A stretch of 64,000 nucleotides of DNA from Phycisphaerales bacterium (lineage in GTDB: Bacteria > Planctomycetota > Phycisphaerae > Phycisphaerales > SM1A02), in the NCBI GenBank assembly GCA_029242715.1, contig JAQWTL010000020.1:186001-250000 (forward strand), read 5' to 3'. The notes below the pieces were generated by a model. The model searched no databases. It was given only the letters and a program-made list of their open reading frames with translations, and had not been told where the DNA came from. A program made the translations under genes and the position numbers. Below are positions 1-64,000 of this stretch, one piece after another (positions within the stretch are counted from its first letter, which is position 1; the number at the start of each line of letters is the position of its first letter).

Positions 1-1346
1 CGAAGGTGAAATGGCCCATGGCCACAGGAGAAAGCAATCACTCCTGCATCCAGCAATCTCATCAGCAACGCCTTGATCCTTGCGCCATCGCCACCATATG
101 GGGTCAGTCGCATCATGCCACCTGCCCCGCCGATGACTTCATCAAGTTCAGCCGGACTGTTGTGATCATGCATGGAAGGAAAATGCGAGGGCGATGACTG
201 CACGAGTTTTTCAGCAAACCGACGGAAAGCCTTGTGCAGTCGGGCATGCCGCCCATCTTCCCCATAAGCACCTTCCTGCTGCAGTCGTTCCAACATTCGG
301 CGGCCCACCCTCAGGGAAGCCGTTGAACCGATGAAGGTAGCACTGAGCAGACCGGGTTTCGGGTTCATATCGGGGGTATAGAGCGTGGCACAGACCTGTG
401 ACATCTTGCCGACTGTGACCACGTCGGGCTCAAGATCAAGCCATTGATACCGGAACATCGCCTCGGTTCGACCAAAGCTCTGTACCTCATCAAACCATAC
501 GGGGATTCCCGCTTCGCGTGCACGCTCCATCAATGGAAGGAAGAAGGAACGTGGCGCAACATTGAATCCACCTTCGCCCTGGAGCGGCTCCAGCGCAAGA
601 CAGGCATGTTGCCCCGGGTAACGTCGAATGGCGTGATCAAGCTGTTCAACAGCTCGTTCAGTAGATCCCTCGGGATCCGCTGCATTGAAGTAAGGCAGAT
701 GCTCGACCTCGAGATTCAGCGCCAGACCCTGTCGAGCCCCCGCGCTGTCTCCCACTTGTGCCATGGTTGTGGTTCTACCAGCGAAGCAGTGCTCAAAGGT
801 CAGGACACGCGGTGCCCCATTCGTCTTCTGCATGCAGATCTTGAGGGCATTCTCATTGGCCAACGCCCCTGAGTTGGTGAGGAAGCAGTGAGCCAGCTTT
901 CTTGGGCCATCCTTGGCGGCACCTGCGAGGAGGCACTCGGCGAAATTCGCCGCATCCTCATTGCACTGAAGGTTGCCCTGCATGACGACATCACCTGTTG
1001 CAGCCACGAGTGCCGTTCGGATGATGTCCAGATCCCCATGACCAAATGCCTGCACACCGATCCCGGTAATGAAATCGTATTTCACAGAACCATCAGTCAG
1101 TTCGACCAGAGCACCTCGCCCCAATCCTGAGCCCATCAATGGAAAGACAAGGCCCCGACCTCTTGCCTCGCCATAGGCCTGAATGACCTTCTCGGCAGAG
1201 GCTTGCCTGGCTGGATCGGGACCTCTCACACCATGAAGGGTCGATTGTGCCTGCTGTATTCCAGCGATGACACTCTCGATGGCGGCCTGAACCTCGGGCG
1301 TGGCGATGGCTGGATGGAGCCCCTGGATGGACGTTCCTGTTGTCAT
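1..1346 (-). CDS. class-III PLP aminotransferase (3' end cut by window edge)
   Basis: A fold-type I, class-III aminotransferase in the acetylornithine/lysine 6-aminotransferase group. The open frame runs from an ATG at 1346 to the left edge without a stop, so the C-terminus is missing. The sequence shows the class hallmarks: a TNSGALANENA stretch, EPLQGEGGF, the WFDEVQSFGRT segment that holds the PLP-contacting Asp, and VTVGKMSQVCA, whose Lys should form the Schiff base. The GK(K/M)-QVC form recalls lysine 6-aminotransferases more than ArgD, but the substrate cannot be fixed. It is the last gene of a minus-strand run with a C45 hydrolase (47 bases upstream) and DapF, so an amino-acid or diaminopimelate-related role is possible. 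Confidence 0.85.
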   Translation of the reverse strand, partial: MTTGTSIQGLHPAIATPEVQAAIESVIAGIQQAQSTLHGVRGPDPARQASAEKVIQAYGEARGRGLVFPLMGSGLGRGALVELTDGSVKYDFITGIGVQAFGHGDLDIIRTALVAATGDVVMQGNLQCNEDAANFAECLLAGAAKDGPRKLAHCFLTNSGALANENALKICMQKTNGAPRVLTFEHCFAGRTTTMAQVGDSAGARQGLALNLEVEHLPYFNAADPEGSTERAVEQLDHAIRRYPGQHACLALEPLQGEGGFNVAPRSFFLPLMERAREAGIPVWFDEVQSFGRTEAMFRYQWLDLEPDVVTVGKMSQVCATLYTPDMNPKPGLLSATFIGSTASLRVGRRMLERLQQEGAYGEDGRHARLHKAFRRFAEKLVQSSPSHFPSMHDHNSPAELDEVIGGAGGMMRLTPYGGDGARIKALLMRLLDAGVIAFSCGHGPFHL

Positions 1347-1393
1347 GGGTGTCCCATTGTATTGACTGGAAGGAACCTGGGAGCCAGACCGTC

Positions 1394-2479
1394 TCAGGAA
1401 CCTCGATCAAAGCCAAGGGTGACCCAAACCCCTCGATCGGCCCCGCCCCGACAGGCCTCAAAGGTCCGAGTCTCAGGAATGCCGATTGTGCAGGCATTCG
1501 TCGTCGTTGGCTCGCCATCTTCTGGAATCCTGTTGATGGAAAGGGCACCATCTGAACGGTCCGACATCATCACTCGAACATGTTCAGGAGTCAGCTTTCC
1601 CTTGGCGAGGATTTCTGTGGCACGTGCAAGGCGTGCACAACTGCTGGGTTGAGGTGGCTCGCCTTCCATTTCGACATGTGAAGTTTCAAGACAGTGATTT
1701 GTCTGAACCAGGACCGTATCGTCAAGCGGTCTTTGGACAACATGATCTGCAGAACATTCCAGTTCAACGCCCCCTGAGGCATCGGCATACCAGTACGTAT
1801 GGGCCGCAGCACGTGGCGCCTCCATGACCAGCTTGACCGCAGATCGGTGGTCCTGTTCACGAATGACACGATGCTGGATATCGAGATATCCAACACCGGG
1901 CCTGGCACCACGAACCTTGATATTCGTCGTTCCCACCCAGAGACCATGTTCATTCATTCCAATCAAGGTCGGTGCACCGGCAACGGTGACACTCCATGTT
2001 TCAGGCCCATCCGTCGGAAGACGATGGACCGCCACGACGAAGTCGACATCCCCGGCGTTGAGATCCCAGGTCTGACCCACGACCAGCGGGCCGCCCTCCC
2101 GACCAGGCGCCATGAACGCTGTGCAACCTTCGTCCATGGATCCATCTACAGAACCGATCGATGAGACATCACGGATGTCCGTGAGATTGACCGCCGAGTA
2201 CAGGTCAAGCAGCGGAATATCCGCCCCGCGTGCTGTGCCGGACAACTCGGCAAATCCAACAGGGTCCCATGATTCAAGTTGTTTCAGACAGGCCGCGCCA
2301 GCCTTGCGATACAGATTCATACCGCCTTCGATTCGGCGTTCTGCCAGGTAGTCCCCTGCGTTCTTCAGACGAAGAGCCACCAGTCCCTGCGCCATCTCGC
2401 GAAGCGATTCGCCGAGCGATTCTCCCATCTCGGAAGGTGATCCACTGACAGATACGGTTGGTAGTTGAAGATTGCTCAC
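1394..2479 (-). CDS. C45-family Ntn-hydrolase / acyltransferase-like protein
   Basis: A 361-residue protein of the C45 family (acyl-CoA:6-aminopenicillanate acyltransferase-like, carcinine hydrolase-like). These enzymes cut themselves before a Cys that becomes the N-terminal nucleophile. Here the likely site is Gly118-Cys119 in the DEGCTAF motif, followed by the typical VVGQTWDLN strand. The family hydrolyses or transfers acyl groups on amide bonds of amino-acid or peptide-like substrates; the substrate here is unknown. The start is GTG at 2479, overlapping the dapF stop as GTGA, with AGGT upstream. The overlap implies translational coupling with dapF. Confidence 0.8.
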   Translation of the reverse strand: MSNLQLPTVSVSGSPSEMGESLGESLREMAQGLVALRLKNAGDYLAERRIEGGMNLYRKAGAACLKQLESWDPVGFAELSGTARGADIPLLDLYSAVNLTDIRDVSSIGSVDGSMDEGCTAFMAPGREGGPLVVGQTWDLNAGDVDFVVAVHRLPTDGPETWSVTVAGAPTLIGMNEHGLWVGTTNIKVRGARPGVGYLDIQHRVIREQDHRSAVKLVMEAPRAAAHTYWYADASGGVELECSADHVVQRPLDDTVLVQTNHCLETSHVEMEGEPPQPSSCARLARATEILAKGKLTPEHVRVMMSDRSDGALSINRIPEDGEPTTTNACTIGIPETRTFEACRGGADRGVWVTLGFDRGS

Positions 2480-3288
2480 TGGGACCTGGCCTCATGTTCC
2501 ATGTCGATATTATCCTGACTCATCACGCCACCTGGAAGATCACCTGCAGCTCCGGTATTTGTCGGCTGCATGCTGCCCCCACGCCAATGAACTCGCAAGA
2601 CGCCACCAGGCTGCTTCACGAGAACTCTGTTCTGGACCAGACCCATGGAGATCAGTCCTGCAACTGCCGCTGTCGCGCCTGATGCGCAAGCCACGGTTGG
2701 ACCAACACCGCGTTCCCAGGACTTCATCTCGATGGTACTGCTATCTATGATCCGAACCACATGCAGATTCAGTTCATGTAAACCATGTTCGTGGTGAACT
2801 CCGACCTGTCGAGCCCAGTCATCGTTGCCAGGTAATTCATCCTCAATCAGGATGCCATGGGCATTACCAAGCTGCACACGCAACAAGTCACTGCCCTTCT
2901 GAACTTCTGGAACCGGCATCCTTGTACAGACCAGAGGCTCTTGATGTTTGCCGGAAAGCACTCGTGCCGCCAGGACATGTGCCCCAACCTGGATCCGAAC
3001 TGTCCGGCCTGATCCATTTCCATTGCGAATCAGATGCAAGGCCACGCAACGAATTCCATTGCCACACATCTGTGCGGATGATCCATCTGCATTGAAGATG
3101 CCCATGCGAATATCAGCACGTTCTGTTGCTGGCATCAGGACAAGAAGTCCATCAATACCGTCAGATCCTGTTCCCAGACATTTTGCCAGCTCAGATGGAT
3201 CCCAATCGAGCAACTCACATTCATCCACAAGGGCGAAGCGATTACCCGTCCCCTGCATCCATGTCAGCTTTGGCAGACGATCAGGCAT
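2476..3288 (-). CDS. dapF: diaminopimelate epimerase
   Basis: DapF converts LL- to meso-diaminopimelate for lysine and peptidoglycan synthesis in the cytoplasm. Both catalytic cysteines are visible: one in NADGSSAQMCGNGIRC (Cys75) and the second in GPTVACASGAT. Length (270 aa) is normal. I chose the ATG at 3288; a TTG at 3297 is also in frame but would extend the overlap with the upstream protease gene, which already shares 8 bases with this start. It is sandwiched in an operon with an M48 protease and a C45 hydrolase rather than with other lysine genes. Confidence 0.95.
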   Translation of the reverse strand: MPDRLPKLTWMQGTGNRFALVDECELLDWDPSELAKCLGTGSDGIDGLLVLMPATERADIRMGIFNADGSSAQMCGNGIRCVALHLIRNGNGSGRTVRIQVGAHVLAARVLSGKHQEPLVCTRMPVPEVQKGSDLLRVQLGNAHGILIEDELPGNDDWARQVGVHHEHGLHELNLHVVRIIDSSTIEMKSWERGVGPTVACASGATAAVAGLISMGLVQNRVLVKQPGGVLRVHWRGGSMQPTNTGAAGDLPGGVMSQDNIDMEHEARSQ

Positions 3289-4642
3289 CAGGAACAATCC
3301 CGGGAGACATCGTTATCAAAATGACCAAGGCTGCAACACCCACGATGACCGTCGCACACTTGATCCACGCTACAACTCTATCGATCGGCAGCCTGTCCGG
3401 GGGGCATCCAACAAGTTTCTCGAGGTTGTTGCACCGAAACGCAATCGATCCATGTCGCCAACTGCGTCGATGTGTCGTATCACCATTCATGCAGGAAATG
3501 GCCTGCAACGCCCCAACCACCCGGGTGACTGCTTCAAGAGTCACCCCAGATCCCGGTTCATCAACTTGATCATGAGTGAAATGTACCGCTGCAAACGTAT
3601 CCGCCTGCCTCTCAAACCGACGAGAAACCCATCCCAAACCAATCCAGACAACCGCCATGAGAATACCCAGGTGCAGGAGACCGCCACCCTGTTCATTGAA
3701 TGGCAGCATGGCGGCTTCAACGGCAAGTACAAGCGAGATAATCACGAGGAAGAGCCACTGCATGTGCCTGAACCGAACATGTCCGACCTCATGGGCCATG
3801 ACCGCCTCAGCCTGTTCCTCCGGCAGAAGCCGGACCAACATGTCTGTGAGAAGCACATATCTCAAACGCCCGATCATGCCAACGACTGCAGCATTGATCA
3901 TGAGCCCGCCTGTCCGCCAGAGCAGGATCTCTCTGATCCTGACACGATGAGAAGTGCAGACTTGCTCAAGACGGTCCCGAAGAGATCCTTCTTCAATTGG
4001 CTTGACCGAAAGAACGAGACGGATCAACAGTGGCGTTGCCAGGAATACGAGTACGACAGCAACCAGGAGGAACAGCTGGATACTTTCTTCCCCCCATTGA
4101 GGCGAGCTCAACCATTCGATTGTTTCGATGGACGCCAGGATGATCATGGCGGGAAGGAGCAGCAGGAGGACATGGATGGAGAACTGCGACCATGCAAATG
4201 ACAGTGGCCCACGCACACTGGCGCCATGCCTGATGGCCATCGCACGCTCCAGTGGAAACCAGGCCAATCCCAGGAAGAAAAGCCCCCCAAGCCCCGGCAG
4301 AATGGCAATCAACTCATCGAGCAGAATCATGTCACCCAACTGCAGTCGAACAATCACCAGCCAGTCCAGCAGCAGGATGATCGTGATGGCATTGAGAATG
4401 ACAAGCATCTGAGCGACCCGCATCAACAGGGCCGCACCCGGAAGAACATCGAATCGTCCTGCCTGAATCCTGCGTGCATCCACTGAACATCGCAGCCATA
4501 CGAGTAGAACAATGACGATCGGTGGCAGGATCGCCAACAAGGCAACAAGGCCCGGATGCCCTTCAAGCCAATCTGTCGCCAGTCCGAATCCGGCATCCGC
4601 CGCAAGCACGGCAGCCACGAGCAACAGTGGCAACACCGACAT
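3281..4642 (-). CDS. M48 family membrane zinc metalloprotease
   Basis: A 453-residue integral membrane protein of the M48 (HtpX/Ste24-like) class. The zinc motif HEVGH is at residues 284-288, directly before a hydrophobic segment (MQWLFLVII), and RFERQAD downstream supplies the third, Glu, ligand. Several hydrophobic helices precede it (about residues 3-20, 32-50, 75-100, 112-130, 155-172, 190-210). Such proteases degrade damaged or processed membrane proteins. Start ATG at 4642, 6 bases after the lipoprotein stop; the 3' end overlaps dapF. Transcription in the same operon as a lipoprotein suggests an envelope role. Confidence 0.88.
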   Translation of the reverse strand: MSVLPLLLVAAVLAADAGFGLATDWLEGHPGLVALLAILPPIVIVLLVWLRCSVDARRIQAGRFDVLPGAALLMRVAQMLVILNAITIILLLDWLVIVRLQLGDMILLDELIAILPGLGGLFFLGLAWFPLERAMAIRHGASVRGPLSFAWSQFSIHVLLLLLPAMIILASIETIEWLSSPQWGEESIQLFLLVAVVLVFLATPLLIRLVLSVKPIEEGSLRDRLEQVCTSHRVRIREILLWRTGGLMINAAVVGMIGRLRYVLLTDMLVRLLPEEQAEAVMAHEVGHVRFRHMQWLFLVIISLVLAVEAAMLPFNEQGGGLLHLGILMAVVWIGLGWVSRRFERQADTFAAVHFTHDQVDEPGSGVTLEAVTRVVGALQAISCMNGDTTHRRSWRHGSIAFRCNNLEKLVGCPPDRLPIDRVVAWIKCATVIVGVAALVILITMSPGIVPDA

Positions 4643-4648
4643 GCCGAG

Positions 4649-6100
4649 CTACTCGGCGCCGGGGCGACTGATCGTCCCAAGGTCAACGATCACCTGGTCA
4701 TGACGATAAAAGTCGACGTTCATCGTGTTTTTATTGACGAAGGTGAATACGAGATTATTCGTTCGCGTGTTGTCTGCATAATTGAGGTCACCAAGACCAG
4801 GGCCCGCATGACTTGAATTGCCATAACGCTGCGCATGGAAGTGCATGTGATAAATCGCCGTGTAACCCGCATCAAACATGTGTTGTGACGCGTTGAAGCG
4901 ACGATCGTTATGCCGGATCTTCGGCATGAACTCCCTGAGTTCGAATCGACCCTGTTCGTCGAGTTGGATGATCCCGCCATACTCCGTGCCTTCATCCTCG
5001 AGATCCCGATCCGCATAATCAAAGAGGTGAGATCGAATGGGTGCATGTGACAATGCTTCCATGGCGATTGTGATGGCCGCCAAGTCCCCCCAAGTCAGAC
5101 TTTTATAGTGGGTTCTCAAGCGTTCACGCCGGTTGCCATCACTTGGCATTCCAGGCTCGGATTCGTAATGGTGCTTCAGGTTTCGGGTCTGCGTGTCGAC
5201 CTGCTCGTACAAACCTTCCGTGGAGATGGTGAGCAGGTCCGGACGATGCTTGTAAGCAGCAAGAACGACCGCAAGATCACGAATTTCCATATCACGCCGA
5301 CGTGCTTCAGGAACTGCTTCAACAGCAACACGTGTATCTTCCCAGAATTGCTGCCTCTCCGGCTGCCGCAACTTCCTCAACCAGAGGATCTCTTCTCGGT
5401 TGTAGGGCGCGGTTCCAAAATCATCGACAGCAGCCTTGAGATCGACCATCATCGCATTGCCTGACTCGTTGTTGGTCACTTTGACCAGTTCAATCAAATC
5501 CTTCCGCTTCCCAAGGCGGTGCAACAATTCCCAGCACCGGTTGCGAAGCCCCTGCTGCGAAGCCTTGTTGCTGTAACTGAAGATCTCGAATACCAGAGGC
5601 ACGACGGCCTCTTCACCATTGATCTTGACCAACGCAGCACGCTCAGGACGATCCTCCTCATTCATCCATACTGGCCACCAGACACCCCAACTACTGACAA
5701 GCGCCTCGTTGATGGCTTTTCTTTCTTCTGGATCTGACCAGTCCTGGTCGCCGAGCCATTCACAATAGAGTTCGAGCCAATGAGGCTCAGTGATACGCGA
5801 GAGACGCTGCCTGGTTGTTCTGACAAGCCTGTCGCGATTTGATTCCAGGAGGATCTCAAGACCATCGATCCTCACGTCATCCGCATACCCCGGTCGGTAG
5901 ACAAGACCTTGCAAGGCATCTGTTGCCGATGTGCTGGTTCTATCCGGAGACGTCCGCAGCATTTCAATACTCTTCCGATGGCGGCTGCTATGTGAGGTCG
6001 AGTCCGAAAGAGTTGATATGGGGTCCGTTACAGGCTTCCCGCACCCGACCAGGATTCCGGCCAGGCACAGGATTAGGTACCGAAAGTGAGGACTATGCAT
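4649..6100 (-). CDS. lipoprotein of unknown function
   Basis: A 483-residue secreted lipoprotein. The N-terminus has a short hydrophobic segment (residues 8-19) ending in the lipobox LVGC at about residues 17-20. The rest is soluble, rich in Trp and Arg, with helical HEAT-like character around residues 90-250 (repeating W-E-L and LRK-LRQPER segments). No enzyme motif was recognised. It is the first gene of the minus-strand operon that includes the M48 protease and dapF. Start ATG at 6100; the next start is 90 bases away on the opposite strand, so both promoters lie in that gap. Confidence 0.8.
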   Translation of the reverse strand: MHSPHFRYLILCLAGILVGCGKPVTDPISTLSDSTSHSSRHRKSIEMLRTSPDRTSTSATDALQGLVYRPGYADDVRIDGLEILLESNRDRLVRTTRQRLSRITEPHWLELYCEWLGDQDWSDPEERKAINEALVSSWGVWWPVWMNEEDRPERAALVKINGEEAVVPLVFEIFSYSNKASQQGLRNRCWELLHRLGKRKDLIELVKVTNNESGNAMMVDLKAAVDDFGTAPYNREEILWLRKLRQPERQQFWEDTRVAVEAVPEARRRDMEIRDLAVVLAAYKHRPDLLTISTEGLYEQVDTQTRNLKHHYESEPGMPSDGNRRERLRTHYKSLTWGDLAAITIAMEALSHAPIRSHLFDYADRDLEDEGTEYGGIIQLDEQGRFELREFMPKIRHNDRRFNASQHMFDAGYTAIYHMHFHAQRYGNSSHAGPGLGDLNYADNTRTNNLVFTFVNKNTMNVDFYRHDQVIVDLGTISRPGAE

Positions 6101-6190
6101 GGGTGCTATGGTACTCTTGAAGTGTTGGGGTTACGCTGCCGCTGAGACGTCCGCTCCCCTCCTGATCACCTGAAGCCTGCTTGAACCCCC

Positions 6191-6451
6191 ATGAATCAAG
6201 AGCAAACTGTGGCAAAGAGTCCTATCCAATCCGAGGTCGAGCGTGTGCTGGATGCCATGCGACCAGTCATCCAGGAGGATGGTGGCGACATCGAGTTGGT
6301 CTCCGTTGATGATGAAGGCCACGTCAAGATCCGCTTTCAAGGTGCCTGCGTAGGCTGCCCTTCAAGGGCCATGACTCTTCAGTCACTTATTGAGCGGAAT
6401 CTCCAAGAGTATGTCCCAGGATTCTCCTCGGTCACCGCTGAGGACGCCTGA
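6191..6451 (+). CDS. NifU-like iron-sulfur scaffold domain protein
   Basis: An 86-residue protein consisting of the NifU C-terminal (Nfu) domain. The CVGCPS motif (CxxC) that binds a bridging [4Fe-4S] cluster between two monomers is present, preceded by the usual IQEDGGDIELVSV segment. Nfu proteins receive a cluster from the SUF or ISC machinery and pass it to target enzymes. No other Fe-S assembly gene is in the window. Start ATG at 6191; no clear Shine-Dalgarno is visible. Confidence 0.92.
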   Translation: MNQEQTVAKSPIQSEVERVLDAMRPVIQEDGGDIELVSVDDEGHVKIRFQGACVGCPSRAMTLQSLIERNLQEYVPGFSSVTAEDA

Positions 6452-6495
6452 AGACGCCTCCAGACCCTCTCTGCAAGCTCTTATCGGACAGATGT

Positions 6496-6524
6496 TTGGC
6501 TACAGACCTATCCTGTGCTTAGAT
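6496..6524 (+). promoter_or_regulatory. likely csrA promoter
   Basis: TTGGCT (6496-6501) and TTAGAT (6519-6524) are spaced by 17 bases, a reasonable sigma-70 type promoter. It would give a leader of about 105 bases before csrA. Inferred by eye only. Confidence 0.4.
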
Positions 6525-6578
6525 CAAGGCAAGGGGTTGGGGGATGGCCGTTTGTCGTGTACCCTGCACGTTGGTGGA

Positions 6579-6598
6579 CCGGGGCAATGCTGCCCCGG
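6579..6598 (+). promoter_or_regulatory. perfect hairpin in the csrA leader
   Basis: CCGGGGCA and TGCCCCGG form an 8-bp stem with an ATGC loop. GGA triplets, the core of CsrA sites, lie just upstream (about 6576) and in the csrA Shine-Dalgarno AGGAGG (6623-6628). This could let CsrA control its own translation; no T-run follows, so it is not a terminator. Confidence 0.5.
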
Positions 6599-6636
6599 AT
6601 TGCAGCATCCGCTGATCAGGGCAGGAGGTCCTATCG

Positions 6637-6852
6637 ATGCTGGTTATTACGCGAAGAGAAGGTGAAGAGGTTGTCATTGGCGATCCAGCCAACCCCATAG
6701 GGGTGGTGCGTGTGGCCTCTGTCAAAGGCGATCGTGTCAGGCTTGCCCTGAACTTTCCACGTGATGTGGAAGTGCACAGGCGGGAAGTGGCGGATCAAAT
6801 CGCCTCCGAGAACCCGACTGTCCTGGGCAAGATACGGCCGGCTGGCAGCTGA
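6637..6852 (+). CDS. csrA: carbon storage regulator CsrA
   Basis: A 71-residue RNA-binding translational regulator. It starts with the canonical MLVITRREGE strand and contains the VKGDRVRLAL core and the conserved basic VHRREV segment involved in RNA contact. CsrA dimers bind GGA motifs in mRNA leaders and block or alter translation. The AGGAGG Shine-Dalgarno at 6623-6628 supports the ATG at 6637. It is not next to flagellar genes, its common setting, but stands alone between a NifU-like gene and the convergent mraZ transcript. Confidence 0.95.
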   Translation: MLVITRREGEEVVIGDPANPIGVVRVASVKGDRVRLALNFPRDVEVHRREVADQIASENPTVLGKIRPAGS

Positions 6853-6873
6853 CCTCGGAAAGAGCCTTACTAC

Positions 6874-6912
6874 AAAAAAAGTTCGTGACGTGTGGTGGGA
6901 CACGCCACGAAC
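6874..6912 (-). terminator. strong intrinsic terminator of the mraZ transcript
   Basis: Arms 6881-6893 (GTTCGTGACGTGT) and 6900-6912 (ACACGCCACGAAC) pair over 13 bases with one mismatch around a 6-base loop. Read on the minus strand the hairpin is followed by seven Ts (6880-6874). It therefore ends a minus-strand transcript, and the nearest gene in that direction is mraZ, whose stop lies about 370 bases upstream. Confidence 0.85.
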
Positions 6913-7285
6913 CGGGAAGGGGTGGGCCGGGACCAAATGGTCCAGCGGCCTCGTTGAGGAAGCATGGCCGTTTCCTGTCGGATCCGGTCATGCGGAATCC
7001 CGGAGGACCGGGAAGTGGCAGGACCACAACGACGTCCGTGTCGTTGAGGGGGAATACCTGCCGGTTTCTACAGGCCATCCGTGGCCTGCATTTTCGTGAT
7101 CCGGGAAGTGTCCTGGCGGCGTACAAGGTCGCCGGTGGGACTTGGCGACCTGGCCTGGTCAACGATGCCTCGAGCCGTCCGTGGCCCGGTGGTGCGGTCA
7201 TCGTGCTGGCCTCCTTGCCGAAACCTTTCCGCCAGGAGCACACCCGAATCAAGCCTTGCGATGTTCATGCCGCCGTATTGACGGT
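6913..7285 (-). other. long hairpin-rich region between mraZ and its terminator, no convincing gene
   Basis: No frame in this stretch looks coding: open frames exist on both strands but show no recognisable domain and no third-position bias. It does contain several perfect inverted repeats: 7126-7151 (8-bp stem AGGTCGCC), 7071-7088 (7-bp CAGGCCA, 4-base loop), 7027-7046 (7-bp CAACGAC, 6-base loop) and 6930-6943 (GGACCA). Together with the minus-strand terminator at its end this suggests a structured RNA of about 370-400 bases. I looked for RNase P RNA, tmRNA and SRP RNA signature sequences and did not find them. Confidence 0.4.
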
Positions 7286-7759
7286 TCAATCACCTCCATG
7301 TCCCCGTTGACGTGCCTGAGCGCGACGCGCTCGCATGACAATTTCGGCCTGCTTGGCCAGTTTCTCGTCTCGTCGGCTCGCCCATGCTGCGGGTTCCCGC
7401 AGTTCCAGGTGATCCTTGACGCCGAGAATGACAACTGATGAATCCAATCCGGCAAGCTTGAGAAGCCGTTCTGGGATTCTGATCCTGCCGGTCTTGTCTG
7501 GTTCTACCCAGGAAGACTGGCTGTAAAGAAGTTCCTCGAACTCGGCCAAATCCTCGTCGGGCAGCAGTGACTGCTCGGAGGTAGAAGCCAGCATCTCGAA
7601 AGTCTTTTCCGGCCAGAGCCACAGGGAGGCATCTGCTCCTGGAGCCAGGTAGAACGCTGAGCCATGTTGCTTCGGATCCAACCGAGATCTGATCTCGGAA
7701 GGAATGGCTACGCGGTGCTTCGCGTCGATCGTGTGCTCGTACTCGCCTGTGAACAACAC
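7286..7759 (-). CDS. mraZ: transcriptional regulator / division-cluster protein MraZ
   Basis: A 157-residue MraZ with two AbrB-like double-psi halves: FTGEYEHTIDAKHRVAIP at the N-terminus and WVEPDKTGRIRIPERL in the second half. MraZ forms a ring and binds TGGG-type repeats in its own promoter, repressing the division and cell-wall cluster in E. coli. Here rsmH, ftsI and mur genes do not follow; the gene is monocistronic. The start is GTG at 7759 with GTGAGG upstream; a TTG three bases inside is an alternative. The C-terminal tail is basic (RARRAQARQRG). Confidence 0.93.
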   Translation of the reverse strand: MLFTGEYEHTIDAKHRVAIPSEIRSRLDPKQHGSAFYLAPGADASLWLWPEKTFEMLASTSEQSLLPDEDLAEFEELLYSQSSWVEPDKTGRIRIPERLLKLAGLDSSVVILGVKDHLELREPAAWASRRDEKLAKQAEIVMRARRAQARQRGHGGD

Positions 7760-7781
7760 GCATCAGGTCCTCACCCTTGTC

Positions 7782-7896
7782 GATAACTGGTGGCCCCCCG
7801 GCACGGTCCTCGGCAATATTGCCGATCCCTGGACCTGCCCAATTCAGACGAGGAGTCCTCGCCAATGGCCGGAAGAACGATCCAGCACCAGTTATC
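7782..7896 (-). promoter_or_regulatory. structured 5' leader RNA of mraZ (candidate)
   Basis: On the minus strand GATAACTGGTG (7896-7886) pairs perfectly over 11 bases with CACCAGTTATC (7792-7782), closing a multibranch element of about 115 bases. Inside are a CGAGG/CCTCG hairpin (about 7861-7849) and a second arm where GGTCC pairs with GGACC around the perfect palindrome TCGGCAATATTGCCGA (7810-7825). The 5' side of the closing stem begins a few bases after the predicted transcription start and the 3' side ends about 23 bases before the mraZ start. No known riboswitch class was recognised. Confidence 0.55.
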
Positions 7897-7908
7897 CAAC
7901 TGCTCGGG

Positions 7909-7971
7909 AGAGTACCCCACGATGCCCCACATTGCAACACATTTCAGCTTCATACCCCATCCGCCACCCCA
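7909..7971 (-). promoter_or_regulatory. mraZ promoter with MraZ-box-like repeats
   Basis: On the minus strand TTGCAA (7937-7932) and TACTCT (7914-7909) are 17 bases apart. The spacer holds two direct TGGGG copies exactly 10 bases apart (7929-7925 and 7919-7915), and two more lie upstream (7959-7955, in the same 10-base phase, and 7971-7967). E. coli MraZ binds TGGGN repeats with 5-base spacers, so this is probably an autoregulated promoter with the sites between -35 and -10. Confidence 0.6.
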
Positions 7972-8045
7972 CTTCTGCTGCCGATTAGCCAGCACGACCC
8001 CAAGAAGTTGATCGTTATCGCTCTATGGCAAAAGATTCTTTGAAG

Positions 8046-8080
8046 CGGGTGGTGTGACTGAGGGCATCCGTATTTTTTTC
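8046..8080 (+). terminator. possible plus-strand intrinsic terminator
   Basis: CGGGTG (8046-8051) can pair with CATCCG (8065-8070, one G-U) and is followed by TATTTTTTTC. No plus-strand gene precedes it closely, so it would end either an unannotated RNA or act as an attenuator ahead of the gene at 8286. The stem is short, so confidence is low. Confidence 0.35.
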
Positions 8081-8285
8081 TGACCATGAGGGTTTCAAGC
8101 CCCTTTTAAGGTCGTTATCCCGTTCTTTATCGGCATATGGCATGAGGCCTGAAAAGAGTTCGCCCAGACCCGCAAATCAAGCAGGGCATCAGGCAAATTC
8201 TGGCGCAGACTGAACTGTCGCATACGAATGCTCGGCGTGCGAATGAGCCCCGGAACCGCGTATCAAGACTCGAGACCCATCTGCC
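8081..8285. other. non-coding stretch upstream of the flavin-reductase-like gene
   Basis: The gap from mraZ to the gene at 8286 is 526 bases in all. Its left part holds the mraZ leader and promoter and the possible terminator. In this remaining part I see no gene, no convincing promoter and no repeat. Confidence 0.5.
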
Positions 8286-8873
8286 ATGGATACCACGGAA
8301 GTCGGTCATATTGATCCCACTATCGCCCAGGCCTTGCCACAGGGCGCTTTCCTGATGACATCACAGGCAGACGATCGCTGCGCGGGCTTCCTGACCCAAT
8401 GGGTACAGCAGTGCAGCCAGGTTCCAATGCTGGTGAGTGTTGCCATACCAAGAGGGACTTCAATTGAACCCGTGCTGCGTGACAGTCGGCACTTTGCCAT
8501 CTGCTCGATTCGACCTGATGATCGCGTCATTCAACGCCGCTTCAGTCATGCCCCGAACCGAGTCGAAGACCCTTACGTCGGCTTGCGATGTTTCACTGAT
8601 GTCACTGGCTCGCCGATTCTCCACCGCTGTCGCTATTACCTGGATTGTGAACTCGTTGGACACCTCGCAATGGAATCAGATTGCAGGATCTACATTGGCC
8701 AAGTTCTCAGCGGTCGAATACTTGAAGCCCTTGAGTCATCCAATGGCAATGGACATGCCAATGGGAACGGGCATGCCAATGGGAACGGGCACGCCAATGG
8801 GAATGGACATGCCAATGGCAATGGACATGTCAATGGAAACGGCTCACGCCGATCCAAGCGTTCCATCAACTGA
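8286..8873 (+). CDS. flavin-reductase-like protein with His-rich repeat tail
   Basis: Residues 1-150 match the FMN-binding split-barrel of the flavin reductase-like family: the start (ALPQGAFLMTSQ), the VQQCSQVPMLVSVAI strand pair and the LDCELVGHLAMESDCRIYIGQV segment are typical. Such proteins bind FMN and often act in flavin reduction or as oxidoreductases. Residues 153-186 are five copies of NGNGHA (last copy NGNGHV) plus NGNG, followed by a basic end (SRRSKRSIN). The tail looks disordered and could bind metal ions through its spaced His. ATG at 8286; no Shine-Dalgarno seen. Confidence 0.78.
   Translation: MDTTEVGHIDPTIAQALPQGAFLMTSQADDRCAGFLTQWVQQCSQVPMLVSVAIPRGTSIEPVLRDSRHFAICSIRPDDRVIQRRFSHAPNRVEDPYVGLRCFTDVTGSPILHRCRYYLDCELVGHLAMESDCRIYIGQVLSGRILEALESSNGNGHANGNGHANGNGHANGNGHANGNGHVNGNGSRRSKRSIN
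8742..8843 (+). repeat. 18-bp in-frame tandem repeat encoding NGNGHA
   Basis: Five full 18-base units (8742, 8760, 8778, 8796, 8814) plus 12 bases of a sixth. Units differ at a few positions, mostly synonymous (GGC/GGG/GGA, AAT/AAC, CAT/CAC). The last full unit encodes Val in place of Ala. Unit number is likely to vary between strains. Confidence 0.95.
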
Positions 8874-8886
8874 ACATTTCAAAGAA

Positions 8887-9999
8887 TCAACGACCCAGGA
8901 GGTCCATGACCTCCTGCTCGATGGCCTGATCGAAGATCTCGCAGGAGAACCGCCCAGCGTTTTTCCTGCAGGCTTCTGAACTGATCGACCAATCCCCGGC
9001 TTCCGTCATGGCCGCAGAGAATGACTCGACAGACTGTTCCTCGACAAAGAGGCCCGTATCGTCTTGGACGATCTCTGTTGCACCCCCTCGAGCCAAGGCA
9101 ATGACCGGGCAGCCCGAAGCCTGCGCTTCAACTGCCACGATGCCGAAGTCCTCTTCCTGAGGGAACAACAGAGCCTTGGCTCGACGATAAAGCGACAGTA
9201 ATTCCTCGTCAGGAACACGGCCAAGAAATTCAATGCCCGGTGGTGGATCACGTTGCAGTGATTCCAACTGGCTCCCGCCGCCGACGACACGGAGGCGGTG
9301 ACCACCATGGACGGCTGCCTTGATTGCAAGATCGGTTCGCTTGTAGGGCTCCAATGCACCCACGACAAGGAACCAATCCTCTCGATCCGTATCTGGACCA
9401 GGCGTGAACATCTCTGTTCGAACAGGCGGATAGACCACCTTGGCCTCCCGCCCCCAACATCTTTCAATGCGTTGAGCGATATGTTGACTGTTGGCCAGCA
9501 ACCGATCGATTCGTTGTGCGGTCCGCCGATCCCACCGCTGGAACCTGCTCCGGACGGCTCGTAGACCTGCAACGCGAAGCCGTCCCATCGAACCTGTCGC
9601 GTAATCCTCGGTTTGCTCCCAGATGTATCGAGCGGGAGAGTGGCAGTAGCACAGGTGTGGCACACCTTCCGGTGGCCGAACAGCCTTGGCAACTGATGAG
9701 CTGTCGGAGAGCACCAGATCACAGGATCGGATTCGCAAACGCTCGATCATTCTTGGCAGAACGGGTAGATACCAACGCCTCAGGGAACCCGAAGCCCCTG
9801 GCAATCGCTGCATCGAAGAAAGATGGAATGTGCAGGCATCGATCGCTGGTGTCAGAGGGCGACCATCATGCACCAGACTGTAAAGATCCGTTGGCCCCCA
9901 CTGGCGTGCAAAGCGATCCAGGACACGTTCAGCACCCCGGACACCAACCAGCCAATCGTGAACAAGGACCACATCTGGTCCCGTAGCCTGCCTTATCAT
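8887..9999 (-). CDS. GT4-type glycosyltransferase
   Basis: A 370-residue GT-B fold glycosyltransferase (family 4). The N-terminal half opens with VVLVHDWLVG and contains CHSPARYIWEQ; the C-terminal half has the nucleotide-sugar motif PQEEDFGIVAVEAQASGCPVIA, including the E-x7-E pattern of retaining GT4 enzymes, and FLVVGALEPYKRTDLAI. It probably adds a hexose to a lipid-linked or polysaccharide acceptor at the inner face of the membrane. The ATG at 9999 is only 9 bases from the divergent start at 10009. A perfect 8-bp stem (8897-8915) lies in its last codons. Confidence 0.88.
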   Translation of the reverse strand: MIRQATGPDVVLVHDWLVGVRGAERVLDRFARQWGPTDLYSLVHDGRPLTPAIDACTFHLSSMQRLPGASGSLRRWYLPVLPRMIERLRIRSCDLVLSDSSSVAKAVRPPEGVPHLCYCHSPARYIWEQTEDYATGSMGRLRVAGLRAVRSRFQRWDRRTAQRIDRLLANSQHIAQRIERCWGREAKVVYPPVRTEMFTPGPDTDREDWFLVVGALEPYKRTDLAIKAAVHGGHRLRVVGGGSQLESLQRDPPPGIEFLGRVPDEELLSLYRRAKALLFPQEEDFGIVAVEAQASGCPVIALARGGATEIVQDDTGLFVEEQSVESFSAAMTEAGDWSISSEACRKNAGRFSCEIFDQAIEQEVMDLLGR

Positions 10000-10008
10000 C
10001 TCACATCC

Positions 10009-11094
10009 ATGTCCGATTCAACTCCTCGCCATCCCGCCAACCTGCTGCAACTTGACTACCTCGAACTGTCCAGGAACTGGCCTCCGCCTGTTCCAATCGT
10101 GGATGTCCACACCCACCTGAATGGCACCGAGGCGGTGCGATGCTACCGCGATGTCGCGGCGGCATACGGTATCACGCGGACATACAGCATGACCCCACTC
10201 CCCCAGGTCGAGACCGTCAGAGAGATCATGGGAGATCGAGTTCGCTTCATTGCAACGCCGGATTTCATGAATCCTGATCGGCAATTTGCACATGGCAAGG
10301 GCTTCCAGGAAAGGATCAAGGCCTTTCACCAATTGGGCTCCCGAATCGTCAAATTCTGGGCAGCACCGCGTGGCCGCGACTACGGGGAAGAATGCGGCGA
10401 CCGCCACCTCCTTGATCTCGGGCATCCCCAGCGTCGTGCTGTCATGGATACCGCTGCTGAACTGGGCATGATGTTCATGACCCACATTGCCGATCCAGAC
10501 ACCTGGTTCCAGACACGTTATTCAGATGCGTCCTTCTACGGCACCAAGCCACAACAATATGAGCCACTTGAACGCCTGCTGGACATCTACACACAACCCT
10601 GGATCGCAGCGCATATGGGCGGATGGCCCTCAAATCTGGGCATGCTCGATGGACTGCTTGACCGACATGAGAACCTGTACCTGGATACCTCTGCGACAAA
10701 GTGGATGGTCCGTGAATTGAGCAAACAACCTCGGGAAGAATTCATCGCGTTTCTGACGAGATGGAAAGGTCGCATCCTCTTCGGTTCAGACATCGTGACT
10801 CGCGATGAGCACTTTGCACCTCCTGAAGAGAATTCAGACATGCCCCCCCAGGCCACTTCACCAGAAGAAGCATGGGATCTCTACGCCAGCCGATACTGGG
10901 CGCTTCGTAGCCTGTTTGAATCTGATTACGAGGGCCCCTCGCCAATTGCTGACCCGGATCTCATGCTCGTGGATCCTACAAAATATGGGCCGCTTGACTC
11001 ACCAATGCTCTGTGGCAAAGCCGTGCCGGAAAACCTGCTCCAGACGGTCTATCACGATGCAGCCATGTCACTTCTTGAATCAGACCAGGACTGA
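10009..11094 (+). CDS. amidohydrolase-family TIM-barrel metal hydrolase
   Basis: A 361-residue Amidohydrolase_2-type protein. The metal site motif VDVHTHLNG near residue 33, the MTHIADPDTWF and AAHMGGWPSN strands and the GSDIVTRDE end motif (catalytic Asp) follow the family order. Relatives hydrolyse or decarboxylate ring or ester substrates; no substrate can be named. I start at ATG 10009 because the in-frame extension back to 9823 lies inside the opposite glycosyltransferase and reads as non-native sequence. Its 3' end overlaps the convergent gene by 43 bases. Confidence 0.85.
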   Translation: MSDSTPRHPANLLQLDYLELSRNWPPPVPIVDVHTHLNGTEAVRCYRDVAAAYGITRTYSMTPLPQVETVREIMGDRVRFIATPDFMNPDRQFAHGKGFQERIKAFHQLGSRIVKFWAAPRGRDYGEECGDRHLLDLGHPQRRAVMDTAAELGMMFMTHIADPDTWFQTRYSDASFYGTKPQQYEPLERLLDIYTQPWIAAHMGGWPSNLGMLDGLLDRHENLYLDTSATKWMVRELSKQPREEFIAFLTRWKGRILFGSDIVTRDEHFAPPEENSDMPPQATSPEEAWDLYASRYWALRSLFESDYEGPSPIADPDLMLVDPTKYGPLDSPMLCGKAVPENLLQTVYHDAAMSLLESDQD

Positions 11095-12212
11095 CCAGTC
11101 GCAGCAGCAGCCCTCTTGTACAACTGCTCCACCGCATTGACATAACCCTCGAAACGCATCCGGGCTCGTTCATGGACATCTTGACGCGCACTCGATTCAA
11201 GATGCGCCATGAGCCATCTGGTTGATTGATGCTGATCATGTTCTGCGCCAGCGCGAATCAAATCTTCACGATCTGCATACTCCCCGGCAGGATGGCCAAC
11301 CCCAAGTACCACTGGCCGCCCCGCTGCCACAACACACATGACGGGATCCACATCACAAGTTCTGGTTCTGAAGCCTGTTGAAGAAGGTGCAATCGCGGCA
11401 TCCAGAGAAGAAGCCACCTCTCGAGTCCGTTCAATAATGTCATCGAAGACAAGATCAACCTGCGGGCTTGCTTTTTCCATCCAACGAATCAAGTCGCCAC
11501 GGTTTGAACCCTTGGATGAAGCAAGCATGACGACATGTCGCCCCAACAGACTGCAACGTGTTGGAAGGCCGCACTGATCTTTGAGATTCAAATGACCCAT
11601 TGGGCTCCCAACAAGCCCGATGACCAGGGAATCAGATCGAGCCCCCCACTGGCACCTCAACTCGTCGCTTCGCTTTGCCAGAAGCGCCGGATTGGCCGCA
11701 GGGCTGGCGATTCGTTCCCGGCCCGAAAGACAAGTGCCTGATCCAAGCATGTTGGATATGACACGCTGTGTCTGGTACGAGCCCAGTAACGACTCGACCC
11801 TTCCAGCACGCATCACCGTGGCAGCAGCCCTTGCCTCTGGAGCATCGGCCTGAAACCCATCCATGCTCACAACCTGAATCTTTCCAGGTGGGCATTGCAT
11901 CAACAAGGCCGTGCCACGCATACCCCAGGCATGCACAGCATCCACTCGACCATCAGTTGACTCGATATGCCTCAGAAGCCTTGACAATCCTCCATCGCCG
12001 AAAGAAAGGAATCGTTGCCTGGCAGGCGTCAGCCGAGGCATCATGTCCGTGCGGTGCTGTCCGCCTACACACACAACAAGATCATGTGAACGATCTTCCA
12101 GGAGATCCCTCAATGATCCGCTTGCGCCACCAAGGCCGCCTGCATCAACACCATCGACAAGATGGAGCACTCGATTTGGACGGACGTCATTACTGTTTTC
12201 TGTAGTGGACAT
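11052..12212 (-). CDS. GT4-like glycosyltransferase (divergent)
   Basis: A 386-residue protein with a GT-B layout: an N-terminal VLHLVDGVDAGGLGGASGSLRDL segment as in GT4 acceptor domains, a VHAWGM motif, and a C-terminal half starting LVIGLVGSPMG and ending in AAGRPVVLGVGHPAGEY. The canonical E-x7-E donor motif is replaced by SSTGFRTRTCDVDPVMCVVA, so catalysis may be altered. It is the last gene of a long minus-strand run that begins upstream of aroB and follows two lipoprotein genes by 11 bases. Confidence 0.7.
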   Translation of the reverse strand: MSTTENSNDVRPNRVLHLVDGVDAGGLGGASGSLRDLLEDRSHDLVVCVGGQHRTDMMPRLTPARQRFLSFGDGGLSRLLRHIESTDGRVDAVHAWGMRGTALLMQCPPGKIQVVSMDGFQADAPEARAAATVMRAGRVESLLGSYQTQRVISNMLGSGTCLSGRERIASPAANPALLAKRSDELRCQWGARSDSLVIGLVGSPMGHLNLKDQCGLPTRCSLLGRHVVMLASSKGSNRGDLIRWMEKASPQVDLVFDDIIERTREVASSLDAAIAPSSTGFRTRTCDVDPVMCVVAAGRPVVLGVGHPAGEYADREDLIRAGAEHDQHQSTRWLMAHLESSARQDVHERARMRFEGYVNAVEQLYKRAAAATGQSWSDSRSDMAAS

Positions 12213-12223
12213 TCGGTCGCAGA

Positions 12224-12907
12224 TTACCTGTCGCCATACAACAGATTCGCACCAACTGCCGGCACCTCGTGATCGTAGAACAGACGTGCAATCTGCACTC
12301 CTGTTTCAGTCGCCAGCAATTCACCCAGTTTCTGTCGAGCACGGGAATCCGCAACAGAAAGCGACTTCTGCTGAGGCAACCGGACTTCCACCGTGTGAGA
12401 CAGTGATTTTTCAGGATCAGGGAACTGCCTCTTCTTCTCAACAAGATCGACAACCCGAACCTGACAAGAAGCGTATGGATCTGGCGTGTATCCATCAGGG
12501 CCCAGTAACCTGAATTCGACCATCTCAACATAGATGACTTGATCAGCTCCCACCATCTTTCCAACAGATCCAATAGCTGCCGGCTTGGGGCCTTTGTCCA
12601 GTTGACGTGCCGCCGCCGTCGCATCCCGTGGCGAAATGACGTCCACAACCAGTTCTTCCTTGAGAATGCCCTCACTTGCAACATCACCGATCGTACGTCG
12701 CAGGCGAACCGGGCTTACACGACTCCTGCGGTCATCAATGAAGATCACAGTCGACTCATCCTTGAGCTCATACCGAGCTTCCATGACTGGATTGGGAGTG
12801 GTGATGTATGCAACCGTACTGGCCACATTACATCCACACTGCAAACACACAGCCAGCAGACAAATCAGGAGGACAAAACAATTCTGTAATGAAAGACGCA
12901 TTGGCAT
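12224..12907 (-). CDS. small lipoprotein, paralogue of its neighbour
   Basis: A 227-residue lipoprotein. Hydrophobic residues 8-21 lead to the lipobox LQCGC. The mature part has alternating beta strands (STVIFIDDRRSR, QVIYVEMVEFRLL, ASCQVRVVDLVE) resembling domains of envelope assembly lipoproteins. The strand pair around VDQVIYVE / VEFRL matches VDRVVLIDVQEFRL in the next gene, so the two are diverged duplicates. ATG at 12907 or 12901. No function assigned. Confidence 0.75.
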   Translation of the reverse strand: MPMRLSLQNCFVLLICLLAVCLQCGCNVASTVAYITTPNPVMEARYELKDESTVIFIDDRRSRVSPVRLRRTIGDVASEGILKEELVVDVISPRDATAAARQLDKGPKPAAIGSVGKMVGADQVIYVEMVEFRLLGPDGYTPDPYASCQVRVVDLVEKKRQFPDPEKSLSHTVEVRLPQQKSLSVADSRARQKLGELLATETGVQIARLFYDHEVPAVGANLLYGDR

Positions 12908-12911
12908 GAGC

Positions 12912-13622
12912 TCAGATCTCTATGTCCGGATTCGCTCGATCCAGTTCAGGCTTGTATTGATCTGGATACTTGGGCTGGAGGTGCGGATAGAACAACCAGC
13001 CAACGTGCTTTATGAATTCCACATAGAGCCCGGTTTGAATCGCCTTCTCTGAAGCACCCTGGCGATCGAGCTCTTTCAACTTGGGAAACCGAGATCTGAT
13101 CTGAAAATTATCCACCAGTTCATCTGGCTCGATGTTGTCACGCTCGATGATTCCCACCATTGCGACACATTCACCATCCCACATCCATCGATTGCCTCGA
13201 GGGTGCAGCCTGAACTCCTGAACATCAATCAGGACGACTCGATCAACATTGAGCTGACGAGCAATGTCTCCATATGGAAGCGCATTCCACTGGGGCGTCG
13301 AAAACTGCCAATTGCGAATGTATCGCTGTGGCAGAATCCGGATACCGGACACCTTGTCACTCAATCGCTTGGTGACGCCTTCTGCAACCGTGTCACAGAG
13401 AGTCGGATGTTCGTAGAGCGTTGCAAGATCAGCGTCCACAACAACTGCCACCGTCTTGTGCTCCAGCCCCTCATATTGAGGCAGGACTTCCACCAGTTTC
13501 TGGTACTCGAAGTTCTGGGCAAGACCCGCACCCAGAAAACCGATGGCGCATCCACTTGCGGCAGCCATTGAGACCGCCGCCATCAACCATCCAAGGATTC
13601 GAATTGTCCCGTTCATCTTCAT
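12912..13622 (-). CDS. lipoprotein, paralogue of its neighbour
   Basis: A 236-residue lipoprotein with signal sequence MKMNGTIRILGWLMAAV and lipobox AASGC. The frame stays open upstream to 14027, but that extension overlaps the DUF2752 gene in another frame; the ATG at 13622 gives a proper signal peptide and a one-base TGATG overlap with the upstream stop. The core (KTVAVVVDADLATLYEHP, VDRVVLIDVQEFRLHP) shares its plan with the following gene. Function unknown; likely an outer- or inner-membrane assembly component. Confidence 0.75.
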   Translation of the reverse strand: MKMNGTIRILGWLMAAVSMAAASGCAIGFLGAGLAQNFEYQKLVEVLPQYEGLEHKTVAVVVDADLATLYEHPTLCDTVAEGVTKRLSDKVSGIRILPQRYIRNWQFSTPQWNALPYGDIARQLNVDRVVLIDVQEFRLHPRGNRWMWDGECVAMVGIIERDNIEPDELVDNFQIRSRFPKLKELDRQGASEKAIQTGLYVEFIKHVGWLFYPHLQPKYPDQYKPELDRANPDIEI

Positions 13623-14113
13623 CAGAAGACTCCACGATGCATCAGTATCTTCCAGGCCCAGGCTGCCAGAGCCAGGGCAACCAGGCCCCAGCCCCACCAT
13701 CGATTCCAAACCGCTGTCACAAGTGATCCCAGCGGGGCTCCGGTCAGGGCTGTCCAAAGCCCGCCCAGAACTGCCATGGCAGCAACGATGCAGAATACCA
13801 GCCCGAGCGGCTGAGCTCGAAAGGCCTGGATCCAATGTCCGCGAACTGTATGGCTGAAGGCCGTAGTCATGCCGCAAGTGGGGCAAGGTAAGTCCATGGT
13901 CGAAATCCAATTGCACTCGGGCAGCCCCAGGGCTCGGTGAGTGCCCAAGCCAGCATCCGCTGGCTGGAGCGTGGCGGCAATCACAAGCAAGGCCAGACCC
14001 AGTACGGCCACGACCAATCCCAGCCACCTGGCTGAAACGCGATCCGGAGGCATGGAGGGATAGGACCGCCCCATGGCTCCAGTAGTTGCTGACTCACTGA
14101 TGCTCTTGGTCAT
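13622..14113 (-). CDS. DUF2752 membrane protein
   Basis: A small (163 aa) membrane protein with the DUF2752 signature: a CPTCGMTTAF motif between hydrophobic segments and the following GHWIQAFRAQPLG. Three hydrophobic helices are visible (about residues 33-50, 108-126, 140-158). The family is common in Planctomycetota and Bacteroidota and is uncharacterised. I start at ATG 14113; the frame is open to 14242, but that would overlap the upstream gene. Confidence 0.78.
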   Translation of the reverse strand: MTKSISESATTGAMGRSYPSMPPDRVSARWLGLVVAVLGLALLVIAATLQPADAGLGTHRALGLPECNWISTMDLPCPTCGMTTAFSHTVRGHWIQAFRAQPLGLVFCIVAAMAVLGGLWTALTGAPLGSLVTAVWNRWWGWGLVALALAAWAWKILMHRGVF

Positions 14114-14189
14114 AGCTATTTCGAAACGGTAACGATCCCTGGGCACCCAGGCAATACAACATGCCATTTGGCCCTGGCAATCTTCAGAA

Positions 14190-15488
14190 TCAGGCCTTGC
14201 CCAGCGGTACGCTGGCCCAGCCAGAGGGTGGCAGAGGATCAACCCGCACGAGGAGATGTGGTTGCCAAGCTGAGTTTCTCAGCCCGCACAGGGAATCGAC
14301 ATCCTCACCAATCACATGCACCACTGGCTCGTCATCCCTGTCAAATACCGTTCCGGGCAATGCCATCTCGAGAAGAGAATGGTGCCGCTTGATCCAGGAC
14401 AATACTGTCGGCAAATGAAGGACCTCTTCGCATCGAGCCAGCAAGTGAATGGCACCCAGTTCATCAACTGCGAACTCCACGACTTCATGGTCGGGGCACT
14501 GAACTGGCAGAGAACGAAGACCTGGCACATGCTCACACAGGCTCGGAGCATTCTTGTTGACCGGTTCCGTCGTAACGTGCTGACTGATCGGGACGGGTTC
14601 TTCAGCCGCATCAATTGATTCCGTGCATGCAGAAGATTCCTTGTTCGACCACTGCGGCAGCGGCGGCATTGCAGCAGGCGAAAGACGAACGCACGGTTCG
14701 TCGACATGCTCAGAAGGCATGCCGAGGGCTTGAATCGCCGGCAATGGAGCGGCCGCTGGCACGGTCGGTTCCTGAACACCGGAATCTCCGGAGGAAACAA
14801 CACGCTTCGCAGAAGGTTTTTCCGCTGGATCGCTGCCACGAACTCCCCGTCGAACACGCTGAACAATTTCGGAAAGTCCCCCAGCGGGGCAATCAATTAC
14901 AGCAGACTGGGTGAGACCGGTATCCGCCTCGATCTTCGAAATGCTGCCCTTGAGCTGTATGTTCAATCCAAGATGGTTCTCAACAGCTTCATGAAGGCGA
15001 TCCGCTGTGTCCTGCACGGACTCATCCTCACTACCGGCAACAACCAGGCCAATATCTTTCCCACGAGGAATCTTCATGCTCTTGAGCATGCGGTATGCAC
15101 CCGCTGTTGCCGCCTGATCTCCGCCCGTCACCAGGCCGATTGAATCCGGATCAAGACTCATGACATCATCACAACTGGGACCTGAAGCAGGAACCAGCAC
15201 AACAGTGGCGCTGGATGGCAGGCTGTCCAGGATCGCATCCCCCGCCTCGAACGTTCCCGGAAACTCGCCAATGCACTCGATGAACAACTGACCGCCATCG
15301 GATCGAACAACCAGGATCTGTTCACAATCAGGAAGCAGTCGTCTCGCAGCAGGCAATCGCCAAAGACCTGCACGAACGGGGAGATGTCCCATCAGCAAGA
15401 CGCACACGCTGGGACGCTCAGGAGATCCGACCGGATCGGTCGTCAACCGAGCGGTCAATTGCTCGATCTCATCTCTCAATCGACTCAT
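14190..15488 (-). CDS. degenerate ParA/MinD-like protein without P-loop
   Basis: A 432-residue protein translated with the ParA gene upstream (4-base ATGA overlap). Residues of the middle (DSIGLVTGGDQAATAGAYRMLKSM, then DIGLVVAGSEDES and HLGLNIQLKGSI) match the second half of MinD/FlhG-like ATPases, where PEPTSITDAYxLIK and the following strand lie. No Walker A is present at the N-terminus (SVCVLLMGHLPVRAG at that position). The rest is a low-complexity Pro/Ser linker and a C-terminal domain. It is probably a non-catalytic partner of the ParA-CBM48 protein. Confidence 0.6.
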   Translation of the reverse strand: MSRLRDEIEQLTARLTTDPVGSPERPSVCVLLMGHLPVRAGLWRLPAARRLLPDCEQILVVRSDGGQLFIECIGEFPGTFEAGDAILDSLPSSATVVLVPASGPSCDDVMSLDPDSIGLVTGGDQAATAGAYRMLKSMKIPRGKDIGLVVAGSEDESVQDTADRLHEAVENHLGLNIQLKGSISKIEADTGLTQSAVIDCPAGGLSEIVQRVRRGVRGSDPAEKPSAKRVVSSGDSGVQEPTVPAAAPLPAIQALGMPSEHVDEPCVRLSPAAMPPLPQWSNKESSACTESIDAAEEPVPISQHVTTEPVNKNAPSLCEHVPGLRSLPVQCPDHEVVEFAVDELGAIHLLARCEEVLHLPTVLSWIKRHHSLLEMALPGTVFDRDDEPVVHVIGEDVDSLCGLRNSAWQPHLLVRVDPLPPSGWASVPLGKA

Positions 15489-16714
15489 GAACCACCATTC
15501 CTCGACCCGTCGACGACCAGTCGACTGATGGGCCGACCTGGATCGGTTTGTTCCGACTCGTTGTAAGGATCCCGATGCATGCGACCGTCTACTGCTATCT
15601 GGTAACGGTATTCGCCCGGAGGAAGGGGGATGATGGCTTCAAACACACGGTTCTCTGCATTGAAGGTCATGGGTGTAGCTGACATGGACCATCCGTTGAA
15701 GTCGCCACAGACTGCCATGACCTGATCCGGACCACCGGGCTGTCGAAAGCGAATTCCTTCCTCCGTCACTTCCACACCGAAAGTCACCGGGACAGGCAAT
15801 TCGCTGATTGGCTGTTCATTTGACTCCACACGCTTGGCGATCTCGGCAACTCGAGAGTTGGGCTGAGAAACTGGAGGAATGAACGATGCTTCATTTTCTC
15901 GTGGGACATACGCCAGCAGCCAGTCCATGAGCATTTCAATGTCACGACGTGCGTCCGAATCGGGCGCGTGTTCAACAACAGGTCGCCCGAGACTCGCCGC
16001 GACACGAAAGGCCTCGTGTTCGCGAATCTGAACAGGAATCAGCAGATCATCGAAATGCTGACGGAGCGTGGCGAGAATGCGAATGGCCAAGGCTGAGCCT
16101 GGGTCATGCAAAGTAGGAAGCATGTGGCAATCAAGTGGACGATCCAGTCTATGAACCAGTGCCTCGATGGTTTGCCGTTGACGGTGGGCTCCCTGTAGAG
16201 CGAAATACCCCGTCTCGACAGGAACAATGGCCTCTGATGCCGCCCTCAGGGCATTAAACGTGAGCAAGCCGATGGATGGTGGGCAATCAATCAGGCACAG
16301 ATCATGGCCAGGTGCCAGTGAGGTGAGTGCACCTTCCAGCCGCTGGTCCCTGTCAGCCAGACGCGATAACTCGCCTTCTGACGATTCCTGAAGCGCCAAC
16401 ATGATTGTGCTGGGCAGCAAAGAGAGATTGCGACCAACCGGCCAAAGGCGATTGAAAGCGTCCGCATCAGGCTGTGAGGCCAGCATGGCCTCAACAACAC
16501 CGACCTCGATACCGTCCATGGGAACACCCAACCCGGCAGCACAATGCCCTTGGGGATCCATGTCGACCACAAGCGTACGGATACCCCGGGCCGCGGCGAC
16601 GGCTCCGAGGTTGATGGCTGTGGTCGTCTTGCCACAACCACCCTTCTGATTCACGATCGCGATCGTTCGCACGGTGGCATCGATCCCATGGAGAAGTGCC
16701 GTGACCCGACACAT
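15485..16714 (-). CDS. ParA-family ATPase fused to a CBM48-like domain
   Basis: Residues 15-265 are a ParA/MinD ATPase: deviant Walker A KGGCGKTT (24-31), DMDPQG (51-56) and DCPPS (143-147). After a linker, residues 308-402 read as a CBM48/AMPK-beta glycogen-binding type sandwich: VMAVCGDFNGWS, FEAIIPLPPGEYRYQIAVDG and DPYN are its hallmark strands. The family normally binds alpha-glucan, while ParA ATPases place plasmids, chromosomes or protein assemblies, so the fusion may position a glycogen- or glucan-linked structure. ATG at 16714; a GTG at 16672 would give the classical MRTIAIVNQKGG start. Confidence 0.85.
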   Translation of the reverse strand: MCRVTALLHGIDATVRTIAIVNQKGGCGKTTTAINLGAVAAARGIRTLVVDMDPQGHCAAGLGVPMDGIEVGVVEAMLASQPDADAFNRLWPVGRNLSLLPSTIMLALQESSEGELSRLADRDQRLEGALTSLAPGHDLCLIDCPPSIGLLTFNALRAASEAIVPVETGYFALQGAHRQRQTIEALVHRLDRPLDCHMLPTLHDPGSALAIRILATLRQHFDDLLIPVQIREHEAFRVAASLGRPVVEHAPDSDARRDIEMLMDWLLAYVPRENEASFIPPVSQPNSRVAEIAKRVESNEQPISELPVPVTFGVEVTEEGIRFRQPGGPDQVMAVCGDFNGWSMSATPMTFNAENRVFEAIIPLPPGEYRYQIAVDGRMHRDPYNESEQTDPGRPISRLVVDGSRNGGS

Positions 16715-16781
16715 CCATGGGCCTTATCGGCCCCACTTCACTCGTCGCTTGAACCACCTCGCACCGGAGTACTGAATACCT

Positions 16782-17885
16782 TCAATCCCCGGCACCAACG
16801 GTCCTCCAGGCGGCCTTGACCGCCTCCGTGGGCACATCCTCGACAATGTCAACGCCATCCTGACCTGGCAGAACCAGCCGTAGTTGGCCATCCAGAGTCT
16901 TCTTGTCGAACTGCATGGCAGCCACCAGAGCATTCACGTCCACGGGGCTGGGCAATGTCGCAGGCAATCCCACGGATACCACGATGTCACGAGCTTGATC
17001 GACGACCTCTTTGCCCACTCGACCAATTTCATGGGCACATTGAGCCGCAGCAACCATTCCGATGGCAACAGCTTCTCCATGCCTCAGATCAAGCGCCTCA
17101 ACAGACTCGACCACGTGACCAAACGTATGCCCGAGATTCAGGGCCGCTCGACCCCCAGCCTCTCGTTCATCTTGTTCGATGACACTTATCTTGACCCGAA
17201 GCGCACGCTCCACAAGCGTGGTGATGACTGCTGGATCTGCTGCCAGAATGGCTTGTCTGTTCGAATCGATGAACTCGAACAGTCCGGGGTCACCAATGAA
17301 ACCATGCTTGATGCATTCAGCAAGCCCACATCTCAGATCGCGAACGGGAAGAGTGTGCAGAACCAGCGGATCCACCAGAACAGCCTTGGGCTGCCAGAAG
17401 GCTCCCGCCAGGTTCTTTCCCAGTCCCTTCCCACCGGGCAGAGGCAGGTTGACGCCGGTCTTTCCTCCCACTGCAGCATCAACCATGGCAAGCAGTGTCG
17501 TGGGAACCAGTACCAACGCTATGCCCCGGAGAAATGATGCGGCGGCAAAGCCAGCAACATCTCCAGTGATCCCACCCCCGAATCCTACGACCAGGGATCC
17601 TCTGTCAAGGCCAGCCTCCAGACACGACTGATGTAAACCGGACACTGCTTCTTGCTTCTTGTTGGCTTCCGTTGCAATCAAGCCATCCGTTGCCAGGGTC
17701 CATTGGGAATCGAAACCCGAGAGCAAGGTTTCACCATGAGGCGATTGAATATTCTGATCCATGACCACGAGTCCACGACGGCCCTCATGGACTGATTCAA
17801 CCAACCCACCAACTCTTGGCAGAAGTCCCGCCTCGATCTTGACTGGATAGGTGCCACCGGGAACGGAGACTTTCAACTCGATCAA
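16782..17885 (-). CDS. aroB: 3-dehydroquinate synthase
   Basis: AroB makes 3-dehydroquinate from DAHP, step two of the shikimate pathway. Seen: the NAD-binding GGGITGDVAGFAAASFLRG loop, PTTLLAMVDAAVGGKTGVN, and the zinc ligands around GLAECIKHGFIGD and LNLGHTFGHVVE. Length 367 is normal. The start is a TTG at 17885 in the TTGA overlap with the upstream stop, backed by GAGAGGAA 5 bases before it; no other in-frame start lies nearby. Confidence 0.96.
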   Translation of the reverse strand: MIELKVSVPGGTYPVKIEAGLLPRVGGLVESVHEGRRGLVVMDQNIQSPHGETLLSGFDSQWTLATDGLIATEANKKQEAVSGLHQSCLEAGLDRGSLVVGFGGGITGDVAGFAAASFLRGIALVLVPTTLLAMVDAAVGGKTGVNLPLPGGKGLGKNLAGAFWQPKAVLVDPLVLHTLPVRDLRCGLAECIKHGFIGDPGLFEFIDSNRQAILAADPAVITTLVERALRVKISVIEQDEREAGGRAALNLGHTFGHVVESVEALDLRHGEAVAIGMVAAAQCAHEIGRVGKEVVDQARDIVVSVGLPATLPSPVDVNALVAAMQFDKKTLDGQLRLVLPGQDGVDIVEDVPTEAVKAAWRTVGAGD

Positions 17886-18619
17886 GTTTGATTCCTCTCG
17901 GCTTTCGCTCGGAGTTCCCGCAGGGCAACAGCAGGATCATCCGTGATGTTGGCCCGAGGTTCAACTGGCCCGGGTGACCGGCGAGGCAAGACCCTCTTCT
18001 GGCGGCGAGCAAAGGCCATCACGACAAGTCCGATGATGACCAGAAGGACAAGAAATCCCAGGAGAACGAGGATGTCCATTCGTTCCATTGCTGCTGAACG
18101 GTTTTTCAAATGCAGTTGCGGAGAACGACCAAAGAAGGCGGGATAGCGATGAAGTTTCTGATCACGTGCAACAGCCTGCAACAACTTGTAGAAACGAGCG
18201 TCGATACTGATTGACTGACCCTCGACATCCATTGCCCGGGCATCCTTGATTGGCAAGTAAACAGCAACTGGTTCGCCAGAAGACAACCTGAGGAACCACT
18301 CCTCGATGTGTTGGTAAGGCGGCGGCATCTTTCGCCGTTGCAGGAACTGCCCCTCGACTCGATACAAATCACCACGAGACGCAGAAGGATCCGCCAGGAG
18401 ATCGTCAACTGCAACCCGAAGCCGTATTGACTCATTGCTTTGCACTTGTTCGGTTGCCATCACGTGTTCGGACATCACAGCAAAGGCAGCGTCCGGAACA
18501 TCACTTGCATCCTGCACGCCGACAAGAACATTCTGTTCGGCGGGCGAGAGAAGTGGCAAACCTGCAAATGCATGTGTAGTAATGACAATGGGCAATGCAG
18601 CCCACCACCAGCGAAGCAT
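17882..18619 (-). CDS. secreted, membrane-anchored protein of unknown function
   Basis: A 245-residue protein with a signal peptide (MLRWWWAALPIVITTHAFA), an extracytoplasmic domain of about 155 residues, one transmembrane helix (ILVLLGFLVLLVIIGLVVMAF) and a basic cytoplasmic tail (RRQKRVLPRR). No known domain recognised. The start at ATG 18619 is chosen over an upstream open extension because it begins the signal peptide. It is translationally coupled to aroB and lies just downstream of tRNA-Glu. Confidence 0.7.
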   Translation of the reverse strand: MLRWWWAALPIVITTHAFAGLPLLSPAEQNVLVGVQDASDVPDAAFAVMSEHVMATEQVQSNESIRLRVAVDDLLADPSASRGDLYRVEGQFLQRRKMPPPYQHIEEWFLRLSSGEPVAVYLPIKDARAMDVEGQSISIDARFYKLLQAVARDQKLHRYPAFFGRSPQLHLKNRSAAMERMDILVLLGFLVLLVIIGLVVMAFARRQKRVLPRRSPGPVEPRANITDDPAVALRELRAKAERNQT

Positions 18620-18689
18620 GCGAGGGTTCGGCAGAACTGCCGAACACCTCGCGGTCGTACCACCGAAAAAGGAGTGCCGACCTTGCAAA

Positions 18690-18764
18690 CGACCCCAAGG
18701 GGATTCGAACCCCTGTTTTCAGGATGAAAACCTGACGTCCTGGACCTGACTAGACGATGGGGTC
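18690..18764 (-). tRNA. tRNA-Glu (anticodon TTC)
   Basis: Acceptor arms GACCCCA and TGGGGTC pair over 7 bases with G as the discriminator base. The anticodon stem TCAGG/CCTGA holds loop TTTTCAT with anticodon TTC at 18728-18726, and the T arm reads CAGGGGTTCGAATCCCCT. CCA is not encoded. Confidence 0.97.
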
Positions 18765-18852
18765 AGCAGACACGAATCGTACGATGATCGCGTACGGGCT
18801 TCAAATGCCCGGATACCCAGATTTCTGATTCCCTTGGTAGCCTGCTCGAATC

Positions 18853-19503
18853 ATGACTGCCCCGCCTGCCCGGCGTGCCATCCTGTGCCCCCTTGAATTC
18901 GAGGCCAGAGCCCTCCGAAAAGCCCGCCTGGCTGATCCGGTGAGGGTCTGTGGCCCTGGAGAAGCCGCAGTCGAAAATGCTGTTCGGGAGGTGGTCCAGG
19001 AACTCGCCCCGGCCAAGCTGATCCTGGCTGGTCTAGCAGGCGGGCTCCAGCCGGATATCCAGTCAGGGCAGGCCCATTGGATCACCCGGGTCGTAGCTGC
19101 CAAGGGGGATCTCATCGCCGATAGCCCGGCAGAGCAGATGGTGGATGGGCTATCAATCTGCACGGTCCAGGCACCAGCTGAAACCCCTGAGGCCAAGCAG
19201 GCAATCCATCTGGCGTCTGGAGCGGATCTGGTGGATATGGAGAGCCAGCGGTTCGTGGAGGTCTGTGAGGAGCTTGGGGTGCCCTGGGCCATCCTCAGAG
19301 GCGTGAGCGATCAGTCATCTGAGCCGCTGCCGCCAGGAACTATTGACCTCGTTGATGCCAAAGGACGCCCCAGAAAAGTGCGGACACTGGCTTTCCTTGC
19401 CCGGAATCCCTGGCGGATTCCAGGGCTCATGAAGCTTGCGGGGAGGTCTTCCCGGGCCATGAAACAAGTTGCTGCTGAGTTGAGCCTGAATTCAGATCAA
19501 TAG
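18853..19503 (+). CDS. nucleoside phosphorylase / nucleosidase-like protein
   Basis: A 216-residue protein of the PNP/MTAN superfamily. Residues about 8-15 (ILCPLEFEARAL) give the first strand, LILAGLAGGL the phosphate-binding-like turn, DLVDMESQRFVEVCEELGVPWAILRGVSDQS the substrate Glu and catalytic Asp motif. Relatives include futalosine hydrolase and hopanoid-linked phosphorylases (HpnG); no hopanoid or menaquinone gene is in view, so the substrate is open. The C-terminus is extended by about 40 residues. ATG at 18853. Confidence 0.8.
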   Translation: MTAPPARRAILCPLEFEARALRKARLADPVRVCGPGEAAVENAVREVVQELAPAKLILAGLAGGLQPDIQSGQAHWITRVVAAKGDLIADSPAEQMVDGLSICTVQAPAETPEAKQAIHLASGADLVDMESQRFVEVCEELGVPWAILRGVSDQSSEPLPPGTIDLVDAKGRPRKVRTLAFLARNPWRIPGLMKLAGRSSRAMKQVAAELSLNSDQ

Positions 19504-19634
19504 TGGTGGCCAGTAACCTCGGTTTCCAAGGACCTTGCCAGAATATTCAATATTACGTCTCATATTGAATGACGCAAGCTGCCTCAAATCATCGACTTGT
19601 GACAATATCGAAGAAAACCATCTGTGGACATTGA
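19504..19634. other. start of a 494-base gap, no gene seen
   Basis: The gap from 19504 to 19997 contains the RNA candidate and terminator described next; the stretch before them and the one after (19780-19997) show no gene, only an AT-richer composition at 19535-19625 that may hold a promoter. Confidence 0.5.
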
Positions 19635-19779
19635 CCGCTGGCTGGGCCAGCGGATACCGTGGACGCGTGACGACATCATGTCGTCGGCTAGCACAAACTG
19701 CCTGTCTTCAAACCGCGGATTAACTCCGTGGCGCGCCGCCGTCTGGAAGTGTCGGAGCTTCAGACGGCGGTCTTTTTTT
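19635..19779 (+). ncRNA. candidate structured RNA ending in an intrinsic terminator
   Basis: Four hairpins follow each other on the plus strand: 19635-19653 (CCGCTGG stem, 7 bp), 19669-19685 (GACGACA stem, 7 bp), 19713-19731 (CCGCGG stem with one G-U) and the terminator at 19736-19779. No open frame explains the stretch. It could be a small RNA, the 3' end of the nucleosidase mRNA, or an attenuated leader of the gene at 19998. No known RNA family recognised. Confidence 0.4.
19736..19779 (+). terminator. strong intrinsic terminator
   Basis: CCGCCGTCTG (19736-19745) and CAGACGGCGG (19761-19770) pair perfectly over 10 bases, followed by TCTTTTTTT. Clearly oriented to stop plus-strand transcription. 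Confidence 0.95.
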
Positions 19780-19997
19780 GGCCCAAAGTACAGCTGTAAC
19801 AACAATCAGCTGGTTATCGGAATCAACGCTTTCCAAAGGAATTGAAAGTCCACTTCGGACAGCATGAAAACCGACCGATGTGGCACCCAGAGGCATCAGG
19901 AGACAACTGCAAACGCGACGAATCGCACTTAACCTGATAGCCTGCGTCGTTGCAATGGCCCCTTGGGAAGGGGCATCAAATAAGGGGATCTTTGGCC

Positions 19998-20720
19998 ATG
20001 CTGATCATGACCACTTTGTTTGTAACTGGACTGATTCCAGGTCTCGAAAATCCAGTTGGAGGGCTCAAACTGCCCCCCCCTGCTGATGGACAGCACCTCG
20101 TGCAATCCCTTGGCAACCTTCGAGTCGCTCCCGCAGCCTTCCAGGAAGATGCTGCCAGCGAATCCAGTGAGATCACTCCAGGCAAACTGCAACTCAGTGC
20201 CTCTGATGATGAAATCGAGACATTGAGTTCAGGTTCGTCAGAAGTGCCCGTCTTTGGTGCCGAAGGGTCCATGAGATGGACCATTCACGGCGGCTATGGC
20301 ATCGATGTCCATGGCACAAACCAGGAAGTACAGGGTGGAGTCGGCCTTCAGTACTTCATCGTTGATGGATTCGCCTTTGCACCCGAAGTCAATCTCTGGG
20401 GATTCTTCCAGACTGGAGGTGACGCCTTTGGCGGAAGCCTCGACCTGATGTTCGAATGGCACTTCATCCGTGAACCAACCTGGTCCATCTATGGCGACTT
20501 CGGCATTGGACTGCTTGGCACCACTGACAACGTCCCCATCAACGGATCCGAGTTCAATTTCACACCTCAGGCCGGCGTTGGCTTCACCTTTGACATCGGA
20601 AACAACAACCGCTGGTATGCCGGCGTCCGATGGCATCACATCTCGAACGCCAGCCTGTATGAAGACAATCCTGGACGAGACAGCATTCTTGTCTATACAG
20701 GAATCAACTTCCCGTTCTGA
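19998..20720 (+). CDS. PagL-like lipid A deacylase / acyloxyacyl hydrolase family protein
   Basis: A 240-residue secreted beta-barrel protein. The C-terminal motif RWHHISNASLYEDNPGRDS followed by a final strand ending in F matches the PagL family, whose His and Ser in HxSNA are catalytic in 3-O-deacylation of lipid A in the outer membrane. Alternating strands (GGVGLQYFIVDGFAFAPEVNLWGFF) support the barrel. The first about 70 residues hold a signal segment and a Ser/Asp-rich stretch. ATG at 19998 fits the GGGGAT Shine-Dalgarno at 19984-19989; the frame extends to 19950 but without support. Confidence 0.75.
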   Translation: MLIMTTLFVTGLIPGLENPVGGLKLPPPADGQHLVQSLGNLRVAPAAFQEDAASESSEITPGKLQLSASDDEIETLSSGSSEVPVFGAEGSMRWTIHGGYGIDVHGTNQEVQGGVGLQYFIVDGFAFAPEVNLWGFFQTGGDAFGGSLDLMFEWHFIREPTWSIYGDFGIGLLGTTDNVPINGSEFNFTPQAGVGFTFDIGNNNRWYAGVRWHHISNASLYEDNPGRDSILVYTGINFPF

Positions 20721-20776
20721 ATCTGAGATTGCAGCAATGATCGCTTTCATTGCCTTGAAAAAGACAAACTGACATG

Positions 20777-20803
20777 GCCCCGCGGGATTCATTCACGCGG
20801 GGC
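20777..20803. terminator. bidirectional hairpin between convergent genes
   Basis: GCCCCGCG (20777-20784) and CGCGGGGC (20796-20803) form a perfect 8-bp stem. It separates the PagL-like gene from the end of the fab operon; a TTGT follows on one strand and TTTTTC some 14 bases away on the other, so it may serve both transcripts. Confidence 0.6.
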
Positions 20804-20859
20804 TTGTCGTATGACAGGAAGATTGTGTGATCAGGTCGGCATTCGACCAGAAAGACGAT

Positions 20860-22107
20860 CTAAGGAGCCTGGCCGAATACCAGGCTGACGTTATGCCCAC
20901 CGAATCCGAATGAGTTGTTCAGTGCGTACTTGATCTTTCGTTCCTGGGCTTCGTTCGCTGCGAAATCCAGATCAAATCCCTCATCCGGATTATCCAGGTT
21001 GATCGTCGGAGGAATGATTCCATTCCGCAAAGCATTGACAACGGCAACTGACTCGATGCCTCCAGCCGCACCGAGGCCATGACCGGTCATTGATTTCGTA
21101 GAAGACATCACCAGCGAGAAAGCATGGTCTCCAAAGACTGTCTTGACAGCCTGTACTTCTGAAGCATCACCCAGAGGTGTGGAGGTGCCATGGGCATTGA
21201 TGTAGCCAATATCCGTGGGGTTGATCTTTGCATTCGCCAGAGCAAGCTTCATGGCACGTGCCGCGCCATCTCCATCCTCAGCAGGCGCTGCGATGTGGTG
21301 GGCATCTCCAGAAATTCCATACCCAAGGACTTCTGCAAGGATTTTTGCGCCGCGGGCCTGTGCATGTTCCAGAGACTCGAGCACAAGAACCCCAGCGCCT
21401 TCGGCCAGGATGAATCCATCGCGGTCCCGGTCGAAAGGCCTTGAGGCTTTCTCCGGCTCATCGTTCCGCGTCGACAAGGCCTTCATAGCCGAGAAAGCAG
21501 AAATACAGAGCGAGGACACCGCCGACTCCGCTCCACCGGAAACCATCACATCAGCTAAACCCAATTGAATCTGCTGGCTCGCCATGGCAACGGCATGCGC
21601 TCCGGAGGCACAAGCGGTCGCCGTCACGAGGTTCATGCCCTTGAGCCCCAGTCGCAAGCTCACGTTGCCCGCACACGCGTTGGCCATCAACTTGGGGACG
21701 CAAAATGGGCTGATCCGCCTGGGTCCCTTGGCAAGAAGCTTGTTGTGCTCCATCTCGATTGTGATGATGCCGCCGATACCAGTGCCGATCGAAACACCAC
21801 GACGGGTTGGATCACCCGACTGAAAATCAATCCCACAGCACTCTGCAGCTTCTACCGCAGCGCAGACTCCGATCTGGGAGTTGCGGTCCATCCTCTTGCG
21901 TTCAAAGGCGTCCAGTTTTTCCTTGGGGTCCCAGTCCTTGACCTCACCAGCGATTCGCACATCCCACTGGTCATCCTGTTCGAATGCCGTGATGGGCCCA
22001 ACCCCTGAACGGCCATTCACAAGTCCGTCCCACAACGTGTGAACATCCAGGCCCATGTCAGTCATGGCACCTAGACCGGTCACTACTACTCGGGAAAAAT
22101 CAGTCAT
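20860..22107 (-). CDS. fabF: beta-ketoacyl-ACP synthase II
   Basis: FabF condenses malonyl-ACP with growing acyl-ACP in fatty-acid elongation. The catalytic triad is in place: Cys in VTATACASGAH, His in INAHGTSTP and His in SMTGHGLGAAG. Length (415 aa) is standard. It is the last gene of the fab operon, 115 bases after acpP, and ends against a bidirectional hairpin. Confidence 0.97.
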   Translation of the reverse strand: MTDFSRVVVTGLGAMTDMGLDVHTLWDGLVNGRSGVGPITAFEQDDQWDVRIAGEVKDWDPKEKLDAFERKRMDRNSQIGVCAAVEAAECCGIDFQSGDPTRRGVSIGTGIGGIITIEMEHNKLLAKGPRRISPFCVPKLMANACAGNVSLRLGLKGMNLVTATACASGAHAVAMASQQIQLGLADVMVSGGAESAVSSLCISAFSAMKALSTRNDEPEKASRPFDRDRDGFILAEGAGVLVLESLEHAQARGAKILAEVLGYGISGDAHHIAAPAEDGDGAARAMKLALANAKINPTDIGYINAHGTSTPLGDASEVQAVKTVFGDHAFSLVMSSTKSMTGHGLGAAGGIESVAVVNALRNGIIPPTINLDNPDEGFDLDFAANEAQERKIKYALNNSFGFGGHNVSLVFGQAP

Positions 22108-22222
22108 GGATCAGGGACCTGCCAATTCAAATCACAGGAAGACCCGTTGCAGGAGCAACGGGATAACACTTCATGACCAACGGCGACACGGAAGAGGAAG
22201 GTCAGGAGAGACGACAACGTTT

Positions 22223-22468
22223 TCAGGACTTTGTTGCCTGAACGATGTAGTCAATAGCCTGGCCGACTGTCTGGATCTTCTCGGCCTGGTCATCTGGGAT
22301 TGAGGTCTCAAATTCGTCCTCAAACTCCATGACCAGTTCGACCGTGTCCAGACTGTCCGCGTTGAGGTCGTTGGCGAAACTCGTCTCGCGGCTGATCTCG
22401 GTCTTGTCGACGCCCATCTGCTCCGACACGATCTCTATCACCTTTGCTTCGATCTCACTGTCCGACAC
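22223..22468 (-). CDS. acpP: acyl carrier protein
   Basis: An 81-residue acidic ACP with the phosphopantetheine Ser in [13 protein letters not shown]. It carries acyl intermediates through the Fab enzymes encoded around it. The start is GTG at 22468, supported by GAGGAG 7 bases upstream. Confidence 0.97.
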
Positions 22469-22569
22469 GGGATGATCTCCTCAACTTGAGGGCCTGAGTA
22501 CCCTCTCGGTTTGAAAAACACATTCTACTGGCTGGGTCCGCGTAATTGCAAAATGACCAACTGGCCTGC

Positions 22570-23313
22570 TCAGCAGACCATGCCACCATCTACCGTCAAT
22601 ACCTGCCCCGTCACATATCCGGCTTCCTCGGAGGCCAGGAAGGCCACTGCGTGAGCAATCTCCTCAGGACGCCCCAGCCGCCTCAAGGGCAGCCGCTTGG
22701 CAGCCTCAGCCAGCACCTCATTGCTCATGGCGTTGGTCATATCCGTCTCAATGAAGCCTGGAGCGACTACATTTGCCGTAATCCCCTTGGACCCCAGCTC
22801 CTTGGCGAGGGTCTTGGTCAGGCCGACCATCCCCGCCTTGGCAGCCGCATAATTTGCCTGGCCAGGATTGCCCACGAGGCCGGTTACCGAACTGATGTTG
22901 ATAATCCGACCCCATCGGCCCCGCATCATGGCCCTTGCCACTGCTCGACATGTCACGAATGTTGCCCGAAGGTTGACCGCCAGAACGTCGTCAAAATCCT
23001 CATCTGACATTCTCAGGATCAAGCCGTCACGATTGATACCGGCATTGTTGACCAGAACATCCATCCGCCCCCGGTCTGCCAAGATCGATTCCATCAAGGC
23101 TTCCAAGGCAGCCGAATCTCCAATGTCACAGATTCTGGACTCCGCAACACCACCAGCAGACTCGATTTCGGCAACAACCGCATCAAGACGTGACTGGTCT
23201 CGTGCAACGAGAACCACATGAAGGCCATCTGATGCAAGGCGGCTGGCTATCGCCCGGCCTATCCCACGGCTGGCACCGGTGACTACAGCTACCCGGCGTT
23301 CGTTGTTCCCCAT
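22570..23313 (-). CDS. fabG: 3-oxoacyl-ACP reductase
   Basis: A 247-residue short-chain dehydrogenase. The nucleotide-binding TGASRGIGRAIA, NNAGINRDG, ISSVTG (catalytic Ser) and YAAAKAG (Tyr and Lys) motifs are all present, and PGFIETDM is typical of FabG. It reduces 3-oxoacyl-ACP with NADPH. The gene lies between acpP and an inserted lipoprotein gene. Confidence 0.96.
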   Translation of the reverse strand: MGNNERRVAVVTGASRGIGRAIASRLASDGLHVVLVARDQSRLDAVVAEIESAGGVAESRICDIGDSAALEALMESILADRGRMDVLVNNAGINRDGLILRMSDEDFDDVLAVNLRATFVTCRAVARAMMRGRWGRIINISSVTGLVGNPGQANYAAAKAGMVGLTKTLAKELGSKGITANVVAPGFIETDMTNAMSNEVLAEAAKRLPLRRLGRPEEIAHAVAFLASEEAGYVTGQVLTVDGGMVC

Positions 23314-23378
23314 TGGGATCCTCTGTCTTCAGAAAGTGAAAAGTAAAAGAAACAAAGCTGACAAGCAGTCAGAAGAAC

Positions 23379-24188
23379 TCAACGCCCGCCCGGCACACGA
23401 CGACCACCACCAGGCTGACGACGACCGCTGCTACCACTGGAACTCTTTCCTGGCTTCTTCCCACCAGCTTTTTCATCTTCCTCATCTTCACTCAGATCCG
23501 CCAGCTGGTCACTGTCATCCATTGCCCACATGGCATTCTCCTCATCGAGGATCTTCCACCACTCAGCAATCCGGTCATCGCCACTCAAACGATCAACCAT
23601 CCCAGGTGGGGTTGCGATCGCCCAGAAGCCGATGGTTTCATCGTCGCTGATATTGCCGATGTTTTTGGCTCGGTAACTCCAGAGCTGGGCTTCAGGATCC
23701 CGCATCACATCAATGTGCTCGAAGATTGCCAGAACACAAGTGCCACCATCCTTGGCAGGTCCCGTCTGCAACTCCACGTTGTCGATGACATCTCCGGTTG
23801 AAGCAGCCCACTGCCCTTCCTGAACCATCGCCATCAGTTGGGGCTGGTCAGCAGTCCCCAGAACTTCAATGACGTACTCATGGTTGCCACGAACCCAGGC
23901 ATCAAAGAACTTGAGCAGTGCGATCTTTTCCTTCTCACTGGAAGGGGCCTTGTCCTCAGACATGTAAACACGGTCATCGATTCCATATTCGGTCATGAGA
24001 TCGGCAATTGTTCGAGCCTGCACTGGTGGCGGCGTGTAAGCCCTGGTTTCCTTCTTGACAGGCTCAGGCTTCTTTTCCTCACCACAGCCAGTCACCAAGA
24101 CGCCTGCACAGAGAATGAGCAGGGACATCAGGAGACCAGTCGAGAGACGAGCCCTAAGACTGAACGGCAGTTGCATCAGGTGTGTCAT
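23379..24188 (-). CDS. lipoprotein inserted in the fab operon
   Basis: A 269-residue lipoprotein: signal LSTGLLMSLLILCAGVLV, lipobox VTGC, then a charged linker (EEKKPEPVKKE), a middle domain of about 150 residues, an acidic run and a Gly/Arg-rich end (GRRQPGGGRRVPGGR). Start ATG 24188 is fixed by TGGAGGT 9 bases upstream; it overlaps the fabD 3' end by 35 bases. No domain recognised. Its place between fabD and fabG suggests an envelope or lipid-linked role. Confidence 0.8.
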   Translation of the reverse strand: MTHLMQLPFSLRARLSTGLLMSLLILCAGVLVTGCGEEKKPEPVKKETRAYTPPPVQARTIADLMTEYGIDDRVYMSEDKAPSSEKEKIALLKFFDAWVRGNHEYVIEVLGTADQPQLMAMVQEGQWAASTGDVIDNVELQTGPAKDGGTCVLAIFEHIDVMRDPEAQLWSYRAKNIGNISDDETIGFWAIATPPGMVDRLSGDDRIAEWWKILDEENAMWAMDDSDQLADLSEDEEDEKAGGKKPGKSSSGSSGRRQPGGGRRVPGGR

Positions 24189-25122
24189 GATTATGTACCT
24201 CCAGTTTTCGATCAATTCTCTTCATGAGACCCTTCAAGACTTTTCCAGGAGCCAGTTCATGGAATCCTGTACATCCCTGTTCAACCATGTCGGCGAGCGA
24301 TTGGGACCACCGTACAGGCTGGGTAATCTGCTCAACAAGGCGTTGCTTGATGGACTCAATATCATTTTCATGTGGGCGAGCGGTCACGTTCGACCAGACC
24401 TTAACCGCTGGAACCTCCAAGGCGACCTTGTCCAGCACTTCGGCCATTTGATCAGCAGCAGACTGCATCAAGGGTGAATGGAAAGCACCCGCCACTGGCA
24501 GTGCTTTTCCTCTGTATCCAGCATCACCAGCTGCCTCAGCTGCTGCCTCACAGGCGCCAGCTGAACCACTCAGAACAATCTGACCAGGCGCATTGAAATT
24601 GGCCGGCACCAGAACCTCATCCGAGGACAATCCCTCCAGGACCGAGGCACAAAAAGCCACAGCCTGGGCTTCATCAGCGCCCATCAGAGCGACCATGCCG
24701 CCCTTGGAAGCCTCTGCGGCCTCCTGCATGAGCCGGCCTCTGGCGGCAACTGTCAGCAGTGCATCTTCGAAGCTCATGGCACCTGCAAGATGAAGTGCGG
24801 TGTATTCCCCAAGTGACAAACCTGCAGTTACCTGCGATTCGATGGAAGGATCGACTGCTTGCATGCCATGCCAACAGGCAACAGAACACGCAAGGATCGC
24901 GGGCTGACTCACATCAGTCCGATTGATCCAGTCAATCGGTCCTTCAAAGCAGGACTCGCTCAAGAGTTTGGATAGTGAGCCCGACAAGATCCGATCTGCT
25001 TCAGCCATGACGGCTGCCGCTTCGGGGCTTGCTTCACACCAGGCCTGCCCCATCCCAACGGACTGGGCACCCTGGCCAGGGCACAGAATCGTGCAGTCAT
25101 GCATGCTCATGGACATCATCAT
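24154..25122 (-). CDS. fabD: malonyl-CoA:ACP transacylase
   Basis: FabD loads malonate onto ACP. Seen: the CPGQGAQSVGMG start, catalytic Ser in AGLSLGEYTAL, GRLMQEA with the substrate Arg, and the active-site His in VAGAFHSPLM. The N-terminus has several Met (MMMSMSMHDC), so the exact start among 25122-25104 is uncertain. Confidence 0.96.
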   Translation of the reverse strand: MMMSMSMHDCTILCPGQGAQSVGMGQAWCEASPEAAAVMAEADRILSGSLSKLLSESCFEGPIDWINRTDVSQPAILACSVACWHGMQAVDPSIESQVTAGLSLGEYTALHLAGAMSFEDALLTVAARGRLMQEAAEASKGGMVALMGADEAQAVAFCASVLEGLSSDEVLVPANFNAPGQIVLSGSAGACEAAAEAAGDAGYRGKALPVAGAFHSPLMQSAADQMAEVLDKVALEVPAVKVWSNVTARPHENDIESIKQRLVEQITQPVRWSQSLADMVEQGCTGFHELAPGKVLKGLMKRIDRKLEVHNHDTPDATAVQS

Positions 25123-25162
25123 AGATCAGGCAGAGCCGACAGGAGGCTCTGGAAGCTCTTAT

Positions 25163-26167
25163 TTAGAGGTTCCAAACGCTTGAAGCCCACGTCAGGCCCC
25201 CACCAAAGGCAACCAGCACGATTGTCTCTCCCTCCACCAGGCGTCCAGCCTTGTTCAACTCATCGAGGCAGAGGCCCACGGAGCCCGCAGAGGTGTTTCC
25301 ATAGCGGTCAATGTTCACATAGACCTTGTCATCCGGCAAACCAAGCTTCTCTTTGGCGGACTCGATGATCCTGATGTTCGACTGATGACAGACGAACTCT
25401 GAAACATCGTCGACCTTGAGATCGGTGGCTTTCAGAGCTTCCTTGATGACGTTCTTGAACTTGGAGACTGCAAATCGATAGACATCACGCCCATCCATTC
25501 GAAGCTTGCCCATGCGAATGCTTGTCTCAGTTGATCCCGGAGGGACATCAGATTCCTTGCGAGGAAGGTAGAGCGATGGCCAACTGGATCCATCAGCCTC
25601 CATCGTCTGAAAAATGCTGCCCTTTAACGGATCGTCATCTCGAACCAGAATGGCGGATCCCGCAGCATCTCCAAACAGTACGGACACTGTCCGCTCCTCG
25701 TAATCAACCGCCTTGGACATCGCATCACATCCAATGACCCCGATCGCACGATGCCGACCAGACCGAATCAGAGAATCAGCAAGGTTCAGCGCGTAAACGA
25801 AGCCGGAGCATGCCGCGACAATGTCGAATGCACCTGCTGGTGCTGCGTCGATCTCTGTCGCCACTCTGCAGGCATTGGAAGGACAGGTCATCTCAGAGGT
25901 CACGGAGGCGGCAATAATCAGGTCCAGATCGGAACCCTTCATGCCAGCATCATCCAAAGCACCCCGTATCGCCCGGCACTGGAGAGTGAACACCGACTCA
26001 TCATCAGTGCTGCAGATCCGTCGCTCGCCGATTCCGGTCCGCTGACGAATCCACTCGTCAGATGTGTCCATCATCCCGGCGAGATCCTCGTTGGTCAGCA
26101 CCTTCTTCGGCACAGCGGAACCTGTACCGGCGATGCGGACCCCGCATGGAAGCGAGGGATCGGGCAT
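25163..26167 (-). CDS. fabH: beta-ketoacyl-ACP synthase III
   Basis: FabH starts chain synthesis by condensing acyl-CoA with malonyl-ACP. The catalytic residues are visible: Cys in VAACSGFVYAL, His in FVCHQSNIRI and Asn in DRYGNTSAGS. 334 residues, standard. The ATG at 26167 overlaps the plsX stop by one base. Confidence 0.97.
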   Translation of the reverse strand: MPDPSLPCGVRIAGTGSAVPKKVLTNEDLAGMMDTSDEWIRQRTGIGERRICSTDDESVFTLQCRAIRGALDDAGMKGSDLDLIIAASVTSEMTCPSNACRVATEIDAAPAGAFDIVAACSGFVYALNLADSLIRSGRHRAIGVIGCDAMSKAVDYEERTVSVLFGDAAGSAILVRDDDPLKGSIFQTMEADGSSWPSLYLPRKESDVPPGSTETSIRMGKLRMDGRDVYRFAVSKFKNVIKEALKATDLKVDDVSEFVCHQSNIRIIESAKEKLGLPDDKVYVNIDRYGNTSAGSVGLCLDELNKAGRLVEGETIVLVAFGGGLTWASSVWNL

Positions 26168-27183
26168 CAGACCTCTACCTCAACGCTATCAAGGCGATCA
26201 CTGATTGCCTGGTTCACACCCGATATCACGTATCGACGGGCACGTTGTATCGCATTGGCGATCGTACGAGCCTCGCTGGATCCATGGCAGATAAGGCATA
26301 CGCCATTGACGCCCATCAATGGAGCCCCGCCATACTCGTGATAGTCATACTCCTCGTAGAGCCTGCGAAGCACGGGCTTGAATTGCTCTGCGAGCTTGGG
26401 ATCTTCTTCCTTGGCCAATGAGGCGATCTTCTTGATGATGCCACTGGAAAGGCCCTCGGCAAGTTTGAGAGTCACGTTGCCGGTCACGCCATCGCAGACG
26501 ACCACGTCTGCAGCTCCATCAAAGACCACCCGGCCTTCGACGTAGCCGATGTAGTTCACGCAATCACCATCACGCATCATGTCCCGAGCCTTCTGAAGGT
26601 CCTCGGTTCCCTTGTTCTCTTCGCCTCCGACGTTCATGAGTCCAACACGTGGCGAATCAATGCCGAGCATGTGACTGGCATACACGCTGCCCATCACGCC
26701 ATACTGCATGAGGTGATGCGGCTTGGGCTCGATGTTGGCCCCGACATCAATGAAGGTTACAGGGCCAGAAAATGTCGGAATGACGGCTGCAATGCCCGGC
26801 CGTGCAACGGAAGCCAATCGCCTCATGTGCATCTGGGCTGCTGCTACGAATGCACCTGTATTGCCCGCAGAGATCACGACATCCAGCTGACCGTGCTTGG
26901 ATTTGCGAGAGGCCTCGCGGCACAGGACAACCAGGGAACTATCTGATTTGGTACGAACCGCCTCCACTGGCGATTCATCCATGGCAACAACTTCAGTTGT
27001 TGCCACCACCTCGACCCTTGAGTCCGTGCACTCGTTGGTTGTCATCCAGGATTCGATGGCCGCCTGATCACCAAAGAGAACGAGACGGTCACCTTCATCG
27101 AGATGCGCCAGCCCAGGTGTTACCCCATCCAGGATTTCCTGAGGGGCATGATCCCCACCCATGACATCGAGACCGATGCGCAT
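26167..27183 (-). CDS. plsX: phosphate acyltransferase
   Basis: PlsX converts acyl-ACP to acyl-phosphate for membrane phospholipid synthesis at the inner membrane surface. It opens with the typical IGLDVMGGDHAPQEIL and has ISAGNTGAFVAA, IDVGANIEPKP and GVTGNVTLKLAEG. Length 338 aa. It lies directly after rpmF, the usual bacterial order. Confidence 0.97.
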   Translation of the reverse strand: MRIGLDVMGGDHAPQEILDGVTPGLAHLDEGDRLVLFGDQAAIESWMTTNECTDSRVEVVATTEVVAMDESPVEAVRTKSDSSLVVLCREASRKSKHGQLDVVISAGNTGAFVAAAQMHMRRLASVARPGIAAVIPTFSGPVTFIDVGANIEPKPHHLMQYGVMGSVYASHMLGIDSPRVGLMNVGGEENKGTEDLQKARDMMRDGDCVNYIGYVEGRVVFDGAADVVVCDGVTGNVTLKLAEGLSSGIIKKIASLAKEEDPKLAEQFKPVLRRLYEEYDYHEYGGAPLMGVNGVCLICHGSSEARTIANAIQRARRYVISGVNQAISDRLDSVEVEV

Positions 27184-27186
27184 GGA

Positions 27187-27369
27187 CTACTCGGTTCCAG
27201 TCGTGATGGTCAGACCAGGTCGCACGTAGCCACACTGGCGACAGGCTGCATGAGGTTGCCGTGGATTACCGCAGTTCGGGCACGTCACGAGATGTGAACG
27301 AGTCAGAGCGTGATGCGAACGACGCTTACGTTTGCGGCTTGGCGATGTACGAAAGGCTGGAACAGCCAT
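27187..27369 (-). CDS. rpmF: 50S ribosomal protein L32
   Basis: A 60-residue L32. It starts MAVPAFRTSPSRKRKRRSHHAL and carries the zinc-binding CPNC and CRQC pairs. I use ATG 27369, with AGAGGT upstream, rather than the longer open frame to 27438. It is the first gene of the rpmF-plsX-fab operon; the yceD-type gene that often precedes rpmF is absent. Confidence 0.95.
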   Translation of the reverse strand: MAVPAFRTSPSRKRKRRSHHALTRSHLVTCPNCGNPRQPHAACRQCGYVRPGLTITTGTE

Positions 27370-27422
27370 ATCTGAACCTCTCAAATCCTCGGGCTGCGTT
27401 GACGGGCCCTGGTAAATGCGGC

Positions 27423-27460
27423 CTTGAAGGCCCTTCAAGCGAGTCTGAGAAGCCCTCAGA
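27423..27460 (-). promoter_or_regulatory. two hairpins in the rpmF-plsX-fab leader
   Basis: TCTGAG/CTCAGA (27444-27460) and CTTGAAG/CTTCAAG (27423-27439) form two adjacent perfect stems of 6 and 7 bp between the promoter and rpmF. They may control L32 or operon expression; no T-run follows either. Confidence 0.45.
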
Positions 27461-27479
27461 CGTCGCTGACCAAGGAGGC

Positions 27480-27508
27480 ACTGTACGAGCGAGGAGGTCC
27501 AGTGTCAA
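27480..27508 (-). promoter_or_regulatory. promoter of the rpmF-plsX-fab operon
   Basis: On the minus strand a perfect TTGACA (27508-27503) and TACAGT (27485-27480) are 17 bases apart. This gives a leader of about 100 bases before rpmF. It is the best sigma-70 match in the window. Confidence 0.75.
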
Positions 27509-27613
27509 TGAAATTGACTCATTGCAACGCTGTCAAGGCTTCAAACGAGGGGCACGGGCTCAGGCTGACTAAACCCGTGACCCGATAAACGGATCAATCA
27601 ATGATCTGCAGGG

Positions 27614-28834
27614 TCACATGAGATGCAGCCATTCCTTGAAGAGGAAATCAAACCGCTCGGTGAGCAGAGTAATACGGCCCATCACGGTCAATCCAAATGC
27701 GGCTCCGAATGTGACCATGAGCACGAAAATACCCCCACGAGCTGCTTTACCTACGGCACCCTTGTGCTCCATGGAGAAGAAGAAGTAGATCAGGCACAAC
27801 AACACACCCACCAGAATGACGATGGCCCCGACCGAGTTCCAAAGATCGAACTGTCCGTTTGCATTTTCTGCCCAGAGTGTGGTGATCGTGCCCTTGATCT
27901 GCAGCAGGAAATCCGATTCCAGGTGAGAGGTAAGTCGAAAACCTGCTGTGGCACCAATGATGAATGCCAACGGCCAACGCGCAATCCAGCCACCCTTAGG
28001 CAGCAGACGACACACCAGCATGATCGCCAGGATCCCTGGAATGACGTACACCCAGTCCCAGTCGTAACTCCACGGCAATCCTGGTGATGTCCATTCACGG
28101 ACCAATCCCGGGAACAAGTTGATCAACAACTGATCAACGATACCCGTATAGAACGCATAAGCCATCGCATAGCCTGCCGATGAACCGACAAGAATAGCCT
28201 CAGCAGTTTTATAAAACGGATTGTCGCCACACAGGAATGACATGATGGCCAATGTGAAAATCGCAGCCAGCCAAATGCCAACTGTTCGACTCACGGAAAA
28301 AGTGGCATTCGCAGGACGATCCGCTGCAGGCATGTTGTATGGAAGGCTTGATGTCACTTCCCATGACGAGACCGTTCCGGTTGCGGTCATGCCTTCCTTA
28401 GCCTCTTGATCGGTTGGAAGCCATGACACAGATGTGGCGGTTCCGGTCAAGTGAACCATGTCTACCGGATTACCGGCCTCGACTCTGGATTGGACCTGCT
28501 TTGAAACAGCATCTGTATATGCCTTTTCACCAACCTCAGACGTAAAGGCCTTGTTTTCTTCTGTCGTAGCGATGACTCGCTCGCCAGAAATCTCTGCCCC
28601 ATTCGAGACCGCCTCACGGGCCTCTCCCGATATCTTGGGCAACCACTCATCAATTGAATTCGTCGATGAATACTGCGTATAGCTTTCTGTTTCTGAGACG
28701 ACATAAACCTGACCCGCATTCAGGGTGAAGTACGCCACGAACATGCCAATGACCATGAGTACGACGACCACGCTCCATCCCAGGAGTGCGCCGCCACTAG
28801 CCTTTGGTACTGGTGTGTGTGTTCCTTTTGTCAT
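27614..28834 (-). CDS. polytopic membrane protein, last gene of the GlmL-type operon
   Basis: A 406-residue membrane protein: an N-terminal helix (WSVVVVLMVIGMFVAYFTL), an extracytoplasmic domain of about 140 residues rich in Thr, Ser and Glu, then about six helices including WLAAIFTLAIMSFLCG and WVYVIPGILAIMLVCRLL, and a loop with GLPWSYDWDW. No family recognised. The start is ATG 28834, overlapping the upstream stop as TGATG; a TTG three bases upstream is less likely. It is the last of eight coupled minus-strand genes. Confidence 0.72.
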   Translation of the reverse strand: MTKGTHTPVPKASGGALLGWSVVVVLMVIGMFVAYFTLNAGQVYVVSETESYTQYSSTNSIDEWLPKISGEAREAVSNGAEISGERVIATTEENKAFTSEVGEKAYTDAVSKQVQSRVEAGNPVDMVHLTGTATSVSWLPTDQEAKEGMTATGTVSSWEVTSSLPYNMPAADRPANATFSVSRTVGIWLAAIFTLAIMSFLCGDNPFYKTAEAILVGSSAGYAMAYAFYTGIVDQLLINLFPGLVREWTSPGLPWSYDWDWVYVIPGILAIMLVCRLLPKGGWIARWPLAFIIGATAGFRLTSHLESDFLLQIKGTITTLWAENANGQFDLWNSVGAIVILVGVLLCLIYFFFSMEHKGAVGKAARGGIFVLMVTFGAAFGLTVMGRITLLTERFDFLFKEWLHLM

Positions 28835-29703
28835 CAAGCACCCCCCCGCCTGCGGTCCAGGATGAAGATCAGGTTGCCCAGCAGGATCAGAACCACCATC
28901 AACAGGTGAGCAACGAACTGCGGACCCATTCGCTGGAATGCAGCAGTAGTCGAGAAACGTGCATTTATCATCTCATCAGTAGCCAAAGATGGATACTGCT
29001 CAAGAAGAATCTGCTCATAACCGGCGGCACCTTTGATGGCCGCCAACAAGCCAGCCATCGGGTCCGGTATGTAGGGATACAGCAGCGGCGCCTGAACGCC
29101 GGTACATCCCGCAACCAATGGCAGGCCTGCAGGCGTTGCTGCATACTGAACCCACTGCTTGGCTCCAGGGTCGCCCGCACAGACATTCACGATGAGATCC
29201 ATGGCCTTGGCTGACTTGATGTTCGCGGTCATCGGAATTTTATTCAGCGACTGCTTGCGGGAGTCAGTGATGAACAACTGCTTCCAGTCCACAATGATGT
29301 TCTTGATCACGGCTTCGCCACCTGGCTTATAGCCGAATGACATGAAATTCTCGCCGTACTTAAGACCCTCAAACTCGGTCTCGAGAATCTTCATCGCGTC
29401 TTCGATGAATGGCTCTCCAAGAGGCCAGAGACACATGAAGTAGACCTTGTGTCTCTTGAACCCGCAGTGACGAGCAAATGCATTCGCCATGGGAAGCAGT
29501 TCGCCCTGGGACCCTGGATCGAAGTCAAATGAAAGCAGCACACGGGATCCATCTGGAAGATCCTCGATGGCATCGAAGACACTGCGATCCATCATGGTGG
29601 CATTGTTGGGTGGCAGGAATCGAAGAAGGATCGGCAATGCAACAGCAACACCCATCAACAGGAAGATCCAACGACGATCAAGATTTCGGAGGAAATTCAT
29701 CAT
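28834..29703 (-). CDS. two-helix membrane protein of the GlmL-type operon
   Basis: A 289-residue protein with one hydrophobic helix at each end (WIFLLMGVAVALPILLRFL and FVAHLLMVVLILLGNLIFIL) and a domain of about 220 residues between. The middle has alternating strand and helix (SRVLLSFDFDPGSQGELLPMA, KVYFMCLWPLGEPFI) like a Rossmann-type domain, but no motif gives an activity. GGAGGA 7 bases before ATG 29703 fixes the start. Three bases separate it from the upstream gene. Confidence 0.7.
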   Translation of the reverse strand: MMNFLRNLDRRWIFLLMGVAVALPILLRFLPPNNATMMDRSVFDAIEDLPDGSRVLLSFDFDPGSQGELLPMANAFARHCGFKRHKVYFMCLWPLGEPFIEDAMKILETEFEGLKYGENFMSFGYKPGGEAVIKNIIVDWKQLFITDSRKQSLNKIPMTANIKSAKAMDLIVNVCAGDPGAKQWVQYAATPAGLPLVAGCTGVQAPLLYPYIPDPMAGLLAAIKGAAGYEQILLEQYPSLATDEMINARFSTTAAFQRMGPQFVAHLLMVVLILLGNLIFILDRRRGGA

Positions 29704-29706
29704 GGA

Positions 29707-30600
29707 TCAGTCCTCCGACCCGAGGTAAGAACGATCAATACCCAACAGCACCTTCAAGGAGACCGACACGATGCCAAGAGCAATGCCGATCATGATGGCC
29801 CTGTTGCCCGCCTTCTGAGGAACATCAAGGATGACCTGAGTCAGGTTTTCAAGGCGAAGCCCATTGACCAGTTGGTACCACCAGCCGGTCATATGAGCAT
29901 TGACCTCAGTCGCGGTTGCCTGCTGGGCCGCGGACATTTGATCAAACGACATGCCTGCATAGGACATGTCAACCAATGGGACTCCATTCTGAACCTGAAT
30001 CCCAATGGCTTGGGCCAGGGTCTGCATTTCCGTTGGGAAGCTCGCGACATACGAAGCGAGGTCTGGAAGGAAACTGGTGAGCCACACACCCGCATAGATC
30101 TGTCCAAGAAGAACGATGAATGCGGTTCCCAACAGCAGCGTCGCTTCGACATTCTTGGCACGGAAAGCCCGGAATGCAGCAGAAGCGATATAGAACGCCA
30201 GCATGGCAAACATGGTCGCTGTCAGTGGCTTGTAAACGTAGGAGTAGATCCACCAGAACGGTACGCCTTCCTGTGAAACCAGGGGAGCCGTCCAGGGATT
30301 GTCAGGAGCTGTCATCGTCGGCAGAGCGCCAATCTTGAAAACGCCGACTGCCAAGGTGCCAAAGAACGCAAGGAGCGTAATGGCACCATATGCCCAGCCA
30401 GGTCGCTTGTTGGAGATCTTGGACAGGTTCAACATGATGAGGTTGCCTGCACCAAGAACCATGGCACCGGCAGCCAGAATGATGAACATCTCCATCGCGG
30501 TAGCGCCCCACTCTTCCGTATACGGAATGAAGTAGGTGGCGATCAGCAGGAAGCCGACCAACGCTGCGATGAGAAGTGGAATCGTCCGCTTTGCAAGCAT
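29707..30600 (-). CDS. six-helix membrane protein of the GlmL-type operon
   Basis: A 297-residue integral membrane protein with about six helices: TIPLLIAALVGFLLIATYF, MFIILAAGAMVLGAGNLIML, YGAITLLAFFGTLAVGVF, ATMFAMLAFYIASAAF, TLLLGTAFIVLLGQIYAGVW and IMIGIALGIVSVSLKVLL. A loop of about 85 residues sits before the last helix. No known transporter motif. The ATG at 30600 overlaps the stop of the preceding gene by one base. Confidence 0.72.
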   Translation of the reverse strand: MLAKRTIPLLIAALVGFLLIATYFIPYTEEWGATAMEMFIILAAGAMVLGAGNLIMLNLSKISNKRPGWAYGAITLLAFFGTLAVGVFKIGALPTMTAPDNPWTAPLVSQEGVPFWWIYSYVYKPLTATMFAMLAFYIASAAFRAFRAKNVEATLLLGTAFIVLLGQIYAGVWLTSFLPDLASYVASFPTEMQTLAQAIGIQVQNGVPLVDMSYAGMSFDQMSAAQQATATEVNAHMTGWWYQLVNGLRLENLTQVILDVPQKAGNRAIMIGIALGIVSVSLKVLLGIDRSYLGSED

Positions 30601-31985
30601 CAGTTCCCTCCTTCTTGAATGGCTGGCTGAGCGTCTTGATCTGCTTCCATGAGCCGATTCAATTCGCCATCAAGCACAGCAATCTTGAGTTCATTTGGAA
30701 CCAATCCATCCTCACCCAGGACATTGTTCTTGATGTAGAGTTCGGCAACTCGAATCGGCTTGCTTGCTGGAACAACTGTTGCCAACGTCGCAAGCAGACA
30801 ACCGAGTATCAACAGGAAGGCGGCAATCACTTTGCCAAGGTCCTGCCCCTTGAGTGATCCAAGTTGCTCCGGATCATTCGACAGGTAGGCAGAAGCCGCG
30901 AAGAACTCTTCGCCGATCAAGGTGTAGTCACATGCCGCCACAAAGAATGGCAACTGGGAAGGCATCGCCGTACCCGCAATCTGGATCGCCCCGATTGAGT
31001 TGGCCGTTTCTGCAAGAATCAGTGATTCAGCATAGAAGGCACCCATGTAGAAGCAGGCAGCGGGTTTCTCACGAACCATCGCACCCTGAACACCAGCCGT
31101 ATAGCCAAACTGCTCATCTGTGAGGTAGTAGATGTTGTCTTCGTTATAGGCATCGGGACGACCTTCACCGAGATAGGCGGCCTCAACCGTCTCCCGAGCA
31201 GTCGTCATGACCAGGGATCGAGCGGTTGGAACCTTCAGTTCAGCGTCATATTGTGCTGCCGTGCGAGCAACATTCGACAACACCGTGATGCCGGCAACTG
31301 TCTGGATATCGTTGATATCCAGAATGCCTGGGACAAAGAGAACAGGCTTGCCCATTTCAGTTGAACGGCCAACCGCCTCTGTAACCGCCTCGAGACCAGC
31401 AATTGGCCTGACTTTGATCTTGCCACCACGCTTGGCATAGAATACGAAGTACACGATCACGATGCTGATGATCATCATGATGATGAAGAACCAGAGCTTT
31501 CCCTGGTTGATGTATTCCATCTTGGCGATGACAGGTGCTGCCGCACTTGATACTGGCGAGTACGTACCGCCGGGTCCAGTGGCCGCAATGCCATACATGT
31601 AGGCCACATCCGGCTCTACATTCTCATCGAGGAACTGGCTTACGGAATATGGAACCGTGCCCACAGGCTGATTGGCTTCGTAGTCGAAGTCATCAGCAAA
31701 TCCAAGTTCACCTGGCCCTGCAGCTGCCTCTGCGCCACTCTCAAGAGCGAGTGCGCTGGGAACAACCTTTCGATAGATCGCGTACCCATTGATGGGACGT
31801 GATCCATCAGCTGCCAGATGATCTTCAGACGACAGGCTCCATTTCACCAGAACTTGTCCGCCGATGTCATCGGGCACATCTTCTGCAAACACGTCGGTGG
31901 GACCTGCCAGAGTCACAACCTGCCCACGGGTAACCGAGGGCAAACTGACCAGCAGGGCCAGGAGGAGAACCAGGGCTCTTGTCAT
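30600..31985 (-). CDS. fibronectin-like/DUF6754-type membrane protein
   Basis: A 461-residue protein: signal peptide (LVLLLALLVSLPSV), an extracytoplasmic beta domain up to about residue 160 with fibronectin type III-like features (GGQVLVKWSLSSEDH, YAIYRKV), a helix (LWFFIIMMIISIVIVYFVFY), a cytoplasmic alpha/beta part with GKPVLFVPGILDINDIQTVAG, and a second helix near the end. It resembles the uncharacterised DUF6754 type as I recall it. The ATG at 31985 is preferred over GTG 31994 because AGGAG is 8 bases before it. Confidence 0.7.
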   Translation of the reverse strand: MTRALVLLLALLVSLPSVTRGQVVTLAGPTDVFAEDVPDDIGGQVLVKWSLSSEDHLAADGSRPINGYAIYRKVVPSALALESGAEAAAGPGELGFADDFDYEANQPVGTVPYSVSQFLDENVEPDVAYMYGIAATGPGGTYSPVSSAAAPVIAKMEYINQGKLWFFIIMMIISIVIVYFVFYAKRGGKIKVRPIAGLEAVTEAVGRSTEMGKPVLFVPGILDINDIQTVAGITVLSNVARTAAQYDAELKVPTARSLVMTTARETVEAAYLGEGRPDAYNEDNIYYLTDEQFGYTAGVQGAMVREKPAACFYMGAFYAESLILAETANSIGAIQIAGTAMPSQLPFFVAACDYTLIGEEFFAASAYLSNDPEQLGSLKGQDLGKVIAAFLLILGCLLATLATVVPASKPIRVAELYIKNNVLGEDGLVPNELKIAVLDGELNRLMEADQDAQPAIQEGGN

Positions 31986-31990
31986 GCCAC

Positions 31991-33115
31991 TCACTCCTCG
32001 ATCAGTTCCACGTTGGCCCGTGGCACGATGGCCTTTTCACCGGAGGGGAACGTAACCTCCAGTACACGGGCTTTGGATCCGGAACCCAGAACATGTGGTT
32101 CAGTTGGCAAGCCTGAAACAGTGCCAATCATCCCGAACCAGGGATCCCGAATCACTCGAAGCTGCCGGCCGGTTTCCAGCTGACCTTCTTCGAATTTCTT
32201 GTTCTTGTCTGATGCTGGTGGTGAGTTCAACGGAACGATGATCTCAGGTCGCATGACACCAGCACGAATCTGCGTCGCACCATTCACAGAAGCATCCTGA
32301 CCTTCAAAGTCATGAAGCATGGCAAACGTGCGTTCAGCCATGGAGATTTCGCCGAAACCTTCGGTCACGATGACCGTGATACCCAACTCTTCTCGGCCTG
32401 TAATCGCAACCCCAAGGTCATACCCGAGGAGCTGTTTGAGATCCTGATCATCAATGCCACCGCTGATGATGGCCGCCACCTTGATTTCTTGAGCCTTCTT
32501 GATGGCCTCAATCGTCATGCGGGCACCGCCTATGACGATGCAACCTTCCATGTCTGGTGTCACAAGATCTGGAGTCAAGTCCTGATCATGAGACGTCCCA
32601 ACGACCCGGATGGTTCCATGAGTTTCACCCCCGACACCAAAGATACCCTGCACATAGGCAACATCTGTCTCGATTTCACACCCTTCACCGGGTGCAACAC
32701 TGACAACCTTGCCACTGATATAGGCACGAACCTGAACCGGCAGAGGGGCCCCACGAACGATGACCTGACCAGTCACCGGCGAGACCGTTTCAACAGTTCC
32801 TTCAAATCGAGAATGGACGATGGTCTTAAACATGCCGAAGAGGCCCTTGCTCTGTGCAAGCGGCTCATCCAAAGCAATGGGCTCACCTTCCTTCTTCAAC
32901 ATGCAACTGACAACATCTGCTGGCGGAAGAGACATCTGATTCGCAAGGTTGATGGGATGTACATCGCCTGGAAGATTGGTTTCCGCAACAATATTGTCGG
33001 CCGAGACCTGATCACCTTCTTGAACACGGACTTCGCCTGCAATCGGCAGCCGACGCATGATCCGGTGCTTCTTGTGCTGAGTTACCAGCAATCCAGGGGT
33101 ATAAGCCTTGGCCAC
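31991..33115 (-). CDS. sandwich-hybrid / KOW-like protein of the GlmL-type operon
   Basis: A 374-residue soluble protein. The N-terminal part repeats hybrid-motif strands (LPIAGEVRVQEGDQVSADNIVAE; SRFEGTVETVSPVTGQVIVRG) as in biotinyl or RnfC-like domains; the middle (MEGCIVIGGARMTIEAIKKAQE, AAIISGGIDDQDLKQLLG) is an alpha/beta domain; the end (RVIRDPWFGMIGTVSGLP) resembles a KOW/SH3-like barrel. No Lys for biotin attachment was recognised. GTG at 33115 with TAGGAGC upstream. It probably links the ATPase to the membrane parts. Confidence 0.68.
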   Translation of the reverse strand: MAKAYTPGLLVTQHKKHRIMRRLPIAGEVRVQEGDQVSADNIVAETNLPGDVHPINLANQMSLPPADVVSCMLKKEGEPIALDEPLAQSKGLFGMFKTIVHSRFEGTVETVSPVTGQVIVRGAPLPVQVRAYISGKVVSVAPGEGCEIETDVAYVQGIFGVGGETHGTIRVVGTSHDQDLTPDLVTPDMEGCIVIGGARMTIEAIKKAQEIKVAAIISGGIDDQDLKQLLGYDLGVAITGREELGITVIVTEGFGEISMAERTFAMLHDFEGQDASVNGATQIRAGVMRPEIIVPLNSPPASDKNKKFEEGQLETGRQLRVIRDPWFGMIGTVSGLPTEPHVLGSGSKARVLEVTFPSGEKAIVPRANVELIEE

Positions 33116-33137
33116 AATAGTGCTCCTACCGGGTGCC

Positions 33138-34964
33138 TCAGACGCCCACGGCCTGTGCTTCTTCTACATAAACTTCAAGCGCATTCAGCCACTTCTGAAC
33201 TGTTGACTGGCAGGACGATCTGTCTTCTGGAAGCGCCAATGGTCGACCTCTCCCATCGAGAATCAGGCCCACAGTACCGCCATGGACTGTTCTCTGCACT
33301 TTCTTGCCGGGTCCTTCACCAAGGTTGATGCCTCGAGCTGGCGACAGTGTGATTGTTCCAGTTTCGCCCTGATCCAGGGGGAGCAATGACATCTCGCCGC
33401 CAGTGATTTCTCCGGAATCAGTCTTGTCACCTGTCAGCTCATATTTGAAGCACAACTTTCCTGGCTTGGGCTGCCCCGCTGCACAGACACTCGTGCCCAG
33501 ATAAACCAGACAATCACGATCAAATACCTGCTCAGCAGCCTTGGCATGCACACTTGAAAGCACACCAAGATGGGGCATCATGAAGATGGAGTCCTTGGCC
33601 AGCATGGTCACACCCTCGGGCTCAAAGGCATCAATCAGCATCATTGCTGTCTGGTGCATTCGTGGGGCATGGCTCAACACGCCGCCTGAGGCAACGAGAA
33701 GATCCAAGGCCATGTTGTTCACGATCGTCTGACCACTGGTCTGCTGACTGAAGGTGTCACCGACTGTTCGTTGCTGCTGAACACCCTTGAGTGTCGTCGC
33801 AAATTCCTTGTGCTGCTTGTACGCGAGCCGCAGGGCTTCACGTGCAACAGCCTGCTCGAACATCAATGCTTCCTTGGTCTGGGGAATCGTCGTGGGACGG
33901 ATCATCTTGTTCTTGACATGATTCCGGAGCTCTCGCTCGTTCATATCGAACGGGACCCATCGAAGCACATTCGGCATCGTGGCCTCGGCACAGACATTCG
34001 AGATGGAATAGGACATGCCGAGGTTGGCACTGACCGTCCGGTTGAAGGTCTTGTCAAAGACGCTGAAGACGTCCGTGGTCGCGCCGCCAATATCGACACC
34101 CACGACATTGATGTCCTGGATTCGGGCGACTGTCTGAAGGATGTCCCCCACCGCACCTGGGGTGGGCATGATGGGTGCTCCGGTCCAGCCCATGAGCTTG
34201 TCATAGCCGGGAGCCTGAGCCATCACGTGCTCAAGAAAGATGTCATGAATCTTGTCGCGGGCGGGGCCCAGATTTTCTCGTTCAAGAACCGGACGCAGGT
34301 TGTCCACGATCTGCAGATCAAATCCGCCTTCACTGAAGACTTCACTGACCGCATCGCGTGCATCCTTGTTGCCCGCGTAGATGATCGGCATTGAATAGTC
34401 ACTGCCAAAGCGAGGCTGCGGTTTTGCTGGAGCCACGAGTTCAGAAATCTGAACCACCTTGTCGGCTGTCCCTCCATCGGTTCCGCCTGAAATCAAGATC
34501 ATGTCTGGTCGGAGATCACGGATCCGCTGGATCTGATCATGAGGTCGGCGACCATCATTTGCAGCAATCACATCCATGACGATGGAACCGGCACCCAAAG
34601 CGGCTCGTTTGGCGCTGGCGGCTGTCATTTCGGCAATGACACCAGCAACCATCATCTGAAGACCGCCTCCAGCACTGGAGGTGGAGATATAGATGTCGCA
34701 TCCTGCAGTATCTGTCGCTGGCGTGATGATTCGTCCGTCGTCACCGACAAGTTGACGCCCAGCCAACTCCCCAATCTCGGTAACGGAGTTGACGACACCC
34801 ATGGTGACATCTGCAAAGGGCTTTTCGACCGTTGTCGGAGCCTCTCCACGATGAGTCTGGCGGTACTCACCATCCACATATTGAATGAGAATGGCCTTTG
34901 TGGTCGTACTTCCACAATCAGTTGCAAGGATAACCTTGATCTGGTCAGGGTCGATTTTAGTCAT
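33138..34964 (-). CDS. GlmL/MutL-family actin-like ATPase
   Basis: A 608-residue protein of the GlmL (methylaspartate mutase accessory, also called MutL) family. The phosphate motifs of actin/Hsp70-type ATPases are visible: ATDCGSTTTKAIL near the start and GVDIGGATTDVFS in the middle, with LLVASGGVLSHAP as the adenosine-type motif. GlmL proteins are thought to support B12-dependent glutamate mutase, but no GlmS or GlmE subunit or DxHxxG B12 motif occurs in the window. ATG 34964 overlaps the upstream stop by 8 bases. Confidence 0.85.
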   Translation of the reverse strand: MTKIDPDQIKVILATDCGSTTTKAILIQYVDGEYRQTHRGEAPTTVEKPFADVTMGVVNSVTEIGELAGRQLVGDDGRIITPATDTAGCDIYISTSSAGGGLQMMVAGVIAEMTAASAKRAALGAGSIVMDVIAANDGRRPHDQIQRIRDLRPDMILISGGTDGGTADKVVQISELVAPAKPQPRFGSDYSMPIIYAGNKDARDAVSEVFSEGGFDLQIVDNLRPVLERENLGPARDKIHDIFLEHVMAQAPGYDKLMGWTGAPIMPTPGAVGDILQTVARIQDINVVGVDIGGATTDVFSVFDKTFNRTVSANLGMSYSISNVCAEATMPNVLRWVPFDMNERELRNHVKNKMIRPTTIPQTKEALMFEQAVAREALRLAYKQHKEFATTLKGVQQQRTVGDTFSQQTSGQTIVNNMALDLLVASGGVLSHAPRMHQTAMMLIDAFEPEGVTMLAKDSIFMMPHLGVLSSVHAKAAEQVFDRDCLVYLGTSVCAAGQPKPGKLCFKYELTGDKTDSGEITGGEMSLLPLDQGETGTITLSPARGINLGEGPGKKVQRTVHGGTVGLILDGRGRPLALPEDRSSCQSTVQKWLNALEVYVEEAQAVGV

Positions 34965-35340
34965 TATTTGGATCCCGAGAAACTTCGGGCAGGTGTTGAG
35001 ACTCGGTTTCCTCGGCATCAGGACCAACCCGATCCCAATGCTCTAAGCGTTGGCAAAGATACTCGACCGACCCCCTCTGCTCAAGGAAGGTGGCAAACTC
35101 CTTGACGGTCGGGCCATCGATAACGACAGAAATAATCGGATTGAAAAAATGGATGGCCTGGGAGGCGACAAAGTTGAGAGGACGGCCCATTTCAAGGGCC
35201 ATGAGGGCTGGAAGGGTCATTCCACGCCGAACAACGATCTTGCAGACCCGATCACAGATCTCACGCTGACGATCGGTCGGCTCAGCCACTCCAGGCTTGT
35301 CAACTGCAAAGGCCGTTCTGAGTTCATCGCGCCAACTCAT
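34957..35340 (-). CDS. small conserved protein of the GlmL-type operon
   Basis: A 127-residue soluble protein. The centre (EICDRVCKIVVRRGMTLPA, then LEMGRPLNFVASQAIHFFNPII) is a helical segment that I associate with small proteins of unknown role. The end is acidic (DAEETESQ). The frame is open to 35511, but ATG 35340 is chosen because it forms a 4-base ATGA overlap with the preceding gene. Both ends overlap neighbours, so the gene is translated as part of the operon. Confidence 0.7.
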   Translation of the reverse strand: MSWRDELRTAFAVDKPGVAEPTDRQREICDRVCKIVVRRGMTLPALMALEMGRPLNFVASQAIHFFNPIISVVIDGPTVKEFATFLEQRGSVEYLCQRLEHWDRVGPDAEETESQHLPEVSRDPNND

Positions 35341-35789
35341 GTATGCCCTCCACCTGAACTGGCCATACAGGCCTGGATCTGGGGAATGATCTCCACCCCA
35401 CGACCAGCAAACAGGACGCTGATTCCACGCGAGTCGAACATGCCCCCTCGAATTCGTGTCGATAGATAACCACCGGAATGATCGTGAGGAAATCGTCGAA
35501 GATCCTCCCAACGCAAGGACCGACTTCCAACTGGATAACGAACAGCGATGCCGATCTCATCCATTCGGTAACGGCTGGGAAGAAAAAAACGATTGCACAT
35601 GAAAAGCAGGAAGATCATGGCTCCTCCGCCTGCCAACACACCTCCGGCGACATTGGGAATCGACATCGCCACCAGTACTCCACAGGCAAGAATCACCAGG
35701 CAGGCAATCGCCGCCCTGAGGGGAAACTCTCGCAGTGGGTGTGCCGTCCATTCCAGTGTTTCAACTGGATTATTGGCTGACGTGTCCAT
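35337..35789 (-). CDS. small membrane protein, first gene of the GlmL-type operon
   Basis: A 150-residue protein with two hydrophobic helices (AAIACLVILACGVLVAMSI and VLAGGGAMIFLLFMCNRFFL) and a C-terminal soluble part (YRMDEIGIAVRYPVGSRSLRWEDLRRF) with a PH-like strand pattern. GGAGGAG lies 12 bases before ATG 35789; the TTG in the open frame 21 bases upstream overlaps that Shine-Dalgarno and is rejected. It precedes the 127-residue protein and GlmL. Confidence 0.7.
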   Translation of the reverse strand: MDTSANNPVETLEWTAHPLREFPLRAAIACLVILACGVLVAMSIPNVAGGVLAGGGAMIFLLFMCNRFFLPSRYRMDEIGIAVRYPVGSRSLRWEDLRRFPHDHSGGYLSTRIRGGMFDSRGISVLFAGRGVEIIPQIQACMASSGGGHT

Positions 35790-35951
35790 CTCGACCGTGA
35801 TCTCCTCCAAGCAGGCTTACCAGTGTAGTTGAGGACGGACAGGGCACAGGCGATGAGATCCATCACATGATCCACCCAGGAGGACTCTCTGAAATCGCTC
35901 AAAAAGAAGCTTCAGAGGCCTTGGATCTGCTTTATCACTCATTCCACCCGT

Positions 35952-36512
35952 TCAGGGCACGCTCCAGGCCTTGATCACGCCGGGAAGCACATGCTCAAGA
36001 ACCTCGATTCGTTTCAACACGATTCCCGCTTCCACCAGGCTGATGGCAGACTCTGCCAGGTCCTCGGGCCACGACTGCTGCTTCACATTGATTCCAATGC
36101 CGATCACGGCAAGTCCATCGGACTGCTCAACCAGCACGCCCGCCAACTTGCGACCATCAAGCAAGACATCGTTGGGTAACTTGACTGAAAAACGCCCTGG
36201 CCCCATCGGATCCAGCCCGGACACGATGGCGTCAGCCAACGCACTTGAACGTTCCGGCCGATCCGTAGCCGGCAGAGCGACACTGAATGCCAGGCCCTCG
36301 GAACCCGTATCGATCCACTTGTTGCCACGCTGGCCACGGCCCGCCACTTGACGACCTGCCACCACCAGACCACCACAACCCATTGAACGCGCCGAATCCT
36401 GCGTGCTGTCGCACACCGCGATCACGTGAGCCTCTACCAAGGGCGAACCAATTGCATTGACCAGAGCTTCGACGCGATCAGGCCAATCCACGATGTCCAG
36501 CAGATCGTTCAC
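35952..36512 (-). CDS. birA: short biotin--protein ligase
   Basis: A 186-residue biotin ligase of the catalytic-domain type: CDSTQDSARSM, the biotinyl-AMP loop GRQVAGRGQRGNKW, LPNDVLLDGRKLAGVLVE with the catalytic Lys, and VIGIGINV. It lacks the N-terminal helix-turn-helix and most of the C-terminal SH3-like domain, so it should not repress transcription. The start is GTG 36512 in the GTGA overlap with nadC. It biotinylates acetyl-CoA carboxylase, the enzyme that feeds the fab operon nearby. Confidence 0.9.
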   Translation of the reverse strand: MNDLLDIVDWPDRVEALVNAIGSPLVEAHVIAVCDSTQDSARSMGCGGLVVAGRQVAGRGQRGNKWIDTGSEGLAFSVALPATDRPERSSALADAIVSGLDPMGPGRFSVKLPNDVLLDGRKLAGVLVEQSDGLAVIGIGINVKQQSWPEDLAESAISLVEAGIVLKRIEVLEHVLPGVIKAWSVP

Positions 36513-37444
36513 GCATCTACCTGGATATCGAGACCAATGTCGAGAATCTGTGCGGTCCGTGTCACCGATCCGACGGCAATGCGTTCCACGCCGGTTCCTG
36601 CAACACGGCATGCATCATCAAGGTTGATGCCACCAGATGCTTCAAGTTGGATGCCTGAGCCTGCAAGATCACGGCGGACTACGGCCTCCCGCATGTCTTC
36701 ATCACGCATGTTGTCCAGAAGAACAATGTCGACAAGTCCCGCCTCCAGTGCAAGAACGATGTCGAACTGTGCAAGCGTATCGACTTCTACTTCAACGAAA
36801 TCAAGTTCACGGCCGGCACGCGCTTCACGACAGGCCGCTTCCAGTCTTCCATGCAACTCGGCTTCAGGAATACCGACAAGATGATTGTCCTTGAACAGAG
36901 CCGCATCATGAAGGCCGAGGCGATGCAGGGTTCCGCCACCACAAGCCACTGCATACTTCTCCCATGCTCGAAGCCCGGGTGTTGTCTTTCGAGTGTCGCA
37001 GATCACGGCTGGAGTTCCCTCGACAGCCAGAACGAATCGACGCGTCATACTGGCAACACCTGCAAGACGACCAAGCACATTCAGGATCGTCCGCTCAGCA
37101 GCAAGGACGGATCGACGGCCACCCTGAATACGACCAATGACCGTACCGGGCTTGACTGACATGCCTTCATCAACAAATTGTTCCATGACCAGGCGTCCTG
37201 CCAGCGGCGGGGTTGCAAATGCCCTGATGAGTGGCTCAATACCGCTGACGATCATCGCCTCCCTGGCAACCAGCGAAGCGGTTACCCGATCCGTAGGCTC
37301 CACGATGGATGTGGATGTCACGTCACCCTGCCCCAGCCCATCTTCCATGAACCACCCCTGGATGGCCTCGACGACAAAGGGGGTAGGCAACAGACGTTCT
37401 GCGAGTGCTCCCAGTTCCAATAATCGATCTTCACGATTGGACAT
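36509..37444 (-). CDS. nadC: nicotinate-nucleotide pyrophosphorylase (quinolinate phosphoribosyltransferase)
   Basis: A 311-residue NadC, which makes nicotinate mononucleotide from quinolinate and PRPP in NAD synthesis. Seen: EDGLGQGDVTS, ERTILNVLGRLAGVAS, CDTRKTTPGLRAWEKYAVACGGG, KDNHL and EASGGINLD. The ATG at 37444 is used; the frame stays open to 37618 through the gap and into the divergent gene, which is not credible. Only 36 bases separate it from the divergent transporter start. Confidence 0.95.
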   Translation of the reverse strand: MSNREDRLLELGALAERLLPTPFVVEAIQGWFMEDGLGQGDVTSTSIVEPTDRVTASLVAREAMIVSGIEPLIRAFATPPLAGRLVMEQFVDEGMSVKPGTVIGRIQGGRRSVLAAERTILNVLGRLAGVASMTRRFVLAVEGTPAVICDTRKTTPGLRAWEKYAVACGGGTLHRLGLHDAALFKDNHLVGIPEAELHGRLEAACREARAGRELDFVEVEVDTLAQFDIVLALEAGLVDIVLLDNMRDEDMREAVVRRDLAGSGIQLEASGGINLDDACRVAGTGVERIAVGSVTRTAQILDIGLDIQVDA

Positions 37445-37480
37445 TCGAGGAGTATACGAGTCTCCGCTACTCTGCCCATC

Positions 37481-38299
37481 ATGACGCTGCACCCCATTGA
37501 AGCCTCCCCGATTCATGCCCGCCGAGAGCGTGTCTTTCTGGTGATCGCAGGGCTGTTCCTGGGAACGCTTGCGATGCTGAACATCCTGGGCTTGTTGCGA
37601 TTCATCAATTTCGGACAAGTTGATACCAACTCAGAATGGTGGGGCACGCTGACCTTTGGCGTAATGGTCGGAGTACTTCCCTACCCAGTCACGTTCCTGT
37701 GCACGGACCTGATTTGTGAAATCTATGGAAGAGCCCGGGCCAACGCAGTCGTATTCATGGGTCTGGCGCTGAACATCTGGATCCTGTTCATCCTGTGGCT
37801 GGGCGGCGTCCTGCCAGGCTTTGAAACGATCGATGAAACGACATCCAAGATGGCCACCGATGCAGCAGGCCGGCTGCCCGTGTTCTTCGAAGTACGAATG
37901 TTTGCCTTCGGCGCGGTCTGGGCCTCGATGATCGCTTACCTGCTTGCCCAGCTGGTTGATGTCTGGATGTTCCACTTCTGGAAGAAATTGACCAAAGGAC
38001 GATATCTCTGGCTACGGAACACCGGGTCCACTGTCGTCAGTCAATCGGTCGACACCGTCGTTGTGATTCTGGTGACGTACTGGCTGGGCGGATTCGCCTC
38101 CATGCTGACAGAGAACACCAACATCGTCAGTTTCCTGATGACGCTGATGGTGACCGGTTACGTCTTCAAGTTCCTGTGCGCCCTGGCGGACACCCTTCCC
38201 TTCTACATGCTCGTACGATGGCTCAGCAAGTATCTTGAAATAGATCCAAATGCCGAACTGCAACTGGAAGACAAGCACCAGGCTGCCCCCAAGGAGTGA
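37481..38299 (+). CDS. queuosine-precursor transporter-type membrane protein (VUT family)
   Basis: A 272-residue polytopic protein of the YhhQ/VUT family that imports queuosine precursors such as preQ0. About six helices, with the conserved PYPVTFLCTDLICEIYGRARAN and the AYLLAQLVDVWMFHFWKKLTKGRYLWLRNTGSTVVSQ segment. No queuosine gene is in the window. The stop overlaps an upstream GTG of the HIT gene. Confidence 0.88.
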   Translation: MTLHPIEASPIHARRERVFLVIAGLFLGTLAMLNILGLLRFINFGQVDTNSEWWGTLTFGVMVGVLPYPVTFLCTDLICEIYGRARANAVVFMGLALNIWILFILWLGGVLPGFETIDETTSKMATDAAGRLPVFFEVRMFAFGAVWASMIAYLLAQLVDVWMFHFWKKLTKGRYLWLRNTGSTVVSQSVDTVVVILVTYWLGGFASMLTENTNIVSFLMTLMVTGYVFKFLCALADTLPFYMLVRWLSKYLEIDPNAELQLEDKHQAAPKE

Positions 38300-38304
38300 C
38301 TGCC

Positions 38305-38730
38305 ATGAGTGACGTCACCATCTTTGACAAGATCCTGGCCGGCGACATCCCCTGCCACCGCGTTTATGAGGATGACCATGTGCTCGCCTTCCTCGACATC
38401 GGGCCCCTCAGCCGCGGTCACGTACTTGTGATCCCGAAGGAACGGGCCGCATACATGCACCAGTTGTCAGATGACGCTGCCGCTGCGATCGGTCGTGTCC
38501 TGCCCAGACTTTGCCGAGCAGTCATGAAGGCAACCGGATGCGAGCATTACAACCTGCTGCAGAACAACGGAGCCCCCGCACACCAGGCCGTATTCCATGT
38601 GCACATGCACATCATTCCACGATTTGAAGACGGCACAGGATTGGGATTGCAATGGAACCCCGGCCAACTCGGCGATGGCGAGACGCTCGCATCAGCCATT
38701 GCCGATGCCGTTGAGACCAACGAGATCTGA
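38305..38730 (+). CDS. HIT-family nucleotide hydrolase
   Basis: A 141-residue histidine-triad protein (Hint/FHIT-like) that hydrolyses nucleotide phosphoramidates or similar. The triad HVHMH lies in AVFHVHMHIIPR; the N-terminus FDKILAGDIPCHRVYEDDHVLAFLDI is typical. ATG 38305 is chosen because AAGGAG ends 8 bases before it; a GTG at 38296 is possible. It ends directly against the convergent ppdK gene, with no base between the stops. Confidence 0.92.
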   Translation: MSDVTIFDKILAGDIPCHRVYEDDHVLAFLDIGPLSRGHVLVIPKERAAYMHQLSDDAAAAIGRVLPRLCRAVMKATGCEHYNLLQNNGAPAHQAVFHVHMHIIPRFEDGTGLGLQWNPGQLGDGETLASAIADAVETNEI

Positions 38731-41487
38731 CTAACGCCGACGCGTCGCCTTCTTCTTGGCTCGCTTCTTCTTCGTGACCGGCTTCAATGCACGCTCGATC
38801 TCGATGGCCGACTGGGCTGCTGCCAGACGTGCTGTTGGCACACGGAATGGTGAGCAACTGACATACTCGAGATCAACACGATCAAAGAAGGTGATCGAAG
38901 CAGGATCACCGCCATGCTCACCGCAGACACCCAGCTTGATGTCCGGACGCGTCATGCGGCCTGCATGAACTGCGTGATCCACCAGAGCGCCGACCCCTCG
39001 AGTGTCGATGCTCTGGAAGGGATCCTTCTCAAGAATCCCAGTAGACAGATAATCAGGCAGGAAGCCATTGATGTCATCACGGCTGTAACCAAAGGTCATC
39101 TGGGTGAGGTCATTGGTTCCGAATGAGAAGAAGTCCGCGACTTCGGCAACTTGATCAGCCGTAATCGCCGCACGCGGAATCTCAATCATGGTTCCAATTG
39201 GAATGTCCAGGCGACCACTGTATTTCTTGGCCTTCTTCGTCTCGGCGATGGTTTCCTCGACCTGCGTCCGGAGCATGGCCAGTTCCACTTTCGTTCCGAC
39301 AAGTGGAATCATGATCTCAGGCTTGGCCGCGATCTTCTTTTTCTTGCAAACGATCATCGCTTCGACAATGGCTCGTACCTGCATCACCAGAATTTCCGGG
39401 TAGGTCACGGCGAGACGACATCCACGATGCCCGAGCATGGGATTAGCCTCATGCAAGGCCTCGACACGTCGACGGATGGCCTTGGGCTTGACCCCCAGTG
39501 CTTTGGCCAGGTCCTGCTGGGATTCCGCCTCCTGAGGCAGGAATTCATGCAGCGGCGGATCCAGCAGACGAACCGTAACCGGCAGATTCTTCATCGCCGT
39601 GAAGATGCCGATGAAATCCTTGCGCTGATAAGGCAGAAGCTTCGCCAGAGCCTTTTCACGATCTTTGCGGTTGTCCGCGAGAATCATCTCACGCATCGCG
39701 GTAATGCGATCACCCTCGAAGAACATGTGTTCCGTCCTCGTGAGGCCAATGCCCTGAGCACCAAAGTCACGTGCTCGTTTCGCATCTGCGGGAGTATCTG
39801 CATTGGTGCGAACCTTCAATCGGCGTCGCTGATCAGCCCAACGCATCAAGACAGTGAATTCCTTGGACATCTTCGGAACAGAACCCTTGACCTGTCCTTC
39901 GAGCACTTCACCCGTTCCACCGTCGAGGGACAGAACGTCTTTGGCCCCATAGTTCTTGCCATTCACCGTAATGCGTTGTCGTTTCTCATCGATTTCCAAA
40001 GCACCTGCACCGGCCACGCAGCACTTGCCCCAACCACGAGCCACAACAGCTGCATGAGAGGTCATGCCACCTGTTGACGTGAGGATGCCTACGGCATGGT
40101 GCATGCCTTCAACATCCTCTGGCGAAGTCTCCCTGCGAACAAGCAGCACGTCTTCTCCCGCTTCACTTCGAGCAACCGCATCATCCGCGGTAAAGGCCAG
40201 AGTGCCGCTAGAGGCGCCCGGCGAAGCTGGAAGCCCCTTCGTGATGCAGGTGACCTTCTTCTTGTCTGCTGCCGTAAAACTCGGGAGCAGAAGTTGGACA
40301 ACGTCACCAGCAGGAACCCGAAGCAGAGCTTCGTCCTGTGTGATCAGTCGCTCCTTGACCATCTCAACTGCAATGCGAACAGCAGCTGCCGCAGTTCGTT
40401 TGCCATTTCGTGTCTGAAGCATGTAGAGCTTGCCACGCTCGATCGTGAACTCCACATCCTGGACATCCCGGTAATGATTTTCAAGCCGTTTGCGAATGAC
40501 GAGCAACTGACGATGGACGTCCGCATTCCACTTCTTCATGCCAGAAACCGGCTCTGGCGTGCGAATGCCAGCAACGACATCCTCGCCCTGTGCATTGACC
40601 AGAAACTCGCCATAAAACTCGTTCTTGCCCGTGGAAGGATCTCGCGTAAAGGCGACACCTGTGCCCGAATCATCACCCATGTTGCCGAAGACCATGGTCT
40701 GGACATTGACCGCGGTGCCTTTGAGGCCTGCGATCTCGTTGATACGACGATAGGAAATCGCCTTGGGTGCATTCCATGATCGGAAGACCGCCTCGATTGC
40801 GGCCTGCAACTGTTTGTATGGATCCTGAGGGAAGGCCTTGCCAACATGCTTCTTGTAGACCGCCTTGTACCGATCACAGAGTTTCTGGAGGCCTTTCGCT
40901 GGCACATCCGTGTCCTCGGTCACCTTGTACTTCTTCTTGATGGCATCGAACTCTGCTTCGAAGTGATGATGATCCACTCCCATGACCACATCACCAAACA
41001 TGTTGATCAATCTTCGATAGGCATCCCATGCGAATCGTTCATTGCCGGTCAGTTCAGCCAGGCCGTCCACGGCCTTATCCGTCAAGCCAAGATTCAGGAT
41101 GGTGTCCATCATGCCCGGCATCGAAACAGCCGCACCACTTCGCACGGAGACCAGCAGTGGATTCGTGCTTGATCCGAACTGCTTGCCAGTTTCCTTCTCA
41201 AGGCGACCGACCGCGGTCTTGACCTGGGCCATGAGGCCTGCAGGAAGCTTGCCCCCTCCGGAATTGAAGGCCTCGCATGTCGAGGTGGTAATCGTGAAGC
41301 CTGGAGGAACGGGCAAACCGATTGAAGTCATCTCTGCAAGATTCGCCCCCTTGCCACCCAGAAGTTCCTTCTGGGAAGCATGCCCGTCAGTCTTTGTTTT
41401 ACCGAATGCATAAATCATCCGGGAGGCACGAGTGGATTTGCGGGTGGTCTTCTTGGCAGGACGTTTCCGGGTAGTCGTAGCAGGCAT
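38731..41487 (-). CDS. ppdK: pyruvate, phosphate dikinase with basic tails
   Basis: A 918-residue PPDK that interconverts pyruvate, ATP and phosphate with phosphoenolpyruvate, AMP and pyrophosphate. Seen: the nucleotide-binding GGKGANLAEMTSIGLPVPPGF, the phospho-His region TSTGGMTSHAAVVARGWGKCCVAG, and the C-terminal FGTNDLTQ and GVCGEHGGDP. Unusual are a Lys/Arg-rich N-terminus (TTTRKRPAKKTTRKSTRASR) and C-terminus (TKKKRAKKKATRRR) outside the family core. ATG at 41487 with AAGGTG upstream. Confidence 0.96.
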   Translation of the reverse strand: MPATTTRKRPAKKTTRKSTRASRMIYAFGKTKTDGHASQKELLGGKGANLAEMTSIGLPVPPGFTITTSTCEAFNSGGGKLPAGLMAQVKTAVGRLEKETGKQFGSSTNPLLVSVRSGAAVSMPGMMDTILNLGLTDKAVDGLAELTGNERFAWDAYRRLINMFGDVVMGVDHHHFEAEFDAIKKKYKVTEDTDVPAKGLQKLCDRYKAVYKKHVGKAFPQDPYKQLQAAIEAVFRSWNAPKAISYRRINEIAGLKGTAVNVQTMVFGNMGDDSGTGVAFTRDPSTGKNEFYGEFLVNAQGEDVVAGIRTPEPVSGMKKWNADVHRQLLVIRKRLENHYRDVQDVEFTIERGKLYMLQTRNGKRTAAAAVRIAVEMVKERLITQDEALLRVPAGDVVQLLLPSFTAADKKKVTCITKGLPASPGASSGTLAFTADDAVARSEAGEDVLLVRRETSPEDVEGMHHAVGILTSTGGMTSHAAVVARGWGKCCVAGAGALEIDEKRQRITVNGKNYGAKDVLSLDGGTGEVLEGQVKGSVPKMSKEFTVLMRWADQRRRLKVRTNADTPADAKRARDFGAQGIGLTRTEHMFFEGDRITAMREMILADNRKDREKALAKLLPYQRKDFIGIFTAMKNLPVTVRLLDPPLHEFLPQEAESQQDLAKALGVKPKAIRRRVEALHEANPMLGHRGCRLAVTYPEILVMQVRAIVEAMIVCKKKKIAAKPEIMIPLVGTKVELAMLRTQVEETIAETKKAKKYSGRLDIPIGTMIEIPRAAITADQVAEVADFFSFGTNDLTQMTFGYSRDDINGFLPDYLSTGILEKDPFQSIDTRGVGALVDHAVHAGRMTRPDIKLGVCGEHGGDPASITFFDRVDLEYVSCSPFRVPTARLAAAQSAIEIERALKPVTKKKRAKKKATRRR

Positions 41488-41620
41488 GGTTCACCTTGTT
41501 GCGTTGGGCATGATCAACTCCAGGCATTCCAGGGTCACTCCCCTGTCAAACAGCCTGGACACGGAGTGTACCACCCGTTGATTCCCCGGCTCGTCTCCGG
41601 ATACGTATGATCATCAGCCC

Positions 41621-43009
41621 ATGCGCAGTATCACGCATCAACCTGGATGGTCCCATGACGATGTACTGGCCATCGCTGCGACATGGCCCGCTCAACAGCC
41701 CCTCGCAGTCCTTCACTCCGGCGGCTCAGCAGGCCCCTGGGCCCGCTGGTCGGTAATGGCGCCGCCACGAGGTCATCTGCAGGTCAATGCGAATGGATAT
41801 TCATGGAATGGGCCTGCTTGGCCTGAACTTGAAGAGCGCCTCGACAAATCGGATAGCCGGGACCCATTGGCGATCATCGATGCGGCCGTTTCCGCAGATC
41901 GCCAGGAGACCATCGAACAGAACTGCCGGCTGCCCTTTGTCGGTGGATGGATGGTGTCACTGCGATACGAGTTGGGCAGCCATATTGAACCAGCCAGCCG
42001 TTCAACTGAACACGATGAAACCGGACCCCTGGCCGATCTGCTCTGGTGCCCCGATGCCATCGTGCATGATGGCCAGGCCGACCAGTGGTGGCAGATCGGC
42101 GACGTGAATGTGGAAACATGCCAATCGCACTCATTTTCACCGCTTCAAGTCGATGATTGGAACAGCCAACCGGACCGCAATGGATTCGAAGCTGCTGTCG
42201 CCAAGACAATCGAACTCATCCGTCGCGGAGATCTTTTTCAGGCAAACATCGCCCGCCAACTCTCGACAACATGCAAAGGCGATCTCCGTGGCTTTGCACT
42301 GGATGCCCTCGCAAGAAGCGGTGCCTGGTTCGGATGCTGGCTGGAACTTCCGGGCAAAATGGATGACCGAGCCATCTTGGGCCTCAGCCCGGAGCTCTTC
42401 CTGGATCTGGATGCTGAATCAAGACTGCTGCGGACGCGCCCCATCAAGGGAACGTGCTCGGCAGAGGAGCAGGCCATTGATCTGGCCCACTCTGCCAAGG
42501 ATGCCGCAGAATTGAACATGATCGTTGACCTGATGCGAAATGACCTTGGCCGCGTCTGCTCCATCGGAAGCATTCAGGTCAGCCAGCCACGCACCGTTGA
42601 ATCGCATCCGACAGTCCACCATGGTGTCGCGGAAGTTTCCGGAGAACTGAAACAGGGACGAACGGTTGGCGATCTCCTCCGGGCAGCCTTCCCCCCTGGC
42701 TCGGTTACCGGCGCGCCAAAGATCCGGGCCATGCAGGTCATCAATGAACTGGAAGATCAGAAAAGAGGCGCTTACTGCGGCGCGGTGGGCTGCCTGTCCA
42801 CGAACGGCGACCTCCGACTGGGCGTCTCCATCAGAACCGTGGCCTTTCATGGAAAGACCTCACACGGCTTCCGGGATGCCTGTGGAACATTGCAATACGG
42901 CACCGGATGTGGAATCGTTGCGGACTCGATCCCCGCAAATGAATACCGGGAATCGGAACTGAAAGCAGAAGCCCTGATGCGAATCACACCTGGGCCGGTC
43001 ACGTCCTGA
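41621..43009 (+). CDS. pabB: aminodeoxychorismate synthase component I-type chorismate enzyme
   Basis: A 462-residue chorismate-binding enzyme, closest to PabB of folate synthesis, though TrpE-like members overlap in motif. Seen: ALLGLSPELF-type strand (AILGLSPELFLDL), RTRPIKGTCS, ELNMIVDLMRNDLGRVC, GSVTGAPK and GCGIVADSIPANEYRE. No glutaminase or PabC gene is adjacent. It faces ppdK across 133 bases and ends 2 bases before the convergent PilZ gene. Confidence 0.88.
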   Translation: MRSITHQPGWSHDDVLAIAATWPAQQPLAVLHSGGSAGPWARWSVMAPPRGHLQVNANGYSWNGPAWPELEERLDKSDSRDPLAIIDAAVSADRQETIEQNCRLPFVGGWMVSLRYELGSHIEPASRSTEHDETGPLADLLWCPDAIVHDGQADQWWQIGDVNVETCQSHSFSPLQVDDWNSQPDRNGFEAAVAKTIELIRRGDLFQANIARQLSTTCKGDLRGFALDALARSGAWFGCWLELPGKMDDRAILGLSPELFLDLDAESRLLRTRPIKGTCSAEEQAIDLAHSAKDAAELNMIVDLMRNDLGRVCSIGSIQVSQPRTVESHPTVHHGVAEVSGELKQGRTVGDLLRAAFPPGSVTGAPKIRAMQVINELEDQKRGAYCGAVGCLSTNGDLRLGVSIRTVAFHGKTSHGFRDACGTLQYGTGCGIVADSIPANEYRESELKAEALMRITPGPVTS

Positions 43010-43011
43010 GG

Positions 43012-43893
43012 TCAACCCGCCTGTCGCGACATCTGCATCTTCTGTTGACAAGCGATTGCCCGGAGGATCTGCTTGACCACGATGCGCTTGTGCGCCGGAT
43101 TCGCCGAGAAATCAAAGGTCATACCGGCATAGATCTTGCGATCACTCTGCATGTGACTATGAACCAATCTGGCTGTTGCACATACGGGCGTCGTCACCAT
43201 CGGTGGCAAACCGAACCGGATCCAGAACAGCGAACGGCTGCCCAGACTGCCGGCATAGTCGTCTTCGACGGTCAAGCCAACACCACCCCCACCGAGATTG
43301 ACCAGTTTCCCGGGAAAACCAGGGCCGACTTCTGGCAGAAGTTCCTCATCACAGCAACCTCGCAGATCATCTGCAATACACCAGTCTTCACACTGGCCAT
43401 CAAGCTCCTTGAGAAACTCTGCTTCGTTGACCCGCTCTGCCAGAACCACGGTGGAAGGATCCAGCAACGGCCACATCTGGACACTGGGCAGATCAAGGCT
43501 TGCCGTTTCGACACGGTAGTCACGTCTTCGCTGGCAACGCTCCACCCGTTCAGGGAGAGAGAGTTGAACTTCTGCCCTGCCTTCTGAACCGACACCTTGC
43601 GGGTACCAGCTCTTGCAACGCGTTCTGAAAAGCCACCGATTCTGTCCAATGGACATCATGGCCACGAGATCAACCCCGACCGGGATCTCTATTGTCCTGC
43701 CGAGGGTGACAGGCGCCTCCACAAGGAGTCCTTGATCATCCATGGCGATGACCCGGCACCTGACAAGCAGGTCCCCTGACACCATGTCATTTCCCTCGGT
43801 TCGGGCAATAGCGAGCTCGATTGAGCCCCCTCGCTGTTTGATCTGCGCCAAGCACTGGCGCCACCCTGCGGTTCGTGATCGATTCGCCGGCAC
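43012..43893 (-). CDS. PilZ / YcgR-like protein
   Basis: A 293-residue protein with an N-terminal barrel (VTLGRTIEIPVGVDLVAMMSIGQNRWLFRTRC) as in YcgR and a PilZ-like region starting at the RRRDYRVET motif, the c-di-GMP RxxxR element. The second motif, usually D/NxSxxG, reads NLGGGG with Gly for Ser, so ligand binding may be weakened. An insertion of about 60 residues lies between them. GTG 43893 is chosen because AGGGAG ends 7 bases before it; the TTG at 43923 has no support. Confidence 0.7.
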   Translation of the reverse strand: MPANRSRTAGWRQCLAQIKQRGGSIELAIARTEGNDMVSGDLLVRCRVIAMDDQGLLVEAPVTLGRTIEIPVGVDLVAMMSIGQNRWLFRTRCKSWYPQGVGSEGRAEVQLSLPERVERCQRRRDYRVETASLDLPSVQMWPLLDPSTVVLAERVNEAEFLKELDGQCEDWCIADDLRGCCDEELLPEVGPGFPGKLVNLGGGGVGLTVEDDYAGSLGSRSLFWIRFGLPPMVTTPVCATARLVHSHMQSDRKIYAGMTFDFSANPAHKRIVVKQILRAIACQQKMQMSRQAG

Positions 43894-43985
43894 GTGGTAT
43901 CTCCCTGATCTTCGGACAGTCAAATGAGCTTGGGAACGCTACGAGCTATCGTCAGCTCTTGATCGCGCCTTCAGCAGACATGTCC

Positions 43986-44702
43986 TCAGGGCGTGCAGTC
44001 AGTGCCAGCTACAGGCCTCAGAACCCGTACACCTGCACCTGATGGAATGACTGGAACATCAAACCCGCTTGCCAACGCTGCCAACTGCATTGAACCGGCG
44101 GTCCAGAGCCGCATCGGAACATCATCAGGGCCAATGTTCCAATTATCCGGATCAACGCTTGAAGCATCTCTGAAAGCAAAGACTGCATCATCACGTGACC
44201 AGACCAGTTGACGCCCCTGCTCAGGATCAAGCCCTTCCTGCCAGCGACCTTCCATGAGTTCGGGCCAGAGATCACCGGGAATGTCATCCAGGATGAGCAT
44301 TCCCCCAGGTGCCAGATGCTCATGAATCAAAGCCAGAAGCTCCAACGCTTCCTTGATTTTCCAGGTGAGGCAGAAGGTGTTTCCCAGACAACATATGACG
44401 TCCCATTGTGCGGAAGCATCTGAAAGCCAGTTCCTGAAATCCGCTTCAATCAGCTCTGCAGAGACGCCTTCTTGCACCAGGGTTTTTCGACAGGTTTCAA
44501 GCGCTTCCTTGTCCAGATCAAGACCCGTGCACACAGCCCCCATCATCGACATCGGAACCAGGGTCCTTCCAGCGCCACACCCCAGATCAAGCAGCGACTG
44601 GCCAGAAGCAATGTGTTCTTGCATCCAGAGCAACTGGGATTCTGCCAGTTCCGGTTCATGCGGATGCCACGCAGCCAGATGATCGTTCTGCCTGGCGTTC
44701 AT
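43986..44702 (-). CDS. class I SAM-dependent methyltransferase
   Basis: A 238-residue methyltransferase with the SAM motif LLDLGCGAGRTLVPM, an acidic second strand (TGLDLDKEA) and the CCLGNTFCLT and LILDDIPGD strands. Substrate unknown. It overlaps the transglutaminase gene by 4 bases and is the end of the DUF58-transglutaminase operon. Confidence 0.85.
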   Translation of the reverse strand: MNARQNDHLAAWHPHEPELAESQLLWMQEHIASGQSLLDLGCGAGRTLVPMSMMGAVCTGLDLDKEALETCRKTLVQEGVSAELIEADFRNWLSDASAQWDVICCLGNTFCLTWKIKEALELLALIHEHLAPGGMLILDDIPGDLWPELMEGRWQEGLDPEQGRQLVWSRDDAVFAFRDASSVDPDNWNIGPDDVPMRLWTAGSMQLAALASGFDVPVIPSGAGVRVLRPVAGTDCTP

Positions 44703-46945
44703 GACTTGTTCTCAAGCGCCTGGTCAAGTTGCGCCAAGGCACTTTTCATGCGAGTGTCATCCTGGCGGAAAGAAGCTCCGCCATAACGCACTTTGTAGTA
44801 GACCTTCGTGATCTCGGTCACGATGCCGGAAACAACAGGGTGTGCGCCTTGAAGACTTTCTGCATACGCACCGGGTGGCTGCCAGACCGGCTTGGCCAGT
44901 CCGCGGCGCTTGAGCCGTTCGAGCATGTCCATGTAGAACACCAGATTTGCCGCCAATCGGCGTGCCTCACGCCCATGAACAACAGGACAGTTGGCTTGCT
45001 CCAGAATCTGGCGACATCGGCGTGCTCGGCCTCGATAACCAATCACAAGGAACATGATGATGCTCGCGACCAGAACAATGATCGTGACCGAGAACCATTC
45101 ACCGAGTCCGATCAGTTTCCGCAATTGATGCGCCCAACCACCAATTGTCTTGAGTCCGGCATCCATGTCTTCCTGAAGCCCAGGCAGGAAACTGTCAGCA
45201 AGTACTTCCTGTGTCTCTGAATCAAAACCGAGAATGTTGAATCGCCACTGACCCTCAAGCCACCGCCAGAACCAGATCACCTGATCCATCGGACCCATGG
45301 TTGCTTCACGTGTGCCAGGCACATTCGCCGGAGGCGTCGGATCAAACACCATCCATCCCGGCCCCGGACCAAGCACCTCGGTCCAGGCATGGGCATCCGA
45401 CTTCGTCACGATGTAGCGTTGAGCCATCTCATCAAATCGGTTGGAAACATAACCCGTCACCAGTCGAGTTGGAATCTGCAGGCTGTGACACAGACCAGTC
45501 ATCGATGCGGCGAAGTACTCGCAATGACCGAATTGTTCGTACAGGAGAAACCGCTCTACGGGATCAATGTCTGCTGTCTCAGGCGAGCTGCCGACTTCTG
45601 ACAGATCCAGCGTGTAACGGAAGTCGCCATACTTGAGATAGCGTTCAAAGATGATCGCTGCACTTCGATACCAGTCCAGCCTTTCAGTACCGTCTTCCGG
45701 CGGCGACGTTGGCTCGCCCGCCTGCTCCAGAAGCGAAACCGCCAGGTCATACACAGCCGAGTTGGAGTACGGATGCACCATGTCCATGTTGGGCGAAACC
45801 CCGATTGCCATCGGGGAACGATAGAGGGGCTCCTCTCGGACAATCCTGATGGAATACTGCATCGGAGGATTGGCATCATGCGCCACACGCATCGTCTGGC
45901 TCGCTGAGCGATAGGCCAGTGTGGTGTCGGTGTCCACGGTAATCCCCACCGGCACCGACATCGACACGATCTGATCACTGGAGACGTCGAGTTGGATGTC
46001 CTGCGTGATCAACTCTGTATCGCTCGGCGTATAGAAGAGTGTCCTGTCCACTCCGCCCTGTAGTTCGATTGTTTCCAGCCCGATTGGCTCAGTACCCCAG
46101 ATCCCATCACCACGGTAGGCAGACAGCACCGATGCACGCAGACGCAATGGCTCATTCAACTGCATCGTCTTGCCTGAGGCATCCGTCAGGCCCACGGTCA
46201 GAACCTGTTCACGCGACAGGGAAATGCGAGTGGAACCCAGCAGGTCAACACCTTCACCAAGCCCAACCTCCCGACGTCCCAACGCATTCAAGGTCGCGGT
46301 GGTCAATCCACTCGTGAGTCCTCGTGGAAACAGCAGGAACGCCGCTGTTGAAACAACGAACACGATGATGATCGAGATGATGGAGATATTCCGGTAATGC
46401 CGGCGTATGCCATGACCACAGACCGGGTTTGGTGAGACCCCAACAGGCAGACCCAGCACACGTGAACGCTGGCGTTGTACGCGTTCAGCGGCATAGTTCA
46501 ACTGGAAGAGCATCAACGTCACCATGCCCAATGCTGCCCAGAGAATCAGAAGGAAGCCGAAGATCAGATCGATTGAGATCAAAGAAGCCAACACGATCAG
46601 GAGCAATGCCAGGATCAATCGCTCCGCCTCATTCTCAAGAGTGTGCCGCTCATAGAGCTTGATCACCGTCAACCAGACAACGAACTGCCCGATGGCAGGA
46701 ATGGGCTGAGTCAGATCCCCCGTCGCCACGATCGCCGCCCAGACCAGTGCAATGGCCGTGAGAAAAAGGGAGAAGACTCTGGGAAGCGAGAAACCACGTG
46801 GGCCTTCAGAAACGGCACGGCTCAGTGCCGCCAAGCCACCTGCAAGCAACAGCAACCAGGGATTTCTCTGGGAAAGACATTGGGCAACGATCGCAAGGAG
46901 TACCAGCGAGAAGCTCATGATTGGATAAAGACGCAGGAGGCTCAT
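44699..46945 (-). CDS. transglutaminase-type membrane protein (TgpA-like)
   Basis: A 748-residue membrane protein. Several N-terminal helices (about residues 10-175) are followed by a periplasmic domain with a transglutaminase core: Cys in FGHCEYFAASM, His in SDAHAWTEV and Asp in VFDPTPP. One more helix (VTIIVLVASIIMFLVIG) precedes a cytoplasmic DUF4129-like end. The TgpA class is widespread next to DUF58 and MoxR genes. ATG 46945 overlaps the DUF58 stop. Confidence 0.9.
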   Translation of the reverse strand: MSLLRLYPIMSFSLVLLAIVAQCLSQRNPWLLLLAGGLAALSRAVSEGPRGFSLPRVFSLFLTAIALVWAAIVATGDLTQPIPAIGQFVVWLTVIKLYERHTLENEAERLILALLLIVLASLISIDLIFGFLLILWAALGMVTLMLFQLNYAAERVQRQRSRVLGLPVGVSPNPVCGHGIRRHYRNISIISIIIVFVVSTAAFLLFPRGLTSGLTTATLNALGRREVGLGEGVDLLGSTRISLSREQVLTVGLTDASGKTMQLNEPLRLRASVLSAYRGDGIWGTEPIGLETIELQGGVDRTLFYTPSDTELITQDIQLDVSSDQIVSMSVPVGITVDTDTTLAYRSASQTMRVAHDANPPMQYSIRIVREEPLYRSPMAIGVSPNMDMVHPYSNSAVYDLAVSLLEQAGEPTSPPEDGTERLDWYRSAAIIFERYLKYGDFRYTLDLSEVGSSPETADIDPVERFLLYEQFGHCEYFAASMTGLCHSLQIPTRLVTGYVSNRFDEMAQRYIVTKSDAHAWTEVLGPGPGWMVFDPTPPANVPGTREATMGPMDQVIWFWRWLEGQWRFNILGFDSETQEVLADSFLPGLQEDMDAGLKTIGGWAHQLRKLIGLGEWFSVTIIVLVASIIMFLVIGYRGRARRCRQILEQANCPVVHGREARRLAANLVFYMDMLERLKRRGLAKPVWQPPGAYAESLQGAHPVVSGIVTEITKVYYKVRYGGASFRQDDTRMKSALAQLDQALENKS

Positions 46946-48096
46946 GCAGCGGTCTCCTCCGATTCCGGCGAGTCCTGCTGCACGGGCGATTCACGCAGTT
47001 CTTCCAATTGTCGCCCCGTCAGATGCCACGCATTGCTTCGTTGCAATGGCCTCCGAACACGATCCGGGTTGATCAGCACCAGTCCAGACCGCTCACGCTC
47101 CGGCAATGTCGTCCAATGTTCTCTTGGCTGCTGCAGATCAAGATCCGCCAACGTCCCCAGCATTCGGCTGATATGGCGCAACCCTGCTCTCAGTTGGTAG
47201 GGCTGCACGTCCAGGCCCTGAACGGTGAGTGCCGTGTCATATCCTCGACTGCTGGCATCACGCAGGATAGACGCTGCCAGGCTGATCGCTCGTTCTTCAA
47301 GTTCCGATGCCGAATACTCGTCATTCGATGAAACCTGAAGCTCATCAGTCGGAACAGTGAGGTCCAGTACCACTCTCAATCGAGGTGATGCGGGACGCGC
47401 TCGTTCAATGGCAACAAGATTGTCACGCCGAGCAGAGATTTTCCAGGCAATGTCCCGCCAACTGTCTCCGGATCGTGCGGCACGTGTACCGAAGTAATCC
47501 AGGCCACTGCCATGACGGTCCACACTTCGACGACCTTCTCCACCTGCACCAACAATGGATTGAACCAGATTTGGCTTGAGTCGAATGATGGCTGGATGGA
47601 TCCGGATATCCTGAAGCAGACTCACGATTCGCCGACGCGGAATAATGCCCATCGGGAATCCGGTTCGAATTTCCATGTCCTTGAATTCCAACCGACCACG
47701 ACACGATGGAATGAAGAGACCTTCTCCGTGAACATTCTGCTGAGGCCCCACATGCAGAATCCAGGCCGGGGATGTATCCGAAAGCCGTGAATCCTCCAGT
47801 CGCTCGCTGATCGTGACATCGAATGACGGCAGGAATCTGCCCTGGCGACTGACTTCGTACCCAATCACCAGAGCTTCACCCACTACCCCATGATCAGGCA
47901 TCAGGCGTCGAACATGGATCCTGTGAAGCATGATCGTGTTGAGTATCCAGGCAGAGATGCCAATGACAACCAGGACACAAAGCAACCACAACAGCGGATT
48001 GTTTCCCTGCAACAGCGCCGCTGGTCCAATCAGGAAGAGCAGTAGTACGAAAATGACCGGCGCACTGACCGGAAGCATGCGTTTGGTACTGGACAT
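46942..48096 (-). CDS. DUF58 membrane protein
   Basis: A 384-residue protein with two N-terminal helices and a DUF58 domain: the RHGSGLDYFGTRAARSGDSWRDIAWKISARRDNLVAIE segment is the signature, followed by a vWA-like strand LRVVLDLTV. It normally works with a MoxR ATPase that chaperones or matures vWA proteins; no moxR is present here. ATG 48096 fits TGAGG upstream; GTG 48099 is the alternative. Overlap with the transglutaminase gene implies coupling. Confidence 0.88.
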   Translation of the reverse strand: MSSTKRMLPVSAPVIFVLLLFLIGPAALLQGNNPLLWLLCVLVVIGISAWILNTIMLHRIHVRRLMPDHGVVGEALVIGYEVSRQGRFLPSFDVTISERLEDSRLSDTSPAWILHVGPQQNVHGEGLFIPSCRGRLEFKDMEIRTGFPMGIIPRRRIVSLLQDIRIHPAIIRLKPNLVQSIVGAGGEGRRSVDRHGSGLDYFGTRAARSGDSWRDIAWKISARRDNLVAIERARPASPRLRVVLDLTVPTDELQVSSNDEYSASELEERAISLAASILRDASSRGYDTALTVQGLDVQPYQLRAGLRHISRMLGTLADLDLQQPREHWTTLPERERSGLVLINPDRVRRPLQRSNAWHLTGRQLEELRESPVQQDSPESEETAA

Positions 48097-48185
48097 CACT
48101 GCCTCATGCTACGAGGACACGGCCAAAGCTGTCACCGGAAACCGTACGGATGATCAGCGTCCAATGGATGTATTCGCACGGGCCA

Positions 48186-48935
48186 TCAGGCCGGTTCTGT
48201 GACATCTGCCTGATCGGTTGCCTTGGACTGCGATTCGGCATCCTCCGGCATGGCCTGCTCGGGGGAGTCCTCACTGGATTCCGAGGCATCATCAGCATCA
48301 GCCGCTTTATTCGAGGTCGCTGCAATGCGATGAGAGGACTCCCTTGGAAGCCCTTCAACCTCTGGCAGGTCATCGATGCCTGCAAGACCAAAGACCTTGA
48401 GGAATTCTCGGGTCGTGCCATAGAGCATTGGCCGTCCCAACTCCTCGGCTCGCCCTGCGATCCTCACAAGTCGACGTTCCAGGAGTCCACGCAGCACATC
48501 GCCACAGGCAACGCCACGGATGGCCTCGATCTCTGCCCGCATGACCGGCTGTCTGTAGGCAATGATGGACAAGGTCTCCAGAGTGGCAGGTGTCAGCCTG
48601 CTCTGTTGCCGTTGCACCAGCAGCCTTTGCAGAACCGGAGCCGCCGCGGGAGTCGTCATGACACGCCACCCTGAAGCGATTCGGATGATTCTGAAAATCC
48701 GACCAGTCTTCTCATACTGGCCATTGAGTTCTTCGATGGCCTGCTTGACCTCGTCAACCTTGACCTTTTCACCCGGTTCCGAGACGGCCTCTGCAAGACG
48801 ACTGTCTCCCAGTGAACGTTCTGCGGAGAGAAGTACTGCTTCAACGCGTTCGGTCAATGACAGGCCTGAAGGAGTCTGTGCTGTTGAAGCACCATCACCT
48901 TTCTTGGTCCCGCCGTTCACTGAATGATCTGTCAT
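48186..48935 (-). CDS. scpB: segregation and condensation protein B
   Basis: A 249-residue ScpB, the winged-helix kleisin partner of the SMC-ScpAB condensin. Seen: ERVEAVLLSAERSLGDSRLAEAV, PATLETLSIIAYRQPVMRAEIEAIRGV and MLYGTTREFLKVFGL. The tail (about residue 205 on) is long, acidic and Ser-rich, likely disordered. scpA is not in the window. Its start overlaps the stop of atpC by 4 bases. Confidence 0.93.
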   Translation of the reverse strand: MTDHSVNGGTKKGDGASTAQTPSGLSLTERVEAVLLSAERSLGDSRLAEAVSEPGEKVKVDEVKQAIEELNGQYEKTGRIFRIIRIASGWRVMTTPAAAPVLQRLLVQRQQSRLTPATLETLSIIAYRQPVMRAEIEAIRGVACGDVLRGLLERRLVRIAGRAEELGRPMLYGTTREFLKVFGLAGIDDLPEVEGLPRESSHRIAATSNKAADADDASESSEDSPEQAMPEDAESQSKATDQADVTEPA

Positions 48936-49348
48936 GCGTTTCGAACACCGGAAGTATGGGTTTCAGCGAGCCGGAGACGCGACGTCAGACGTGATCGACG
49001 TGACGTCTTTTCATCTGCGGACATTTCAGAATCACTCGTTGAATCGAGTTCACGCAGATCCTGCTGCAGAGATGCCACTGAAAGATCCTCTGCGGAATGA
49101 ACTGATTCACTCAGGATGGTCAGCGTGTTGTCTCGAACATGAGCGAAGCCTTCCTCGACAGCAAACCACCGAACACCTTCAGTGGTATCGAGACGAAGTG
49201 GACCAATACCCAATCGATCCAACAATGGTGCCATGCCGGCCATCACACCGTACTGACCATCCCATGCTGGAAAAGATGCGTAGGTGACGTCCCCGTCAAA
49301 GGTTGCCCCATCTGGGGTCATTACGGCACACCGGAATGAACTGCTCAC
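48932..49348 (-). CDS. atpC: F-type ATP synthase epsilon subunit (orphan)
   Basis: A 138-residue epsilon subunit. The N-terminal beta domain is clear (FRCAVMTPDGATFDGDVTYASFPAWDGQYGVMAGMAPLLDRLGIGPLRL, then WFAVEEGFAHVRDNTLTILSE); the C-terminal helical hairpin is Arg-rich and divergent. GTG 49348 is chosen over the longer frame because GGAG lies 9 bases before it. No other atp gene is near; it is co-transcribed with scpB. Confidence 0.85.
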   Translation of the reverse strand: MSSSFRCAVMTPDGATFDGDVTYASFPAWDGQYGVMAGMAPLLDRLGIGPLRLDTTEGVRWFAVEEGFAHVRDNTLTILSESVHSAEDLSVASLQQDLRELDSTSDSEMSADEKTSRRSRLTSRLRLAETHTSGVRNA

Positions 49349-49497
49349 GACTTCACACTCCAGGTCGGGGATCGTATCGTCCGCTGGGCCAGGTTCGAAC
49401 CGTGCCGTTACCTGCCTGGGACCCCATATCCCTCGATGTGGCGGAGTGTAACGGCCATATCGCCATGCTTCCAAGGCATGTTCCCGGTCCAGCCGAT

Positions 49498-49526
49498 TTG
49501 ACCCCCTCTGAAACCATGGATATATT
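49498..49526 (+). promoter_or_regulatory. promoter of ahcY
   Basis: TTGACC (49498-49503) and TATATT (49521-49526) are 17 bases apart, pointing at ahcY, with a leader of about 65 bases. The -10 element lies within the GGATATAT repeat cluster. Confidence 0.65.
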
Positions 49527-49553
49527 CATATATCCGGATATATGGATATATTT
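49518..49553 (+). promoter_or_regulatory. palindromic operator candidate over the ahcY promoter
   Basis: A perfect 18-bp palindrome, CATATATCCGGATATATG (49527-49544), is flanked by two direct GGATATAT copies (49518-49525 and 49544-49551). It covers the -10 and the expected transcription start, the usual place for a repressor. In Proteobacteria ahcY is controlled by the ArsR-type SahR; whether a relative acts here is unknown. Confidence 0.6.
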
Positions 49554-49597
49554 GATCTCCTCCCTCCATCCCTGAACCCTACTTCCAGGAGTCTCTC

Positions 49598-51094
49598 GTG
49601 AGCACCAGCACCTTGCCTGCCAACTTCATGAATACCGGACTGCCTCTGATCAGCGACCTTCCCTACAAGGTCCGTGATCTTTCCCCCGAGACCGTCACCT
49701 TCGGCCGCAAGGAAATCGAACTGGCTGAACACGAGATGCCCGGGCTGATGGCCTTGCGTGACAGGTATGGCAAGTCCAAACCACTTGCTGGTGCCCGGAT
49801 CACCGGTTCGCTCCATATGACCATCCAGACTGCCGTATTGATCGAAACTCTTGTCGAGCTCGGCGCTGAAGTTCGCTGGGCCAGCTGCAACATCTTCTCC
49901 ACCCAGGACCACGCAGCCGCTGCGATTGCTGTTGGACCTGATGGAACACCAGATAAACCCAAGGGCATTCCGGTCTACGCATGGAAGGGCGAAACGCTGG
50001 AAGAGTACTGGTGGTGCACCTTCCAGGCTCTGCACTGGGGCGATGGCAAGGGGCCAAGCCTGATCCTCGATGACGGTGGCGATGCCACACTGCTGGTTCA
50101 CCGTGGACTGGAATACAACAACAGCGGCGCTGTACCGGATCCCTCCACCGCAGATTCCGAGGAATTCGAGGTCGTGCTGTCACTTCTGCAGAACATGCAG
50201 GAATGCAACCCCGGCTTCTGGAAGCCATTTGCAGATGGCATCCAGGGCGTTTCCGAGGAAACAACCACGGGTGTCCATCGTCTCTATCAGATGGCAGAAA
50301 AGGGCGAATTGCTCTTCCCCGCCATCAACGTGAATGATGCTGTTACCAAGAGCAAGTTCGACAACCTGTATGGCTGTCGCCACTCGTGCGTAGATGGAAT
50401 CATGCGAGCCACTGACGTGATGCTTGCAGGCAAAGTTGCCGTCGTTTGCGGCTACGGAGATGTCGGCAAAGGCTGTTCCCAGTCACTGCGTGGACAAGGC
50501 TGCCGTGTCCTGGTCACCGAGATCGATCCGATTTGTGCACTCCAGGCAACGATGGAGGGATACGACGTCGTCCGACTCGAAGATGTCGTTGGAGACGCAG
50601 ACTTGTTCGTCACGACAACTGGCAACAAGGATGTCATTACCGCCAAGCACATGTCGAACATGAAGCACAATGCCATCGTCGGCAACATTGGACACTTCGA
50701 CAACGAGATCGACATGGCTGGCCTGGGCAAACTCAAGGGCATTGAGCAGATCTTCATCAAGGACCAGGTCCACGAATGGAAATTTGCTGATGGCCATTCA
50801 ATCATCGTGCTGGCTGAAGGCCGCCTCCTGAATCTGGGCTGTGCAACAGGACATCCCAGCTTTGTCATGAGCGCGTCATTCACCAATCAGGTCCTGGCCC
50901 AGATGGAACTCCATGCCAGCCCTGACTCCTATGAGATTGGCGTGACAACCCTGCCCAAGAAACTCGATGAAATGGTTGCTCGCCTGCATCTCGAGAAGCT
51001 GGGTGCAGACCTCACATCCCTGACTGATGAGCAGGCGACCTATCTTGGCCTGAACGTGGATGGCCCATACAAGCCGGATTTCTACCGCTACTGA
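49598..51094 (+). CDS. ahcY: S-adenosylhomocysteine hydrolase
   Basis: A 498-residue AhcY that splits S-adenosylhomocysteine into adenosine and homocysteine, keeping methylation running. Seen: [74 protein letters not shown] (NAD-binding GxGxxG) and the C-terminal [11 protein letters not shown] whose Lys and Tyr contact NAD of the neighbouring subunit. The start is GTG 49598, with AGGAG 6 bases upstream. Length includes the about 40-residue insertion typical of many bacterial AhcY. Confidence 0.97.
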
Positions 51095-51107
51095 GCCCCC
51101 ACGCTCG

Positions 51108-51458
51108 TCAACTGAATGAATCCGGTCGAACCCGGTGGCCCTCAACCGCCTCCAGGATGAAGACCTGTTCCCCTGATTCGATGCCTCCGATCATGAGCAT
51201 CACCTGGGCATGGGGGTCGTACGACCCCATCAGGCTGCGAAAATCATCTCCGGCGGGGACATCTTCCCGGGAAAAATAATTCAAAGGCAGGCCTTCCAGC
51301 ATCGTGGGATCGGCTGCCGCCTCCAGGAGATCTCCGGCCAGCACCAGGACCGCCCCACGGCCTGCCAACTCGTAGGAACCCCACGCAAAGGCCGCGATTC
51401 GATTCCAGCAACCGGAGGCCGCCTCGATCAGTTTGTTCAGATCCTCGGACTCATTCAT
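51108..51458 (-). CDS. small protein of unknown function
   Basis: A 116-residue soluble acidic protein (LVLAGDLLEAAADPTMLEGLPLNYFSREDVPAG, then HAQVMLMIGGIESGEQVFILEAVEGHRVRP). The strand pattern is a small alpha/beta domain. No family recognised. It is convergent with ahcY (13 bases apart) and divergent from purF (59 bases). ATG 51458. Confidence 0.6.
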   Translation of the reverse strand: MNESEDLNKLIEAASGCWNRIAAFAWGSYELAGRGAVLVLAGDLLEAAADPTMLEGLPLNYFSREDVPAGDDFRSLMGSYDPHAQVMLMIGGIESGEQVFILEAVEGHRVRPDSFS

Positions 51459-51517
51459 GTCCCAACAGGCTATACCCAGTAGCCGCAGGCGACAGGGCCG
51501 AGTACCCTTCCCCCTCC

Positions 51518-53434
51518 GTGAGCGACCCTATTGGCCATGAATGCGGCCTTGCACTGGTTCGGCTGAAGCAGCCGCTCCACGTAATCAACGAGCGCTTCGG
51601 CGATGCCGCCTGGGGCCTGCGTCGCCTGCATCTGTTGATGGAAAAACAACGCAACCGGGGACAGGACGGCGCTGGCATTGCCACTGTCAAGTTCAACATG
51701 CCTCCCGGCGAGTCGTTCTTTCGCAGACTCAGGACCACCAAACGAAACGCACTGGAACGCATCTTCGATGCCGCAACACGTGATCTCCAGAGACTTCGGG
51801 AAACCCCGATGGACTGGGAAAACGAGATCCACTTGAAGTCCAAGTGCGAGTTCCTTGGCGAGGTGTACATGGGACACCTGCGTTATGGAACACACTCCGG
51901 ACGAGGGGTCGCCAATTGCCACCCCCTTCTTCGCAAGGACAACACCGCCAGTCGTAATCTTGCGGTCGCCGGAAACTTCAACATGACCAACTCGGATCAG
52001 TTGTTCCAGCAACTGGTCGAGTACGGACTGAACCCGGTCGGGGATTCCGACACACAGGTGATCCTCGAACGAATTGGTTATTTCCTTGATCTGGAACATC
52101 GCCAGCTCCGTACCGCAATGGGTCCCGGCTCTTTCCTCGGACTTGAAGGACGCGAACTTGCCGAGGCCATCTCGCAGGATCTCGACATTGCCCGCGTTCT
52201 CCGACGAGCTTCAGAAGGCTGGGATGGCGGTTACCTGTTCGGCGGCCTGCTTGGAAATGGTGACGCGTTTGTCTGCAGGGATCCCTCTGGAATTCGCCCT
52301 GGTTTCTGGATCGAAACAGATGAGGTCGTTGCCGTAGCCTCCGAGCGACCGCCATTGTCGACCGTCTTCGATCTCTCTCCAGATGACGTTCACCAACTGC
52401 CACCAGGGCATGTCCTAGTCATCAAGCAGGATGGTACGACTTCCGTAGACCGGTTCACGGATCCGATGCCGGAACGACAGTGCACCTTTGAACGAATCTA
52501 TTTCAGCCGAGGCAATGACCCCGACATCTATCGTGAACGCAAGCAGCTTGGTTGCCATCTGGCCAAGCGTGTCCTGGACATGATCGATTGGAATGTGAAA
52601 TCGGCCGTATTCAGCTTCGTCCCCAATACCGCCGAAACGTCCTACCTCGGCCTTGTCCAGGAAGCCCAACGCCTGGTCCGTACCAGACAGGTTGAAGCCG
52701 TCTGGGAACACATCCAGAAAGGCACCGCACAACGCGAGGAACTGCAGCAACTGCAGATGGACCAGGTCCGCTCCGAACGTGTCGCCCACAAGGATCAGCG
52801 GCTGCGCACCTTCATCACTCATGATGCAGCACGACGCGATCTTGTCATGCACATCTATGACATCGTGCGGGACATCGTCACCCCCGAAGACACGCTCGTG
52901 ATGATCGATGACTCGATCGTGCGGGGAACAACACTCCGTGAGTCGATCATCACGATCCTCGGTCGCCTGAACCCTGCACGAATCATCATCGTCAGTTCAG
53001 CTCCACCAATCTGCTATCCGGACTGTTATGGAATCGACATGAGCCAACTGCATCGGTTCATTGCCTTCCAGGCAGCCGTGGCACTGATTGAGGAAACCGG
53101 ACAGCAGAAACTGCTCGAAGACATTGAGGCAGATTGTGCCGCCCAGGCGGATCTGCCTCCGGAACGCATGAAAAACCATGTCGCCCGCCTCTATGAGCCT
53201 TTTTCCCAGCAGCAGATCGAGTCCAAGATCGCCGAACTTGTCCGCCCCGCCGACAGCCCCTGGACCGGCCAACTGGACATCGTCTACCAATCCATCGAGG
53301 GGCTCCGGAAGGCCATGCCCGCCTTCCGTGGAGATTGGTACTTCACGGGCAACTACCCCACACCCGGGGGATTCAAGGTGCTCAACAAGGCCTATCTCAA
53401 CTGGAGAAAGGGCCTTGATGAGCGAGCCTACTGA
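51518..53434 (+). CDS. purF: long-form amidophosphoribosyltransferase-like protein
   Basis: A 638-residue PurF relative that makes phosphoribosylamine from PRPP and glutamine in purine synthesis. After an eight-residue propeptide (MSDPIGHE) Cys9 is the glutaminase nucleophile; LMEKQRNRGQDGAGIATV, VYMGHLRYGTHSG and the PRPP loop VMIDDSIVRGTTLRESI follow. It is longer than E. coli PurF (about 505), with insertions like the Bacteroidetes-type form I recall, and has no Cys-rich Fe-S segment. GTG at 51518. Confidence 0.88.
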   Translation: MSDPIGHECGLALVRLKQPLHVINERFGDAAWGLRRLHLLMEKQRNRGQDGAGIATVKFNMPPGESFFRRLRTTKRNALERIFDAATRDLQRLRETPMDWENEIHLKSKCEFLGEVYMGHLRYGTHSGRGVANCHPLLRKDNTASRNLAVAGNFNMTNSDQLFQQLVEYGLNPVGDSDTQVILERIGYFLDLEHRQLRTAMGPGSFLGLEGRELAEAISQDLDIARVLRRASEGWDGGYLFGGLLGNGDAFVCRDPSGIRPGFWIETDEVVAVASERPPLSTVFDLSPDDVHQLPPGHVLVIKQDGTTSVDRFTDPMPERQCTFERIYFSRGNDPDIYRERKQLGCHLAKRVLDMIDWNVKSAVFSFVPNTAETSYLGLVQEAQRLVRTRQVEAVWEHIQKGTAQREELQQLQMDQVRSERVAHKDQRLRTFITHDAARRDLVMHIYDIVRDIVTPEDTLVMIDDSIVRGTTLRESIITILGRLNPARIIIVSSAPPICYPDCYGIDMSQLHRFIAFQAAVALIEETGQQKLLEDIEADCAAQADLPPERMKNHVARLYEPFSQQQIESKIAELVRPADSPWTGQLDIVYQSIEGLRKAMPAFRGDWYFTGNYPTPGGFKVLNKAYLNWRKGLDERAY

Positions 53435-53569
53435 GCCAGGCCGCTCCAAACCATTATCCGGACCCTCTCAAAGGGCACTCCACAAGCAAAGCCTTGACCA
53501 CGAGGCCGGTTTCTGTTCCACTATTCGGCTTGCCACCCGGTTTCGAAGAACCGATGTGGCCTCGTTTTT

Positions 53570-53586
53570 AGGCCCACCAAGGGCCT
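53570..53586 (+). promoter_or_regulatory. hairpin in the rpsD leader
   Basis: AGGCCC (53570-53575) and GGGCCT (53581-53586) form a perfect 6-bp stem 30 bases before the rpsD start. S4 represses its own mRNA through leader structure in other bacteria; a relation here is possible but not shown. It could also be the end of the purF transcript. Confidence 0.35.
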
Positions 53587-53616
53587 CAATTTGTGCAGGT
53601 AATCAGGAGTCGCCGA

Positions 53617-54216
53617 ATGGCGCGTTATCTCGGTCCGAAACTCAAGCTCTCTCGCAGGGTCGGTGTCCCCATCGCGGACATCCCAAAGCACACTGCGCGT
53701 CGTCAGCTCAATGCCCCCGGCATGCACGGCTATCGCGGCCGTCGCCCTAAGGACTATGGCATTCGACTTACCGAGAAGCAGAAGCTCCGCTACCACTACA
53801 ACATTCTCGAGAAGCAATTCCGCCGTTACGTCAGCGAAGCCAGTCGAAGGAAAGGCAACACAGGCGAAGTTCTGCTGCAGTTGCTCGAGTCACGACTGGA
53901 CAACATCGTCCGACGTGCTGGATTCGGTCGCACGATCTGGGCAGCTCGCCAGATCGTTACTCACGGCCATGTCCTGGTAAACGGCAAGAAGGCTGATCGC
54001 CCCTCCATCGCAATCAAGATCGGAGATGTGATCACCCTCAAGGAAAGTATTCACAAGGTTGTACGTGAGAACATGGAATCTCTGGCCGGTCATATCGTTG
54101 CTGACTGGATTGACATGTCGCCTGCAGAATTGAAGGCGATCGTTATCAGCACGCCAACTGCTGACCAGATTCCCTTTGATGTCAATACCAACCTGATCGT
54201 CGAGTTCTATCGCTGA
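53617..54216 (+). CDS. rpsD: 30S ribosomal protein S4
   Basis: A 199-residue S4, a primary binder of 16S rRNA. It begins MARYLGPKLKLSRRVGVPI, contains GMHGYRGRRPKDYGIRLTEKQKLRYHYN and the S4 RNA-binding fold (LESRLDNIVRRAGFGRTIWAARQIVTHGHVLVNG). No zinc-type Cys cluster. ATG 53617 is backed by AGGAG 7 bases upstream; the longer frame from 53593 is rejected. It stands apart from the alpha operon genes. Confidence 0.97.
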   Translation: MARYLGPKLKLSRRVGVPIADIPKHTARRQLNAPGMHGYRGRRPKDYGIRLTEKQKLRYHYNILEKQFRRYVSEASRRKGNTGEVLLQLLESRLDNIVRRAGFGRTIWAARQIVTHGHVLVNGKKADRPSIAIKIGDVITLKESIHKVVRENMESLAGHIVADWIDMSPAELKAIVISTPTADQIPFDVNTNLIVEFYR

Positions 54217-54279
54217 TTCATCCGGTGCAAACCACACCCTTCAGCAGGGACAAGTGGCAATAAGGCCGGAAGGTGGACC

Positions 54280-56175
54280 ATGAACAGGCTCCTGCGGAAG
54301 TACAGCAAACTGCTCTTGGCCGTCTTCGGGACCGGCCTCATGATCGTGTTCCTGATGCCCCAGATCCCGGACCTGGTTTCCCGGTTCGGTGCGGGCACCA
54401 CCCTGGTCGCGACCCTTGGCCGAAATGGCACCAAGATCACCACACAGGACTGGAATGAGGTCAGAAACGAGCTTCAATTCCTGGACAAGTTCCAGGCAGG
54501 CTTGCCACCGCTGCCAATCATCGGTCGCATTGAAACTGCACACCAGTACTACCTGCTGGTCCATGAGGCCAACGAGGCTGGCATGATCGGCGGTGCGGTG
54601 ACTGCAGGCATCTCGGATCAGGATCTACTGAACATCTCACGGAACTCGGGCTTCCCGCCTGCCACCGTAAGAGAGGCGCTGACGAACCGTGCAGGCATCT
54701 ATCGATACCTGGCTCACATGGTCAGTGCCGGACAGCACTCTGACAGGCGACTGAAAGGTGAGGGCCGGCGTCTCTTCGATGCTGCAGATGCCCAGATCGT
54801 TTCGGTCAAGGCCAATCGCCCCGCAAGCGGGAAGATGCCTGATGAGCAAGCCATCCAGACCCAGTTTGAAACATATCGCGATGTCAAGCCTGGCGAAGGC
54901 GCACACGGCTTCGGCTATCAACTCCCGGATCGCCTGAGCGTTGAATGGCTGACTATCCCGACTGATTCCATTGATGATTCCATTCGCAACTCCGATGCCA
55001 TGAGTGATCGCGAACTGATGAAGTTCTGGCGACGCAATGAAACACGCTTCCCTGGTTTCGAGAGTTCTGACGAGATCCCGGAAACAGTTCAATCGGCCAT
55101 GCTGAAAGAACTTCGAACCGGCCAGATTGATTCCATCAAAAGATCAATCAACGACCGTCTTCGACTGCCACGCCGTGGCTTCGATGAAATGGGCGGATAC
55201 CTGTTGCTCCCAGATGACTGGTCTGACAAGCAAATCGCATTTGAAGACATTCGCGAAATGCTCCGTACAGAACATGGTCTTCAGGTCGAACCGGTATCCA
55301 CCACCGGCGATGACATGATCGAGATCGAGGAGATCTCCGAACTGGATGGCATCGGCAGAGCTCGGTCTGACAAGTTCAGCCGCCTCCCCGTTGGCCTGTA
55401 CCAGTTGGTGGAACAAGCCAAGGAATTGAATGGCGAAGGCCTGTACCCGATCCAAGCATCCGTTGCGGGCCCCATCCTGAGTGACACTTCGGGGAACCTC
55501 TACCTGTTCCGCATCACAGAAGCAGATGCAGCAAGACCTCCCAAGGATCTTGCTGAAACCCGTGAGCGGGTGGTCTCTGATCTACAGAGGCTGGCCCACT
55601 ACGAGGAACTTCTTGCAGAGATTGATGCCATCAAGCAGGCGACTGAGACTGATGGCCTGGCCACATTGGCCGAGCAGTGGCAGGTAGATCCACCTGCCAG
55701 CAGAAGCTTCCAGAAGTATCAGCCAGGCACCGTGGCGTTCTACGTACAGCAGGGACTGAGCCCACAGCCATCACCTGCTCGTCTTCCTGGACTCGCTAAC
55801 GAAGACCCCGAGGTTATCGACGCCATCCTCACTCAGGCCTCCGGCATTGATCTGGACACTTCCATAAATGATCTGGAAGAGTCTGATCGAGTGATGATCC
55901 TGCCTTCTGATCAGAACCTGGCCCTCGTTGCTGTGCGACTGATTGATCGACGCTCCCTGGATCGCGACGCGTTCCAGCAGCTGGCCGTACAGCAGGTGAT
56001 TCCCATGCTGCTCCTCAACGAGGAGTTTGGCGGAGACATGTCCCCGCTGAGGGATTCCTTCTCATCGGAAACCCTCCTGGAACGCCATGACTTCCGCTAT
56101 GCCGGCACTGATGAAGCAGACAATGCCAATGGCACTGCTGTTCCTGATGATGCCCAGGCAAACGTTTCAAACTGA
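54280..56175 (+). CDS. membrane-anchored PpiD/SurA-like chaperone protein
   Basis: A 631-residue protein with one N-terminal helix (LLLAVFGTGLMIVFLMP) and a large extracytoplasmic part. The segment TLVATLGRNGTKITTQDWNEVRNELQFLDKF is the opening of PpiD/SurA N-terminal domains; the middle holds helical repeats and a possible parvulin-like stretch (around GLYPIQASVAGPILSDTSGNLYLFRI) without all family residues. It likely helps fold exported proteins. GGAAGGTGG ends 3 bases before ATG 54280. Confidence 0.75.
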   Translation: MNRLLRKYSKLLLAVFGTGLMIVFLMPQIPDLVSRFGAGTTLVATLGRNGTKITTQDWNEVRNELQFLDKFQAGLPPLPIIGRIETAHQYYLLVHEANEAGMIGGAVTAGISDQDLLNISRNSGFPPATVREALTNRAGIYRYLAHMVSAGQHSDRRLKGEGRRLFDAADAQIVSVKANRPASGKMPDEQAIQTQFETYRDVKPGEGAHGFGYQLPDRLSVEWLTIPTDSIDDSIRNSDAMSDRELMKFWRRNETRFPGFESSDEIPETVQSAMLKELRTGQIDSIKRSINDRLRLPRRGFDEMGGYLLLPDDWSDKQIAFEDIREMLRTEHGLQVEPVSTTGDDMIEIEEISELDGIGRARSDKFSRLPVGLYQLVEQAKELNGEGLYPIQASVAGPILSDTSGNLYLFRITEADAARPPKDLAETRERVVSDLQRLAHYEELLAEIDAIKQATETDGLATLAEQWQVDPPASRSFQKYQPGTVAFYVQQGLSPQPSPARLPGLANEDPEVIDAILTQASGIDLDTSINDLEESDRVMILPSDQNLALVAVRLIDRRSLDRDAFQQLAVQQVIPMLLLNEEFGGDMSPLRDSFSSETLLERHDFRYAGTDEADNANGTAVPDDAQANVSN

Positions 56176-56204
56176 ATTGGCCGTTCCCCGGATCGAGACT
56201 AACA

Positions 56205-56564
56205 ATGAGCGATACAGCTGCGACTCCTGAAAAACAGGCAACGATTCCTTTCGACGTCTTCAGTCAGGTGGATCTTCGAGTTGCCACCATCACCGCCGCT
56301 GAAGCCCACCCGGATGCCGATCGCCTGCTGAGAATTCAACTGGATGATGGCACCCCTGATGGACGCCAGGTCTGTGCAGGCATCAAGGCGCATTACGAGC
56401 CTGAATCCCTGGTCGGCACGCAGGTCGTCATCGTGGCCAATCTTGAGCCACGAGTCATCCGAGGCGAGAAGAGCGAAGGCATGATCCTGGCATGCAGCAG
56501 CGGCGATGCCGTCAACGTCCTGCGAGTTGATAATCCCTGTGAGCCGGGCAGCAAAGTCAGCTGA
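56205..56564 (+). CDS. tRNA-binding domain protein (CsaA / MetG C-terminal type)
   Basis: A 119-residue OB-fold protein of the Trbp111/CsaA/MetRS C-terminal type. Motifs seen: FSQVDLRVATITAAEAHPDADRLLRIQLD, CAGIKAHYEPESLVGTQVVIVANLEPRVIRGEKSEGMILA. These domains bind tRNA or act as dimerisation parts. It follows the PpiD-like gene by 29 bases and may be a free-standing chaperone-like domain or a split-off MetG tail. Confidence 0.9.
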   Translation: MSDTAATPEKQATIPFDVFSQVDLRVATITAAEAHPDADRLLRIQLDDGTPDGRQVCAGIKAHYEPESLVGTQVVIVANLEPRVIRGEKSEGMILACSSGDAVNVLRVDNPCEPGSKVS

Positions 56565-56650
56565 TCGCCTCCCTACGCCCCTAATCAACTGATATTGAGT
56601 GACTTGCAGGCAGTTATCACTTGCCTGTCTGTCTCAAGTTTCCGCGCCTG

Positions 56651-56848
56651 TCAGATGAGATCAGGTCTTTCTTCAAAAAACCAGCTCACTACTGTGACAT
56701 TGCCTTCTGGTGATCGCAGTTCATATGTAGCCCGGGCATCTCCAAAGGCTCCCAACGAGCAGCTCGGCACGGACAAGACGTGGTTTGCTTCGGTCATCTC
56801 CCGCCAGAGGGCTCCGGCGGGAGGTGGCCGCAGCTTTTTGGGAGTCAA
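56651..56848 (-). CDS. possible small ORF directly after ileS
   Basis: A 65-codon frame (TTG 56848, or ATG 56797 after 17 codons) begins in the last codon of the ileS stop region. The C-terminal part (CSLGAFGDARATYELRSPEGNVTVVSWFFEERPDLI) reads protein-like. A perfect 8-bp stem (CTCCCGCC at 56798-56805 with GGCGGGAG at 56816-56823) lies inside, which could instead be a 3' hairpin of ileS. No family recognised; the 284-base gap around it holds nothing else. Confidence 0.35.
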   Translation of the reverse strand: MTPKKLRPPPAGALWREMTEANHVLSVPSCSLGAFGDARATYELRSPEGNVTVVSWFFEERPDLI

Positions 56849-59686
56849 TCATCCATCGCTGAGCGATTGTTGAACAGCGTCCCAGTCCCGGTCACTCAGC
56901 ATCGCCCCGTTCTCACGAGCTTGAACAGTCTGATCGCGTCTCCAGGAACGCTCACATGCCGGCTCCGCTCGCAAGTCCTCGATCTTGATCTCTGAATAGT
57001 CCTTTGAACAGGTCAGCCGGGAGACCTCGCACATCGCCTCCAGGGCCTCGGCAAATGGGGCGAGTTGATCTTCTGGATCGGGCATCAGAATGCCAGCATC
57101 AAGAGACTTCTCAATCCCATCCTTCCCCGCTTCCCTTGCCTCTTCCAAGGCCTTGAGGACCATCTCCCTGGCCTCCATCACAAGAGGCCAGTCCTTGTCC
57201 ACAGTGACCTGCAGAGGCTGGATCACCTCAAGATGAACACAGGCATCATCACCGTGAAGTGCACGCCATGCCTCATCAGCAGTATGAACCAGGATTGGAG
57301 TGGTTAATCGACAAAGGACTTCGGCCAGGCGATGGAGCGTGGCCTGGGTACGACGACGCCGTTCACTGTTGGCCTGATCGCAGTAGAGCCGGTCCTTGAC
57401 CGCCACGCAGTAGATCGCTGACAGTGTTTCATTGCAGAAGTCGAAGATTGCCAGATGGGCCTTTCTGAACTCAAGTTGTTCATAGGCTTCCATGACCTCC
57501 GTCTGAAGTCTGCCAGCCTCGCCAAGCACCCATGCTTCAAGCGAACGAGGTGAAACGGTAGACCACAACTCATGGATTTCAGCAGACGAGCACTCCAGGT
57601 CATCCAGATTGCTCAAGAGGAACCGGATGGTATTGCGAACCTTGCGATAGGACTCTCCTGCCAAGTGGAAGAGTTCAAGGTCAACACGAATATCGTTCTC
57701 GAATGCCAGCCCGCTGACCCACCAGCGACAGACATCTGCACCGACATCCTTGAGCAGATCGTCAACACTCAATGCGTTGCCACCAGACTTGCTCATTTTT
57801 CTGCCATGCCGATCAACCATGAAACCATGGGTCAAGAGGCAGCGAAATGGGGATTGGCCCGTGACACCCAACGCCGGCAGCAGAGACAACTGGAACCAGC
57901 CTCGATGCTGATCTGAACCTTCCGAGTACAAATCGACCGGACAACCAAGCTCACGAGCTCGCATGACAGCATTCCATGAACTGCCCGATTCGAACCAGAC
58001 ATCAAAGATGTCGTGCATCTTTTCCAACGCAGCCAGATTCAGACCATCCGGGGCATCCGGGTCCGACCCGGGGTCATAGGTGGATAGAAGTTGTGACGGT
58101 TCTTCGTTGAACCAGGCGTCACTACCCCGCTCACCAAATGCATGAGCCACAGCACGCACGCTGGCCGCCGTCATGAATACGCCACCATCTGGCATAGAGA
58201 AAGCTGGTATTGGCAAACCCCAGGCACGCTGCCGGGAAATACACCAGTCCGGCCTTGATTCCAACATGCCCCGCATCCGATTCCGGCCCCATTCTGGAAC
58301 AAAGTCAACCGATTCCCTGGTGGCATCCATCGCCATGTCGCGAAGCGTCTGACCACCATCACGCAGTGGACGATCAACCCCGATGAACCACTGCTCGGTT
58401 GCTCTGAAGATCACCGGCGTCTTGGAACGACCGTCATGTGGATAGGAGTGAACAATGTCCTTGGAAGCATGCAGGTGCCCAGATGCCTTGAGATGCTCGA
58501 CCACCTTTGGATTGGCTTCCCAGACCGAACATCCATGGAGCCAATCTGGAACCGTTTCGTCATAGGTTCCATCTCCCTTGACCGGGCAGTAGATATCCAT
58601 TCCTTCACGCAGCCCCGTGCCATAATCCTCGACACCATGTCCAGGGGCCGTGTGCACAAGACCGGTTCCATCCTCAAGCGTGACATACTCGGCTGACACA
58701 ACAGGGCTGGTTCGATCACAGAAAGGATGACGGTAAGTCAGGCCAACAAGATCGCTACCCTTGCAGGTTGCCAGTTTCTCAACTGATTCTGTTTCACCCA
58801 CAGCCGCAACCGCATCGATTCGATCTTCAGCAACAACTGTCAAGGCGCCATCAAGCCGCATGAGGGCATACGTCAGCCGGTCGTGTACGGCAATCGCCAG
58901 ATTGGCCGGCAGGGTCCAGGGCGTTGTCGTCCAGATCATGAAGGATGGGGTCTGATCCACCTCCACATCAAATGCTGCTGCCACAGCGGCGGCATCACAC
59001 GCCTCAAAATCAACAAATACAGAGGGATCGGTCCGGTCCTCGTAATCAAGTTCTGCCTCAGCAAGAGCTGTTTCGTTGGCAATGGACCAGTGAACCGGCT
59101 TCAACTGACGGAAGACGATTCCCTGCATCACAAGGTCAGCGAATGTCTCGACGACACGCTGCTCATACCGGGGGTTCATGGTGAGATATGGGTTGTCATA
59201 ATCGGCCAGAGTCAGAAGCCGCTGCATCTGTCCACGCTGAAGCTTGATGTATTTCTCGGCATCCTGGCGACAAGCCCGACGAATTGCCATGCGACGGGTG
59301 CTCTCATCCAAAGAATTTAGTTTCTCAATCTTTCCGGAATCCGCCAGTTCGGTCATGACCTTGTGTTCGATTGGAAGACCATGGCAATCCCAGCCAGGCA
59401 CGAACTTGCACTGCTTACCAGCCACCAGACGAGATCGGACAATGATGTCCTTGAGAACCTTGTTCAACAAATGACCGACATGAATTGATCCGTTGGCATA
59501 GGGAGGCCCGTCATGAAAGATGAACTCTTCGCAGCCTTCACGAGCCTCCGTCACCTTGTCATACAAGGATTCCTTCAGCCATCGCTTCACGCTGGCAGGT
59601 TCGTTCTGCGCCAGATTGGCCCGCATCGGGAACGATGTCCTGGGCAGGTTCAGCGTCTTCTTCCAGTTCGTCTTTGTTTCGGACAT
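56849..59686 (-). CDS. ileS: isoleucyl-tRNA synthetase with degenerate zinc site
   Basis: A 945-residue class I synthetase that charges tRNA-Ile. Seen: HIGH-type motif in PPYANGSIHVGHLLNKVLKDII, GWDCHGLPIE, the editing-domain TTTPWTLPANLAI (as WTTTPWTLPANLAI) and KMSKSGGNALS. The C-terminal zinc finger, normally CxxCW...CxxC, reads PACERSWRRDQTVQARENGAML: the second Cys is Ser and the last two Cys are missing. ATG 59686 is supported by AGGTGA; the longer frame to 59806 crosses the leader terminator and is rejected. Confidence 0.95.
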   Translation of the reverse strand: MSETKTNWKKTLNLPRTSFPMRANLAQNEPASVKRWLKESLYDKVTEAREGCEEFIFHDGPPYANGSIHVGHLLNKVLKDIIVRSRLVAGKQCKFVPGWDCHGLPIEHKVMTELADSGKIEKLNSLDESTRRMAIRRACRQDAEKYIKLQRGQMQRLLTLADYDNPYLTMNPRYEQRVVETFADLVMQGIVFRQLKPVHWSIANETALAEAELDYEDRTDPSVFVDFEACDAAAVAAAFDVEVDQTPSFMIWTTTPWTLPANLAIAVHDRLTYALMRLDGALTVVAEDRIDAVAAVGETESVEKLATCKGSDLVGLTYRHPFCDRTSPVVSAEYVTLEDGTGLVHTAPGHGVEDYGTGLREGMDIYCPVKGDGTYDETVPDWLHGCSVWEANPKVVEHLKASGHLHASKDIVHSYPHDGRSKTPVIFRATEQWFIGVDRPLRDGGQTLRDMAMDATRESVDFVPEWGRNRMRGMLESRPDWCISRQRAWGLPIPAFSMPDGGVFMTAASVRAVAHAFGERGSDAWFNEEPSQLLSTYDPGSDPDAPDGLNLAALEKMHDIFDVWFESGSSWNAVMRARELGCPVDLYSEGSDQHRGWFQLSLLPALGVTGQSPFRCLLTHGFMVDRHGRKMSKSGGNALSVDDLLKDVGADVCRWWVSGLAFENDIRVDLELFHLAGESYRKVRNTIRFLLSNLDDLECSSAEIHELWSTVSPRSLEAWVLGEAGRLQTEVMEAYEQLEFRKAHLAIFDFCNETLSAIYCVAVKDRLYCDQANSERRRRTQATLHRLAEVLCRLTTPILVHTADEAWRALHGDDACVHLEVIQPLQVTVDKDWPLVMEAREMVLKALEEAREAGKDGIEKSLDAGILMPDPEDQLAPFAEALEAMCEVSRLTCSKDYSEIKIEDLRAEPACERSWRRDQTVQARENGAMLSDRDWDAVQQSLSDG

Positions 59687-59719
59687 TCTTTCACCTGAAG
59701 AGCGGGTCATCCCGCCTTG

Positions 59720-59746
59720 AAAAACAGCCCCACGTTCAGCGGGGCC
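59720..59746 (-). terminator. attenuator-like terminator in the ileS leader
   Basis: On the minus strand GCCCCGC and GTGGGGC pair over 7 bases (one G-U, loop TGAAC) and are followed by TGTTTTTC. It ends 33 bases before the ileS start, leaving little room for a promoter, so ileS transcripts probably have to read through it. Confidence 0.7.
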
Positions 59747-59778
59747 GAGTAGCCAACTGCTTGAGCCGGGAGGCACCT

Positions 59779-59841
59779 CAGCAATCGATTGCGACCCGCC
59801 CGCCATCGGGCGGGCAGATAATCATGATCCCAGCAATCGAT
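59779..59841 (-). promoter_or_regulatory. upstream part of the ileS leader: hairpin and 11-base direct repeat
   Basis: A perfect 7-bp hairpin CCCGCCC/GGGCGGG (59795-59814, 6-base loop) lies between two direct copies of CAGCAATCGAT (59779-59789 and 59831-59841, plus-strand reading). No T-box core was found. These elements may form the antiterminator side of the attenuator. Confidence 0.4.
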
Positions 59842-59901
59842 GGCATACGCCGTGTCATGATGTGCATGGTAGACGATCCTGGCCTGCTGAAGCCAGGAAG
59901 T

Positions 59902-60795
59902 TCAATGGACATGGCCGTGGTGATCCATGCCTCCCAATGATTCCGGGTGGATCAAGCGGGCCCCTTCCTCTGTCATGCCACCCCCATCATGAGCGTGTTC
60001 ATGATCATGAAACAGGCCAGCAAACCAGGCAACCCCAAGGCCCAGAATCAGCGCTATCGTCAGCAGGATCCGATCATGGCGGTGGAACTGCAACTCTGGA
60101 AGCAGATCGCTCAGCGATACACAGAGGAACATGCCTACTGCGAAACCGAGCGCTGGCCCAAGCCACACTGGGACAGCTTCTCCCGGAGACGCTACCAACC
60201 ACCAGCCCAGTATGACCCCCACTGGGGTAACCAGCGCAAAGAGAATATTGGCAATGTGCCGCGCGGCAATGGAATGCCCCGACATGGTCATGATCGTGAT
60301 GAGACTCATTGAATCAAATGGCTTGTGAAAGATGATCGCCAGGAACAGGGCCAGCCCGGGAATGCTGACTTCTTGCGAATATCCGAATCGGACTGCAGCT
60401 GCTAACGCGACACCGGCCATGAGGCCATGCAGAGACAAACCGATGCCAGTAGCAATCCAGGACACTGCGTGTTCATGGTGACCACAGGCATCCGACGCGC
60501 CTGGTGTCTCATGATGGTGAAAGCAGATGAAACGTTCCAGGATGAAAATGGAAAGAAACCCGAAGATCACCCACATCATCACGTTGCCAATTGCTTCGCC
60601 ATCACCAGTTGCCATTTGTGCATGGATTGCTTCAGGCAGGAGATCAAGAACCGCCAAGCCAAACATGATGCCAGCTACGAAGGAGATGGCTATCTGCATG
60701 GCACGATGTGAAGGCCCCAGTTTCATCGGGAACCAACCACCAAGCAGAGAAACAGCGAAGATAGAAAGGCAGAAAATGAGAATGGTCGTAGCCAA
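59902..60795 (-). CDS. ZIP-family metal transporter
   Basis: A 297-residue ZIP permease importing divalent metal such as zinc. About eight helices; HGLMAGVALAAA and HKPFDSMSLI are the metal-site helices IV and V, and a His-rich loop (FHHHETPGASDACGHHEH) and tail (HDHEHAHDGGG...MDHHGHVH) likely sense or capture metal. The start is TTG 60795, supported by GAGGAAAG upstream; there is no nearby ATG. Confidence 0.92.
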   Translation of the reverse strand: MATTILIFCLSIFAVSLLGGWFPMKLGPSHRAMQIAISFVAGIMFGLAVLDLLPEAIHAQMATGDGEAIGNVMMWVIFGFLSIFILERFICFHHHETPGASDACGHHEHAVSWIATGIGLSLHGLMAGVALAAAVRFGYSQEVSIPGLALFLAIIFHKPFDSMSLITIMTMSGHSIAARHIANILFALVTPVGVILGWWLVASPGEAVPVWLGPALGFAVGMFLCVSLSDLLPELQFHRHDRILLTIALILGLGVAWFAGLFHDHEHAHDGGGMTEEGARLIHPESLGGMDHHGHVH

Positions 60796-60811
60796 GGGAT
60801 TCTTTCCTCGT

Positions 60812-60827
60812 ATTAGGAGGATCTAAT
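60812..60827 (-). promoter_or_regulatory. inverted repeat before the ZIP transporter gene
   Basis: ATTAG and CTAAT flank 6 bases just upstream of the Shine-Dalgarno. This is the sort of site a metal-responsive repressor could use; the arms are only 5 bases, so support is weak. Confidence 0.3.
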
Positions 60828-61027
60828 GTAGCAGCCATTGCCACTTTGTTCCGCCCTCAAGCCCTCTCCCTCAACACCATAATCCCGGTTTCCCTGAGAG
60901 CAGCAGTTCAACTGGGAGCACTCTACTGTCGCATCAAGGAAGCTGTGAGTTCGAGCACTCGCGTGCTTCGCTCAACCTGATTATGACCATGAACGATTAT
61001 TGAAGGCGATGGCCTGGCCCGTCTCTA

Positions 61028-63286
61028 CTAAGCCGTTCCTGCTTCCAGAGGGATGACCAGTTCACAACACAACCCCTCAGTCTTGCTGCTGAATTCCACT
61101 GAACCCCTCAACTGATAATCCACGAACCCTCTGATCAAACGGGTTCCCATGCCCGGCGACAGAGGCAACTCCACCGGTGGTCCACCCCGTTCGCTCCATG
61201 ACAAGTGCAGATCACTACCGACAAGCGACCAGTGGATGTCGACATGACCAGATTTAACGGAAAGACTCCCATGCTTGCGGGCGTTGGTCGCCAACTCGTT
61301 CAGGATCAGGCTGGTCGGCGTCGCGATTTCGGCGTGGAGCACGACGGGGGGACCATTCACTAACAGACGATCGGTGCCTCCACTGGCTGCGAGAACGATC
61401 TGAACCGCTTGTACGAGATCAACACCCGACCATTTGGAGGCAGCTAGCAACTCGTGTGCACGGGCCATCGAGTTGATTCGACCCATGAACGACTCCTGGA
61501 AATCAGCAATACAGTCCGTCTCCCGGGCAGTCTGATCTGCCATCGACAGAATCGTTGCCAGGTTGTTCTTGACTCGATGATCCAGTTCACTGAGCAGGTT
61601 CTGTTGCTGGCGACCAAACTCGACTGCCTGCTGCTCGGAGCGAATTCGTTCAACTGAACGACTGACGCTTCGAAGGATACTCATGATTGCGAGAATCTCA
61701 TCTTCGTGCCATTGACGCACCTCCACATCATCCACCGTCAACGATCCGACCAGGCGTTCCTCGATGATGATCGGGAGAATCAGGATTGAACGAACTCCGT
61801 GTTCACAAAGCCTCTGGACAGCCGGTGTGGAATCCGCTTGCAATACAGCCTCATCCAGGAGGACGGCCTCTCCTTTTTCAAGGACTTGCTGCCTGCTTGT
61901 CCGCATCATTGAAAGCTCACGGATGAGGGGGATGCGATCCAGCACATCAGATGACTTTCGCCATTGTCGACGACCTTGCATGATGCCCTCGATGAGTTCA
62001 TCCTTGATGCCGAGTGTGATAGCCGAAGGTGAGATGCATGAACCGATGCCTTTGAGGCATTGCTCTATGACTTCACTGACTTCACGTCGTTCGAGAACAC
62101 CGGCCATGGAATCCATTTCAATCGTGCGCAATTCATGAAGCCTTTGGGCTCGGCGTCCTGCCTCGACACGAAAAGTGATGTCAACCAGAACGTTGACGAT
62201 TCCGGCGCCCTCATCAATACCCCCCGCCATCGTCTCCATGAACAACACGGTCCTCTCGACTCCCTCAGCATCCAGAAGAACACACTCACGGGTTCCGGAA
62301 AGAGAATCGGAATTGGATGTGGACATGAGGAGTTTCTGGATTGACTTGGGCAACTCATCTGTTCGAAGGCCGGCGAGTTCGCCCTGCTCAATACCGAAGA
62401 AGATCTCGAAGGCACTGTTGCATTCCAGGAACCGGTCCCTGATATCCCGATGCAGTACGGGAAAAGGGACGGCATCGAACAACGCGTCCCGCAACCCGAT
62501 GAGGCCTCGTACATCACGTGTTCTGGCCGCCACGATATCCTCGAGATTTCCCGCAAATGCCTGCAGACTTGCGGAAAGCTCCTGCGCTTCAAGAGGGCCA
62601 CCCACACGTGTCTGAAACGGACCGCCCTCCTGCAAGGCGGCTTCTGCATCCATTGCCAATCGAAGCAACGGACGGCTTGTCGTCAACACCATCCATCTCC
62701 AGGCAATGGCCACAACGATCACGTACGCCAGCACAGAGAAAAGGCTGATGTACAACAATCGCTCTCGCCTGTCCTGTGCATAGCTGAGTTGCTGGGCAAT
62801 GTCATCTTCCAGTGACAGACGATCCGCGAGCAACAGAGTGAATACGGACTGTGATTGCTGGTCCCATTCAAGCAGAAGCTCATGCAGTATCGAGGCTCTC
62901 TGTTCCGGCTCGATCTGCATCACGGATCCCAGACGATTCACATTGGAATCCACGAGAGCCTCAACTTTGTCCAGAGTCTCAAAATAGGGAGAAGCCATGG
63001 AATCCCCATGAATCCTCAAAATCGTCTGCAGGATCGCATCTCCACGCCTCAGTGCACCATCAATCAGGTAGGTGTCGCCACTTCCGTAGACAAGATCGCT
63101 TGTGACAGTCCATTGCCCGAGATCTTCTTCCAATCGTGACAGGTCCCGAAGCAATGCGGACTGTGCTCCATATGCCTCTACGTCACGGTCCAGGTCTGCA
63201 TATGCCCAACTCAACCCGAGCGCGAGGGCGAGACCGCCGATGCAGCAGACGAGGACGACAATTGCCATGTAGGCGCCGACTCTCAA
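61028..63286 (-). CDS. sensor histidine kinase (HisKA_2 type)
   Basis: A 752-residue sensor kinase. Order: helix 1 (about 7-28), extracytoplasmic sensor (30-175), helix 2 (178-198), HAMP-like part (200-260), PAS (262-372), GAF (385-540), HisKA_2 dimerisation domain with phospho-His570 in LLSELDHRVKNNLATIL, and the ATP-binding domain with LILNELATNARKHG and GMGTRLI. Kinases of this type are common in stress and light response. No response regulator is in view. TTG 63286 overlaps the upstream stop (TTGA) with AGGAATT before it; ATG 63268 is an alternative. Confidence 0.9.
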   Translation of the reverse strand: MRVGAYMAIVVLVCCIGGLALALGLSWAYADLDRDVEAYGAQSALLRDLSRLEEDLGQWTVTSDLVYGSGDTYLIDGALRRGDAILQTILRIHGDSMASPYFETLDKVEALVDSNVNRLGSVMQIEPEQRASILHELLLEWDQQSQSVFTLLLADRLSLEDDIAQQLSYAQDRRERLLYISLFSVLAYVIVVAIAWRWMVLTTSRPLLRLAMDAEAALQEGGPFQTRVGGPLEAQELSASLQAFAGNLEDIVAARTRDVRGLIGLRDALFDAVPFPVLHRDIRDRFLECNSAFEIFFGIEQGELAGLRTDELPKSIQKLLMSTSNSDSLSGTRECVLLDAEGVERTVLFMETMAGGIDEGAGIVNVLVDITFRVEAGRRAQRLHELRTIEMDSMAGVLERREVSEVIEQCLKGIGSCISPSAITLGIKDELIEGIMQGRRQWRKSSDVLDRIPLIRELSMMRTSRQQVLEKGEAVLLDEAVLQADSTPAVQRLCEHGVRSILILPIIIEERLVGSLTVDDVEVRQWHEDEILAIMSILRSVSRSVERIRSEQQAVEFGRQQQNLLSELDHRVKNNLATILSMADQTARETDCIADFQESFMGRINSMARAHELLAASKWSGVDLVQAVQIVLAASGGTDRLLVNGPPVVLHAEIATPTSLILNELATNARKHGSLSVKSGHVDIHWSLVGSDLHLSWSERGGPPVELPLSPGMGTRLIRGFVDYQLRGSVEFSSKTEGLCCELVIPLEAGTA

Positions 63287-64000
63287 GGCAATTCCTGCTT
63301 CACGAGTACCGCTTCAGCAGCGAGTTCTGCCGCTGTAGCACAGTCCTTGAAATGCCTGATATCCCGACCGATCAACTCCTCGAATGCCAGCCTGGTCATT
63401 TCGTCAGGCCATCCATGCTGGCTGGAGATCTTTATCAAAACGCCATCGGAATCCACCGCCCACCAGAGATCATCCGAGAAACCGGGAAGTTCGACGCTGG
63501 TCAGAATCAATTGTCCACGCACCTCTCCTTTCTGGTTCTTGATAATCCAGTCACCCCATATGTTCATGATGAAACCGATATTGCCTGCAGTTGTGACGTC
63601 TTGAGACTGTTGTTCAAGGGTGACTTCGTCACCGAATGTAGAGCGGGCCTGAATTGGCGCACGCAACTCGATCAGTTCTTCACGCCAGACAGCACTGGTC
63701 AATGCAATGGTCTTGAGCCCGCTGCGAAGCACTGTTTCTGCAAGTGCTCGCTGTGATTCCGGCAATAACTCGACGATCGTCTCGGATCGAAGTCCCTCCT
63801 TGAGAGAATCAAATTTCGAACCACTGACATGCTTCAGGAAGATCCCCTCGGAAATGGCATCACAATGTGGTCCGCGACAACGCTGGAATTCGAAACCAAT
63901 CACATTCAGATCCAGGTCCAGAGCCCAGCAGATCTCCACAAGACCCCATCGGCCCTTCTCAGAACGTACATGTACCAAACCAAGAGGCCTGCCATCCTGA
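63283..64000 (-). CDS. protein of unknown function, 5' end beyond the window
   Basis: The frame is open to the right edge with protein-like sequence (DGRPLGLVHVRSEKGRWGLVEI just before the first internal start), so the real start lies outside. The visible part has about 239 residues with mixed alpha/beta character (LDLNVIGFEFQRC, NQKGEVRGQLILTSVELPGF). It is translated with the sensor kinase (4-base overlap) and may be its sensory partner. No domain recognised. Confidence 0.6.
   Translation of the reverse strand, partial: QDGRPLGLVHVRSEKGRWGLVEICWALDLDLNVIGFEFQRCRGPHCDAISEGIFLKHVSGSKFDSLKEGLRSETIVELLPESQRALAETVLRSGLKTIALTSAVWREELIELRAPIQARSTFGDEVTLEQQSQDVTTAGNIGFIMNIWGDWIIKNQKGEVRGQLILTSVELPGFSDDLWWAVDSDGVLIKISSQHGWPDEMTRLAFEELIGRDIRHFKDCATAAELAAEAVLVKQELP

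Follow-up and report, generated by a model that had tools for sequence, protein, structure and literature searches.

In the PF13941 (MutL) superfamily, NCBIfam delineates the GlmL/MutL proteins (equivalog NF040745 and family TIGR01319) as well as a GlmL-like protein of ornithine degradation (Or-4, NF040744), so the view expressed in an earlier note on this DNA, that proteins of this type are known only as mutase accessories, is too narrow. Reactivases of B12 enzymes are thought to work as ATP-driven activators, and the dehydratase reactivases (DdrA/DhaF type) combine an ATPase of the ASKHA type with a swivelling beta/beta/alpha domain. In the group II ECF transporters, one shared ATPase serves several substrate modules. 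The name of another Pfam family, DUF6754 (PF20539), gives no function; the locus described here links this family to three further membrane proteins (F, G and H) and to a module of three proteins (B, C and D) that includes a PF13941 domain. The eight-gene set as a whole matches no family or system against which it was tested. The open-access PMC literature, which lacks preprints and most subscription papers, contains no mention of DUF6754, PF20539 or PF13941 and nothing for GlmL phrases, and passages of PMC2881027 hold nothing relevant; within this body of literature, the earlier impression that the function of the locus is undescribed is supported.

In the window, i.e. the entire 64 000-nucleotide stretch that was analyzed, eight tightly packed ORFs occupy positions 27614–35810 on the minus strand and are named here A to H in the order of transcription. 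The description of these genes as lying on the same strand and mostly overlapping or touching is borne out by the junctions: A and B overlap by 4 bp (ATGA), B and C by 8 bp, E and F have 1 bp in common (TGATG), as do G and H (TGATG) if H starts at ATG 28834 (its longest ORF has a TTG start at 28837), and gaps of 22 and 3 bp separate C from D and F from G, respectively. The D/E junction is a 4-bp overlap with the GTG start of E or a 5-bp gap if E begins at ATG 31985, its fourth codon; this codon encodes a nearly invariant methionine in the alignment of E and is the likelier start. The operon bounds proposed earlier, 27614 and 35789, hold at the former position but not at the latter, which is an internal ATG of gene A, whose longest ORF begins with TTG at 35810. 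Upstream of the operon are a gene of the biotin/lipoate-ligase family and the gene for quinolinate phosphoribosyltransferase; downstream are the genes for ribosomal protein L32 and for PlsX, FabH and FabD, the latter three named from Pfam matches. Promoter and terminator scans gave no excess over shuffles.

Protein C (608 aa; 33138–34964) scores 420 bits against PF13941 (cut-off 27), with the match covering model positions 1–450 of 450, and protein E (30600–31994) is a full member of DUF6754 (403 bits, cut-off 27). Protein A (35337–35810), a small membrane protein with two helices, has a match to the bacterial PH-like family bPH_6 that lies just under the cut-off (E = 3.4e-4, 21 vs 22 bits). 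Proteins B (127 aa, no transmembrane segment by hydropathy; 34957–35340), D (31991–33115), F (29707–30600), G (28834–29703) and H (27614–28834) have no above-cut-off match in Pfam or NCBIfam, and neither PilM nor GspL, of the type IV pilus and type II secretion platforms, is among the Pfam and NCBIfam matches of the eight proteins. Sequence searches for solved relatives returned nothing credible for C, D, F, G and H and only fibronectin-type matches for E; no transporter, channel or chaperone was recognized for F, G, H or, in searches with the whole of E whose lists were filled by fibronectin, DUF6754. Homology of E to G and of F to H was dropped after profile comparisons that detected none, and a role in anti-phage defence was dropped because the PADLOC models had no match among the eight proteins at an E value of 0.01.

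Judged by profile scores and phylogeny, C is not a GlmL, because it falls below the NCBIfam cut-offs for GlmL, with 223 bits against NF040745 (cut-off 475) and 170 bits against TIGR01319 (cut-off 204), and is not part of the clade that the short MutL proteins form. The score against the third model, NF040744, is also too low (203 bits, cut-off 600), and about 120 aa of C that lie outside the Pfam domain are missing from the short MutL proteins. In the tree, 73 long C proteins fall into one group (support 0.94), which also takes in two unassigned sequences, 10 short MutL proteins, five of them adjoining a mutase, form a separate clade (support 0.99), and 11 fusions of C and D fall on the long-C side, not as one clade. 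The label of a GlmL-type ATPase is, then, correct for the superfamily but not for the family.

The genomic context of C also differs from that of GlmL/MutL, as it accompanies E-F-G-H and D, not a mutase. Glutamate mutase (PF06368) is present above the cut-off in 6 of the 392 Planctomycetota genomes, and in all six it adjoins a PF13941 protein or a fragment of one. Five of these neighbors score 41–180 bits on the C profile, compared with 869–1048 bits for the complete long C proteins, and the sixth, in genome G010, is a contig-end fragment missed by that profile; the intermediate scores belong to the C-D fusions and to three diverged copies in the MAG genome G413 (85, 382 and 662 bits). Five of the six mutase genomes are devoid of E, and the remaining one (G324) encodes E and a long C plus a short MutL beside the mutase, so that a glutamate mutase is found in only 1 of the 111 E-positive genomes of this phylum. 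The genome from which the window derives has a single PF13941 gene and, at 97% completeness, no PF06368 match above the cut-off (best score 12.8 bits vs 26.6), and no mutase is among the Pfam and NCBIfam matches of the eight operon proteins. The observation that a mutase subunit is lacking is supported by these searches, and the mutase elsewhere in the genome, always linked to these genes, that was considered as a counterexample was not found.

The C proteins are strongly conserved: those from 18 other loci are 52–62% identical to the window protein, and the mean column identity in the alignment of 19 proteins is 63%. The invariant columns, D16 and G18–K23, D291 and G293–D298, and G427, G428 and L430–H432, are those we take to be the two phosphate motifs and the adenosine motif of the ASKHA fold. 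By these conserved motifs, C is an ASKHA ATPase, and it presumably hydrolyzes ATP.

Protein D (374 aa, no transmembrane segment by hydropathy) is predicted to consist of a beta-rich N-terminal region, a swivelling beta/beta/alpha domain (residues about 150–300) and a C-terminal KOW domain (residues 312–374; pLDDT of the model 83). The swivelling fold matches RraA (1j3l; Z 9.7, 4.8 Å, 131 residues aligned) and 5fbu (Z 9.2, 2.6 Å, 102 aligned), and the KOW domain matches NusG (1m1g; Z 7.8, rmsd 1.8 Å, 54 aligned, 32% identity), with most of the listed rows for the latter being KOW domains or similar small barrels (NusG, Spt5 and ribosomal proteins; Z about 7.5–8.5); the single Z values for the domains of D are modest. 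Thus, D has the same folds as the RraA-like or phosphohistidine swivelling domains and the NusG-type KOW domains but joins the two to its beta-rich N-terminal region, and no sequence family was found for it. The combination of an ASKHA ATPase with a swivelling domain, here split between C and D or fused, resembles that in the dehydratase reactivases. Unlike those reactivases, C-D comes with membrane partners, and no dehydratase or B12 enzyme was seen adjoining it; no dehydratase reactivase is among the fold matches listed for D.

The predicted structure of E (pLDDT 86) and hydropathy outline a hydrophobic N-terminal segment, a fibronectin III domain (residues 28–160; Z 13.7, 2.3 Å, 98 aligned in the fold search), a transmembrane segment, the alpha/beta DUF6754 domain and a C-terminal transmembrane segment; fibronectin rows filled both lists of the fold searches with E, so that the absence of a fold match for DUF6754 from these lists carries no weight. 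The predicted structures back two features read earlier from the sequence, the KOW domain in the 374-residue protein and the fibronectin-like character of the transmembrane protein. The fibronectin part of E is dispensable, given that 20 of the 145 E ORFs are shorter than 300 aa and retain little except a helix and DUF6754; at the other extreme, 22 ORFs, many of them from Cloacimonadota, exceed 850 aa and have long N-terminal regions. Judging by hydropathy and charge, DUF6754 probably faces the cytosol, the domain between the two transmembrane segments of G probably sits outside the cytoplasm and F, with six hydrophobic segments, would comprise six helices. Protein H is polytopic by hydropathy and consists of a conserved core of about 200 aa and a lineage-specific N-terminal part.

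The system is widely distributed, with its proteins found in numerous bacterial phyla that have received little study. DUF6754 is encoded in 111 of the 392 Planctomycetota genomes, in none of the 14 control genomes and in 173 of the 201 genomes of the phylum that includes the Armatimonadetes MAG G409. A wider scan of 84 980 bacterial and archaeal species yielded at least 582 pattern matches, 575 of them encoding a relative, and the 80 best loci were retained. Judged by record title, these come, among others, from Planctomycetota, including anammox-titled records, Cloacimonadota, WOR-3/Stahlbacteria, Armatimonadota, Latescibacterota, Zixiibacteriota, Eisenbacteria, Fermentibacteria, Gemmatimonadetes, Neomarinimicrobiota, Poribacteria, Mcinerneyibacteriota and MAGs labelled Bacillota.

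Gene order was compared across 118 distinct loci, namely the window, 40 Planctomycetota loci picked for diversity among the 111 E-positive genomes and the best 80 of the wider scan, minus three duplicates, all of them located via E. The segment from E to H is almost invariable: F is directly 3′ of 123 of the 142 E genes (6 more at contig edges), G directly 3′ of 118 of the 126 F genes (3 more at edges) and H directly 3′ of 117 of the 123 G genes (5 more at edges). Another E comes after H in 19 of 119 cases; repeats of the four-gene block are thus frequent, and a single locus can have as many as three E genes. The other genes are less tightly bound to this block. D, present in 54 of the 118 loci, is directly 5′ of E for 49 of 54 D genes (1 at an edge), and C, present in 47 loci, is directly 5′ of D in 35 of 48 cases (3 at edges). 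B is directly 5′ of C for 34 of its 53 genes, as it usually is elsewhere (in two additional sets of long-C genes, for 15 of 24 and for 2 of 3, some in overlapping loci), and is also found beside C where the latter lies far from E-F-G-H; A is directly 5′ of B in 22 of 26 cases. E-F-G-H is the most constant unit, with A/B-C and D as separable modules. The recurrence of the gene order in 118 loci from many phyla, Planctomycetota and others, exceeds what chance would give and supports the proposal that these genes act as one unit kept in order; the operon, however, is not built around the ATPase as had been claimed, B-C-D being often an unlinked second module.

The separable modules nevertheless keep company at the genome level. 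Among the 392 Planctomycetota genomes, 104 have both E and C, 7 only E, 12 only C and 269 neither (Fisher P about 1e-71, not corrected for descent), and among the 201 genomes of the G409 phylum, the respective numbers are 168, 5, 11 and 17 (P about 2e-13), with long C and short MutL counted together in the PF13941 searches behind these figures. Well outside this species, then, the membrane gene E and the ATPase are found together far more often than by chance in both phyla; in the G409 phylum, E and C are on different contigs in many of the matches listed. Part of the E/C co-occurrence reflects shared descent.

No C is found in the locus itself in 58 of the 80 wider-scan loci. Among the genomes behind E-F-G-H loci, 38 (37 with no C in the locus and that of L117, with a C-D fusion nearby) were searched for PF13941, and all 38 have it above the cut-off, in G393 only as a short fragment, with long C and short MutL again counted alike; the places shown by at least two of these genomes (G414 and G428) are also those of G039 and G061 in the first sample. 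D was found in 45 of the 47 genomes tested, 33 behind wider-scan loci and 14 from Planctomycetota, the exceptions being G405 and G422; four of the 47 (L117, G024, G360 and G368) carry D at the E locus itself, and G061 and G428 probably represent a single genome. No D occurs in any of the seven genomes assigned only a short-type PF13941 protein; it is present in four of the five with a long C but no E (in one as a fragment) and in just one of the seven Planctomycetota genomes with E but no C, the other six lacking it. From the gene order and co-occurrence combined, we are highly confident that the eight genes represent one functional system. A structural or a signalling role would yield the same pattern of gene order and co-occurrence.

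With regard to mechanism, E-F-G-H would form a complex in the inner membrane, with DUF6754 as its conserved face towards the cytosol and an outside domain supplied by G and often also by fibronectin domains on E, and B-C-D would be a cytosolic ATPase unit serving this complex. B probably keeps C near the membrane, C would hydrolyze ATP with an actin/Hsp70-type fold, and D would be the partner of C that contacts the membrane complex, which itself would most likely serve to move or insert something at that membrane. The occurrence of one C-D unit alongside several copies of E-F-G-H points to action in trans as the most likely mode, with C-D as an ATP-driven activator or assembly factor on the cytosolic face. 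The data directly show the gene order, the co-occurrence, the fusions of diverged C and D, the conserved ATPase motifs and the predicted folds of D and of the fibronectin part of E. We infer the topology, the physical complex, the hydrolysis of ATP, the action in trans and the transport, and regard a reactivase-like activator or assembly unit as the leading, although still tentative, reading of C-D, with a probability somewhat short of even.

The main rival to the activator reading casts C-D as the energizer proper: several E-F-G-H modules would share this ATPase, which would drive their transport at each turnover, as in the group II ECF transporters. Both readings draw on the Planctomycetota genomes that have more than one E match (two or three), 17 in all. 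Exactly one C match is present in 12 of these, two or three in four and none in one; in nine of the 12, there are two near-complete E matches, and in the remaining three, the extra E matches are fragments. All 11 C-D fusions (single ORFs of 910–1148 aa) are diverged paralogues that score 447–633 bits on the C profile, and some of their genomes also encode ordinary C and D. Jointly, the diverged fusions and the genomes with multiple E and a single C point to C-D as an activator of the membrane complex that is shared and driven by ATP. In one MAG genome, diverged C-D pairs that adjoin FtsX-type and ABC genes (L153, L158 and L155, the last one identified by eye) would fit direct energizing, but no substrate-binding family was seen and we know of no actin-fold ATPases that power transport directly; we consider this possibility unlikely. 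Somewhat less probable still is the trans-envelope machine of the earlier note, with C powering or regulating it. The domains inferred on both sides of the membrane and the long N-terminal regions of the largest E proteins are compatible with such a machine, the former as judged by hydropathy. The E ORFs of less than 300 aa, however, have little or no outer domain and therefore leave little or nothing outside the membrane, and in the neighbors scanned (99 of the 139 listed downstream and 108 of the 155 listed upstream), no outer-membrane or wall family occurs in more than four.

The genes downstream of the operon could be taken to indicate that the system serves membrane-lipid or fatty-acid supply, since PlsX and FabH are downstream neighbors both in the window and in L034, and stand directly 3′ of C in L175 and L177; this pattern is limited to 4 of the 161 loci searched, in two lineages, and we consider such a role improbable. 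The least probable reading of all, to which we give very little credence, would make C an accessory (reactivase) of a B12 mutase, with the membrane genes as bystanders. The membership of C in PF13941 and the three B12-binding matches elsewhere in the genome are in its favor, but E and D track the long C rather than the mutase, and for glutamate mutase in particular, this reading is strongly disfavored. An accessory role for C with that enzyme was rejected given the lack of an above-cut-off mutase in its own genome and the solitary E-positive genome with a mutase, where the latter has a short MutL of its own.

Alongside the preferred reading of C-D as an activator, there is about an even chance that the locus exemplifies a new kind of widely inherited core membrane system, in which a four-protein inner-membrane complex is switched or driven by a reactivase-like actin-fold ATPase that several copies of the complex share; the system would be near-universal in one phylum, would occur in many more and would serve an important, never-described function. 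The strong conservation, both of C, at 52–62% identity, and of DUF6754, in 173 of 201 and 111 of 392 genomes, implies that the role should be important. Current annotation hides the system because its components are split among a ‘MutL' family, a DUF and proteins without a family; once the eight proteins are named as a single system, it becomes open to testing, and a possible assignment of C to glutamate fermentation is put right. Among the scanned neighbors of the loci, the glycine-cleavage P-protein is the sole family to occur more than four times, in 18 of the 108 upstream neighbors (GcvP2_C in 11).

In the phylum of G409, an Armatimonadetes MAG, the domain DUF6754 of the membrane protein E and the ATPase family PF13941, to which C belongs, are both near-universal, being present in 173 and 179, respectively, of the 201 genomes.

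The neighbours of C and its partner D, the swivelling and KOW protein, in one Bacillota-labelled MAG give the impression that other membrane complexes, too, are served by the C-D module. In this genome C-D pairs, part of them diverged, adjoin genes for FtsX-like permeases or ABC transporters (L153, 2878–9411; L158, 3860–10358; L155, 9062–14283, where the permease or transporter neighbour was identified by eye).

Upstream of A, B or C, 11 of the 161 loci searched (L095, L104, L123, L130, L139, L149, L162, L173, L175, L177 and L179) carry genes for the P-protein of the glycine cleavage system, at most about 1.8 kb from B-C. In L173, apparent gcvT and gcvH genes, recognised by eye, are followed by the two P-protein genes and then directly by A to H. 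The proximity of the P-protein genes to B-C may be functional or else may reflect an inherited gene order. Genes for PlsX and FabH accompany the system in four of the 161 loci searched: in the window (24154–27183) and in L034 they are found close to the operon, together with FabD, and in two WOR-3 genomes (L175 and L177) they are located immediately 3' of C.

At a few loci, the membrane block E-F-G-H is followed by proteins with a carboxypeptidase regulatory domain (L130, 15565–17500, and similar loci), some of which also contain a TonB plug; the regulatory domain was detected in 4 of the 99 downstream neighbours scanned. In Cloacimonadota and some other genomes, E has a very long N-terminal region (911–1160 amino acids for the entire protein; L074, L090, L078 and L092), with weak or no fibronectin matches there, and several loci have an M23 peptidase-type gene 5' of the long E.
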